Source: Acidimicrobiia bacterium (GTDB lineage Bacteria; Actinomycetota; Acidimicrobiia; Spongiisociales; UBA5794). Taken from it: a stretch of DNA of 41,487 bases. The translations under genes were made by a program, and so were the position numbers. The stretch lies in NCBI GenBank assembly GCA_036396535.1, contig DASWKR010000044.1, forward strand, positions 1 to 41,487, in the 5' to 3' direction. Positions 1 to 41,487 of the stretch are shown here, one piece after another (the stretch's first letter is position 1; the number at the start of each line of letters is the position of its first letter). The notes beneath the pieces were generated by a model. That model had not been told where the DNA came from, did no database searches, and saw nothing but the letters and a program-made list of their open reading frames with translations.

Positions 1-205
1 GGGCCTCGACGTGACGGATCCGGAACCGATCCCGAGCGATCATCCCCTCGTCGCTCTCCCCAATTGCGTGGTCATCCCGCACCTCGGCAGCTCCTCGGCG
101 GCGACGAGGATGGCGATGGCGGAGCTTGCGGCCCGCAACCTCGTGGCAGGGCTCGAGGGCCGCCGACTCGAGGCATGCGCCAATCCCGAGGTCTACTGCC
201 GGTAA
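1..205 (+). CDS. D-2-hydroxyacid dehydrogenase, C-terminal fragment
   Basis: Only the last 67 or so codons are in the window; the reading frame is open from base 2 and stops at TAA 203-205. The visible part contains [12 protein letters not shown], which matches the segment of NAD-dependent D-isomer 2-hydroxyacid dehydrogenases that carries the catalytic histidine, followed by the terminal helix ([13 protein letters not shown]) and the ANPEVY ending typical of glyoxylate/hydroxypyruvate reductase and glycerate dehydrogenase members. The expected reaction is NADH- or NADPH-dependent reduction of a 2-oxoacid such as hydroxypyruvate or glyoxylate in the cytoplasm. The substrate cannot be decided from this tail. 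It lies upstream of the sugar kinase in the same direction, about 125 bp away. Confidence 0.8.
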
Positions 206-330
206 CCGCTCTCAGGGCGCCACGGGCGAGGTCCACCGTCGAAGGTCGCGGTGGGGGCGGGGGCTGGTCGGCGGGGTGATGCCGTGGCGAGCCACGATCT
301 CGACGACCGGTGTTCGTTAACGTCCCGGGC

Positions 331-1236
331 GTGACGAGGCGGTACGGAGCGATCGAAGCCGGCGGGACGAAGTTCGTGTGCGCCATCGGCAGCGGCCCGG
401 ACGACGTGGCCGCCGGCGAGCGCTTCCCGACGCTCCAGCCCACCGAGACGATCGAGGCCGTCATCGACTTCTTCGCAGCCGAGGTTCGTGACGGCGGCGA
501 GCTCGACGGCATCGGGATCTCTTCGTTCGGTCCCGTCGAGCTGCGGCCATCCCACCCGCAGTACGGGCACATCACCACCACCACGAAAGCGGGATGGGAG
601 GACACCGATCTGGCAGGACCGGTGGAACGGGCGCTCGGCGTCCCGGTCGGCTTCGACACCGACGTCAACGGCGCCGCCCTCGGCGAGGGCAGGTGGGGCG
701 CCGCCCAGGGCCTCGACACATTCGTGTACATGACGATCGGTACCGGGATCGGGGTCGGCGCCGTTGTCGGCGGCAACGTCGCCCACGGGCTCGTGCACCC
801 CGAGATGGGGCACGTGATCGTGTGCCGCAGACCGGGCGACGAGTACCAGGGGGCGTGCCCCTTCCATCGGGACTGCCTGGAGGGCATGGCGAGCGGGCCG
901 ACGCTGGAAGCCCGTTTCGGCCAACCGGGAGAGGACCTTGCAGGGTCGGACGGGGACGAGGCGGTAGCCCTGATCGCCTGGTACGTGGCCGACGGCCTGC
1001 GCACCATCGTCTACACGCTGGCGCCGCAGCGGATCGTCATAGGTGGCGGCGTCGCCGAGATGCCCGGCCTGCTGCCGGCGATCCGATCCCGCCTCGTCGA
1101 GATCCTTGGTGGTTATCCCGGTTTGCCGGAGCACGCCCGGGACGACTTCGTCGTCGCCACGGCGCTGGATGGTCTCGCAGGAACGTACGGAGCCTTCGTG
1201 CTCGCCGAGCGCGCCGCAGGCTTCCCGGCTACATGA
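331..1236 (+). CDS. ROK-family sugar kinase (fructokinase-like)
   Basis: A 301-residue cytoplasmic ROK kinase. The N-terminus has the phosphate-binding loop (GAIEAGGTKFVCAIG), the middle has DVNGAALGEG and the conserved TIGTGIGVGAVV glycine loop, and the zinc-binding ROK signature follows as a histidine in EMGH and cysteines in CPFHRDCLEG. These features match the single-domain bacterial fructokinases (ATP + fructose to fructose-6-phosphate), although related members phosphorylate mannose or glucose, so sugar specificity is inferred. I chose GTG 331 because family members begin two or three residues before the YGAIEAGG strand; GTG 310 in the same frame would add seven residues. Neither start has a clear ribosome-binding site. 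A hairpin directly after the stop suggests the transcript ends here. Confidence 0.82.
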   Translation: MTRRYGAIEAGGTKFVCAIGSGPDDVAAGERFPTLQPTETIEAVIDFFAAEVRDGGELDGIGISSFGPVELRPSHPQYGHITTTTKAGWEDTDLAGPVERALGVPVGFDTDVNGAALGEGRWGAAQGLDTFVYMTIGTGIGVGAVVGGNVAHGLVHPEMGHVIVCRRPGDEYQGACPFHRDCLEGMASGPTLEARFGQPGEDLAGSDGDEAVALIAWYVADGLRTIVYTLAPQRIVIGGGVAEMPGLLPAIRSRLVEILGGYPGLPEHARDDFVVATALDGLAGTYGAFVLAERAAGFPAT

Positions 1237-1282
1237 GCGAGCCGCAGCCGCCTTCGGTGACCAAGATCGCCTGGCGGCTCGC
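1237..1282 (+). terminator. Terminator-like hairpin after the ROK kinase
   Basis: Perfect 9-bp inverted repeat (GCGAGCCGC at 1237-1245, GCGGCTCGC at 1274-1282) with a 28-nt loop, starting at the base after the kinase stop codon. There is no T-run, which is common for hairpin terminators of high-GC actinobacteria. The role is inferred from position. Confidence 0.4.
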
Positions 1283-1374
1283 ACATCTCGCGCTGGGGTG
1301 TTCGGTGCCCGCGAGGTGATGCTCTTGCTCGACTTGCATCTGAGAAACGACGAACCGACCAGCAAGGAGGGACC

Positions 1375-1794
1375 GTGATCTCGAGTGTTCAGGTGGCAGT
1401 CGACTGCCACGACCCGCACGCTCTCGCCGACTTCTGGGCGGCGGTCATGGGGTACGAGGTCGAGTTCGACGACGACTTCATCCGGGGGCTCATCGCCGCA
1501 GGCCAAGCCACCGAGGACGACGTCATCGAGCACAACGGCCATGTGCAATGGAAGACCGCGGCTGCCTGCAGGGACCCGGAAGGCAAGCACCCGAGGCTCC
1601 TCTTCCAGCAGGTGCCCGAGCCGAAGTCCGTGAAGAACCGCTGGCATCTCGACATTCACATAGGTGAAGGCCGGGAGAGCGAGATCGAGCGGTTCATGGC
1701 GCTCGGTGCGACCCACCTCTGGGATGGTCGGCAGGGGCCGCACACCTGGGTCACCCTCGCCGATCCGGAGGGAAACGAGTTCTGCGTCTCCTGA
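1375..1794 (+). CDS. VOC-superfamily (glyoxalase-like) protein
   Basis: A 139-residue single-domain protein of the vicinal oxygen chelate fold. It opens with the typical beta strand and helix (VAVDCHDPHALADFWAAVMGYEV) and ends with the second beta-alpha-beta-beta-beta half (HLDIHIGEGRESEIERFMALGA, WVTLADPEGNEFCVS). The closing DPEGNEFC matches the glyoxalase-like domain often annotated Glyoxalase_6 in actinobacteria; these proteins are mostly uncharacterised, with roles proposed in metal-dependent isomerisation, ring cleavage or antibiotic binding. The GTG start is supported by a strong AAGGAGG at 1364-1370, four bases upstream. No operon partner is obvious, as the flanking gaps are 138 and 86 bp. 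Confidence 0.8.
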   Translation: MISSVQVAVDCHDPHALADFWAAVMGYEVEFDDDFIRGLIAAGQATEDDVIEHNGHVQWKTAAACRDPEGKHPRLLFQQVPEPKSVKNRWHLDIHIGEGRESEIERFMALGATHLWDGRQGPHTWVTLADPEGNEFCVS

Positions 1795-1880
1795 TCGGAG
1801 CGACGGTCGAATGCCGTCGACGCCTCCAGCCCGCTCTGCCAAGATCACGTTTCCCTGACAGGCGGCGAGAGCGAGGACGG

Positions 1881-2633
1881 ATGATCCAGAATGCGACGAA
1901 AGCCAAGCTGAGAGCGGGCGAGGCGGTGCTGGGGGTGTTCGATCGGTTCCGCGATCCGAGCCTCGCCGAGTTCGTCGCCTTTCAGGGATGGGACTTCGTC
2001 GTGATGGACGGTGAGCACGGCACCCTCGACTCGGAGGACTTCGGGAACCTCGCCAGGGCGATCGAGCTGAGGGGGGCCACGCCGATCGCCAGGGTCAACA
2101 CGAACGAGTCGTCCGCCATCCTGCGGGCGCTCGACTCCGGTGCGCACGGGGTCCACATCCCATGGGTCAACTCCGCTGAGGAAGCCGAGAGGGCCGTCCG
2201 CTGGGCGAAGTACGGCCCTCGAGGCACCCGCGGGCTCGCCGGCAACCGCTCGATCGACTGGAAGGCGAACGCTACGAGCACGGCGGCGGCCAACGAGGAG
2301 ACGCTCGTCGTCGTGCACATCGAGACCCAGACGGCCGTCGACGCCGTCGACGAGTTCGTCGAGGTGGATGGGATCGACGTGCTCTTCGTCGGACCGACGG
2401 ACCTGTCGCACTCGCTCGGGATCCCCGGGGAGAAGGATCACCCTGCGATGACGGAGGCGATCGAACGCGTCGCCGAGGCCGTCGGCCCTTCGGACAAGGC
2501 CTTCGGGATCTACGCCGCCACACCCGACTGGGTGCACAGGTGGCACGCCCGCGGCGCCCGCTACTTCACGACCGGCGTCGACGGCTTGGTTGCTGCGGGA
2601 ACATCCGACTACCTGGCAGCGGCGCGGCGCTGA
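1881..2633 (+). CDS. HpcH/HpaI-family class II aldolase
   Basis: A 250-residue TIM-barrel aldolase of the HpcH/HpaI family. Visible signatures are MDGEHGTLDSEDFGNLARA (catalytic histidine), the arginine of PIARVN, HIETQTAVDAVDEF (metal-binding glutamate) and DVLFVGPTDLSHSLGIPG (metal-binding aspartate). Family members such as HpaI (4-hydroxy-2-oxoheptanedioate aldolase) and GarL (5-keto-4-deoxyglucarate aldolase) reversibly split 4-hydroxy-2-oxoacids into pyruvate and an aldehyde using a divalent metal. The true substrate is not visible here. Length is typical. GAGGA at 1873-1877 precedes the ATG. It converges with the minus-strand SDR/hpsN pair; a double hairpin repeat separates the 3' ends. 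Confidence 0.85.
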   Translation: MIQNATKAKLRAGEAVLGVFDRFRDPSLAEFVAFQGWDFVVMDGEHGTLDSEDFGNLARAIELRGATPIARVNTNESSAILRALDSGAHGVHIPWVNSAEEAERAVRWAKYGPRGTRGLAGNRSIDWKANATSTAAANEETLVVVHIETQTAVDAVDEFVEVDGIDVLFVGPTDLSHSLGIPGEKDHPAMTEAIERVAEAVGPSDKAFGIYAATPDWVHRWHARGARYFTTGVDGLVAAGTSDYLAAARR

Positions 2634-2647
2634 CCCCCGCCGATCAA

Positions 2648-2770
2648 CCGTTCTTGCGTCCCTGCGTCGCCTTGGTGCGATGAGGGGACGCCGGAACGGA
2701 TGGTGCGGTGAGGCTCTCTCGTTCTTGCGTCCCTGCGTCGCCTTGGTGCGATGGAGGGACGCCGGAACGG
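2648..2770. repeat. Tandem hairpin repeat, copy A (two units)
   Basis: Two near-identical units (2648-2699 and 2720-2770) separated by about 20 bp. Each begins CGTTCTTGCGTCCC and ends GGGACGCCGGAACG, which pair with two mismatches, and contains an inner pairing CGTCGC / GCGATG, so each unit can fold into one long interrupted hairpin. The same unit occurs twice more at 9420-9540, including a similar spacer (ATGGTGCGGTGAG). Copy A sits between the convergent 3' ends of the aldolase and the SDR, a position suiting a bidirectional terminator or a REP-like element. Confidence 0.85.
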
Positions 2771-2777
2771 CAGGACG

Positions 2778-3548
2778 TCAGTACATCACGATCCCGGCGC
2801 TGACATTGAGGTCGATTCCGGTGACTGCCGCGGCTGCGTCGCTCGTGAGGAAGAGCGCCGCGGCGGCGACGTCGGAGGCGGCCGTCAGCCTGCCGAGCGG
2901 CGAGTCTCGTTCGAACTCGGCGTGCGCCTCGGCCTCGGAGATGCCGCGTTCCTCGGCCTGCATCTTGATCACCCAGTCGATCCTCGGTCCGGCGACGGGG
3001 CCCGGCGAGATCAGGTTCGCCCTGACCCCATGGGGGCCGGCCTCGAGCGCGATGGAGCGAGTGAGGCCGATGAGAGCGCTCTTCGACGCCACGTACGGCG
3101 ATCGGCCGTACAGGGGCCGCTTGCCCGTCATCGAGCCGAGGATGACGATCGAACCTCTGTCGCCCGCCGCCACCATCCGCCCGAGGAGCGCCCGGCAGCA
3201 CAGGAACACCCCGGTGACGTTCACTGCGAACGTCTCCTCCCATCCGGCGGGCTCCTGCTCCCAGAGCGGACCCGATGGGCCGCCGACGCCGCTGTTGCAG
3301 ACGAGGTGGTCGACGCCGCCGAGGTCGTCGTACGCCCGGTCGACGAGAGCCACGACGCCGGCGGGATCGGTGACGTCCGTCGGATGAACAGACGCCGCTC
3401 CGCCCGCCGACACGATCCCCTTGGCGGTCGCCTCCAGGTTGCCCACGTTGCGGGCTGCCAGCACGACGTGGTCTCCGCGGGCCGCGAAGGCGAGGGCCAG
3501 CTCCCTGCCGATGCCCTGGCCGGCGCCGGTGACGATGGTGACCGTCAC
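2778..3548 (-). CDS. SDR-family NAD(P)-dependent oxidoreductase coupled to hpsN-like gene
   Basis: A 256-residue classical short-chain dehydrogenase. The Rossmann motif TGAGQGIG lies at residues 7-14, the structural NNAG motif is replaced by CNSG, the catalytic serine is in ILGSMTG and the catalytic pair is YVASK. The GTG start at 3548 overlaps the stop of the upstream hpsN-like gene in a GTGA, so translation is probably coupled and the two enzymes probably serve one pathway. In Cupriavidus pinatubonensis, oxidation of 2,3-dihydroxypropane-1-sulfonate uses HpsO and HpsP dehydrogenases beside HpsN, so a role in interconverting the two enantiomers of a diol substrate is a reasonable inference. 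Another secondary-alcohol or polyol substrate is equally possible. Confidence 0.8.
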   Translation of the reverse strand: MTVTIVTGAGQGIGRELALAFAARGDHVVLAARNVGNLEATAKGIVSAGGAASVHPTDVTDPAGVVALVDRAYDDLGGVDHLVCNSGVGGPSGPLWEQEPAGWEETFAVNVTGVFLCCRALLGRMVAAGDRGSIVILGSMTGKRPLYGRSPYVASKSALIGLTRSIALEAGPHGVRANLISPGPVAGPRIDWVIKMQAEERGISEAEAHAEFERDSPLGRLTAASDVAAAALFLTSDAAAAVTGIDLNVSAGIVMY

Positions 3549-4843
3549 TCCGACCACTCCGTGGCGTCGGCGAAGTACTCGGGGTTGCGCCTCAGCCGGG
3601 CGCTGATGGCGTGGCCGTACATCAGCTCTGCATCGGCGACGACGGCGGCGTGCTCTGCGACGTGGAACGAGCCTTCCGGCGTGCACCGCTGGGTGGTGAC
3701 CGTCTTGAGGAACTTCCCGACCCACAGCCCACCGGTGTACCTGGCGGCCCCGACGGTCGGCAACGTGTGGTTGGTCCCGATCGCCTTGTCGGAGTACGCA
3801 ACGGTCGCCTCGGTTCCGACGAACAGGCTCCCGTAGTTGTGGAGCAGCCGTGCGATCTCCTCGGGGCGCGCCGTTTGCACCTCGAGGTGCTCGGGAGCGA
3901 TCTCGTTGGCGACCCTCACCAGCTCGGATTCGTCCTCGCAGACGATCACCGTGCCGTAGTCCCGCCACGCCTGTCCTGCCACATCGGCGGTCGGCCACGT
4001 CTCCAGCCAGCGATCGACCTCGCGGATCGTGGCCTTGGCCACCTCATCGGACGTGCATGCGAGGATGGCGGGCGAAGTCGGGCCGTGCTCAGCCTGTCCG
4101 AGCAGGTCGCAGGCCAGGACCCCCGGGTCCGCCGTGTCGTCTGCGATGATCATGATCTCGGTGGGACCGGCGAGCAGGTCGATCCCGACGCTGCCGAAGA
4201 GCTGACGTTTCGCTTCTGCGACGTAGGCGTTGCCCGGTCCGACCAGCATGTCCACCGGGTCGGATCCCTCGAGACCGAACGCCAACCCGGCCAGAGCCTG
4301 GACACCGCCGACGCAGAAGATCTCGTCGGCGCCCGACTCGACCATCGCCCACAGCTGCGGTCCGTGCATCCCGCCCTCGTCCTTGGGAGGTGCAGCCGCC
4401 AGCACTTCTCGGACACCCGCCACCTTGGCGGTAGCGACCGTCATCACCGCCGAGGCGATCAGCGGGTAGCCCCCGCCGGGGGAGTATGCGCCCACCCTCG
4501 ACACCGGGATCCACTTCTGGCCGAGGAACACGCCGGGGAGGGTCTCCGTCTCGAAGTCGACGAGCGTCTCCCGCTGCAGCCGGGCGAAGTTCGTGACCTG
4601 ATCGATGAGGAAGCGCGCGCTGTGCGCCACGTCGTCTTGCATCTCATCTCGGGCCCGGGCGATCGTCGCATCGTCCACCCTGAAGCTCGGCGGGCTCCAC
4701 TTGTCGAACATCTCGGAGTACCTGCGCACCGCGGCGAGGCCCTCGGAGGCGACGTCGGCGATGATGCGGCTGACCGTCTGGCGTACCTCGTCCGTGATCT
4801 GTGAACCGGGCGGTGACCCTTGCTTCAGGTACGTCGCCACCAT
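3545..4843 (-). CDS. hpsN: Histidinol dehydrogenase-family enzyme of the sulfopropanediol dehydrogenase (HpsN) type
   Basis: A 432-residue member of the HisD family. It keeps the NAD-site strand GAYSPGGGYPLIASAVM, the glycine-rich VGPGNAYVAEAKRQ, the zinc-site LLGQAEHGPTSPA and the catalytic IAPEHLEV. The C-terminal block GTNHTLPTVGAARYTGGL and GKFLKTVT matches what I recall of sulfopropanediol 3-dehydrogenases better than true HisD. HpsN oxidises (R)-2,3-dihydroxypropane-1-sulfonate to (R)-sulfolactate in two NAD-dependent steps. No other his gene lies in the window, and the neighbour is an SDR, both against a role in histidine synthesis. I chose ATG 4843, which follows GGAGG closely; GTG 4840 gives better spacing, and ATG 4891 would add 16 residues that look unlike the family. 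Substrate assignment is inference. Confidence 0.65.
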   Translation of the reverse strand: MVATYLKQGSPPGSQITDEVRQTVSRIIADVASEGLAAVRRYSEMFDKWSPPSFRVDDATIARARDEMQDDVAHSARFLIDQVTNFARLQRETLVDFETETLPGVFLGQKWIPVSRVGAYSPGGGYPLIASAVMTVATAKVAGVREVLAAAPPKDEGGMHGPQLWAMVESGADEIFCVGGVQALAGLAFGLEGSDPVDMLVGPGNAYVAEAKRQLFGSVGIDLLAGPTEIMIIADDTADPGVLACDLLGQAEHGPTSPAILACTSDEVAKATIREVDRWLETWPTADVAGQAWRDYGTVIVCEDESELVRVANEIAPEHLEVQTARPEEIARLLHNYGSLFVGTEATVAYSDKAIGTNHTLPTVGAARYTGGLWVGKFLKTVTTQRCTPEGSFHVAEHAAVVADAELMYGHAISARLRRNPEYFADATEWSE

Positions 4844-4916
4844 GACCTCCAATCCGTCCGACCTCGCCGACCCGGGTTCGCCACCGAGCATGGTCGGTCG
4901 ACGCGTCGGGTGGGCG

Positions 4917-4922
4917 ATTGTA
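4917..4922 (-). promoter_or_regulatory. Possible -10 box upstream of hpsN-like gene
   Basis: TACAAT on the minus strand, about 75 bp upstream of the hpsN-like start, in the only AT-rich patch of the 177-bp gap between this gene and the SDR at 5069. No convincing -35 box is seen at the expected distance, so this is a weak call. Confidence 0.25.
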
Positions 4923-5068
4923 TTGAGCCCTGGGGAGCCTGCGGGATGAGTCGCCGGCCGCGTGTGCTCCGGGGTTTGGAGCCATCGGGAGACTGGATCG
5001 GCCGGCTCGGCTGACGTCGAGCTCGCGGGGCGTGCCGAGCGTTCGGCCGCCGGCCTTCCCGGCTCCTC

Positions 5069-5794
5069 TCAGAGCGGCTCTGACATCGGGCGCATCCCGA
5101 TGAGGAACGTCCGCGCATTGTCCGGCTGGGTGAAGGCGAAGACCACGGCCTGCGCCACGTCTCGCGGATCGAGCATTCCTTCGAGCATCGGGTCGCCTTC
5201 TTCGCGACCCGTACCGATGGCGAACTCGGTATGCACGCCCCCGGGCGCCACAACACTCACCTTGACTCCTCTGTCCCTCGTCTCGTAGTCGAGTGCCTGG
5301 GCGAAGCCGACCTGAGCGAACTTCGAGGCGCAGTAGACGGACTCGTTCGGGAGGCCCTTCAAGCCGGCGACCGAAGCGATGAAGCACACCTGTCCGTGGC
5401 GACGCCCGATCATGTCGGGAAGGAACGCCCTCGTGCAGAGGAAGCTGGATCGCATGTTGGTGTTCATCATCCAGTCGTAGTCCTCGACGCTTATCGACTC
5501 GAGCGGTCCGTACTTCCCGACCCCGACGTTGTTGAGGAGGATGTCGACCCTGCCGAAGGCGCCAACGGCCTCCTCCCGGAGCCGGGTGACGTCGCCCGGC
5601 GAGGTGACGTCGGCAGCCACGGCGAGCGCTCGGCCGCCTGCGCCTTCGATCTCGCCGACGAGCCCGGCCAGCCGGTCTTGTCGCCTTGCGGCCGCGACGA
5701 CCGTCGCCCCCTCAGCCGCCAGTGCCAGGGCACTGGCCCGCCCGATCCCGGACGAAGCGCCGGTGACGACCGCGATCTCTCGTGCGAGCCTCAT
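5069..5794 (-). CDS. SDR-family NAD(P)-dependent oxidoreductase
   Basis: A 241-residue classical short-chain dehydrogenase with TGASSGIG near the N-terminus, LNNVG after the fourth strand, the active-site serine in FIASVAGLKG and the YCASK catalytic pair. The basic pair AARRQDR after the second strand suggests NADP(H) preference. Sequence style resembles the broad sepiapterin/serine-dehydrogenase-like SDR group, which includes 3-hydroxyacid dehydrogenases, but no substrate can be named. The ATG is preceded by AGGAGGA (plus-strand 5797-5803), an excellent ribosome-binding site. It is divergent from the FMN dehydrogenase at 5941 with 146 bp between, and is followed in the same direction by the hpsN-like gene after a gap with its own possible promoter. 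Confidence 0.82.
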   Translation of the reverse strand: MRLAREIAVVTGASSGIGRASALALAAEGATVVAAARRQDRLAGLVGEIEGAGGRALAVAADVTSPGDVTRLREEAVGAFGRVDILLNNVGVGKYGPLESISVEDYDWMMNTNMRSSFLCTRAFLPDMIGRRHGQVCFIASVAGLKGLPNESVYCASKFAQVGFAQALDYETRDRGVKVSVVAPGGVHTEFAIGTGREEGDPMLEGMLDPRDVAQAVVFAFTQPDNARTFLIGMRPMSEPL

Positions 5795-5940
5795 GTTCCT
5801 CCTGGACCGTCATGCGTGCCACCCAAAGCCGTTCCCGGCCGCGACCTCGCCGAGGGTACACCCGACCGGTGCGGCTCGACGGGGCACGACGGTTGGCCCC
5901 CGGATGTAGTTTGGCGGCGACACAGCGTCAGGAGGGCCGC

Positions 5941-7155
5941 ATGCTGGACACCTTGCGATCGGTGGTGCGCCTGCGCCCGATAGAGCTCGATCCGGTGACG
6001 CGTCGTCTCGCCAAGGCCGCCAGCGTCGCCGACATGCGCAGGATCGCCAAGCGGCGACTCCCGGGAGGCGTGTTCGACTACATAGATGGGGGCGCCGAGG
6101 ACGAGTCGGCGTTGCGACGCAACTCGAGCGCCTACGCCGAGATCGAGTTCAGGCCGCGCGTGCTGCGCGACGTCGGAAATGTCGACGCTTCGACCACGCT
6201 CCTCGGCAAGGAGCTCGCCTTTCCGCTCGTCCTGGCCCCGACCGGCTTCACCCGGATCGCCGACCCGGCCGGTGAGCTCGCCGTTGCTCGCGCCGCCGAA
6301 CGGGCAGGGGTCCCGTACTCGCTGTCGACCCTGGCGACGCGCTCCATCGAGGACGTGGCGGCGGTCAACGGCGGTCGCAAGTGGTTCCAGGTGTATGCAT
6401 GGCGTGACCGAGGGCTCGTGAAGGAGATGGTCGACCGCGCCAAGACCGCCGGTTACGAGGCCCTCATCCTCACGGTGGACACGGCGGTCCTCGGGCGCCG
6501 GGAGCGCGATGTCAGGAGGGGATTCACGCTGCCTCCGAAGATCGGGCTCGGCACCCTCGTCGACGGAGCACGGCATCCCGGATGGACACTGGCCTTCATC
6601 CGGGCCGAGCCGATCGCCTTCGCCAACGTGGTTGGACGCGGCGTCGGCGACGGCTCCGATCCGATCTCGCTCGCCGACTACATCAACGATCAGTTCGACC
6701 CGTCGTTGTCGTGGGACGATGTCTCGTGGCTCCGCTCGGCCTGGGAAGGGCCCATCGTGCTCAAGGGCATCCAGACCGTCGACGACGCCAGGATCGCTGC
6801 CGACAGCGGCGTGGCCGCCATCGCCATCTCCAACCACGGCGGCCGCCAGCTCGACTCGGCCCCGGCGGCCGTCGAGCTCGTCTCGGAGGTCGCCGACGCC
6901 GTGGGCGGGCGAATCGAGATCATCTGTGACGGCGGGGTGAGGCGGGGCTCGGACATCGTCAAGGCGGTCGCGCTCGGCGCAAACGCGTGCATGGCGGGGC
7001 GCGCCTACCTCTACGGGTTGGGCGCCGCAGGGGAGCGGGGGGTCGATCACGTCCTGCGCATGCTCGAGGAAGGGGTCCGGAGGACGATGGCCCTCGTGGG
7101 TGCGCCGACGGTCTCGGCGCTGACACCCGAAGTCGTGCGGCGGCACGCCAAGTGA
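5941..7155 (+). CDS. lldD: FMN-dependent L-lactate / alpha-hydroxyacid dehydrogenase
   Basis: A 404-residue TIM-barrel flavoenzyme. It shows the N-terminal helix (SVADMRRIAKRRLPGGVFDYIDGGAEDE), FPLVLAPTGFTRI, the FMN phosphate strand LTVDTAVLGRRERDVRRGF, IVLKGIQTVDDARIA (lysine on the flavin), the catalytic ISNHGGRQLD and the closing ICDGGVRRGSDIVKA and AYLYGL. The pair of substrate arginines in the R-x-R-D region and after HGG fits L-lactate dehydrogenase, glycolate oxidase or mandelate dehydrogenase; L-lactate to pyruvate with electrons passed to the quinone pool is most likely. The SNHGGRQLD motif separates it from the mycofactocin-maturase MftD branch, where I expect GGNNLD. AGGAGG at 5930-5935 sets the start. 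Confidence 0.85.
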   Translation: MLDTLRSVVRLRPIELDPVTRRLAKAASVADMRRIAKRRLPGGVFDYIDGGAEDESALRRNSSAYAEIEFRPRVLRDVGNVDASTTLLGKELAFPLVLAPTGFTRIADPAGELAVARAAERAGVPYSLSTLATRSIEDVAAVNGGRKWFQVYAWRDRGLVKEMVDRAKTAGYEALILTVDTAVLGRRERDVRRGFTLPPKIGLGTLVDGARHPGWTLAFIRAEPIAFANVVGRGVGDGSDPISLADYINDQFDPSLSWDDVSWLRSAWEGPIVLKGIQTVDDARIAADSGVAAIAISNHGGRQLDSAPAAVELVSEVADAVGGRIEIICDGGVRRGSDIVKAVALGANACMAGRAYLYGLGAAGERGVDHVLRMLEEGVRRTMALVGAPTVSALTPEVVRRHAK

Positions 7156-7225
7156 CCGGCTACCGGACTGGAGCGCCTCAGCTTGCGCGATGATTGGAGT
7201 CGCGAGTGCCCAGGAAGGAGCGACC

Positions 7226-8719
7226 ATGAACCTGATTCGCCACTGGATCAACGGCAAGGAGCATCAGGCCGACCCGGAGAGGACGGGCGACGTCTACGAC
7301 CCCGCCACGGGGGAGATCGCCTCACAGGTCGCATTCGCCTCGGTGGCCGAGGTCGATATCGCCGTCCAAGCGGCCTCCGACGCCTTTCCCGGGTGGCGGG
7401 ACACCCCGGTCACGGCGCGCCAGAAGGTGATGTTTCGCTTTCGCGACTTGGTCGAGTCGCACCTCGACGACATCGCCAAGCTGATCACCACCGAGCACGG
7501 CAAGACGTTCGACGATGCCAGGGGCGAGGTCAACAGAGGGCTCGAGGTGATCGAGTTCGCGACGGCGATCCCACACCTCCTCAAGGGTGACTACTCGGAG
7601 CAGGTCTCCCGCAGCGTCGACACCTACACCATTCGTCAGCCGCTCGGGGTGGTAGCGGGGATCACGCCGTTCAACTTCCCGGCGATGGTTCCCATGTGGA
7701 TGTACCCGATGGCGATCGCCTGCGGCAACACCTTCGTGCTCAAGCCGTCGGAGAAGGACCCGTCCCCTTCGATGCTGAGCGCCGAGCTCTTCGCAGAGGC
7801 GGGGCTTCCCGACGGTGTGCTCAACGTCGTTCATGGTGACAAGGTTGCGGTCGATCGCATCCTCGAGCACCGCGACATCAAAGCGGTGTCGTTCGTCGGC
7901 TCGACGCCGATCGCTCGCTACGTCTACACGACCGGGTCGGGGAACGGGAAGAGGGTCCAGGCGCTCGCCGGGGCCAAGAACCACATGATCGTGCTCCCGG
8001 ATGCGGACATGGAGCTGGCCGCCGACTCTGCGGTCTCGGCGGGGTACGGGTCGGCTGGGGAGCGGTGCATGGCCATCTCGGTGATCGTCGCCGTCGGCGG
8101 CGCCGCCGACAGGCTCATCCCGCTCATCGAGGACAGGATCGCCAAGCTCAAGGTCGGCCCCGGTCTCGAGGCCGGCGCCGAGATGGGCCCGCTCATCACG
8201 AGGGAGCACCGGGACAAGGTCGCCGGGTACATCGACTCCGGGGTCGACGCAGGCGCCACGTTGGTGACCGACGGGCGCGACTTCTCGGTGAAGGGTTACG
8301 AGGACGGGTTCTTCCTCGGTCCCACACTGTTCGACAACGTGACGAGGGACATGACGATCTACCAAGACGAGATCTTCGGGCCCGTCCTCTCGGTGGTGCG
8401 CACCGACCGCTACCAAGACGCCATCGAGCTCATCAACGACAACCCATGGGGCAACGGAACTGCGGTGTTCACGAACGATGGCGGGGCGGCTCGCAAGTTC
8501 CAGAACGAGATCCAGGTCGGCATGGTCGGCATCAACCTCCCGATCCCCGTGCCGCTGGCGTTCTACAGCTTCGGTGGGTGGAAGGAGTCCATCTTCGGCG
8601 ACCACTCCATCTACGGTCCGGAGGGGATCGCCTTCTATACGAAGCCGAAGGTCGTCATCAGCCGCTGGCCCGATCCGATGCACCGGGGCGTCGACCTCGG
8701 ATTCCCGCAGCACGGCTGA
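7226..8719 (+). CDS. mmsA: CoA-acylating methylmalonate-semialdehyde dehydrogenase
   Basis: A 497-residue aldehyde dehydrogenase that converts (S)-methylmalonate semialdehyde, NAD and CoA to propionyl-CoA and CO2 (malonate semialdehyde to acetyl-CoA) in valine, thymine, inositol and beta-alanine breakdown. MmsA hallmarks are visible: GVVAGITPFNFPAMVPMWMY, GNTFVLKPSEKDPS, the AGAKNHMIVLPDAD block that replaces the usual ALDH segment and the catalytic cysteine in GSAGERCMA. Length is typical for the family. The ATG has GGAAGGAG at 7213-7220. Its stop overlaps the GntR start in TGATG, so enzyme and regulator are one transcript. The substrate-supplying pathway (for example iol or mmsB) is not in the window. 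Confidence 0.92.
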   Translation: MNLIRHWINGKEHQADPERTGDVYDPATGEIASQVAFASVAEVDIAVQAASDAFPGWRDTPVTARQKVMFRFRDLVESHLDDIAKLITTEHGKTFDDARGEVNRGLEVIEFATAIPHLLKGDYSEQVSRSVDTYTIRQPLGVVAGITPFNFPAMVPMWMYPMAIACGNTFVLKPSEKDPSPSMLSAELFAEAGLPDGVLNVVHGDKVAVDRILEHRDIKAVSFVGSTPIARYVYTTGSGNGKRVQALAGAKNHMIVLPDADMELAADSAVSAGYGSAGERCMAISVIVAVGGAADRLIPLIEDRIAKLKVGPGLEAGAEMGPLITREHRDKVAGYIDSGVDAGATLVTDGRDFSVKGYEDGFFLGPTLFDNVTRDMTIYQDEIFGPVLSVVRTDRYQDAIELINDNPWGNGTAVFTNDGGAARKFQNEIQVGMVGINLPIPVPLAFYSFGGWKESIFGDHSIYGPEGIAFYTKPKVVISRWPDPMHRGVDLGFPQHG

Positions 8720-9411
8720 TGACCACCGAGGCGTCCTCGCTGGAGAGCACACTGCGGGCTGCGGCGGCGGCAGGCGGATCGGCGCGCCAGACCGCCCACG
8801 AGTACTCGCGAGATGCCGTTCGTCGAGCGATCCTCAACGGGGAGCTCGAGAGCGGCACTCGCCTCGTCCAGGCCGAGCTCGCTGCGACCCTCGATGTCAG
8901 CACGACCCCAGTGCGTGAGGCGCTACGCGACCTGGCAGCCGAGGGTCTGGTGCGCTTCGACCCGCACCGCGGGGCGGTGGTGAGCGAGATGAGCGGAGAC
9001 GACCTCGAGGAGATCTACGACCTCCGCCAGCTCCTCGAGCCCCACGCCCTCCGCCAGGCCGTCCCGAACCTGACGGACGAGATCATCGATGCGCTCGAGG
9101 TGCTGCACGAGCAGATGGCGAACGAGCCGAGGTCCGCCCAATGGGTCGACCAGAACCGAGCGTTCCACATGCTCATCTACGAGTCGGCGGCCACACCTCG
9201 CCTCGCCGCCATCATCCGCGGCCTCGAGGACTCTGCGGTCATGTACATCGGAGCTTCGTTGCGGTCGGCTCCCGAGCTGAGGGACGACGCCATCCGGGAC
9301 CACGCCGAGCTCGTCGAGGCGCTCCGCAGGCGGGACGCCGATGAGGCGGTGGCGGTCATCAAGCGCCACCTCGGCATCCCGCTGCGCGCCCTGGGCTCCA
9401 GGCTCGGGTGA
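8719..9411 (+). CDS. GntR-family (FCD-type) transcriptional regulator
   Basis: A 230-residue regulator. The N-terminal winged helix spans about residues 25-90, with the GntR signature SRDAVRRAILNGELESGTRLVQAELAATLDVSTTPVREALRDLAAEGLV. The all-helical FCD effector domain follows, with DLRQLLEPHALR, NRAFHMLIYESA and DHAELVEALRRRD carrying the acidic and histidine residues that usually hold a metal and a small organic acid. It starts inside the mmsA stop codon (TGATG), so it probably senses a metabolite of the MmsA pathway and controls this operon; the palindrome at 9574-9590 ahead of the next operon is another possible target. Its own stop codon lies at the edge of the tandem hairpin repeat. 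Confidence 0.88.
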   Translation: MTTEASSLESTLRAAAAAGGSARQTAHEYSRDAVRRAILNGELESGTRLVQAELAATLDVSTTPVREALRDLAAEGLVRFDPHRGAVVSEMSGDDLEEIYDLRQLLEPHALRQAVPNLTDEIIDALEVLHEQMANEPRSAQWVDQNRAFHMLIYESAATPRLAAIIRGLEDSAVMYIGASLRSAPELRDDAIRDHAELVEALRRRDADEAVAVIKRHLGIPLRALGSRLG

Positions 9412-9419
9412 GCCTTTCT

Positions 9420-9540
9420 CGTTCTTGCGTCCCTGTGTCGCGTTGATGCGATGCGGGGACGCCGGAACGGATGGTGCGGTGAGCCTTCTCGTTCTTGCGT
9501 CCCTGTGTCGCGGTGATGCGATTGGGGGACGCCGGAACGG
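9420..9540. repeat. Tandem hairpin repeat, copy B (two units)
   Basis: Second occurrence of the repeat at 2648-2770: units 9420-9470 and 9490-9540, again with a spacer like ATGGTGCGGTGAGCC. Within the units the outer stem is unchanged, while the central loop differs from copy A and between the two units. Just upstream, GGTGAGCCTTTCTC, which includes the GntR stop codon, resembles the spacer, so the element has inserted or spread right up to the gene end. Confidence 0.85.
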
Positions 9541-9573
9541 GTTTGGCGGGCGCATCCCCTCGAGCGTGCGGAT

Positions 9574-9590
9574 AATATACGATGCATATT
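9574..9590. promoter_or_regulatory. AT-rich palindrome ahead of the HMGL-M24-PEP operon
   Basis: AATATACGATGCATATT is an imperfect 17-bp palindrome (AATAT and ATATT arms) in a very GC-rich background, 37 bp upstream of the next start. It overlaps a -10-like TAATAT / GATAAT (9571-9578). Position and symmetry suit an operator, possibly for the GntR protein encoded just upstream; no good -35 was found. Confidence 0.45.
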
Positions 9591-9627
9591 GAGCCTCGAT
9601 GGGGCCGACCTCGAGAGGAGAGCGCAC

Positions 9628-10857
9628 ATGTCCGAGGAGCCCTGGAAGACCGACCGCTGGTTCTCGAGTCCGTGGAACTACCTCCCAGAGGTGACGGCCG
9701 GTTTCCAGATCCCGGACGAGGTGACGATCCACGACGTCACGCTGCGCGACGGTGAGCAGCAGGCGGGCGTCGAGTTCTCGGCAGACGAGAAAGTCCGCAT
9801 CGCCGAGGCGCTCGCCGCCGCCGGGATCCACCGCATCGAAGCGGGCCTCCCCGCCGTATCACCGGCCGACAAGGAGGCGATCGAGCGGATGGTTGCGCTC
9901 GACCTGCCGACGGAGATCTACGCCTTCTCCCGCTGCATGGTCGCCGACGTCGAGCTGGCGCTCGACTGTGGGGTGACGGGCGTCGTCATGGAGGTGCCGG
10001 CCAGCCACCACCTCATCGAGAAGGCGTACAACTGGCCGATCGAGAAGGCGATCGAGGCGTCCGTCGAGTCGACGAAGTACGCCCACGAGAACGGCCTCAA
10101 GGTGACCTTCTTCCCGATCGACGCCACGAGGGCGTCGATGGTCGAGCTGCTCGACGACCTCGAGGCGGTCGCCACGAACGGCCATGTCGACAACGTCGCA
10201 TTGGTCGACACGTTCGGGGTCACCTCCCCGCACGCGATCGGGTACTACACGCGGCGCGTCAGGGAGCGCCTCGCGGTGCCGCTCGAGACGCACTTCCACA
10301 TGGACTTCGGGATGGGAGTCGCCAACTCGATCCTGGCCGTCGCCGAAGGAGCCTCCGTCATCCACACGACGGTGAGCGGCCTCGGGGAGCGGGCAGGCAA
10401 CGCTCCGACCGAGGAGACGGTGCTGGCGTTGCTCACGATGTACGGCATCGACACCGGCATCGACACCACGAAGTTCACCGAGATCGCCCGCCTCGTCGCC
10501 GAGCTCTCCGGCGTGCGCCAACCGTCCAACCGGCCGATCACCGGCGACCGCCTGTACAACGTCGAGTCGGGGATCATCGCCACGTGGGTCAAGAACGTCG
10601 GCGACGAGCTGCTCGAGCCGTTCCCGTTCCGGCCGGAGCTCGTCGGCCAGCCACCACCCGAGATCGTCCTCGGCAAGGGCTCGGGCCTCGACTCGGTCGC
10701 CATCTGGCTGGGGCGCCACGGGGTGCACGACGCCGACACGAAGGAGATAGAGGCCATCCTGGCGGAGGTCAAGGGGCGGTCGCTCGCCAAGAAGGGGCTG
10801 CTCGACGACGAAGAGTTCGTGGCGATCGTCAACGACGTGCTCCCCGGGCGCCTCTAG
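9628..10857 (+). CDS. HMGL-like (isopropylmalate synthase-type) carboligase/lyase, substrate unknown
   Basis: A 409-residue TIM-barrel protein of the DRE-TIM metallolyase superfamily, which contains isopropylmalate, citramalate, homocitrate and phosphonomethylmalate synthases and HMG-CoA lyase. It shows DVTLRDGEQQAGVEFS (catalytic and metal-binding residues), a helix with RIEAGLPAVSP, the paired histidines in THFHMDFGMGVANS and the glycine-rich GLGERAGNAPTEE. In most relatives the paired-histidine motif reads HxHNDLG; here it is HFHMDFG. The regulatory C-terminal domain of LeuA is absent. GAGAGGAG at 9613-9620 sets the ATG start. It leads an apparent operon with the M24 protein (58 bp gap) and the PEP-utilising protein. 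The reaction likely joins or splits an acyl-CoA or 2-oxoacid, but the substrate cannot be named. Confidence 0.8.
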   Translation: MSEEPWKTDRWFSSPWNYLPEVTAGFQIPDEVTIHDVTLRDGEQQAGVEFSADEKVRIAEALAAAGIHRIEAGLPAVSPADKEAIERMVALDLPTEIYAFSRCMVADVELALDCGVTGVVMEVPASHHLIEKAYNWPIEKAIEASVESTKYAHENGLKVTFFPIDATRASMVELLDDLEAVATNGHVDNVALVDTFGVTSPHAIGYYTRRVRERLAVPLETHFHMDFGMGVANSILAVAEGASVIHTTVSGLGERAGNAPTEETVLALLTMYGIDTGIDTTKFTEIARLVAELSGVRQPSNRPITGDRLYNVESGIIATWVKNVGDELLEPFPFRPELVGQPPPEIVLGKGSGLDSVAIWLGRHGVHDADTKEIEAILAEVKGRSLAKKGLLDDEEFVAIVNDVLPGRL

Positions 10858-10915
10858 ATTCGATCGAGGAGCCGCGCGGGCGACGGTCGTCCGACGACCA
10901 TCAGAAAGGCAAGGG

Positions 10916-12154
10916 ATGAGGGAAGCGTTCTTCGGGCTCAGCACCGACTGGAAGGAAGGCATCAATTGGGCGAACGTCCGCGATTGGCGCCTGAAGCGGG
11001 CCCACGCCGCCATGGAGCGGGCAGGCCTCGGCGCCCTCCTGCTCTTCTACGACGAGAACATGCGGTATGTCTCGTCGACGCTCACCCCCGGGTGGAACCG
11101 ACTCAAGCCGGGGCTCCGTTACGTCGTGCTCCCCAAGGGCAAGCCGCCGATCGTGTACGAGCAGGGTGACATCGGTTTCCACCTCGAGGTGCACAACCCG
11201 TGGATCCCGAAGGAGAACATCCGCCACTCGTACGTCTGGATCAAGGGTGCGGTCGGCCCCGCCGCCGAGCAGCAGGTCAACAAGTTCGTCGACGCCCTCG
11301 CCAACGACCTCGAGGACGCAGGAGTCTCCGACTTGCCGCTCGGCGTCGACTTCATCGACATCAACCTCTTGCGCGAGTTCGAGAAGCGCGGCATCAAGTG
11401 GACGGACGGCATGAGCCCGATGATGGAGGCCCGTGCGATCAAGAGCCCCGACGAGATCAAGGCGTTCTCGATCGTCGGAGCGATCTGTGACTACGTCCAC
11501 TACGAGATCACGAACTTCATCAAGCCGGGCCTCACCGAGAACGAGGTGGCGGCGTTCGGATTCGAGAAGTTGTACTCGATAGCGGGCATGGAGGACGTGG
11601 AGGACGTGATCGTGTCGTCCGGGCCGAACGCCTGGCCGAACTGGCGCAACTTCTCCGATCGCATGATCCGTCCAGGCGAGCTGGTGATCATCGACTTGGC
11701 GGCGCTCACCTGGAACGGCTTCAAGTCGTGCGTCTACCGGACCTACTGCGTCGGTGGCAAGCCGACCGACGCTCACCAGAAGACGTACGACGAGGCTCAC
11801 AAGTGGCTGTGGGACTCGATCGCGATGGTCAAGCCGGGCGTCACGACGCGCGACGTCGCCCTCAAGTGGCCGTCCGCCCAGGAGGCGTGGGGTTACGAGG
11901 AGGAAGACCAGGCGGCTGCCAACAACTGGGGCCACGGACTCGGGCTCGCCCAATACGACCCCCCGGTGATCTCGCGGATCTGGTCGCTCGATCACCCGGT
12001 GGAGATCCAGGAGGGGATGACGTTCGCCCTCGAGACCCAGCACGGCGTGCTCCACGACCACGGCGTGCGGCTCGAGGAGATGCTGTACGTCACGCCCACC
12101 GGCTTCGAGATGGTCTCGACCTACAAGCAGCACGAGATCATCGCCGTCGATTGA
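10916..12154 (+). CDS. M24-family peptidase-fold protein with altered metal site
   Basis: A 412-residue pita-bread-fold protein with an N-terminal creatinase-like domain (about residues 25-165) and a C-terminal M24 domain. Xaa-Pro aminopeptidases bind two metals through Asp, Asp, His, Glu, Glu. Here the first Asp (IIDLAAL), the His (NNWGHGLG) and the two Glu (FALETQ and RLEEM) can be assigned, but the position of the second Asp in the GYxSDxxRT motif reads GFKSCVYRT, a cysteine. Creatinase, which is not a metallopeptidase, also lost this site. An amidino- or amide-hydrolase role on a small molecule is therefore as likely as peptidase activity. The ATG follows AAAGGCAAGG. It overlaps the next gene by four bases, indicating one operon. 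Confidence 0.8.
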   Translation: MREAFFGLSTDWKEGINWANVRDWRLKRAHAAMERAGLGALLLFYDENMRYVSSTLTPGWNRLKPGLRYVVLPKGKPPIVYEQGDIGFHLEVHNPWIPKENIRHSYVWIKGAVGPAAEQQVNKFVDALANDLEDAGVSDLPLGVDFIDINLLREFEKRGIKWTDGMSPMMEARAIKSPDEIKAFSIVGAICDYVHYEITNFIKPGLTENEVAAFGFEKLYSIAGMEDVEDVIVSSGPNAWPNWRNFSDRMIRPGELVIIDLAALTWNGFKSCVYRTYCVGGKPTDAHQKTYDEAHKWLWDSIAMVKPGVTTRDVALKWPSAQEAWGYEEEDQAAANNWGHGLGLAQYDPPVISRIWSLDHPVEIQEGMTFALETQHGVLHDHGVRLEEMLYVTPTGFEMVSTYKQHEIIAVD

Positions 12155-13839
12155 GCGAAGCTCCGCCGGCGACCCCGCTCGTCCTCGACCTCGACGACGA
12201 GCGAAGCCTCGATCCGTCCGTGAGCGGAGCCAAGGCAGCGTGGCTGGCGTACGCCCGCTCGGCGGGCCTGCCCGTGCTGCCCGGCCGCGTCGTCACCACC
12301 GCGGCCTCGCGTCCTGCCATGGCCCTCGGAGCCGAGACGATGCGAGAGCGCGGGTCGGGGGGCGCCCGACTCGTCGTGACGCGGATGGATCTCGACCCGG
12401 AGCTGCTCGGCGGGTTGGAGGCCGCCGCCGACGTCGCCCCGGAGCTGGTCGTCCGATCGTCGTCGCTGCTCGAAGGCGGCGGGGAATGGGCCGGAGCGTT
12501 CACGTCATATGTCGGTGTCGGCCCCGATGACGTTCCCCTGGCCGTGCGCGGGTGTTGGGCGTCGGCTTTCTCGGTGCACACCCTGGAGCGATACGAGGTG
12601 GCCGGGATCGTGCCGGGCTCCACGCCGATGGCCGTGTTGATCCAACCGCTCCTGCTGGCCGCCTTCGGGGGCACGGCGCGGCTCGACGGTGAGGACGTGT
12701 CGATCGTCGCCGTCGCCGGTTCGCCCGCAGCTCTCCTGCAGGGGTGGGAGCCGGGCGCAACCGCCAGGGTCGCGGTCGACGGCACCGTGGCCGGTCCGGC
12801 CGCACAACTCGTAGGCGAGTCCACGTTGCGGCGCATCGCTGCCGAGCTGCGACGGGCCGCAGACGCCGTCGGGGCGTCCACGTGCGAATGGGCCCTCGAC
12901 ACAGATGACGGGATCACCCTGCTCCAGGTGGGACGATCACCGGTCACGGCCGACTCCCAGCTCGAGGTGCATCCCGACCTCGCTCTCCCTGCGGCGGCTC
13001 GCATCGCCTCGCTGACTCGGAGGTTTCCCGGCCCGATCGGCGAGGAGCTCGTGCTCCCGTGGGCCGTCTCCATCCTCGGAGACCCGCCGCAGCCGAGCGA
13101 CGTCGGGGTCCCCGTCGAGCGGCTCGTCGACGAGATCGTGATGAGATCGGAGATGCTGGCCGCCGCCGTCTGGGGTCGACCGCCGCTCGAGGCGCGCCGA
13201 GAGGCTGCCGCGGTGCTGTCCGGCCTGAGGGGACAGGAACCGGGAGCGGCGCTGGCCCGCATCGGGGGCCTCGCTCCTGCGGACGAGGGGAGAGCAGCCG
13301 AGCTGCTCGGCGTCCTCGAGGCGGCCCGAGAGGCACTCGTGGAGGCGGGGGCGGCGAGCCGGAGCGAGCTCGCATGGCACATCGGAGTGGAAGAGGCTCG
13401 GCGCATCCTGGCCGGGGACATGGACCCCTTGCCCAGGAGGCGGTTCGGTTTCGGGGTATGGGAGCCCTTCAACGCCGCGGTGGTCCTCGGGACCGGCGAA
13501 CGGCTCCCCGGGGTGGCGGCCGCCCCCGGTGTCGGCTGCGGTCGCCTGCGATTCCTCAGGGACACCGGCGGGATGACGCGGTTTGTCGCCCGCGACGTCG
13601 TGGTGGCCCGGTATCCGCTCCCGAATTGGGCTCAGCTGCTGTGGGACGCCGCCGCGGTTGTCACGCTCGGTGGGGGACCGGGCGCACACCTCTTCGAGTC
13701 GGCTCGCGCCTTGGCGATCCCGGCGGTGTGCGGAGTGCACTTGGAGGACACCCTCGGCATGCCGCTCGAGGAGGCCGATGGGCGCTATGCCATCGCCGTC
13801 GACGGCACGAACGGGATCGTGGCACTGACGGAATGGTGA
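12151..13839 (+). CDS. PEP synthase/rifampin-phosphotransferase-like protein (ATP-grasp plus phosphohistidine domain)
   Basis: A protein of about 562 residues. The N-terminal half resembles the PPDK/PEP-synthase ATP-grasp domain (VSGAKAAWLAYARSAGLPVLPGRVV, then VVRSSSLLEGGGEWAGAFTS). The last 110 residues form a swivelling phosphohistidine domain, with GVAAAPGVGCGRLRF and GGGPGAHLFESARALAIPAV, where the histidine aligns with the phosphorylated one of the GGxxSHxAI motif. It lacks the PEP-binding barrel of PEP synthase (about 790 aa), so it may phosphorylate another acceptor, as rifampin phosphotransferase does. The start is TTG 12151, overlapping the M24 stop (TTGA); this is the only start that fits the domain. 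Together with its partners it may belong to an unknown small-molecule pathway. Confidence 0.7.
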   Translation: MSEAPPATPLVLDLDDERSLDPSVSGAKAAWLAYARSAGLPVLPGRVVTTAASRPAMALGAETMRERGSGGARLVVTRMDLDPELLGGLEAAADVAPELVVRSSSLLEGGGEWAGAFTSYVGVGPDDVPLAVRGCWASAFSVHTLERYEVAGIVPGSTPMAVLIQPLLLAAFGGTARLDGEDVSIVAVAGSPAALLQGWEPGATARVAVDGTVAGPAAQLVGESTLRRIAAELRRAADAVGASTCEWALDTDDGITLLQVGRSPVTADSQLEVHPDLALPAAARIASLTRRFPGPIGEELVLPWAVSILGDPPQPSDVGVPVERLVDEIVMRSEMLAAAVWGRPPLEARREAAAVLSGLRGQEPGAALARIGGLAPADEGRAAELLGVLEAAREALVEAGAASRSELAWHIGVEEARRILAGDMDPLPRRRFGFGVWEPFNAAVVLGTGERLPGVAAAPGVGCGRLRFLRDTGGMTRFVARDVVVARYPLPNWAQLLWDAAAVVTLGGGPGAHLFESARALAIPAVCGVHLEDTLGMPLEEADGRYAIAVDGTNGIVALTEW

Positions 13840-13840
13840 G

Positions 13841-13873
13841 TCGCTCGGCTGGCGGCGTCGCCTCAGCCGGCGA
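13841..13873. terminator. Hairpin between convergent genes
   Basis: The 39-bp gap between two convergent genes folds almost entirely: TCGC / GCGA, CGGCT / AGCCG and GGCG / CGCC pair around a GCGT loop, with small bulges, about 13 bp in all. No T-run on either strand. Position suits a bidirectional terminator. Confidence 0.5.
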
Positions 13874-13878
13874 GGCAC

Positions 13879-16215
13879 TCAGCGCAGCAGCTTGCCCCAC
13901 CCCGAGACGTCGAACTCGCCCGAGGCGGAGACCGCCTGCCAGAGACGCCGCTTGCCGTTCGAAAACGCCACGACGTCGAGGACCCCGTCACCGTTCACGT
14001 GAGCGGCGGCCAGCTCGCTCACGCCCCCCTGCCGGGGCACCTTGCCCCGGTGCCTCTTGACGAAGTGGTCGCCCGCCGACCGCATCACCTTGAGCTTGCG
14101 ATTTCCGCCGGTGAACGTGACGATGTCGTCCCTCCCGTCGCCTGTCACGTCGGCGACGACTGCGTGCCTGACGTTCTGCCCGGGGTTCGAGAGACGCACC
14201 CAGGTGGCCGGCTCGGTCCCGGTCTTCCCCTTCCGTCCCTCGACGACCCACCAGCGGCCCGTCGTCGCCGCGTAGGCGGCCACGTCGTCGCGCCCGTTCC
14301 CGTCGAAGTCGCCGACCAGGACGTGTTGCCACGGACCGGCCTGCGGCAGCCGGCTCCACGTGCGCGGCGTGAACGACGTCCCGTCCGAGAACAAGGCGAT
14401 GAGGTCCCCGGTGTTGCCGTCGACGTGGACGATGTCGTCGCGCCCGTTCCCGTCGAAGTCTCCGACGACCACGTCGCTCCAATTCGGTGATTGGACGACG
14501 AAGTCGTACCAAACGGCCGAATCGAAATGATCTCCCCGTGAGGTGAAGACCCGCCAGGTCGTCTCGGCTGCCAGGTAGTCGGCGATGTCGTCCCGCCCGT
14601 CGCCGTCGAAGTCACCGACGACGCCCTTGCTCCAGTTGCCGGCGCCGTGTGCCCCCCAAACGGAGAAGGCGAAGCGGCCTGCCTCGGCGACGCCGACGCG
14701 CCACTTCGAGTCGGATCGGTAGGCGGCGACGTCGTCCCGTCCGTCGCCGTTGAAGTCCCCCGTGAGGAGTTGCTGCCATCCTGTGTCGGATTCGTGGTTC
14801 GCCCATGCCTCGAACGGCTGGCCGCCACCCACCCACCACGAAGCGTTCCACCCGAGCATCAGCCCAGCTTCGCTGCGGCCGTCCCCGTCGTAGTCGCCGA
14901 CGAGTGCCTCGATATGTCCGTACCGCAGCTTGTTGATGTGCCTGCCGCGCAGGGCGAGGAGACCCATCATGTCGGCACCGCTGCGTTGCAGGACGACCCG
15001 TGATCCGCTCATTGCGCCATGGATGTCGATTCGTTTCGGCGTTCCGGACGCGAACCGCTCCACGATCTCCATCCCGTCGACCCGGTCCAGGCCGAGCGCA
15101 GCCGCCAGCTCGACCTCGGAGAACGTGTAGGTCCACGACGAGTGCGGGTTCCCGACGGCTGGGCTCACCGCCCACGGATCGGGCCTGCTGCGAAGGTACG
15201 GGAGCGGGTTGCCGCCCCAGATGTCCTCGTTGTTCTCCGTGGCGCCTCCGGACGACGACGAGTAGAAGGCGGACACGATCCCGCTGCCCCCCGCCTGTGG
15301 ATGCGTGACGACGAATCCGCTGGTGTCGTCGACCGCCGCCTTCCAGTCGTCGAAATGAGACGCCTGCTCGTGGGACCAGCCGACGTAGCTCTGGTCGACG
15401 ATCGTCGAGTACATGTGGCACCAGCACTGTTCCTTGCGGGTCTGCGAGAACTGGCTCTCGGCGCCGTGACCGAGCGCCCTGCTGGCGGCGTAGCTCCGGG
15501 CGGCCATCACTTGCGCCTCGAGCGCCTGGCGTGGCCAGGACAGCGGGACCTCGGCGAGCCCGTACAGGTACGCATCCACGGCGATCTCGAGCGACACCTG
15601 CACCGATTCGCCCCCGTTCGGCGTCCGGATGTTCACGACCCCGCGGCCGAACGTGTCGCGGCCGGTGCCGACCCCGTCGACCTGTACCTTGCCCCCGGAA
15701 GGGGAGAGGCCCCGGATCGAGGCCTTGCACGGGCCCGGGCCGGACACGGCTTGGCCGTCTCGTTTGAAGCGGCACGTCCCATTGGCCCTGACCTCGAATT
15801 GCCACGTCTCTCCGGGCGACGCCGTCCATTGGCAGCCGCCTTCCCCGGCGTGGCACACCGTCACCGGTCCTCCGGTCGCCGAGAACGTGAAGGAGGTTTG
15901 GCCTCGCAGCAGGCTGATCCAGAGCGGGTCGTCGTCTGCTCGCAGAAAGTTCGAGGTCGAGACGCGGTCGGCGATCCTCCCGGTCGACGAGCCGGTGTAG
16001 TAGTAGGCGAGGATCTGTTCTGCCGACCTGCCGTCGAGTGCCTGGCCGAGCGCCCCGTACTGTGACATTCCGATGCCGTGACCCCAGCCGGCTCCCTCCA
16101 TGGCGACCTCGCCGGGTGTCGGGGCCTGCTTCGCCCCTGCGTTCGGCACGACACCGACGGCGACCCCGAGGGCCAGCCAGGCCGCGGCGGCACGGAGGAT
16201 CCATCGCCGATTCAT
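13879..16215 (-). CDS. Secreted SpoIID/LytB-domain protein with VCBS/FG-GAP repeats
   Basis: A 778-residue exported protein. MNRRWILRAAAAWLALGVAV followed by GVVPNAGA-KQ is a clear signal peptide, which is why I chose ATG 16215 rather than GTG 16254. Residues of about 35-430 form the SpoIID/LytB region: MEGAGWGHGIGMSQYGA, then EVPLSWPRQALEAQVMAARSYAAS and SSSSGGATENNEDIWGG; this family binds or cuts peptidoglycan glycan strands. The rest has seven calcium-binding beta-propeller blades of the type GDFDGDGRDD (for example GDYDGDGRSEA, GDFNGDGRDDVAAY, GDFDGNGRDDIVHV). Two cysteines in QCWCHMY may pair outside the cell. It is probably a wall-remodelling or wall-bound protein. It is divergent from the sulfate activation operon. 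Confidence 0.88.
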   Translation of the reverse strand: MNRRWILRAAAAWLALGVAVGVVPNAGAKQAPTPGEVAMEGAGWGHGIGMSQYGALGQALDGRSAEQILAYYYTGSSTGRIADRVSTSNFLRADDDPLWISLLRGQTSFTFSATGGPVTVCHAGEGGCQWTASPGETWQFEVRANGTCRFKRDGQAVSGPGPCKASIRGLSPSGGKVQVDGVGTGRDTFGRGVVNIRTPNGGESVQVSLEIAVDAYLYGLAEVPLSWPRQALEAQVMAARSYAASRALGHGAESQFSQTRKEQCWCHMYSTIVDQSYVGWSHEQASHFDDWKAAVDDTSGFVVTHPQAGGSGIVSAFYSSSSGGATENNEDIWGGNPLPYLRSRPDPWAVSPAVGNPHSSWTYTFSEVELAAALGLDRVDGMEIVERFASGTPKRIDIHGAMSGSRVVLQRSGADMMGLLALRGRHINKLRYGHIEALVGDYDGDGRSEAGLMLGWNASWWVGGGQPFEAWANHESDTGWQQLLTGDFNGDGRDDVAAYRSDSKWRVGVAEAGRFAFSVWGAHGAGNWSKGVVGDFDGDGRDDIADYLAAETTWRVFTSRGDHFDSAVWYDFVVQSPNWSDVVVGDFDGNGRDDIVHVDGNTGDLIALFSDGTSFTPRTWSRLPQAGPWQHVLVGDFDGNGRDDVAAYAATTGRWWVVEGRKGKTGTEPATWVRLSNPGQNVRHAVVADVTGDGRDDIVTFTGGNRKLKVMRSAGDHFVKRHRGKVPRQGGVSELAAAHVNGDGVLDVVAFSNGKRRLWQAVSASGEFDVSGWGKLLR

Positions 16216-16271
16216 CTCGGCGCCCCAGCGCAGACCGCCTCCGCCCATGACCACAAACGTACGCGGCGAGG

Positions 16272-16301
16272 TTGTTCAATGCCCGACGAGGCCGATATCA
16301 T
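16272..16301 (+). promoter_or_regulatory. Candidate promoter for the sulfate activation operon
   Basis: TTGTTC at 16272-16277 and TATCAT at 16296-16301 with an 18-bp spacer, about 80 bp upstream of the Sat-CysC start, in the gap shared with the divergent SpoIID gene. I saw no known riboswitch in the leader. Confidence 0.4.
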
Positions 16302-16382
16302 GAATGCTCGACGTGCGGCCAGGCGCGTCTCGATCTCTTTCCCGGATCCAATCGAACCTCGCTCGTCACAAGGAGCTTCAAC

Positions 16383-18104
16383 GTGCCCGAATTGATCCAG
16401 CCCCACGGTGGAACGCTCGTCGACCTCGTCGTCGACGAGAGCAGGGCGGCGGCGCTCAAGGAGGGCTCCCGCGACTTCCCATCGTGGGACCTCACCGAGC
16501 GTCAGGTCTGCGACCTGGAGCTCCTCATGAACGGGGCGTTCTCGCCTTTGCGTGGCTTCCTGAACCAAGCCGACTACGACTCCGTGGTCGCCGGTATGCG
16601 CCTGGCGGATGGCACCTTGTGGTCGATGCCGATCACCCTCGACGTGACCGAGGAGATGGCGTCCACGCTCGAAGCTGGATCGACGCTGGCGCTGCGGGAC
16701 AACGAGGGCGTGATGCTCGCCGTCATGACCGTCGAGGACGTATGGCGTCCCGACAGGGAGAAGGAAGCAGCGCAGGTGTTCGGCTCGACGAACGGCGAGC
16801 ACCCGGGGATCGATCATCTCCTCAACAACACTCACCCGTTCTATGTCGGCGGGACTGTCGAGGGCCTTCAGCTTCCCGTCCACCATGATTTCCACGAGCT
16901 CAGGAAGACCCCGGCCGAGGTGAGAGCGGAATTCGTCGCCGAAGGATGGAACAAGGTGGTTGCGTTCCAGACGAGGAACCCGATGCACAGGGCCCACGTC
17001 GAGCTGACCATGCGTGCCGCAGACGAGACGGGGGCGAAGCTGCTGATCCACCCGGTCGTCGGCATGACCAAGCCGGGCGACGTCGACCACTACACCCGCG
17101 TCAGGGTCTACGAGGCGATCGCCCATCGCTACCCCGAGCACACCGCCGCGCTGTCGCTGCTCAACCTGGCGATGCGGATGGGCGGGCCACGCGAGGCTGT
17201 CTGGCACGCCATCATCCGCAAGAACCACGGCGTCACGCATCTCATCGTCGGACGCGATCACGCCGGGCCCGGCAGCGACTCGAGCGGTACCCCGTTCTAC
17301 GGCCCGTACGACGCCCAAGACCTCGTGCGCGAGCACGAGGAGGAGCTCGGGGTCGCCATGGTGCCGTTCAAGATGATGGTCTACGTCCCCGACCAGGACA
17401 TCTACCTGCCGATCGACGAGGTTCCCGACGGCATCGACACCCTGAGCATCTCGGGCACCCAGCTCCGCGAGAAGCTCGCCGACGGCAGCGACATCCCGGA
17501 GTGGTTCACGTATCCGGAGGTGGTCAGCGAGCTGCGTAGGACCCATCCACCGCTCAGCGAGCAGGGTTTCACCGTGTTCTTCACCGGTCTCTCCGGTTCC
17601 GGGAAGTCGACGATCGCCAATGCGCTCCTCGTCAAGCTGCTGCAGCGGGGCGGCCGCACCGTCTCGATGCTCGACGGCGACATCGTTCGTAAGAACCTCT
17701 CGAAGGGCCTCGGCTTCTCGAAGGAGGACAGGGACACGAACATCCTCCGCATCGGTTACGTTGCGTCCGAGATCACCAAGGCGGGCGGGATCGCCATCTG
17801 TGCCCCGATCGCGCCGTACGCATCGACCCGAGCCGAGAACCGCAGGGTCATCTCGGAGGTGGGTGGTTACATCCTCGTGTACGTTGCGACACCCCTCGAG
17901 GTGTGCGAGGAGCGCGACCGCAAGGGACTGTATGCCAAGGCGCGTGCCGGCATCATCAAGGAGTTCACCGGAATCTCGGACCCGTACGAGGAGCCGGAGG
18001 ATGCCGACATCGTGATCCACACGACCGAGGTGGAACCGGAGACGGCCGCCGAGCGGATCATCGCCCTCCTCGTAGAGCGCGGGTACCTGACGGCAGGCGA
18101 CTGA
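16383..18104 (+). CDS. Bifunctional sulfate adenylyltransferase / adenylylsulfate kinase
   Basis: A 573-residue fusion that makes APS from ATP and sulfate and then PAPS from APS and ATP. Residues 1-385 are ATP sulfurylase of the monomeric type (Sat), with the PUA-like N-terminus, the active-site QTRNPMHRAHVELT and GRDHAGPG loops, and ISGTQLREKL. From about residue 395 the APS kinase (CysC) domain begins: P-loop GLSGSGKST, LDGDIVRKNLSKGLGFSKEDRDTN, and the lid region. All catalytic motifs look intact in both halves. The GTG start at 16383 follows AAGGAG at 16369-16374. The stop overlaps the cysQ start (TGATG). The pair feeds assimilatory sulfate reduction or sulfotransferases, none of which lies in the window. 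Confidence 0.93.
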   Translation: MPELIQPHGGTLVDLVVDESRAAALKEGSRDFPSWDLTERQVCDLELLMNGAFSPLRGFLNQADYDSVVAGMRLADGTLWSMPITLDVTEEMASTLEAGSTLALRDNEGVMLAVMTVEDVWRPDREKEAAQVFGSTNGEHPGIDHLLNNTHPFYVGGTVEGLQLPVHHDFHELRKTPAEVRAEFVAEGWNKVVAFQTRNPMHRAHVELTMRAADETGAKLLIHPVVGMTKPGDVDHYTRVRVYEAIAHRYPEHTAALSLLNLAMRMGGPREAVWHAIIRKNHGVTHLIVGRDHAGPGSDSSGTPFYGPYDAQDLVREHEEELGVAMVPFKMMVYVPDQDIYLPIDEVPDGIDTLSISGTQLREKLADGSDIPEWFTYPEVVSELRRTHPPLSEQGFTVFFTGLSGSGKSTIANALLVKLLQRGGRTVSMLDGDIVRKNLSKGLGFSKEDRDTNILRIGYVASEITKAGGIAICAPIAPYASTRAENRRVISEVGGYILVYVATPLEVCEERDRKGLYAKARAGIIKEFTGISDPYEEPEDADIVIHTTEVEPETAAERIIALLVERGYLTAGD

Positions 18105-18895
18105 TGGGGCGCCTCACGGCCGAGGACGACATCGCCAGGATCGAGGCGGCGCTCGATGGCGCCGCCGAGGCCCTCGCCCCGTTCACGCCCGGCGAGATCT
18201 CTGCTCGCATGAAACACGGAGACGATCCTGTCACCGCCGCCGATCTCGCCGTGGACGCCGTCCTTGGCGAGCTGCTGCCGCGCACCGGCGAAGGGTGGCT
18301 GTCGGAGGAGACCGCCGACGATCCCGCCAGGCTCGGGTGCCGCAGGGTTTGGGTCGTCGATCCGGTGGACGGCACCAGGGAGTTCGTCATGGGGATCCCG
18401 GAGTGGTGCGTATCGGTCGGCCTGGTCGTCGATGGGAGGCCGGTTGCCGGGGGAATACTCAACCTTGCCGCGGGCCACAGGATCGTTGGCTCCGTCGACG
18501 ACGGCGTCACCCTCAACGGGCGTCCGGTTGCCGTGCAGCCGCGGCGATCGATCCTCGGGGCTCTCGTGCTCGCATCGAGGAGCGAGGTGAAGCGAGGAGA
18601 GTGGGAGGCGTTCTGGAAGTCGCCCGTCTCGATCCGCAACATGGGCTCAGTCGCCTACAAGCTCGGATGCGTGGGCGCCGGGCTGGCGGATGCGACGTGG
18701 ACGCTCGTCCCCAAGCACGAGTGGGACGTCGCCGCCGGGGCGGCCCTCGTGGTGGCGTCCGGCGGAGAGGTCTTCGGGCTCGACTACGAGCCCGTCGTGT
18801 TCAACCAGCCGTCGCCGAAGCTGGCCGGCTTCATCGCCACGTCACCGGGCCTCGATGGGCCCGTCAAGGAGCTGCTGGCGGGCTTCGTCGGCTGA
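18104..18895 (+). CDS. cysQ: Inositol monophosphatase-family 3'(2'),5'-bisphosphate nucleotidase (CysQ)
   Basis: A 263-residue magnesium-dependent phosphatase that removes the 3'-phosphate of PAP (and PAPS), recycling the by-product of PAPS use. Family motifs are complete: DPVTAADLAVD, EETAD (metal glutamates), WVVDPVDGTREFVMG and the C-terminal WDVAAGAALV. ATG 18104 overlaps the stop of the Sat-CysC fusion in TGATG, so it is almost certainly co-translated with the enzyme that makes its substrate; this context favours CysQ over inositol- or histidinol-phosphatase. Length is normal for the family. Confidence 0.88.
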   Translation: MGRLTAEDDIARIEAALDGAAEALAPFTPGEISARMKHGDDPVTAADLAVDAVLGELLPRTGEGWLSEETADDPARLGCRRVWVVDPVDGTREFVMGIPEWCVSVGLVVDGRPVAGGILNLAAGHRIVGSVDDGVTLNGRPVAVQPRRSILGALVLASRSEVKRGEWEAFWKSPVSIRNMGSVAYKLGCVGAGLADATWTLVPKHEWDVAAGAALVVASGGEVFGLDYEPVVFNQPSPKLAGFIATSPGLDGPVKELLAGFVG

Positions 18896-18965
18896 GTGGC
18901 TGCCGCCCGACGCTCCACTCGAGAGGAGCCCCCCTCGCGTGGCGTATCGAGAGAATGGAACCAAA

Positions 18966-19766
18966 ATGACGCTCCCGCCGAATAGAGAGACGATGACGAT
19001 CGAGCAGCCACGCAAGAGATCCCGCCTCAAGGTCATCGCCGTCGTCGGGCTCGTCGCCCTCGTGATCGGCGGCTACGGGCTCTACAGGTACTTCTCCGGC
19101 GACGCCCCGGACCCCGTGGACCTCGACCGGACGGTCGCGGCCGTCACCACGACCGTCGCCGATGGGTCGACGACGACGCCCGCCGATGGATCGGCGACGA
19201 CGCTCGCCGATGGAGGCGTCGAAGGGAGCTGGACGGTCGACACCTCGATCGGCGACTTCGCCTTCGACGACGCCACCGCGTCGTTCGCCGGCTTCCGCGT
19301 CGACGAGGAGCTTGCCGGGATCGGCGCTGCCGAGGCGGTCGGCCGCACGCCCGAGGTGTCTGGTTCGATCGAGATCACCGGAACGACGCTGCAAGCCGCC
19401 ACGATCGAGGCCGACCTCACCGCCATCGTCAGCAACGAGCCGCGACGTGAGGCCGCCATCCAGCGTGCCCTCGACACGTCGACCAATCCGCTGGCGACGT
19501 TCACGCTCACGTCACCCGTCGATTTCGGCGAGGCAGCCGCCACGGGCGCAAGGATCTCCGTCACCGCGGTCGGAGACCTCACCGTGAATGGGGTGACGAA
19601 CCCTGTCGAGATCCCCATCGAGGCGCAGCTGGTCGAGGGCAACATCCTCGTGACGGGGTCGCTGCCCATCGTGTTCGCCGACTACGACGTCACCGCTCCC
19701 AGGGCGCCCATCGTCCTCTCCGTCGCCGACAACGGGACGCTCGAGTTCCAGCTCTGGTTGTCGTAG
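18966..19766 (+). CDS. Membrane-anchored YceI-family protein
   Basis: A 266-residue protein with a basic cytoplasmic start (QPRKRSRLK), one membrane segment at about residues 22-42 (VIAVVGLVALVIGGYGLYRYF), a low-complexity linker rich in T, D and A with three copies of an (S/T)TTxADG-like motif, and a YceI lipocalin-like barrel from about residue 85 (GSWTVDTSIGDFAFDDATASFAGFRVDEEL to the FADYDVTAP and LEFQLWLS end). YceI proteins bind polyisoprenoids in a central pocket. The barrel is probably outside the membrane. The domain differs from the soluble yceI at 29211, which begins GTWTLDPAHTHVGF. It follows cysQ by 70 bp. ATG 18993 is an alternative start. Confidence 0.8.
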   Translation: MTLPPNRETMTIEQPRKRSRLKVIAVVGLVALVIGGYGLYRYFSGDAPDPVDLDRTVAAVTTTVADGSTTTPADGSATTLADGGVEGSWTVDTSIGDFAFDDATASFAGFRVDEELAGIGAAEAVGRTPEVSGSIEITGTTLQAATIEADLTAIVSNEPRREAAIQRALDTSTNPLATFTLTSPVDFGEAAATGARISVTAVGDLTVNGVTNPVEIPIEAQLVEGNILVTGSLPIVFADYDVTAPRAPIVLSVADNGTLEFQLWLS

Positions 19767-19785
19767 TCGTCGAGAGGCAGGTCGC

Positions 19786-22173
19786 TCAGCTCGTGACGGG
19801 CAGCCAGTTGCCTTCGCCGACGAGGCGGAGGTGGAGCAGCCCGGTCGAGGCCTGGTAGAACCACTTCGATCCGCCGCCGTCGAGCTGTCCGAGGCTCCCA
19901 GCCTCCTCACCCCACCACGACGGGATGCTGAACCCGGAGCGGACCGGGATCGCCAGCCGAGCCGCCTTCTTGCTGCCGGTCCCGGGCGAGACCCCGTTGA
20001 CGTAGAGGTTGAAGCTGTCCGGGGTGCCCGTGAGCCACTCGACCTCGTGCTTCCTGTTGCCGACGATCGTGAAGAAGAGGCTGTTGGCGTCGCCCGATCC
20101 GTCGTAAGACTGGCGTTTGCCGTCCGCGCGCGTGACCCGGATCGGCCCCGGCGTCCCGTCGAGCCGGTACACCGAGATGCCGAAGTGGCTCAGGTCGCAC
20201 TCGAATGCGTTCCAGGCGGGCCGGTTCGTGCAACCGCTCGTGTGCATCAACGAGCCCTTGACCACCAGCCGACTGCCGGGGTTGCCCGTCACCGAGCCAT
20301 CCAGATCGGTGAACATGGTCGAGGCGTCGCCGTCCACATACGTCTCGACGTCGGGCAGGAGCACCTTCCGCGAGTTCACGAACTTGGCCTTCTGGACGGC
20401 GTTGGCGGGGCTGATCCAGAACTCGTCGGGGAACAGGCTCGTGAGGGCTCCTGCGTCGCGCAGCCCACTCGGCTCGAAGTTGGCGAACACCACGTTGTTG
20501 ACGCGCATCGGGCCGTCGTAGAACGGGACGCCCCCGAGCTCGGCGTGCTCGTCCCATGGCAGCGGGAGGGAGCGCCCTCCCTTGCCCGTCGGCTCCCAGG
20601 ATGCGGGCTGGCCCTTGTTGTTCGTCTCGGCGACGATGAGCGAGTCCTTCAGGAGCCCGACGTTGTCGCCGGACGGCCCCGACCGGATGTTGGCGAGGTA
20701 GACGCCTCGCCAGTTGTCGGCATAGACGGCGTTCTCGAACTTGGCGCCCGAGAACGTTCGGACCCACATGCCGTAGTGGCGGTTCTTGTACGAAGTGAAG
20801 TCGCGGAATACCGGCCGGACGTGCGGCGAGTCGTTGTCGCCGGGCACCTGGCGCGGGTTGTACCACGTCGTCTCGACGGTGCGGTCCGGTTGCTCTCCAC
20901 CGTCCAGGTAGAGCCCGGTGAAGCCGTTGGAGTGGGCGGTGTTCCCGTCGAAGGTGTCGAGTGGAATCTGTCGCGGCCACATGTCGGGGTCGTAGCTCGG
21001 GCCCAGCGGGTGCTCGGGAAGGCCGCACCAGAAGCCGGCGAAGTCCCCGCCTGCGGCGACGTTGTCCTCGAACACGTTGTCCATGTTCGAGATCCAGTAC
21101 ACGGAGGCATCCGTGTCCGACGGGGTGAGGAGGTTCTGGGCCGCAGGCTCGCGGACGAGGGCGCCGAGGTTGCCGACCAGCTCGTTGCCCGTCTCTGCGG
21201 CGTCCTCGAGATAGAAGCCGTGTCCGAAGGTGTCGAAGCCGACGTTGTCGCGGAACCGCAGGTTGCGGACGGCGTGGAACGAGATGAAGCGGTTGAAGGC
21301 GTGCGAGGTCGCCGTTCTCCTCACATAGCTGTCCCTGGCATTGCCGAACAGGTGGAAGTGGAGTGGGTACCGGCCCAACCTGCCGGCCTGCCCCATCCGC
21401 TTGAAGGCCGCGTCCTCGATCCTGATGACGCTGCCCTGGAGGAACAGCCCATGCCCGCCGATGAGTGAGCTCTCGGAGTCGGCGTTGCCACGGACCGTGA
21501 TGTTGCGGTCGAGGTTCCCGACTTCAGCGCACTCGCTCACCGACCGCTCCTTGTACGTCTCGGCTGCACCGCAGTAGTGCAAGTACTCGAGCGGCTCGTC
21601 GATCGTGACCCGGTTCCCGCTCTTGCCGATGATGGTGACCTCTTCGGCCTGCTCCGGGGCGAAGTCGGTCGAGACGACGACGATCGTGTCCCCGACCTTC
21701 CAATCGTTCGGCTCGAGGCGCAGCTCGGTTGCGCCTCGGGCGGCGGTGTGCGTCAGCCTCACCCACGAGACCTTCTCCTTGCCGTGCAGGTCGAGCCGGC
21801 CTCCGGCCACGGCAAGGAACTTGTCCCCGTAGCCGCCGACGCTCTTCGAGCCGTCCCCCTTGAGGGTGATCGTGACCTTCTTCGTGAACGGGTTCTTGTG
21901 GGTCCCGCACACGAAGGCGCCCGTCTCGGTGACGAGGATCCAGCGCGCCGTGATGTCGACCGACTTCGTACCGCACCTGACCTTCCCGTTGATCGTCAAC
22001 GTCGCCAGGTCGAGGTCGGTGTCCAGGATCGCCGTCGTGCCCTTCGGGATCGTCACGTTGCCGGTAGTGGGGAAGGCATCCGACCAGTCGACGGTGGTGG
22101 CCGCCGACGCCGGTGTCGGGACGAGAATGGCGCCGATCGTCAAGGCGACGGCCAGGATCATGCGATGTCTCAT
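19786..22173 (-). CDS. Secreted G8-domain / beta-helix protein related to CEMIP-TMEM2
   Basis: A 795-residue exported protein. The signal peptide is MRHRMILAVALTIGAILVPT-PASA, followed by a G8 domain at about residues 30-150 (paired beta strands with conserved glycines: GNVTIPKGTTAIL, LTINGKVRCG, WILVTETGAFVCG). A right-handed beta-helix follows with GLFLQGSVIRIEDAAFKRMG, GRYPLHFHLFGN, SYVRRTATSHAFNRFISFHA and GFDTFGHGFYLEDAAETGN. The YPxHFHxxG motif and order of parts recall animal CEMIP/KIAA1199 and TMEM2, which cut or bind hyaluronan. AAGGAG (plus-strand 22178-22183) sets the start. Several cysteines suggest disulfides. A polysaccharide-cleaving or binding role is inferred. It is followed upstream by a LacI gene in the same direction. 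Confidence 0.82.
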   Translation of the reverse strand: MRHRMILAVALTIGAILVPTPASAATTVDWSDAFPTTGNVTIPKGTTAILDTDLDLATLTINGKVRCGTKSVDITARWILVTETGAFVCGTHKNPFTKKVTITLKGDGSKSVGGYGDKFLAVAGGRLDLHGKEKVSWVRLTHTAARGATELRLEPNDWKVGDTIVVVSTDFAPEQAEEVTIIGKSGNRVTIDEPLEYLHYCGAAETYKERSVSECAEVGNLDRNITVRGNADSESSLIGGHGLFLQGSVIRIEDAAFKRMGQAGRLGRYPLHFHLFGNARDSYVRRTATSHAFNRFISFHAVRNLRFRDNVGFDTFGHGFYLEDAAETGNELVGNLGALVREPAAQNLLTPSDTDASVYWISNMDNVFEDNVAAGGDFAGFWCGLPEHPLGPSYDPDMWPRQIPLDTFDGNTAHSNGFTGLYLDGGEQPDRTVETTWYNPRQVPGDNDSPHVRPVFRDFTSYKNRHYGMWVRTFSGAKFENAVYADNWRGVYLANIRSGPSGDNVGLLKDSLIVAETNNKGQPASWEPTGKGGRSLPLPWDEHAELGGVPFYDGPMRVNNVVFANFEPSGLRDAGALTSLFPDEFWISPANAVQKAKFVNSRKVLLPDVETYVDGDASTMFTDLDGSVTGNPGSRLVVKGSLMHTSGCTNRPAWNAFECDLSHFGISVYRLDGTPGPIRVTRADGKRQSYDGSGDANSLFFTIVGNRKHEVEWLTGTPDSFNLYVNGVSPGTGSKKAARLAIPVRSGFSIPSWWGEEAGSLGQLDGGGSKWFYQASTGLLHLRLVGEGNWLPVTS

Positions 22174-22286
22174 GCGGCTCCTTGGGCGCGCCAACCGACA
22201 CTGCGAAGGGGAGTGACTACGCAGAGTAGCCAGAAATGGGTCACATGAGAAGGAGTCGATCGACCCACTGCGCAGCCCCGGTCGAG

Positions 22287-23330
22287 TCAGCCCGGCGCGG
22301 CGGCCGAGGGTGGCGCAGTCGACAGGCGCACCACGAGGGCCGGCTGCAACTCGATCGATTGCGGCGGGTCGCCGTCTCCCCGTCCGTCGGCGATGAGGTC
22401 GAGCAGCACCTCGGCTGCGGCCGCTCCCATCTCCTGGTACGGCACCGCGATCGACGTGAGCGGGGGATCGACCCGGTCGATGAAGGCCATGTCGTTGTAC
22501 CCGGTGACCGAGACGTCGCCGGGGACGGTCCGTCCCGAGGCCTCGAGGGCGTCGTAGCACCCGAGCGCGATCAGGTCGTTGGCGGCGACGATGGCAGTGA
22601 ACGGCACGTCCCTCCCCAGCAACTCCTCGCAGGCCGCCCTGCCGGAGTCGATTCGGAAACCGTTCGCCTGCACGACGAGCGCTTCGTCGGCTGCGAGACC
22701 CTCGGCGGCCACCCAGGCGGCGAATGCCTGGCGGCGTGCCAGGCCGGTCGAGAGGTCGCTCGGTCCGGCGACATGGGCGATGCGCTCGTGCCCGAGTGCC
22801 ACCAGGTGGCGCACGGCGAGCCCGATACCGGAGTTGTCGTCCCCGACGATCGACGGGAAGGCCTGACCGGGTGTGTGCCGATTCACTAGCACGGTGGGGA
22901 TCTGCCTCTCCAGGAGGATCTCGGGCGCTTCGAAGTCGAGATGGGCGCTTGCGATGATCAACCCGTCGACCCGTCGCTCGGCCATGGCGGTCAGCAGCCA
23001 GTGCTCCTTCTCGCGATCACCGTCGTCGTCGACGATCATCAGCGAGTACCCGACGGCGGAGAGGGTCGCCTCGGCCCCGGCGTAGATCGGTGGGAACAAC
23101 GGGTTCTTGACGTCCGGGATGGTCATCCCGATCGTCATGGTGCGGTTCGTGCGCAGCCCTCTGGCGAGCGGGTGCGGGCGATAGCCGAGTCGCTCGGCCA
23201 CCTCGATCACCCTGCCGGCAGTGGCGACGTTGACGGCCGACCTGGTCGCCGGGTTGAGGGCTCGCGAGGCGGTCGACATGTGGACGCCCGCTTCGCGGGC
23301 GACGTCCTTGAGCGTGACCATGCTTGTCAT
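22287..23330 (-). CDS. LacI-family transcriptional regulator
   Basis: A 347-residue regulator. The N-terminal helix-turn-helix and hinge are clear (VTLKDVAREAGVHMSTASRALN, then LGYRPHPLARGLRTNRT), followed by a periplasmic-binding-protein-like sugar domain (IGMTIPDVKNPLFPPIYAGAE, VDGLIIASAHLD, GDDNSGIGLAVRHLVALGHERIAHVAG, FTAIVAANDLIALG, VTGYNDMAFIDRVDPPLTSIAVP). It likely responds to a sugar. The next gene in the same direction encodes the G8 protein, so control of polysaccharide use is plausible. The start is either ATG 23330, within the last copy of a 14-bp repeat, or ATG 23321 at MVTLKD; neither has a Shine-Dalgarno sequence. Confidence 0.88.
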   Translation of the reverse strand: MTSMVTLKDVAREAGVHMSTASRALNPATRSAVNVATAGRVIEVAERLGYRPHPLARGLRTNRTMTIGMTIPDVKNPLFPPIYAGAEATLSAVGYSLMIVDDDGDREKEHWLLTAMAERRVDGLIIASAHLDFEAPEILLERQIPTVLVNRHTPGQAFPSIVGDDNSGIGLAVRHLVALGHERIAHVAGPSDLSTGLARRQAFAAWVAAEGLAADEALVVQANGFRIDSGRAACEELLGRDVPFTAIVAANDLIALGCYDALEASGRTVPGDVSVTGYNDMAFIDRVDPPLTSIAVPYQEMGAAAAEVLLDLIADGRGDGDPPQSIELQPALVVRLSTAPPSAAAPG

Positions 23331-23400
23331 GTGCCGCTCGTCATGTGCCGCTCGTCATGTGCCGCTTGTCATGTGCCGCTTGTCATGTGCCGCTTGTCAT
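23326..23400 (-). repeat. 14-bp tandem repeat that forms chained micro-ORFs at the lacI start
   Basis: Five full copies and a part of ATGACAAGCGGCAC (minus strand; copies nearest the gene have ATGACGAGC). ATGs fall at 23400, 23386, 23372, 23358, 23344 and 23330. Because the unit is 14 bp, each of the first five ATGs reads M-T-S-G-T and stops at a TGA that overlaps the next ATG (ATGA). The sixth ATG opens the LacI frame. Confidence 0.9.
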
Positions 23401-23785
23401 ATGGCGTCGCTACCTTCCGTTCGTCCTGCTCGGCGGGACATGGGTGGGGTGCCGTGGTGTGCTCGACGTCACATGGGTGGCACCCCGGTCGCCGACCAGA
23501 CAGATTTCCCCGGGCACGAGTGTACGAGTCTGGGCCGGGGGGCGCAGACCGTCGGGTGGCTCGGTGATCTCGACGTCCTTCCGAGGGGCGAGCGACCGCC
23601 CCGAGGGGGCGGTCGCTCGAGGAGGTCCCCGGGGGCCGGGCTGGTCGTGAGCGGCCCCCGGGGACTGCGGGAAGAGCTCATCCCGCTGGAGGACTCGAAA
23701 CGTATCCGGCGCGGGTGACGCGAGGGTGAACCATCCGAGGCGGTGACGTGAACTCTGGCGCCTCTTCGGCGGGCTGCGCTCGCGG
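23401..23785. other. 385-bp intergenic region with three strong hairpins
   Basis: No supported gene lies between lacI and menE. Three inverted repeats are present: GGGGTGCC / GGCACCCC (23446-23453 and 23479-23486); a 14-bp perfect stem with a 3-nt loop (23589-23602 and 23606-23619); and a stem of 14 bp with a 13-nt loop (23625-23638 and 23652-23665). The last two abut. They lie downstream of menE on its strand and could be terminators, though without T-runs, or part of a structured RNA. The lacI promoter should also be in this region, but I did not find a clear one. Confidence 0.6.
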
Positions 23786-24931
23786 TCAAGGTCGGCGTCG
23801 AACGACTTTGCCCCCTCTGTTGCGTTCGATGGCTTCGACGAAGCGAACCTCGCGTGGTGCGGCTGTCATCGAGAGGCGGGCGCCGACGTGGTCGCGCAGC
23901 TCCTGCAGCGTCGGGAGGAGCTGCGGGTCGGCGGCGACCACCTCAGCGACGATGCGTTGTCCCCACTCCTCGTCCTCCTCGCCGATCACTGCCGCGTCGG
24001 CGACCAGGCCGTGCTCGACCAGAGCGTCCTCGACCATGGAGGGCGAGACCTTGATCCCTCCCGAGATGATGACGTCGTCGAGGCGACCGGTGATCTCGAG
24101 CCTCGTGCCGTCCCACGTCCCCGAGTCCCTCGTGCGGAGCCAGTCGCCGTCGAAGGCCGAAGCCGTTGCCGCCGGGTCACCTCGGTAGCCCGCCATGACC
24201 ATCGGCCCCTTCACCTGCACCTCGCCGTCTCCGGCGATGCGCACTTCGGCGCCGTCGAGTGGCCGCCCGTCGAGGGCGAATCCTCCCCACGTCTCCGTCA
24301 TGCCGTAGCTCGTGACGAGGCGGGCTCCGGCGCCGGCGGCGGCGCGGTGCAGCGTCCGCGAGAGCGGCGCCCCGCCGACGACGAGCGTCCCGAGGCGATC
24401 GAGCGGCACGTCTGCTTCGAACAGGCGATGGAGCATCGTGGGCACCAGCGAGACGACCGTGACCGATCCTCCGGCCGCTTCCCGCGCCACTGCCGCCACG
24501 TCGAAACCGTCGTGGACCGTGACCTTCGTCTCGGTGACGTATCCGCGTGCCACGATGGCGAGGCCCGCCACGCCGGACAGAGGCATGACGGCGAGCCACC
24601 CATCGGCGGCGTCGAGCCCGAGGGCGGTCGTGTATGCGCCCGCCATGTGGCGCACACCGCGCTCGGTGAGATCGACGGCCCGCCCCACCGTCGTCCCCGA
24701 CGTGAGCACAACGGCGCACACTTCGTCTGCGGGGGCGTCGCCTTCGAGGTCGGTGACGCCTGAGGCGTCGACGAGGCGCGTCGGGCGGACGGCGGCGAGT
24801 GCGGCGGCCCTCACCTCGCCGGATGCGGCCCGATCGACGACGTGGACGGCATCCCCCGAGCGCCACACCGCGGCCACCTCGCGTGCCGCTGCAGGGGCGG
24901 CGAGGTCGATGGCGACGAGGTGCTTGGGCAT
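23786..24931 (-). CDS. menE: O-succinylbenzoate-CoA ligase
   Basis: A 381-residue ANL-superfamily adenylating enzyme that activates o-succinylbenzoate with ATP and CoA in menaquinone synthesis. Visible motifs are the P-loop LTSGTTVGRAVDLT, the SYGMTETWGG aromatic/adenine motif, GDWLRTRDSG, ITGRLDDVIISGG (hinge) and the catalytic lysine in NRGGKVVRR. It is about 80-100 residues shorter than Bacillus MenE because the N-terminal portion is reduced, a form I associate with actinobacterial MenE. ATG 24931 is preceded by GAGGA. It is divergent from menB, and the 95-bp gap holds the shared operator at 24986-24999. Confidence 0.85.
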   Translation of the reverse strand: MPKHLVAIDLAAPAAAREVAAVWRSGDAVHVVDRAASGEVRAAALAAVRPTRLVDASGVTDLEGDAPADEVCAVVLTSGTTVGRAVDLTERGVRHMAGAYTTALGLDAADGWLAVMPLSGVAGLAIVARGYVTETKVTVHDGFDVAAVAREAAGGSVTVVSLVPTMLHRLFEADVPLDRLGTLVVGGAPLSRTLHRAAAGAGARLVTSYGMTETWGGFALDGRPLDGAEVRIAGDGEVQVKGPMVMAGYRGDPAATASAFDGDWLRTRDSGTWDGTRLEITGRLDDVIISGGIKVSPSMVEDALVEHGLVADAAVIGEEDEEWGQRIVAEVVAADPQLLPTLQELRDHVGARLSMTAAPREVRFVEAIERNRGGKVVRRRP

Positions 24932-24976
24932 GGGTGTCCTCGCAAGGCGATCCCCGGCCGGGATGCGGCCACTAGC

Positions 24977-25005
24977 CTAACCGTGGGAGCGATCACTCCC
25001 ACGAT
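24977..25005 (+). promoter_or_regulatory. menB promoter with MerR-type operator
   Basis: Reading on the plus strand: -35 CTAACC (24977-24982), 17-bp spacer containing the palindrome GGAGCGATCACTCC (24986-24999), -10 CACGAT (25000-25005). The 29-bp block is identical at 22 positions to the promoter of the MerR-family gene at 32182-32210, with the same spacing. The palindrome extends to GTGGGAG and CTCCCAC arms. It also lies about 52 bp upstream of the divergent menE start, whose likely -10 (TAGGCT, 24974-24979 minus strand) is adjacent. Confidence 0.65.
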
Positions 25006-25026
25006 TGAGGGGAACGAGGCTGAACC

Positions 25027-25881
25027 ATGAGCGACAACCCGATACGCCCGGGTGCCGAGTGGGTGCCTGAGGGTCGGTGGACCGACATCAGGTATGAGCT
25101 GGCCGACGTCGGGCCGGAGGGCCGCATCGCCAAGATCACCATCAACCGTCCGGAGGTGCGCAACGCGTTTCGGCCGCAGACGCTCTTCGAGATGCGCGAC
25201 GCCTTCGAGCTTGCCCGTGACGACTCCTCCGTCGGTGTGATCGTCCTGACCGGTGAAGGCCCCCTCGCCTTCTGCTCCGGCGGCGACCAGCGGATCCGTG
25301 GCGACGACGGCTACCGGGACGACAAGGGAATCGGGCGTCTCAACGTCCTCGACCTCCAGATCCAGATTCGCAGACTGCCCAAGCCGGTCGTGGCGATGGT
25401 CGCCGGCTACGCCATCGGCGGAGGACACGTCCTCCACATCGTGTGCGACCTCACCATCGCCGCCGACAATGCCATCTTCGGACAGACGGGCCCGAAGGTT
25501 GGCTCGTTCGACGGTGGGTACGGATCGGGGCTGCTCGCCAGGAGCATCGGCCAGAAGCGGGCGCGGGAGATCTGGTACCTCTGCCGTCAGTACTCGGCCG
25601 CCGAGGCGTACGAGATGGGGATGGTGAACACGGTCGTCCCGATCGCACGGCTCGAGGAGGAGACGGTTGGGTGGTGCCGCGAGATGCTCACCATGAGCCC
25701 GCTCGCCCTGCGCATGCTGAAGGCGTCGATGAACGCAGCCGACGACGGTCTCGCCGGCATCCAACAGCTCGCCGGCGACGCCACGTTGCTCTACTACCTG
25801 AGCGACGAGGCCCAGGAGGGGCGCGACGCTTACGTCGAGAAGCGCCGCCCCGAGTTCGAGCGGTTCCCCAAGCGGCCGTGA
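25027..25881 (+). CDS. menB: 1,4-dihydroxy-2-naphthoyl-CoA synthase
   Basis: A 284-residue crotonase-fold enzyme that closes the second ring in menaquinone synthesis. MenB-specific signs are [15 protein letters not shown], the oxyanion-hole [32 protein letters not shown] with the catalytic aspartate, and the C-terminal [22 protein letters not shown]. Length is typical. The leader from the proposed start point is only about 15 nt. The stop codon overlaps the menC start in GTGA, so menB and menC are coupled. Confidence 0.95.
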
Positions 25882-26762
25882 GCGACTTGCGGATCGTGCG
25901 CCTGCGCATCCCGCTCACTACGCCGGTGCGCGGGGTGACGGCCCGCGACGTCACGCTGGTACACGGTCCGCATGGCTGGGGGGAGTCCTCCCCCTTCCCC
26001 GGCATCGGGGTCTCGAGGGCGTCGTGCGATCGAGCGGCCCGCCAGGCCGGCGAGCGGGCCATGCCGCCGGCGCGCCGGGTCGCCGTCGAGGTGAACGCCC
26101 TGATCGTCGACACGTCGCCGGTGGCGGCGGCTGCCGCTGCCGAGGCTGCCGTTGCCGCCGGCCACCGCGTCCTCAAGCTGAAGGTCGGAGACGACCAGGA
26201 CGTGGCTCGGGTCGCCGCGGTCAGGCGCGCCGTCGGCGATGCACCGGCGCTGCGGATCGACGCCAATGGGGCGTGGACCGTTCCCGAGGCGATCGAGCGG
26301 ATCGGGCGGCTCGCCGAGGTGGGCATCGAGCTCTGCGAGGAGCCGGTCGGCGGCCTCGAGCGCATGGCACGGCTGCGCGCCGGCGTCGAGGTCCCGATCG
26401 CCGCCGACGAGTCCGTGCGGTCGCTGGGAGACGCTCGCCGCCTCGCCGAGCTGGGCGCAGCCGACGTCCTGGTTCTCAAGGTGCAGGCGTGCGGCGGCGT
26501 CTGGCCCGCCTTGGAGTGGGCGGGCGCGGCGGGGGTCCCCGTGGTCGTGACGTCGATGATCGAGACGTCGGTCGGCCTCGCCATGGGCCTGGCGCTGGCG
26601 GCGGCGTTGCCCGACCTGCCGTACGCCAGCGGGCTGGGCACCGCACGCCTACTCGAGCGGGACGTTGTCGCCGAGCCGCTGGTTCCCGTCGCAGGGATGC
26701 TCGACGTGCGGAGGCCGGAGCCGGACGAGGCGCTGCTGCTGACTCACTCGGTGCCAGAGTGA
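25878..26762 (+). CDS. menC: o-Succinylbenzoate synthase
   Basis: A 294-residue enolase-superfamily enzyme that dehydrates SHCHC to o-succinylbenzoate. Visible catalytic elements are the KxK pair in VLKLKVGDD, metal ligands in [15 protein letters not shown] and AADES, and the C-terminal lysine in [11 protein letters not shown]. It is slightly shorter than E. coli MenC (320 aa), mostly in the N-terminal capping domain. GTG 25878 overlaps the menB stop. Its 3' end overlaps the end of the convergent menH by 19 bp. Confidence 0.9.
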
Positions 26763-27445
26763 CGGATCATGAACGCTGCGATCGACTCGGCCAGGGACTC
26801 GGGAAGCTCGAGAGGCACCGCATGACCGGCGCCGGGTACGACGTCGAGCTCGGCGTTCATGCCGATGCAGGCGAGCATCTCGGCCGCCATCGCCATGTGC
26901 GGCTCGTCGAGCCCGCCGGCAACGAGCAGAACGGGCATTTCGAGAGAGCCGAGCTCATCCCAGAGCGGCGGTTGCGCTCCCCTGCCGAGGATGCGGAGCT
27001 GGGAGGCGATCTCGGCCGTCGACTCGAGCCGTGCCGTGCGGCCCACGGCCGGGTCGAGCGTCGCCAAGACGGGCTGGGCGAGCCACCGATCCAAGAAGGC
27101 GTTGCGGTCGTGCCGCTCGATCCAATCGGCGAGCGCCTCGTCGTCGATCTGGCGCCTTCTCCTCTCGGCGTGGTCGGCGATGCCGGGCGACGCCGAGACG
27201 AGGATGAGTCCCGTCACCGGTTCCGGGTTCAGCAAGGCGGCGCACAACGCAAGCCTGCCGCCCATCGAATACCCGGCGTAGAAGCCGGGTCCGCCCCGCT
27301 CGACGAGGTCGGCCGCCGTGTCCTCGAAGGTGCCGCCGGTCTCGATGTCGAGGGCGGTCACGGACAGGTGGGGAGGCAGCGAGGCCGCCACCCTGTCCCA
27401 CGCCTCTGCGGTCTGGCTGAAGCCCGGTATCAGCACGAGTCTCAC
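26744..27445 (-). CDS. menH: Alpha/beta hydrolase, probable SHCHC synthase (MenH)
   Basis: A 233-residue alpha/beta hydrolase. The nucleophile elbow is GYSMGGRLAL, the acid is the Asp of VAGGLDEPH and the histidine is in VPGAGHAVPLE; VLIPGFSQTAEAWDRVAASL forms the oxyanion region. Its place between menC and menD supports MenH, which eliminates pyruvate from SEPHCHC, rather than a general esterase. I chose GTG 27445, where the family begins (RLVLIPGF). TACGAT lies exactly six bases upstream, so the mRNA may be leaderless. An upstream start at 27475 would overlap menD and add an unlikely tail. Confidence 0.8.
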   Translation of the reverse strand: MRLVLIPGFSQTAEAWDRVAASLPPHLSVTALDIETGGTFEDTAADLVERGGPGFYAGYSMGGRLALCAALLNPEPVTGLILVSASPGIADHAERRRRQIDDEALADWIERHDRNAFLDRWLAQPVLATLDPAVGRTARLESTAEIASQLRILGRGAQPPLWDELGSLEMPVLLVAGGLDEPHMAMAAEMLACIGMNAELDVVPGAGHAVPLELPESLAESIAAFMIRHSGTE

Positions 27446-27451
27446 GGGACC

Positions 27452-27457
27452 ATCGTA
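27452..27457 (-). promoter_or_regulatory. Possible -10 box of a leaderless menH transcript
   Basis: TACGAT on the minus strand, with a six-base gap to the menH GTG. The same six-base gap is seen ahead of marR (29850-29855) and merR (32182-32187). No clear -35. The first base of the menD ATG falls inside this box. Confidence 0.35.
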
Positions 27458-29157
27458 TGAGCGCCCAGCAGTCACGGTTCGTCCGGACGCTGGTCGACGA
27501 GTTCGTGCGGTCTGGCATCGAGCACGCCGTCATCGCCCCGGGCTCGAGGTCGACACCGCTCGTCATGGCTCTCGCCGAGCGCATGACGGTTCATGTGTTC
27601 CACGACGAGAGGTCCGCCGCCTTCTTCGCGTTGGGGCTCGGGCGGGGGACCGGGATGCCGGCGGTCCTCGTTTCGACGAGCGGCACGGCGGTCGCCAACT
27701 TCCACCCTGCCGTCGTCGAGGCCGACGCATCCAACGTCCCGGTCGTGGTGTGCACCGCCGATCGTCCCCCGGAACTGATCGATACGGGCGCCAACCAGGC
27801 GATCGACCAGCACCGCATCTACGGCGGCGCGGTGCGTTGGTTCTTCGATCCCGGGGTAGCCGGCGAGTTCCACGAGGCGGAGCGCTTCTGGCGCTCGCTC
27901 GCCTGCCGGGCTCTCGCCGAATCGACCGGGTGGCCCCCCGGCCCCGTGCACCTCAACCTCCCGTTTCGCGAGCCCCTCCTCCTCGACGACCAGGAGGCGG
28001 CGGTTCTCGGAGGGCGCCGAGGTGCGGTGCCATGGACGACGGCGCGCCGGACGACGGGCGTGCCGGATCTCAGCGAGGTCATCGAGGCAGTTCGTAGCTA
28101 CGACCAGGGGATCGTCATCGTTGGACAGTCGCCGGGCGTCTCGGCCGAGACCCTGCTCCGGTTTGCGACGGCGGCCGGGTGTCCCGTCCTCGCCGACCCG
28201 CTGTCGGGGCTTCGGGTCGAGGGGACCATCTCGACGTACGACGCGCTGCTGCGTTCCGAGGAGTGGGCGGCCCATCACTATCCGTACCCCGTGATCCGGG
28301 TCGGGCGTCCGCCCACGTCGAAGCTCCTCGGAGAGTGGACCCGGCACGTCGACCCGCAGTTCGTCGTCACCCCCGAACTGACGTGGGAAGACCCTCACCG
28401 GTCGGTGAACATCCACATCGTCGGCTCACCCGAGGCGATCCTGCTCGAGGCGACGGATCGGCTCTCCGAGATCCCGGCCGTCGCCGACCGTCGATCGGAG
28501 TGGCTGACGGCCTGGTCGACGAGCGATGCCAAGGCACGGGCCGTCGTCGACGGATTCTGTGACGATGCGGACGTTCACTTCGAGGGGGCCGTCGCCAGGG
28601 ACGTCGCAGCCGTCGTTCCCCAGGAGGCCCTCCTCTTCGTGGGGTCGTCGATGCCGGTTCGCGACCTCGAGACGTTCGCGGCTCCTCCGGTGACGGGCCT
28701 GATCGGCGCCAACCGGGGGGCGAGCGGCATCGACGGGACGGTAGGGACGGCGCTGGGGATGGCGACCGGGCTCGGCGTGCCCGTCGTGTGCCTCCTCGGC
28801 GACATCGCCTTCCTGCACGACAGCAACTCTCTCATCGGCCTCGCCGATCGCGGGCTGGAGGCGACGTTCGTCGTCGTCGACAACGACGGAGGAGGGATCT
28901 TCCACTTCCTGCCACAGGTGAACCACCGCGACTTCGAGCGGCTCTTCGCCACGCCCCATGGCGTCGACACGGCAGCCGTCGCCGAGGCTTTCGGGCTCGA
29001 GGTCGAGCGGCCGGCGCCAGGCGGCGTCGGTGACGCCGTTGCCGAATCGATGCGGCGTGGCGGCTCGAGGGTGCTCATCGTTCCAACGGAGCGAGCAGAC
29101 AACGCGGCCCGCCACCGGGCCGTCATGGCTGCGGTGTCCGAGGCGATCTGGCCGTGA
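27457..29157 (+). CDS. menD: SEPHCHC synthase (2-succinyl-5-enolpyruvyl-6-hydroxy-3-cyclohexene-1-carboxylate synthase)
   Basis: A 566-residue thiamine-diphosphate enzyme joining 2-oxoglutarate to isochorismate. The N-terminal PYR domain has the catalytic glutamate in HDERSAAFFALG and STSGTAVANFHPAV, with CTADRPPELIDTGANQAIDQ, a MenD signature. The PP domain at about residues 400-520 has GTVGTALGMATG and the cofactor motif GDIAFLHDSNS to NDGGGIFHFLPQ. Length is typical. ATG 27457 is only 11 bp from the divergent menH start; no Shine-Dalgarno sequence precedes it. The promoter must lie inside the first part of menH. Confidence 0.95.
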   Translation: MSAQQSRFVRTLVDEFVRSGIEHAVIAPGSRSTPLVMALAERMTVHVFHDERSAAFFALGLGRGTGMPAVLVSTSGTAVANFHPAVVEADASNVPVVVCTADRPPELIDTGANQAIDQHRIYGGAVRWFFDPGVAGEFHEAERFWRSLACRALAESTGWPPGPVHLNLPFREPLLLDDQEAAVLGGRRGAVPWTTARRTTGVPDLSEVIEAVRSYDQGIVIVGQSPGVSAETLLRFATAAGCPVLADPLSGLRVEGTISTYDALLRSEEWAAHHYPYPVIRVGRPPTSKLLGEWTRHVDPQFVVTPELTWEDPHRSVNIHIVGSPEAILLEATDRLSEIPAVADRRSEWLTAWSTSDAKARAVVDGFCDDADVHFEGAVARDVAAVVPQEALLFVGSSMPVRDLETFAAPPVTGLIGANRGASGIDGTVGTALGMATGLGVPVVCLLGDIAFLHDSNSLIGLADRGLEATFVVVDNDGGGIFHFLPQVNHRDFERLFATPHGVDTAAVAEAFGLEVERPAPGGVGDAVAESMRRGGSRVLIVPTERADNAARHRAVMAAVSEAIWP

Positions 29158-29210
29158 CGCGGCGCCGCCAGGTCGCGTGACCAGGCGGCGCGGAACACTC
29201 GGGAGAGGGG

Positions 29211-29765
29211 TCAGGCCTTGACTGCCTGCGCCTCGATCTCGATGTGGACGGTCTTGCCGACGAGCCAGCCACCGGTCTCGAGGGGCTGGTTCCACGTGAG
29301 GCCCCATTCATCCCTGTCGATCGACGTGGTGGCACTGAAGGCGGCCTTCTCGGTGCCCCACGGGTCCGTGACGAGACCGAGATACTCCACGTCGAGCGTC
29401 ACCGGCCGGGTCAGGTCGCGGATGGTCAGCTCGCCCTCCATGTCGTAGCCGTCGCCCTTCGCCCTGATCGCAGTCGACCTGAACGCCAGCGTCGGGTAGG
29501 TGGCGGCGTCGAGGAAGTCCCCGGAGCGGAGGTGAGCGTCGCGATCGGGAGCGCCGGTGTCGATGGACGCCGCGTCGATCGACACTTCGACCACCGAACC
29601 CGTCGGGTCGTCGGCGACGTCGATCTTGCCGTCGAATGCCTTGAACGACCCGCGGACCTTGGCCGCCATGAGGTGGCGGACCGCGAACCCCACGTGGGTG
29701 TGGGCCGGGTCGAGCGTCCAGGTGCCGGCTTGCGGCGTCGAGGTGCGCATGGTGGATGCAGTCAT
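29211..29765 (-). CDS. Soluble YceI-family polyisoprenoid-binding protein
   Basis: A 184-residue protein that is one YceI lipocalin-like barrel: GTWTLDPAHTHVGFAVRHLM, GSFKAFDGKIDVADDP, LRSGDFLDAATYPTLAF, GELTIRDLTRPVTLDVEYLG and DRDEWGLTWNQPLETGGWLVG. There is no signal peptide or membrane segment, unlike the copy at 18966. Structures of YceI proteins show a bound polyisoprenoid or quinone-like ligand, so its place among men genes may be meaningful. AAAGGAGT (plus-strand 29771-29778) gives the start. It is transcribed from TTGACT-17-TACAGT, divergent from and probably controlled by the MarR gene. Confidence 0.9.
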   Translation of the reverse strand: MTASTMRTSTPQAGTWTLDPAHTHVGFAVRHLMAAKVRGSFKAFDGKIDVADDPTGSVVEVSIDAASIDTGAPDRDAHLRSGDFLDAATYPTLAFRSTAIRAKGDGYDMEGELTIRDLTRPVTLDVEYLGLVTDPWGTEKAAFSATTSIDRDEWGLTWNQPLETGGWLVGKTVHIEIEAQAVKA

Positions 29766-29809
29766 GATTGACTCCTTTCATTGCAGAAGCAATATCTGAG
29801 TAAGCAGAG

Positions 29810-29855
29810 ACTGTACGCGCAATTATCTGACAAGTCAAACAATTGCCGGTATCAT
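29810..29855. promoter_or_regulatory. Overlapping divergent yceI/marR promoters with palindromic operator
   Basis: For yceI (minus): -35 TTGACT at 29833-29838 and -10 TACAGT at 29810-29815, 17-bp spacer. For marR (plus): -35 CTGACA at 29827-29832 and -10 TATCAT at 29850-29855, 17-bp spacer. An imperfect 26-bp palindrome at 29820-29845 (CAATT and AATTG ends, TGAC/GTCA centre, 20 of 26 positions symmetric) covers both -35 boxes. This matches MarR-type autoregulation. Confidence 0.75.
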
Positions 29856-29861
29856 TGCCGG

Positions 29862-30419
29862 ATGGTCACCCGGTTCGACGTCACGACAGACGAGCGCATC
29901 GCCGCCTTCGGCGCCCTCGTCGACGCCTACCGCAGGCTGCAACGCGTCTTCGACCACACGTTGCGCGAAGAGCACGGCATGTCGAGCGTCTGGTTCGAGG
30001 CCCTGCTGCGTTTGGCCCGCTCGGACGAGCGGCGCTTGTCGATGTCCGAGCTCGCCGACCAGATGGTGCTCACGTCGGGCGGGGTGACCCGCCTCGTCGA
30101 CCGCCTCGTCGAGGCCGGGACCGTCGAGAGGGTGCAATGCCCGACGGACCGCAGGGTGCTCTGGGCGCGGCTCACCGAACGGGGGCTGGAAGTCGTGACC
30201 GAGGCCGCTGCCAGGCACGTCGTCGACGTCGAGCGGCACTACACCGGCGAGATGTCGATCGAGGAGCTCGAGCAGGTCACCCGGGTCCTCGATCGTCTGG
30301 CGGGCAGCTGCGAGGGCCCGGCTCAGACGAGCACGTCGAGCATGGCGACGAGCTTGGACTCGGTTTCGTCCCACTCGTCGTCGGGGTCCGAGCCGGCGAC
30401 GATCCCGCACCCGGCGTAG
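29862..30419 (+). CDS. MarR-family transcriptional regulator
   Basis: A 185-residue winged-helix regulator. Helices at the start form the dimer interface (AFGALVDAYRRLQRVFDHTLREEHGMSSVWFEALLRLA), then the recognition helix MSELADQMVLTSGGVTRLVDRLVEAG and the wing PTDRRVLWARLTERGLEVV. No Shine-Dalgarno is present, and the TATCAT box is six bases from the ATG, so the transcript is probably leaderless. It probably represses itself and yceI through the operator between them; many MarR proteins respond to phenols, quinones or oxidants. The last 32 codons, a serine-rich tail, run over the 3' end of convergent menF (97-bp overlap). Confidence 0.85.
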   Translation: MVTRFDVTTDERIAAFGALVDAYRRLQRVFDHTLREEHGMSSVWFEALLRLARSDERRLSMSELADQMVLTSGGVTRLVDRLVEAGTVERVQCPTDRRVLWARLTERGLEVVTEAAARHVVDVERHYTGEMSIEELEQVTRVLDRLAGSCEGPAQTSTSSMATSLDSVSSHSSSGSEPATIPHPA

Positions 30420-31447
30420 AGGATCGCCCCATCTGGGCGGATCGTTGCGCACCGCAGCGCCACCGCGAATTCGCCGTCGCCGGCGGCGTCCAGCCATCCG
30501 ACCGGACCGGCGTAACGACCACGCGGGCTCGGCTCCAGCTTCTCGATGAGGCCGAGCGCCTCCTCGAGGGGCGTTCCACCGACGGCCGGGGTGGGGTGGA
30601 GCGCCATGGCGAGGTCGAGGGCGGTCACCGAGCCGTCGACGAGCCGTCCTCGAACCTCGGCCCCGAGGTGGGCGACGTTGCCGGCGAGCATCGGAGTCGA
30701 CGGACCGACCGTCAGATCCGAGCAACGACCTCCGAGCGTGGTGGCGATGGCGAGCACGACCACCTCGAACTCGTGCAGCAGCTTCGGCGTGGCGAGCAGC
30801 GATCGGGCCTCGCCGACCGCGACCGTGCCCGCCATCGGCACGGACAGAACCCGGTCGCCGTCCCGTGACACGAGCAGCTCGGGGGTGGCGCCGACGAAGC
30901 CGCCGTCTGCGTAGACCCAGGCGTCGGGACGGGCCGCCGCGATGCGGCGAATCACGGATGGCACGTCGAGCTCGGACCCGGGCTGCACGACGACCCTGCG
31001 CGACAGCACCACCTTCTCGACTTCGCCGGAGGCGATCCGAGCCAGGATGGCGTTGACCGCCTCGGTCCACTCCGCCCTGTCGAGCAGGTGGGTCGGCACC
31101 TCGGGTGGAGCGGGCTCCTCGTGATCGCCGGCACCCCCGGTGACGATCGTCTCCCAGGCGCCGTCGGCGTCGACGCCGAGCACCCGCTGCGGGATGCGCA
31201 TGCGGCCGGCTCTCCCATCGAAAGGCAGGGCTCCGACGGCGAGCGGTCCCGTCGCCCTGCGGCGCACGTCGTCGTCGACCTCGATCGCCGCCAGGGCGTC
31301 GGCCGCCTCGGCGACGGACACGTCGGCGGCCCACCCGGACGCCACGATCCCTCTGCCGTTGCGCTTGAAGACGAAGTCGCCGGGCGAGATCCCGGCGAGC
31401 AGCTCGGCCCCGTCGGGCAGTGGACGCGTCGTGGCTCGCAGAGTCAC
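30323..31447 (-). CDS. menF: Menaquinone-type isochorismate synthase
   Basis: A 374-residue chorismate-binding enzyme that makes isochorismate, the first men step. The C-terminal catalytic domain is well conserved: KVVLSRRVVV, VSRDGDRVLSVPMAGTV, HPTPAVGGTP, RGRYAGPVGWLDAAGDGEFAVALR and YAGCGIVAGSDPDDEWDETESKL. It lacks the lyase motif of salicylate synthases, and the men context decides MenF over EntC. It is shorter than E. coli MenF (431 aa). ATG 31447 overlaps the merR stop in ATGA, so the two genes are one operon with merR first. Confidence 0.92.
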   Translation of the reverse strand: MTLRATTRPLPDGAELLAGISPGDFVFKRNGRGIVASGWAADVSVAEAADALAAIEVDDDVRRRATGPLAVGALPFDGRAGRMRIPQRVLGVDADGAWETIVTGGAGDHEEPAPPEVPTHLLDRAEWTEAVNAILARIASGEVEKVVLSRRVVVQPGSELDVPSVIRRIAAARPDAWVYADGGFVGATPELLVSRDGDRVLSVPMAGTVAVGEARSLLATPKLLHEFEVVVLAIATTLGGRCSDLTVGPSTPMLAGNVAHLGAEVRGRLVDGSVTALDLAMALHPTPAVGGTPLEEALGLIEKLEPSPRGRYAGPVGWLDAAGDGEFAVALRCATIRPDGAILYAGCGIVAGSDPDDEWDETESKLVAMLDVLV

Positions 31448-32175
31448 GCCGTCTGCTCCCGCGGGGCGTCCAATTCCTGCAACTTGGCCGTCGCCAGCTC
31501 GAGGAGCACCCGTCCGAAGTGGTGGCTCACGAGCGAGGTGACCGCAGGGAACAGCTCCTCGAAGGCGGCGACCAGCCGGCGCGCCTTCTCGTCTGCGGAG
31601 CCGTCCGAGTCACGGATCGGACGGCGGACGTGGCGGTCGAACATGTCGACCGCCTCCTCGGCGACCTCGAGGGTCGCCTCGTGGTGGCGCCTGGCGAGCC
31701 GGAGCAACTCGTCGAGCGGCAGGCCCACCTCGAGGAGGGTCACCCCTGTGGCGACGAGGTCGGCGTCGGCCACTGCGTAAGACGTCGTCGACCCCGCAAC
31801 ACCGCCGATCAGATTCGCCGCCGCCAGCGCCTCGATCACCTGGCTCGGAACCCCGGTTCGTTCCTCCAGCTCCTCCCGGGTGAGGCGGGCCCCTTCGAGC
31901 TTGTCCTCCCTGCCGGCGACGGCGACCGCCAGGAGGGTGTCGGTCGCCGAGACGTCGTCGTCGAGGAGCCTCCCGATCATGCCGAGCGAGAGGCCGTCGT
32001 CCTGCAGCGCCCGGATGCGCTCGACCCTGGTGCGGTGGCGCTCGTCGTACCAGGCGATGCGGCCCTCCCGGTGCGGGGGAGCCAGCAGCCTCCTCTTCTG
32101 GTAGAAGCGGATCGTGGCGACCGTCAGCCCCGTGAGCTCCGCCAGCTCCTCGACGCGCCAACGTTGTGAGTGCAT
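31444..32175 (-). CDS. MerR-family regulator in operon with menF
   Basis: A 243-residue regulator. Residues 7-75 are a MerR winged helix (RVEELAELTGLTVATIRFYQKRRLLAPPHREGRIAWYDERHRTRVERIRALQDDGLSLGMI). The C-terminal part is long and helical, with a second helix-turn-helix-like stretch (TREELEERTGVPSQVIEALAAANLI) and the HHFGRVLLE ending I associate with actinobacterial MerR proteins near acyl-CoA genes. No cysteine metal-binding loop is visible, so a metal effector is unlikely. ATG 32175 is six bases from TACAAT, a leaderless arrangement. It overlaps menF, and its operator recurs at menB, so I infer control of menaquinone synthesis. Confidence 0.85.
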   Translation of the reverse strand: MHSQRWRVEELAELTGLTVATIRFYQKRRLLAPPHREGRIAWYDERHRTRVERIRALQDDGLSLGMIGRLLDDDVSATDTLLAVAVAGREDKLEGARLTREELEERTGVPSQVIEALAAANLIGGVAGSTTSYAVADADLVATGVTLLEVGLPLDELLRLARRHHEATLEVAEEAVDMFDRHVRRPIRDSDGSADEKARRLVAAFEELFPAVTSLVSHHFGRVLLELATAKLQELDAPREQTA

Positions 32176-32181
32176 GCTCCC

Positions 32182-32210
32182 ATTGTAGGAGTGATCACTC
32201 CCAAGGTCTA
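32182..32210 (-). promoter_or_regulatory. merR-menF promoter with palindromic operator
   Basis: Minus strand: -35 TAGACC (32205-32210), 17-bp spacer holding the perfect 14-bp palindrome GGAGTGATCACTCC (32188-32201), -10 TACAAT (32182-32187), then six bases to the merR ATG. The same block with the same spacing occurs at menB (24977-25005). MerR proteins typically bind dyads in the spacer; the 17-bp length differs from the 19-20 bp seen at classical MerR-activated promoters. Confidence 0.7.
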
Positions 32211-32221
32211 CGAGGAGCCGC

Positions 32222-35200
32222 TCAGGCCTCGCAGCTGACGGCCACCTCGATCGAGATACAGGTGTCGGTGCCGCCGCCTCCGTCGCCCGTGTCCGTGCCG
32301 CCGCCTCCGTCGAGGGTGTCGTCACCCCCGAGGCCGAACAGGATGTCGTCGCCTCCCGCTCCCGTCAGGGTGTTGCTGCCATCGTCGCCGGTCAGCGTGT
32401 CGACGTCGGCGGTTCCGGTGGCGTGCTCGACGTTGGTCAAGGTGTCCGTCCCGTTGCCCGTGGCAGTCCCGCCGTCGAGGTCGACGACGACGCCCGCCGC
32501 CGCCGAGGCGTGCAGGACGGTGTCCTCGCCGCCGCCGCCGTCGATCGAGTCGTTGCCGGTCCCGCCGTCGAGGAGGTCGGCGTCGGCCCCGCCGTCGATC
32601 GTGTCCGCCCCCGCCATGCCATTGATCGTGTCTGCGCCCCCGGCGCCGGCGAGCGAGTTGTCGCCGCCGTCGCCCGTGATCGTGTCCCCCTGCGGGGATC
32701 CGGTGACGTTCTCGACGTTGGCGAGCGTGTCGTTGCCCTCTCCACTGGCCGTTCCTGCGTCCAGGTCGACGGTCACCCCGGACCCGGCGCCTGCGAAGGC
32801 CACCGTGTCGGTGCCGCCGCCGCCGTCGACCGAGTCGGCGGCGCTCCCCGGCGTGATGGCGTCGTCGTCGGCGCCGCCGTTCAGCGTGTCGTCCCCGCCC
32901 CCGCCGTCGATCGTGTCCGCCCCCGCCATGCCGTTGATCGTGTCTGCGCCGCCGGCACCCGCCAGCGTGTCGCCGCCGTCGCCGCCGTCGATGACGTTGT
33001 CGGAGTCGTCGCCGGTGATGATGTCTGCCTGGGGCGACCCGGTGACGTTCTCGATGCCGGTCAGGCCGTCCTCGTCGGTTCCGTCGTCACCGGTTCCGGC
33101 CACCAGGTCGACCGTCAGCCCCGCGGCGAAGCCGGAGTAGTCGATGGTGTCGGCGCCGCTGCCCCCGTCGATGGCGTCGGCGCCCCCACCCCCGTCGATC
33201 GTGTCGTCGCCCGCACCCCCGTCGATGGTGTCGGCGTCGGCGCCCCCGCTGATCGTGTCGGCGTCGGCGCCGCCGCTGATGGTGTCGGCGCCGCTGCCTC
33301 CCGTGATCGTGTCGTCGCCTCCGCCCCCGCTGAGCACGTTGGGGCTTGCGTTGCCGCTGATCGTGTCGGCGCTCGGGGACCCGATGACGTTGGCGAACCC
33401 GCTGATGGTGTCGGTACCGTCGCCCGTGGCGGGGCTGGCGCCGACGTCGACGGTCACGCCTCCCCCCGAGGTCGAGTAGTCGAGCGTGTTCGTGCCGGCT
33501 CCGCCCGTGAGGGTGTCGTCGCCCGACCCGCCGTTGATGGTGTCGTCGCCGCCCTGCCCGTCGAGCACGTCGTCGCCGGCGTTCCCGGTGATGGTGTCGT
33601 CGCCCCCGCTCCCGGCGATGGCGTTGGCGCCGGCATTCCCGGTGAGGGTGTCGTTGAACGTGCTGCCGTTGATGTTCTCGATCCCGCCCAGGGAGTCCGA
33701 GCCGTGGCCCGAGGCGGTGCCGGCAGCCAGGGACACAGTCACCGGTCCCGTCGCCGCGCTGTAGTCGACGACGTCGACGCCCCCGCCTCCGGTGAGCGTG
33801 TTGTCGGCGGTGCTCGAGTAGAACGAGTCGGCGCTGGCGCTGCCCACCGCGCTCTCCACCGACGTGAGGGTGTCGACGCTCGAGCCGTCGTCGGCCGTGC
33901 CCGCGTCGAGGTTGATCACCACCCCGGAGGCGCTGCCGGAGAAGTCGACGGTATCGGAGCCGCCGCCCCCGTCGATGGCGTCGGCGCCGCCGTCGGCGAC
34001 GAACGTGTCGGCGCCGCCGCCTCCCTCCAGCGCGTTGACGCCTGCGGAGCCGGTGATCGTGTCGGCGCTCGCCGATCCGGTGGCGTTCTCGACGTTGGCG
34101 AGGGTGTCGGAGCCTTCGCCCGACACGGTCCCCGCCCCGAGATCGATGGTGAGGCCGGCGGCCGCCGCCGATCCGTCGAAGGTGTCGGTTCCGGTGCCCC
34201 CGTCGATGGTGTCGTCGCCTGCGCCGCCGGCGAGCGTGTCGTCGCCCGGCCCGCCGTCGATCGTGTCGTTCCCGCCGCCGCCCGACACGACGTCGTCGCC
34301 CCCGGCGCCGGCGATGACGTTGGCGCTCCCGTTCCCCGTCAGGGTGTCGCCGCCCGGGGTGCCGGTCACGTTCTCGACGCCGGTGACCGTATCGGTGCCG
34401 TTGCCGGTGGTGACGCCGGCGCCGAGGTCCACGGTGACGGCGGCTGCCGTCGTGAAGGTCAGCGTGTCGGTGTCGCCTCCACCGATGATCACGTCGTTCC
34501 CGGGGCCGCCGTCGAGGGTGTCGCTGCCGCCTCCGCCGTCGAGGACGTCTCCGCCCCCTCCGCCGAAGATGATGTCGGCGCCCCCGCTCCCGCTGAGCGA
34601 GTTGGCGCCGCCACTGCCGGTGATCGTGTCGGCGCCCGGGGAGCCGAGCACCGACTCGATGCTCACGAGCGCGTCGGCGTCCCCCGGGGCAGTCGCAGTG
34701 CCCGCCGAGAGGTCGATGGTCACCGGGCCGGCGACGTCGGTGTAGCTCACGACGTCGACTCCGCCGCCTCCGTCGACGGAGTCGTCACCCGTATCGGGAC
34801 GGAGCAGGTCGTCGCCCCCGCCGCCGAGGAGGGTGTCGTCCCCGGCACCTCCGTCGAGCGTGTCGTCCCCGGCGCCGCCCCGAAGCTCGTTCGACGAATT
34901 CCCCCCCGTGATCGAGTCGTTGCCCGCCCCGCCGATCACCCGCTCGACGTTGACGACCGTTGCCGGCTCGTCGAGGAGGTTGGCGTTCCCGCTCCCGAGA
35001 TTGACCGTGATCCGGGCAGTGGCTGCCGAGGCGTCGAGGGTGTCGGTCGCCGAACCGCCGTTGTGGTCGTCGCCGCCCGCCGAGACGATGAAGGTGTCCG
35101 CCCCTCCGTTGCCGTTGAGCGTGTCGGTCCCGGCGCCACCGTCGAGCTCGTCGGCGCCGACTCCGCCGTTGAGCACGTCGCCACCTCCGGCGCCGCGCAG

Positions 35201-36214
35201 CGTGTCGTCGCCTGCGTCGCCGGCGACCGTGTCGGCCCCGCCACCGCCGTTGAGCACGTCGTCGTCGTCCCCTCCGGCGAGGTTGTCCTTCCCGGCGCCG
35301 CCGTCGAGGTCGTCGTCCCCGGGGCCGCCGGAGATCGTGTCGGCCCCTCCGCCCCCTGCCAGGACGTCTCGGCCGTCCGAGCCGGTGATGGTGTCGCCGC
35401 CCGGGCCGCCGGTGATGGTGTCGTTGCCCGTTCCGCCGTTGAGTGTGTCGGTGCCCTTGGCTCCGTCGATGGTGTCGTTGCCGTTCCCCCCGAACAGCTG
35501 ATCGTTGCCCCCTCCGCCGCCGATCGTGTCGTTGCCGTCATCGCCGAACACCAGGTCGTCGCCGCCGCCGCCCCCGATGTCGTCGTGGCCGGCCCCGCCG
35601 ATCAGGGTGTCGTCGCCTCCGCCGCCCGACAAGACGTCGCCTCCGGACTTGCCTTCGATCAGGTCGACTCCGGCGCCGCCGAGGAGCTGGTCGGGGCCGC
35701 TCCCGCCGCTCAGCGCGTCGTCGTCGTCGCCTCCGTCGAGCACGTCGGCTTTGCCCCCGCCGTCCAGCTCGTCGTCGCCGGGGCCGCCCGTGAGGTCGTC
35801 TCGGCCGCCTCCGCCTGCGAGGACGTCGCTGCCCTTACCGCCTGCCAGTTCGTCGTTGCCGGGACCGCCGCGCAGGTCGTCGCTACCGGCGCCGCCCTGG
35901 AGCGTGTCGTTGCCGTCGTCGCCGACGAGCAGGTCGCGGCCTCCTCCGCCGAGGAGGGTGTCGGCCCCCGGGCCGCCGCAGATGACGTCGTTTCCGCCGC
36001 GACCGTCGATCGTGTCGTCGCCCCCCCGGCCGACGATGACATCGTCGCCGTTGGTCCCGTCGATCGTGTCGTCGCCGGGGGTCCCACTGATCGTCGCCGG
36101 CAGTCCGTTGCAGGTGGCGAGGGCGTTGGCGGCCTGTGTCGGCGTGTCGGACAGTGAGAGCCCGATTGGGAAGGCGAGAACCAGCACCACGGCGAGCAGT
36201 GAGCGACGGCTCAT
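32222..36214 (-). CDS. Large secreted RTX (hemolysin-type calcium-binding) repeat protein
   Basis: A 1330-residue exported protein. The Sec signal peptide is [20 protein letters not shown] (to about residue 28), then [19 protein letters not shown] opens the repeats. Nearly all of the rest is RTX nonapeptides (GGxGxDxLx) forming calcium-binding beta-rolls. Ten more regular inserts interrupt them, of the type [26 protein letters not shown] followed by DTITG. The C-terminus is [16 protein letters not shown]. No catalytic domain or T1SS C-terminal signal is seen. The Sec signal suggests release through the single membrane, with folding on extracellular calcium. Function could be adhesion or surface layer; this is inference. 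The neighbouring gene is a shorter paralogue. Confidence 0.88.
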
Positions 36215-36265
36215 GGAGGCGAAGGCTACACCCGCGTCGCGACCTCTCTCACTCGCCGGTGGGGC

Positions 36266-37651
36266 TCACGCCTCGCAGCTGAACGGCGTCTCGATGCTGA
36301 TGCAGGTGTCGGTCCCGGGGCCGCCGTCGCCGATGTCGGTGCCCGTCCCGCCGTTGAGCGTGTCGTTCCCGAGGCCCGCCGTCAGCGTGTCGTCCCCGCC
36401 GGCCCCGACGAGGGTGTCGTTGCCTTCGTCCCCGGTGAGCTGGTTGGGACCCCCGTCACCGGTGATCGAATCGTCGTAGAACGAGCCGTAGACGTCCTCG
36501 ATGTTGGCGAGGGTGTCCGAGCCGTCGCCGGTTGCGGTGCCGTTCGGGAGGTTGACGGTGACGCCTCCCGGAGCCGACTGGAAGAAGGCGAGGTCCTGGT
36601 CGGCGCCGCCGTCCATGTCGTCGTCCCCGCCACGACCGATGAGGGAGTCGAGTCCGCCGCGGCCGGCGAGCGTGTCGTCGCCCGCTCCACCGTCGAGTTG
36701 GTTGTTGTTGCCGTCACCCCGGATCACGTCGTCGAAGTCGCTGCCGATGATGCTCTCGATGCCGCTGAGGAGGTCGTTGCCGTGCCCGGTGGCGGTCCCG
36801 GCCGCCAGGTCGACCGTCACGCCGCCGGCGGCATTGACGTAGGTGACCTTGTCGGCACTTCCGCCACGACCGGTGAACTCGTTGTCGCTCGCCGAGCTGA
36901 CGAAGAGGTCGTTGAAGTCGGTGCCGATCACGTTCTCGATGTTGGAAACGGTCTCGATCCCGTCACCGGTCACGAGCCCGGTCGTCAGGTCGACGTTGAT
37001 CCCCGTGTCGAGATCCGAGTAATCGACCGTGTCGACGCCGGTCCCGCCGTCTGTCTCGTCGGTGCCCGTGCCCGGCCGCAGCGTGTCGGCGCCCCCGCCT
37101 CCGTCGAGCGTGTCGTCGTCGGCTCCGCCGTCGAGGCTGTCGGCGCCTCCGCCGCCCATCAGGTCGTCGTTCCCGGGCCCGCCGGTCACCTCGTCGGCCT
37201 TGCCCCCGCCGCTGGCGGAGTCGTTGCCGGCCCCTCCGTCGAGCACGTCGGCACCGCCGGCGCCGATGAGGGTGTCACCGCCCCCCTTCCCTTCGAGTGT
37301 GTCGCCGCCGGACTTGCCGTCCAGCGTGTCGGCGCCCTTGCCGCCGATCAGGTGGTCGGCGCCGGGACCGCCGACGAGCGTGTCCTTGCCGCTTCCGCCG
37401 TCGAGGGTGTCCTTGCCGCTCCCGCCGCACAGGGTGTCGTTGCCGCCCTTGCCTCTGATGTCGTCCCGTCCGTCGAGGCCGACGATCACGTCGTTGCCCG
37501 GAGTGCCGACGAGCACGTCGTCGCCCGCCGTGCCCGTGATGGTGGCGGCGAGCCCGTTGCACGTCTCGGCTGCCGTGGCCGCCGTGGTGGGGACGAGGGT
37601 GACGGCGACGAGGGCGGCACCGGCGAGCAGGGAACGAAGGCGGGGAGTCAT
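36266..37651 (-). CDS. Secreted RTX repeat protein, shorter paralogue
   Basis: A 461-residue protein built like its neighbour: signal peptide MTPRLRSLLAGAALVAVTLV (cleavage near residue 27), the start motif CNGLAATITGTAGDDVLVG, RTX nonapeptides, three inserts of the VTVDLAAGTATGHGNDLLSGIESIIG type and the same end ([16 protein letters not shown]). Cysteines lie at the start (CNGL), early in the repeats (DTLCGG) and in the last 14 residues, as in the neighbour, suggesting a conserved disulfide. It is upstream of the larger gene by 51 bp on the same strand; the two probably arose by duplication. Confidence 0.88.
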   Translation of the reverse strand: MTPRLRSLLAGAALVAVTLVPTTAATAAETCNGLAATITGTAGDDVLVGTPGNDVIVGLDGRDDIRGKGGNDTLCGGSGKDTLDGGSGKDTLVGGPGADHLIGGKGADTLDGKSGGDTLEGKGGGDTLIGAGGADVLDGGAGNDSASGGGKADEVTGGPGNDDLMGGGGADSLDGGADDDTLDGGGGADTLRPGTGTDETDGGTGVDTVDYSDLDTGINVDLTTGLVTGDGIETVSNIENVIGTDFNDLFVSSASDNEFTGRGGSADKVTYVNAAGGVTVDLAAGTATGHGNDLLSGIESIIGSDFDDVIRGDGNNNQLDGGAGDDTLAGRGGLDSLIGRGGDDDMDGGADQDLAFFQSAPGGVTVNLPNGTATGDGSDTLANIEDVYGSFYDDSITGDGGPNQLTGDEGNDTLVGAGGDDTLTAGLGNDTLNGGTGTDIGDGGPGTDTCISIETPFSCEA

Positions 37652-37690
37652 CGTGCCGTCATCGGAAATTCGGCCAGATCCCTTGAGCGC

Positions 37691-38494
37691 TCACCGGCTC
37701 ACGGCCTTGCGGTACTGGCGCACGGCCAGTGGGATGAAGATCGCCAGGATCACGGCGATCCACAACAGCGATGCCCACACGGCATTGCGGAGGGGCCAGA
37801 CGTCGGGGGGCGGGAAGGCCGGGTTGGTGTTGCCGAACAGCTGGCGGACCGCCTGGGTGACGGCCGAGACCGGGTTCCATTGGGCGATCGGCTTCAAGGG
37901 CCCGGGCAGGTTGTCCGTTGCGACGAACGTGTTGGCGATGAACGTGAGCGGGAAGATGGCGATGAAGCTGGCGTTGTTGAACACCTCGGGGCTGCGCACC
38001 GTGAGCCCGAGCGTGGCCATCACCCACGAGATGGCGTAGGCGAACAGCAGCAGCAGGACGAATCCGCCGAGGACCTCGAGGAGCGACGAGTGGACCCGCC
38101 ACCCGACGATGAGCCCCGTGACGGCCATCACGACCACCACGAGTGCGTTGTTGACCACGTCGCTCGTCGTCCGACCGACGAGCACCGCCGACCGGGCGAT
38201 CGGGAGGGAGCGGAATCGGTCGACGATGCCTTTCTGGATGTCGAGCGCCAACCCGGATCCGGTGATCGTCGCCCCGAAGAGCATCGTCTGGGCGAAGATC
38301 CCCGCCATGAGGAACTCCCGGTACGAGACCCCCGGGATCTCGATGGCGCTGCCGAAGACGTAGGCGAAGAGAAGCACGAACATGATCGGCGAGATCGTCG
38401 AGAACACCAGGAGATCGGGCACCCGCTTGATCTTGATGAGGTTGCGCTTGGCGACCACCGCCCCGTCCGAGATCGCCTGACTGAACGTCGTCAT
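37691..38494 (-). CDS. ABC-2 type (DrrB-like) exporter permease
   Basis: A 267-residue membrane protein with about six membrane segments (for example LLVFSTISPIMFVLLFAYVF, ALVVVVMAVTGLIVGW, VLGGFVLLLLFAYAISWVMA, AVWASLLWIAVILAIFIPLA). The central loop GSGLALDIQKGIVDRFRSLPIARSAVLVGR is the hallmark of DrrB/ABC-2 permeases that export drugs, lipids or polyketides in actinobacteria. ATG 38494 overlaps the stop of the ATPase gene in ATGA. The substrate is unknown. Confidence 0.9.
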   Translation of the reverse strand: MTTFSQAISDGAVVAKRNLIKIKRVPDLLVFSTISPIMFVLLFAYVFGSAIEIPGVSYREFLMAGIFAQTMLFGATITGSGLALDIQKGIVDRFRSLPIARSAVLVGRTTSDVVNNALVVVVMAVTGLIVGWRVHSSLLEVLGGFVLLLLFAYAISWVMATLGLTVRSPEVFNNASFIAIFPLTFIANTFVATDNLPGPLKPIAQWNPVSAVTQAVRQLFGNTNPAFPPPDVWPLRNAVWASLLWIAVILAIFIPLAVRQYRKAVSR

Positions 38495-39366
38495 CGTGCT
38501 ACCTCCTCGACCGCGTCGACTTCGATGGTGGCGTGACCTGTGAGCGCCAGAAACACGTCGTCCAGGGTGGGGCGGCGCAGGCCGATGTCCGCCACGGTGA
38601 GGGAGGCGGCGTCGAGGCGACGCAACGCTTCCATCATCGCCTTCGAGCCATCGTCGACGGGAACGGTCAAGGTCCTCGTCATTTGATCGACCGAGATGTC
38701 GCCGTTGCCGATGTGCGACAGCTGCTCGATGGCGATGTCGAGGTCGGCGGCGTTGGCGACGCTCATCTCGAGGCGCTCGCCTCCCACCTGGGCCTTCAGC
38801 TCGTCAGACGTGCCTTTGGCGATGACCCGGCCGTGGTCGATCACCGCGATCTCGTCTGCGAGACGGTCCGCCTCTTCGAGGTACTGGGTGGTGAGCAGCA
38901 GCGTGCTGCCCTCGGCGACCAGCTCGCCGATCACGTCCCACATCTCGAGGCGGCCCCGCGGGTCGAGCCCGGTCGTCGGTTCGTCCAGGAAGAGGACCTG
39001 GGGCTTGATGACCAAGGACGCCGCCAGGTCGAGCCGGCGCCGCATGCCGCCCGAGTAGCCCTTGACCGGCCGGTTGGCGGCATCGGCGAGGTCGAAGCGC
39101 TCGAGCAGCTCTCTGGCCCTCGCCTTGCTCGCCGTTGCCCCGAGGTGGTACAGCCGGCCGACCATGTCGAGGTTCTCGAGCCCCGTGAGGTCGTCGTCGA
39201 CGGCGGCATACTGGCCGGAGGTCCCCATCACCTTGCGCAGGGCGGTTGCGTCGCGAACCACGTCGTATCCGGCAACAGTGGCGGAGCCGCTGTCCGCCCG
39301 AAGGAGCGTCGTGAGGACGCGGACGGCGGTCGTCTTCCCCGCCCCGTTGGGCCCGAGCAAGCCCAT
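38491..39366 (-). CDS. DrrA-like ABC exporter ATPase (open frame after an in-frame TAG)
   Basis: A 291-residue open frame from ATG 39366. It has Walker A (GPNGAGKTT) starting only five residues in, the Q-loop (GTSGQYAAVDDDLTG), signature YSGGMRRRLDLA, Walker B VLFLDEPTTGLDP and the H-loop region, then the DrrA-type C-terminal domain (LRRPTLDDVFLALTGH). The family begins about 32 residues earlier, and those codons are present upstream but cut by TAG at 39376-39378. As it stands, the first beta strand and A-loop are missing unless the stop is read through, so function is doubtful. It is coupled to the permease by ATGA. Confidence 0.75.
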   Translation of the reverse strand: MGLLGPNGAGKTTAVRVLTTLLRADSGSATVAGYDVVRDATALRKVMGTSGQYAAVDDDLTGLENLDMVGRLYHLGATASKARARELLERFDLADAANRPVKGYSGGMRRRLDLAASLVIKPQVLFLDEPTTGLDPRGRLEMWDVIGELVAEGSTLLLTTQYLEEADRLADEIAVIDHGRVIAKGTSDELKAQVGGERLEMSVANAADLDIAIEQLSHIGNGDISVDQMTRTLTVPVDDGSKAMMEALRRLDAASLTVADIGLRRPTLDDVFLALTGHATIEVDAVEEVAR

Positions 39367-39375
39367 GACGGTGCC

Positions 39376-39462
39376 CTAGGGTACGGCCAGGTCGAAGCCG
39401 TCGAGGGCGACCACGTCTTTGTAGCGCTTCACGAGCCCCTCGGCGGCGATGGCTGTTCTCAT
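39376..39462 (-). pseudogene. Severed 5' end of the DrrA-like gene (28 codons then TAG)
   Basis: ATG 39462, with GGGAGGC (plus-strand 39469-39475) upstream, reads MRTAIAAEGLVKRYKDVVAL then DGFDLAVP and a TAG stop. The next codons, G-T-V-M-G-L-L-G-P, continue the ABC ATPase in the same frame. Family members usually have a Glu at the stop position (PEGTVMGLLG), so a single GAG to TAG change explains it. Real mutation, assembly error or recoding cannot be told apart here; TAG is a normal stop in other genes of the window. Confidence 0.8.
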
Positions 39463-39528
39463 CGGAATGCCTCCCATTCGACTGAGGGAGGAGGCTACCT
39501 GTGGGGTGTGACAAGTTCGGCGCCCGCC

Positions 39529-40146
39529 TCAGGGTTGCGGGTAGTCCTCGTTCTCCCACACCAGCAAGGTGGCGATGCCGCCCCCGGCGGTCCCGTCGAC
39601 GTAGCCGGGCAGCAGGCCGCGCACCGCGAAGCCGGACTCGAGCTGAAACGTGAGCGTCGGATCGTGGCGCCGCCCGGCGACCACGTCGGCGATGTATTCC
39701 TCGGCGGTGAGGTCGTCCTCGACCTCCTGGTAGCCGGGGATCATCCCGCCCGCCACCATGCCACGCCGGTTGAGGCGCCTCACCATCTCCTTGCGCCTCC
39801 GGTAGAACTCGCCGCCGATCCCGCGCCCGCGCGCCTCGGGATGAACCGAGATGCTCAGCCCGTAGTACCAGTCGCCGTCCGGATCGTGCATCTCGGGCTC
39901 GGAGACCTCGACGAGCCTGTGCCGGGGATGCTCGAAGTCGAAGTCCATGAGCCAGCCGATGGCGAAGCCGACGAGGCGGCCGTCTTGCTCGGCGGCGAAC
40001 GCACCTTCGGGGAAGATGCGCACGTGCGCCATCGCATCGTCGGCCCTGAGGCGCATGTCGGCGGCGAGGTGCGGGAAGCACACCGCTTCGAGCTGCTGTG
40101 CCTCGCTGGCGTCCTCGAGCCGCAACGGCCGGTACAGCACGGTCAT
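39529..40146 (-). CDS. GNAT-family N-acetyltransferase
   Basis: A 205-residue acetyltransferase. The acetyl-CoA site is visible as LSISVHPEARGRGIGGEFYRRR, after the beta strands GAFAAEQDGRLVGFAIGW and the LVEVSEPEMHDPDGDWYYG stretch. The acceptor substrate cannot be inferred. The start ATG 40146 overlaps the oxidoreductase stop in ATGA, so both act together, for example on an amine or amino acid. Confidence 0.82.
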   Translation of the reverse strand: MTVLYRPLRLEDASEAQQLEAVCFPHLAADMRLRADDAMAHVRIFPEGAFAAEQDGRLVGFAIGWLMDFDFEHPRHRLVEVSEPEMHDPDGDWYYGLSISVHPEARGRGIGGEFYRRRKEMVRRLNRRGMVAGGMIPGYQEVEDDLTAEEYIADVVAGRRHDPTLTFQLESGFAVRGLLPGYVDGTAGGGIATLLVWENEDYPQP

Positions 40147-41480
40147 CGTCGCAACACCTTCCAGACGAGCTCTGCCTCGGGCGCCGGGCGATCTCGGCGT
40201 TGCTCCCTCCCGTCCGCCAGCTCGAGCAACTTGGCGCCCATTCTTATCCCTGCCCACCGGAAGGGCTCGACCGGCCAGCGCCGTGAACGCCGTCTGATCC
40301 ATGGCAGGGTCGTGACCTCGTCGCCGGTCTCGGCGATGAGATGGGCGACGCACCGGCCCGCCAGGTTGGCGGCGCCGACCCCCTCGCCGATGTAGCCGCC
40401 CGGCCGGTAGATGCCGCTCGCCGGGTCGGCTTCGATCGATGGAAGCCAGTTGCGCGGGACGCCGAGCACCCCGCCCCAGCGGTGCGTCACCGCCATCCCG
40501 TCGAGCACCGGGAACATGTCGAGGAGGATGGCGTGGATCCTCTCGTGCCAGGCGGCATCCTGCTCGGTCTTGGTGTCGATGCTGGAGGCGTACCGGTAGG
40601 ACGGCCCCGGCGAGCCGAACGCCAGGCGATCGTCGGCGGTGCGCTGGCCGTAGATGACGCGATATCGAGCGTCGGCGAACGTGGGGCGGGTTTCGAGCCG
40701 CACCTGTTCCAGGACGGGCCGCGGCAGCTGCTCGGTGGCGATCATGAGCGAGTAGAACGGGACGAGTCGCCTGGAGTACCCGGCGATCGACTGGGTGTAC
40801 GCCTCGGTGGCGACGACGATCGCATCTGCCCGCACCGTCCCCCGGGTCGTCTCGACCACCCCTTGGGTGACCCTCGTCGCCTTCGTTTCCTCGTGGACGA
40901 CCACACCGGCCGCCTCGCAGGCTCTCGCCAACCCGGTCACCAGCTTGGCCGGATGGATGGCGGCGGTCGCCGGGTCGAACAGGCCGCCGAGCACTCTGGT
41001 GGCTCCGCACAGCTCACGTGCCTCGGCGGCGTCGAGCCACCGCAGGTCGCCGCCGACGTGTCGGAGCAGCCTCGCCTCCTGGCCGCCGTTGCGCGCCAAC
41101 TCGAGCGAGCCACCCCTCGCCCAGTCGCACTCGATGCCTTCGGCGGTGACGACACCGTGGATCTCGTCGACCATGCCGCCGATCGCCTCGTTCATGCGCC
41201 GTCCGGCCGCCTCGCCGGCGAGGTCGGACCAGCTGCGGCTGGCGGCCATGCTCGCCATGCACCATCCGCCGTTGCGACCGGAGGCGCCGAACCCGACACT
41301 GTTGGCGTCGAGCACGACGACCCGCACGTCGCGGCTCAGCTGCTTCAGGTAGTAGGCGGTCCACAGTCCCGTGAACCCCGCCCCGATAACGGCTACGTCG
41401 ACGGAGACGTCACCATCGAGCGGCGGCCGCGGGTTCGCCACGACCTGGTCCATCCACAACGACGGAGCGTGGGCGAGCAT
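40143..41480 (-). CDS. DadA/PuuB-like FAD-dependent amine or amino-acid oxidoreductase
   Basis: A 445-residue flavoprotein of the DAO family. It has the dinucleotide motif VDVAVIGAGFTGLWTAYYL near residue 30, the GFGASGRNGGWCMAS loop typical of gamma-glutamylputrescine oxidase-like proteins, and the C-terminal FAD contact GGYIGEGVGAANLAGR. The substrate is likely an amine or D-amino acid; which one is unknown. The start at 41480 (SLWMDQ N-terminus fits relatives) is seven bases from the window edge, so an earlier start outside cannot be excluded. It is coupled to the GNAT gene by ATGA. Confidence 0.85.
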   Translation of the reverse strand: MLAHAPSLWMDQVVANPRPPLDGDVSVDVAVIGAGFTGLWTAYYLKQLSRDVRVVVLDANSVGFGASGRNGGWCMASMAASRSWSDLAGEAAGRRMNEAIGGMVDEIHGVVTAEGIECDWARGGSLELARNGGQEARLLRHVGGDLRWLDAAEARELCGATRVLGGLFDPATAAIHPAKLVTGLARACEAAGVVVHEETKATRVTQGVVETTRGTVRADAIVVATEAYTQSIAGYSRRLVPFYSLMIATEQLPRPVLEQVRLETRPTFADARYRVIYGQRTADDRLAFGSPGPSYRYASSIDTKTEQDAAWHERIHAILLDMFPVLDGMAVTHRWGGVLGVPRNWLPSIEADPASGIYRPGGYIGEGVGAANLAGRCVAHLIAETGDEVTTLPWIRRRSRRWPVEPFRWAGIRMGAKLLELADGREQRRDRPAPEAELVWKVLRR

Positions 41481-41487
41481 CGCCCAG

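Follow-up and report, generated by a model that had tools for sequence, protein, structure and literature searches.

Two-part dikinases acting in catabolism are exemplified by HpeHI, CreHI and PpsAB, and dikinases carry the motif TxxGGxxxH in their swivel domain (PMC12167813). RPH homologues keep a catalytic Arg-Glu together with a Lys in their acceptor domain (block 9, conserved as far as clade Q) (PMC4844700). Our literature search found nothing on the combination of an HMGL-like gene, an M24 gene and a dikinase-like gene described here, and no paper coupling the creatinase fold to phospho-His transfer. This locus probably encodes an undescribed two-part enzyme for small-molecule breakdown, present in largely uncultured bacteria of several phyla.

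The trio occupies positions 9628–13839 of the window (the whole 41,487-nucleotide stretch analysed), which comes from an Acidimicrobiia genome of 3.13 Mb in 94 contigs. Its coordinates (Table 1) match the spacing given in an earlier note on this DNA, a 58-bp gap followed by a 4-bp overlap; in the overlap (TTGA), the start of the dikinase gene falls within the stop of the M24 gene. Pfam matches are to HMGL-like (3.1e-65) for the first gene, Peptidase_M24 (1.2e-34) for the second, and PPDK_N (2.8e-9) plus PEP-utilizers (7.1e-9) for the third. None of the three proteins reaches an NCBIfam equivalog cut-off, and the HMGL-like and M24 proteins lie far below all of them.

Table 1. Features of the trio and its surroundings in the window.
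Feature	Coordinates	Strand	Remarks
Histidinol-dehydrogenase-fold enzyme	3545..4891	-	Closest PDB relative HpsN
FMN-dependent 2-hydroxyacid dehydrogenase-like protein	5782..7155	+	Among several oxidoreductase families near the cassette
CoA-acylating (methyl)malonate-semialdehyde dehydrogenase	7226..8719	+	TIGR01722, 755 bits against a cut-off of 448.5
GntR/FCD regulator (putative)	8719..9411	+	230 aa
Leader between GntR and HMGL	9412..9627	.	Tandem repeat and AT-rich dyad
HMGL-like DRE-TIM protein	9628..10857	+	409 aa; ATG start, AGGAG 5′ of start; optional module
M24 (creatinase/DddP-fold) protein	10916..12154	+	412 aa; core gene
Dikinase-like protein	12151..13839	+	562 aa; core gene; TTG start

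Relatives of the HMGL-like gene were found at 76 loci in Acidimicrobiia, Chloroflexi, Rokubacteria, Acidobacteria and Proteobacteria. The earlier note had held that the arrangement would be a chance neighbourhood if the three genes stood apart in every other genome; the complete trio recurs in Acidimicrobiia, Chloroflexi, Acidobacteria and Gammaproteobacteria, and its members are not chance neighbours. Among 138 genomes of the window's order, the M24 gene is present in 33, the HMGL-like gene in 24 and both in 20, against 5.7 expected (p = 6e-12, a value that the kinship of the genomes makes only a guide); in a phylum sample of 296 genomes the corresponding counts are six, nine and five. A dikinase profile, built from genes adjoining M24, picks out the identical 33 of the 138 genomes with no exception either way (p = 1e-32, again only a guide among related genomes) and, in the phylum sample, the six M24 genomes plus one weak match. 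Because the profile was made from M24 neighbours, the M24-to-dikinase direction of this agreement is partly circular, and the sole independent test is that no dikinase occurs in those genomes of the order that lack M24.

Of 43 distinct M24 loci, 36 extend far enough to show the gene immediately 3′ of M24, and in 35 of these it is the dikinase gene; in 39 of 40 loci a dikinase gene lies no more than 8 kb away. The one M24 locus lacking it downstream, L032, carries other genes in that place. No M24–dikinase fusion gene was seen. At the 41 loci with upstream room, the gene 5′ of M24 is HMGL-like in 23, a Zn-alcohol dehydrogenase in eight and something else in ten; overall, the HMGL-like gene is absent, or its place is taken by the Zn-alcohol dehydrogenase, in 15 of 40 loci, and four genomes of the window's order carry it without the M24–dikinase pair. 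M24 and dikinase form a fixed core unit, and the HMGL-like gene is an optional module. An operon with no known pathway, serving a catabolic or biosynthetic route, is what the earlier note had supposed; the operon is conserved, its setting looks catabolic and we found no described pathway for it, and the note's three enzymes acting in order give way to this pair with a replaceable third gene.

The dikinase-like protein consists of an ATP-grasp domain (residues ~1–269), a variable helical middle (270–440) and a phospho-His swivel domain (~441–562), in which the motif reads TLGGGPGAH513. Its AlphaFold2 model (pLDDT 93.4) has its best full-length structural match in RPH (Z 28.2 over 369 residues, 3.5 Å), a likeness that extends to part of the helical domain, and matches the ATP-grasp protein HpeI with Z 21.3; a search of a viral structure library returned only PPDK-like or ATP-grasp matches. 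Lys28, Arg102, Glu246, Gln259, Gly508 and His513 are invariant across 44 dikinase sequences, among which the second G of TxxGGxxxH varies (G 20, S 14, A 7); the ATP-grasp catalytic residues and the T/SxxGGxxxH phospho-His motif of RPH-type dikinases are both present. Within the same operon type the middle domain ranges from 10 to 185 residues (171 in the window, ~145 in L037–L044, 92 in L018, 52 in L033 and 10 in L132), yet M24 stays highly conserved as this domain shrinks. The RE..K motif that marks the RPH acceptor domain is found in the middle region of none of the 44 sequences, and the model contains no PEP/pyruvate TIM barrel of the kind found in PEP synthase and PPDK. In Acidobacteria and Gammaproteobacteria the M24 partner has 427–450 aa and its match to PEP synthase ends at position 460 of 798, so there too the barrel is missing. 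As judged from sequence, this is a dikinase with its ATP and phospho-His machinery intact but without a complete acceptor domain.

The model of the M24 protein (pLDDT 88.6) adopts, over nearly its full length, the fold of prolidase, DddP and creatinase (Z 34–37). In every member of the pair the second metal Asp is replaced by Cys272, with Asp260, His340, Glu373 and Glu387 kept; four of five metal-ligand positions are thus retained, short of the Asp, Asp, His, Glu, Glu set of M24 dinuclear metallopeptidases. Against the DddP model NF043017 the protein scores 103 bits, with a cut-off of 600. It shares 83–90% identity with M24 proteins of the same order, compared with ~33–52% among the dikinases. 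The Cys variant is wider than the pairing: Cys-type M24 proteins at 35–36% identity occur with no adjoining dikinase among Roseobacter, Paenarthrobacter and haloarchaeal plasmid proteins. A Cys-type M24 on a Phaeobacter plasmid (L092, 7896–9206) shares its cassette with a sugar ABC transporter, an SDR and a TPP-dependent dehydrogenase complex. Plasmid relatives comprise distant M24 proteins only (at most ~38%), together with ordinary homocitrate/citramalate synthases or unannotated homologues. A second M24 subfamily (~30% identity, Asp kept, motif D-F-V-R) adjoins the same HMGL family with no dikinase in Acidobacteria and others (L058, L059, L062–L064, L066–L069 and L087).

In Claisen-type synthases the histidines of the HxHN and HESGIH motifs are catalytic. 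The HMGL-like protein keeps LRDGEQ, HxH and GLGERAGN; in the window protein and all aligned members of its clade, HxHN has become HxHM and HESGIH has become VESGII, and the combination of HxHN with the HESGIH histidines that typifies isopropylmalate, homocitrate and citramalate synthases is absent. The phylogeny against LeuA, CimA and FrbC that the earlier note had called for places the protein, in a small, midpoint-rooted tree, in a clade of its own, separate from LeuA-like, NifV, CimA-like and FrbC-like proteins. That note had regarded each of the three enzymes as departing from its textbook family, and each protein bears this out: HFHMDFG does stand in place of the textbook motif, the missing metal aspartate is precisely the second metal ligand, with the other four intact, and the lack of a PEP barrel agrees with the structure model. 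Loss of both HESGIH histidines had escaped it. Genes of the same HMGL clade also occur with no M24 or dikinase gene nearby (L028, L029, L045 and L046); the cassette around them comprises GntR, RraA-like, HIBADH-like, FAH and ABC genes and, in some, an NMT1-type binding protein; copies in L107 (G192:C470) and G424:C91 have an in-frame TGA and are likely pseudogenes or assembly errors.

Within 8 kb of 40 M24 loci, raw counts gave Zn-alcohol dehydrogenase and HMGL at 25 each, ABC ATPase at 14, Amidohydro_2 at 13, GntR and 2-hydroxyacid dehydrogenase at 12 each, SDR at 11, HIBADH-like at 10, Ldh_2 and GFO/IDH/MocA at eight each and molybdenum hydroxylase at seven; at least one of eight counted oxidoreductase families is present in 39 of the 40 (also a raw count). 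The (methyl)malonate-semialdehyde dehydrogenase is a local neighbour in the window, not seen in other loci. These transporters and dehydrogenases suggest that the cassette serves the breakdown of a small polar compound. Aromatic meta-cleavage came to mind from Amidohydro_2, CMD, FAH and RraA and was set aside, no ring-cleaving dioxygenase occurring in the recurrent neighbour families scanned; FrbC-like condensation was likewise rejected, since the FrbC-like proteins in L095 and L096 fall outside the HMGL clade. A protein of ~500 aa, putatively solute-binding, precedes ABC permeases near sponge-type loci (L043, 698–2200; L086, 718–2223); it belongs to no Pfam or NCBIfam family, and the L086 copy has no sequence match in the PDB. 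L018 encodes a TRAP DctP protein.

The leader contains a tandem repeat at 9407–9540 (1.9 copies of a 70-bp unit, 93% match). Around 9572 it also has an AT-rich dyad, ATAATATACGATGCATATT, and nothing in it matched a sigma-70-type promoter. The GntR/FCD protein is a possible regulator of the cassette. Control by this protein, as put forward in the earlier note, is tentative, a GntR gene being near only 12 of 40 loci and a terminator-like stem separating it from the HMGL-like gene (two such stems in the region against 0.9 expected by chance). Comparison of the DNA 5′ of HMGL genes yielded no common GntR consensus, with AT-rich dyads in a few relatives. A perfect TCTTATATAAGA-type palindrome, a candidate operator, lies ~70–120 bp 5′ of HMGL in Rhodospirillaceae-type loci (L076–L078, L084, L088 and L091).

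The near-obligate pairing, the intact ATP and phospho-His machinery, the lack of a complete acceptor domain in the dikinase and the altered but conserved M24 site lead us to read M24 and dikinase as the two components of one ATP-dependent enzyme that acts on a small molecule and has M24 for its acceptor side, a reading to which we give a probability of roughly 0.5. The β-phosphate of ATP would pass to His513 of the dikinase, yielding AMP and Pi, and the swivel domain would carry it to a substrate lying within the cleft of M24, perhaps a small hydroxy- or oxo-compound supplied by the surrounding dehydrogenases and transporters, where it would activate a hydroxyl, enol or carboxylate. With no classical metal pair, the Asp260/Cys272/His340/Glu373/Glu387 site could then make or break a C–C, C–O, C–S or C–N bond. 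That a pita-bread (M24) fold forms the acceptor half and that its Cys-containing site completes the bond chemistry is plausible but more tentative. The HMGL-like module, where present, might take part in this route by making or cleaving a C–C bond, with the customary Claisen acid/base histidines absent.

The main rival to such a two-component dikinase is a pair of independent enzymes acting in sequence, an M24 lyase or hydrolase of the DddP, DoeA or creatinase kind, whose free product a small RPH-like kinase then binds in the cleft separating its ATP-grasp domain from its swivel domain and phosphorylates there. The close fit to DddP and creatinase folds, the four retained metal-ligand positions and the overall resemblance of the dikinase to RPH, helical domain partly included, all suit it; the 171-residue middle domain of the window dikinase could still hold a substrate, and both the L032 locus and the Cys-type M24 proteins elsewhere lack an adjoining dikinase, which tells against the two-component reading. 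The perfect M24–dikinase pairing across 138 genomes is harder to square with separate enzymes, as are a middle domain that can disappear with M24 little changed and the absence of the RPH acceptor motif, and we consider this alternative possible but on the doubtful side. M24 might instead have no chemistry at all and serve the dikinase as a pseudo-enzyme or regulatory subunit. One metal ligand is indeed lost, and the M24 fold includes known pseudo-enzymes, among them Ebp1/PA2G4 (PMC3888471); conservation of Asp260, His340, Glu373, Glu387 and Cys272 throughout the pair, in a protein much more conserved than its partner, makes this improbable.

Least probable of the readings weighed is that the trio breaks down a C3 sulfonate: an HpsN-like enzyme would form sulfolactate, a 2-hydroxyacid dehydrogenase would oxidise it to sulfopyruvate, the HMGL-like protein would condense this much as FrbC does phosphonopyruvate, and M24 would cleave the C–S bond like DddP, itself a C–S lyase. 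In the PDB the flanking HisD-like protein indeed matches HpsN best (353 against 244 bits) and is nearer to it than to histidinol dehydrogenases, and in L018 a neighbouring Ldh_2 protein reaches 242 bits for L-sulfolactate dehydrogenase, where the cut-off is 500. The route is weakened because the HpsN motif GRY(A/S)H is missing, reading GGYPL here; the HMGL-like protein, moreover, lacks both synthase histidines and falls outside the FrbC-like clade, and HisD-like relatives stand near M24 or HMGL genes in few loci (L082, L113 and L119). The intermediate GGYPL motif perhaps means that the fold serves a third type of substrate.

The two-component dikinase favoured here would be a sign that largely uncultured Acidimicrobiia, Chloroflexi, Acidobacteria and Gammaproteobacteria carry out an ATP-driven activation step not yet described, and suggests that a dikinase can give up its acceptor module and take on an unrelated fold in that role. 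Annotation can readily mislabel such genes as Xaa-Pro peptidase, PEP synthase or isopropylmalate synthase. Set against described proteins, the HMGL-like enzyme shares LRDGEQ, HxH and GERAGN with the DRE-TIM Claisen synthases LeuA, NifV, CimA and FrbC but differs in its altered histidine motifs, a conserved MEVPxSxH and its separate clade, and the HisD-like protein has HpsN (DHPS 3-dehydrogenase) as its closest solved relative without the diagnostic sulfonate-binding motif. DddP (DMSP lyase), DoeA (ectoine hydrolase) and creatinase share the M24 fold with its first Asp, His and two Glu, whereas the protein here has Cys for the second metal Asp. RPH and PEP synthase have the same ATP-grasp domain, swivel and TxxGGxxxH, but the middle domain here spans 10–185 residues rather than ~430 and has neither RE..K nor a PEP barrel. 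Like the two-component phenolic dikinases HpeHI, CreHI and PpsAB, the system as read here spreads its machinery over two genes, uses a phospho-His swivel and sits in catabolic operons. In HpeHI and PpsAB phosphotransfer requires a separate second component, a role that M24 may play for the dikinase with which it is genetically paired. HpeI supplies the ATP-grasp domain there and HpeH the acceptor and swivel domains together, whereas here a single protein has both ATP-grasp and swivel, and the M24 fold proposed as acceptor part is unrelated.
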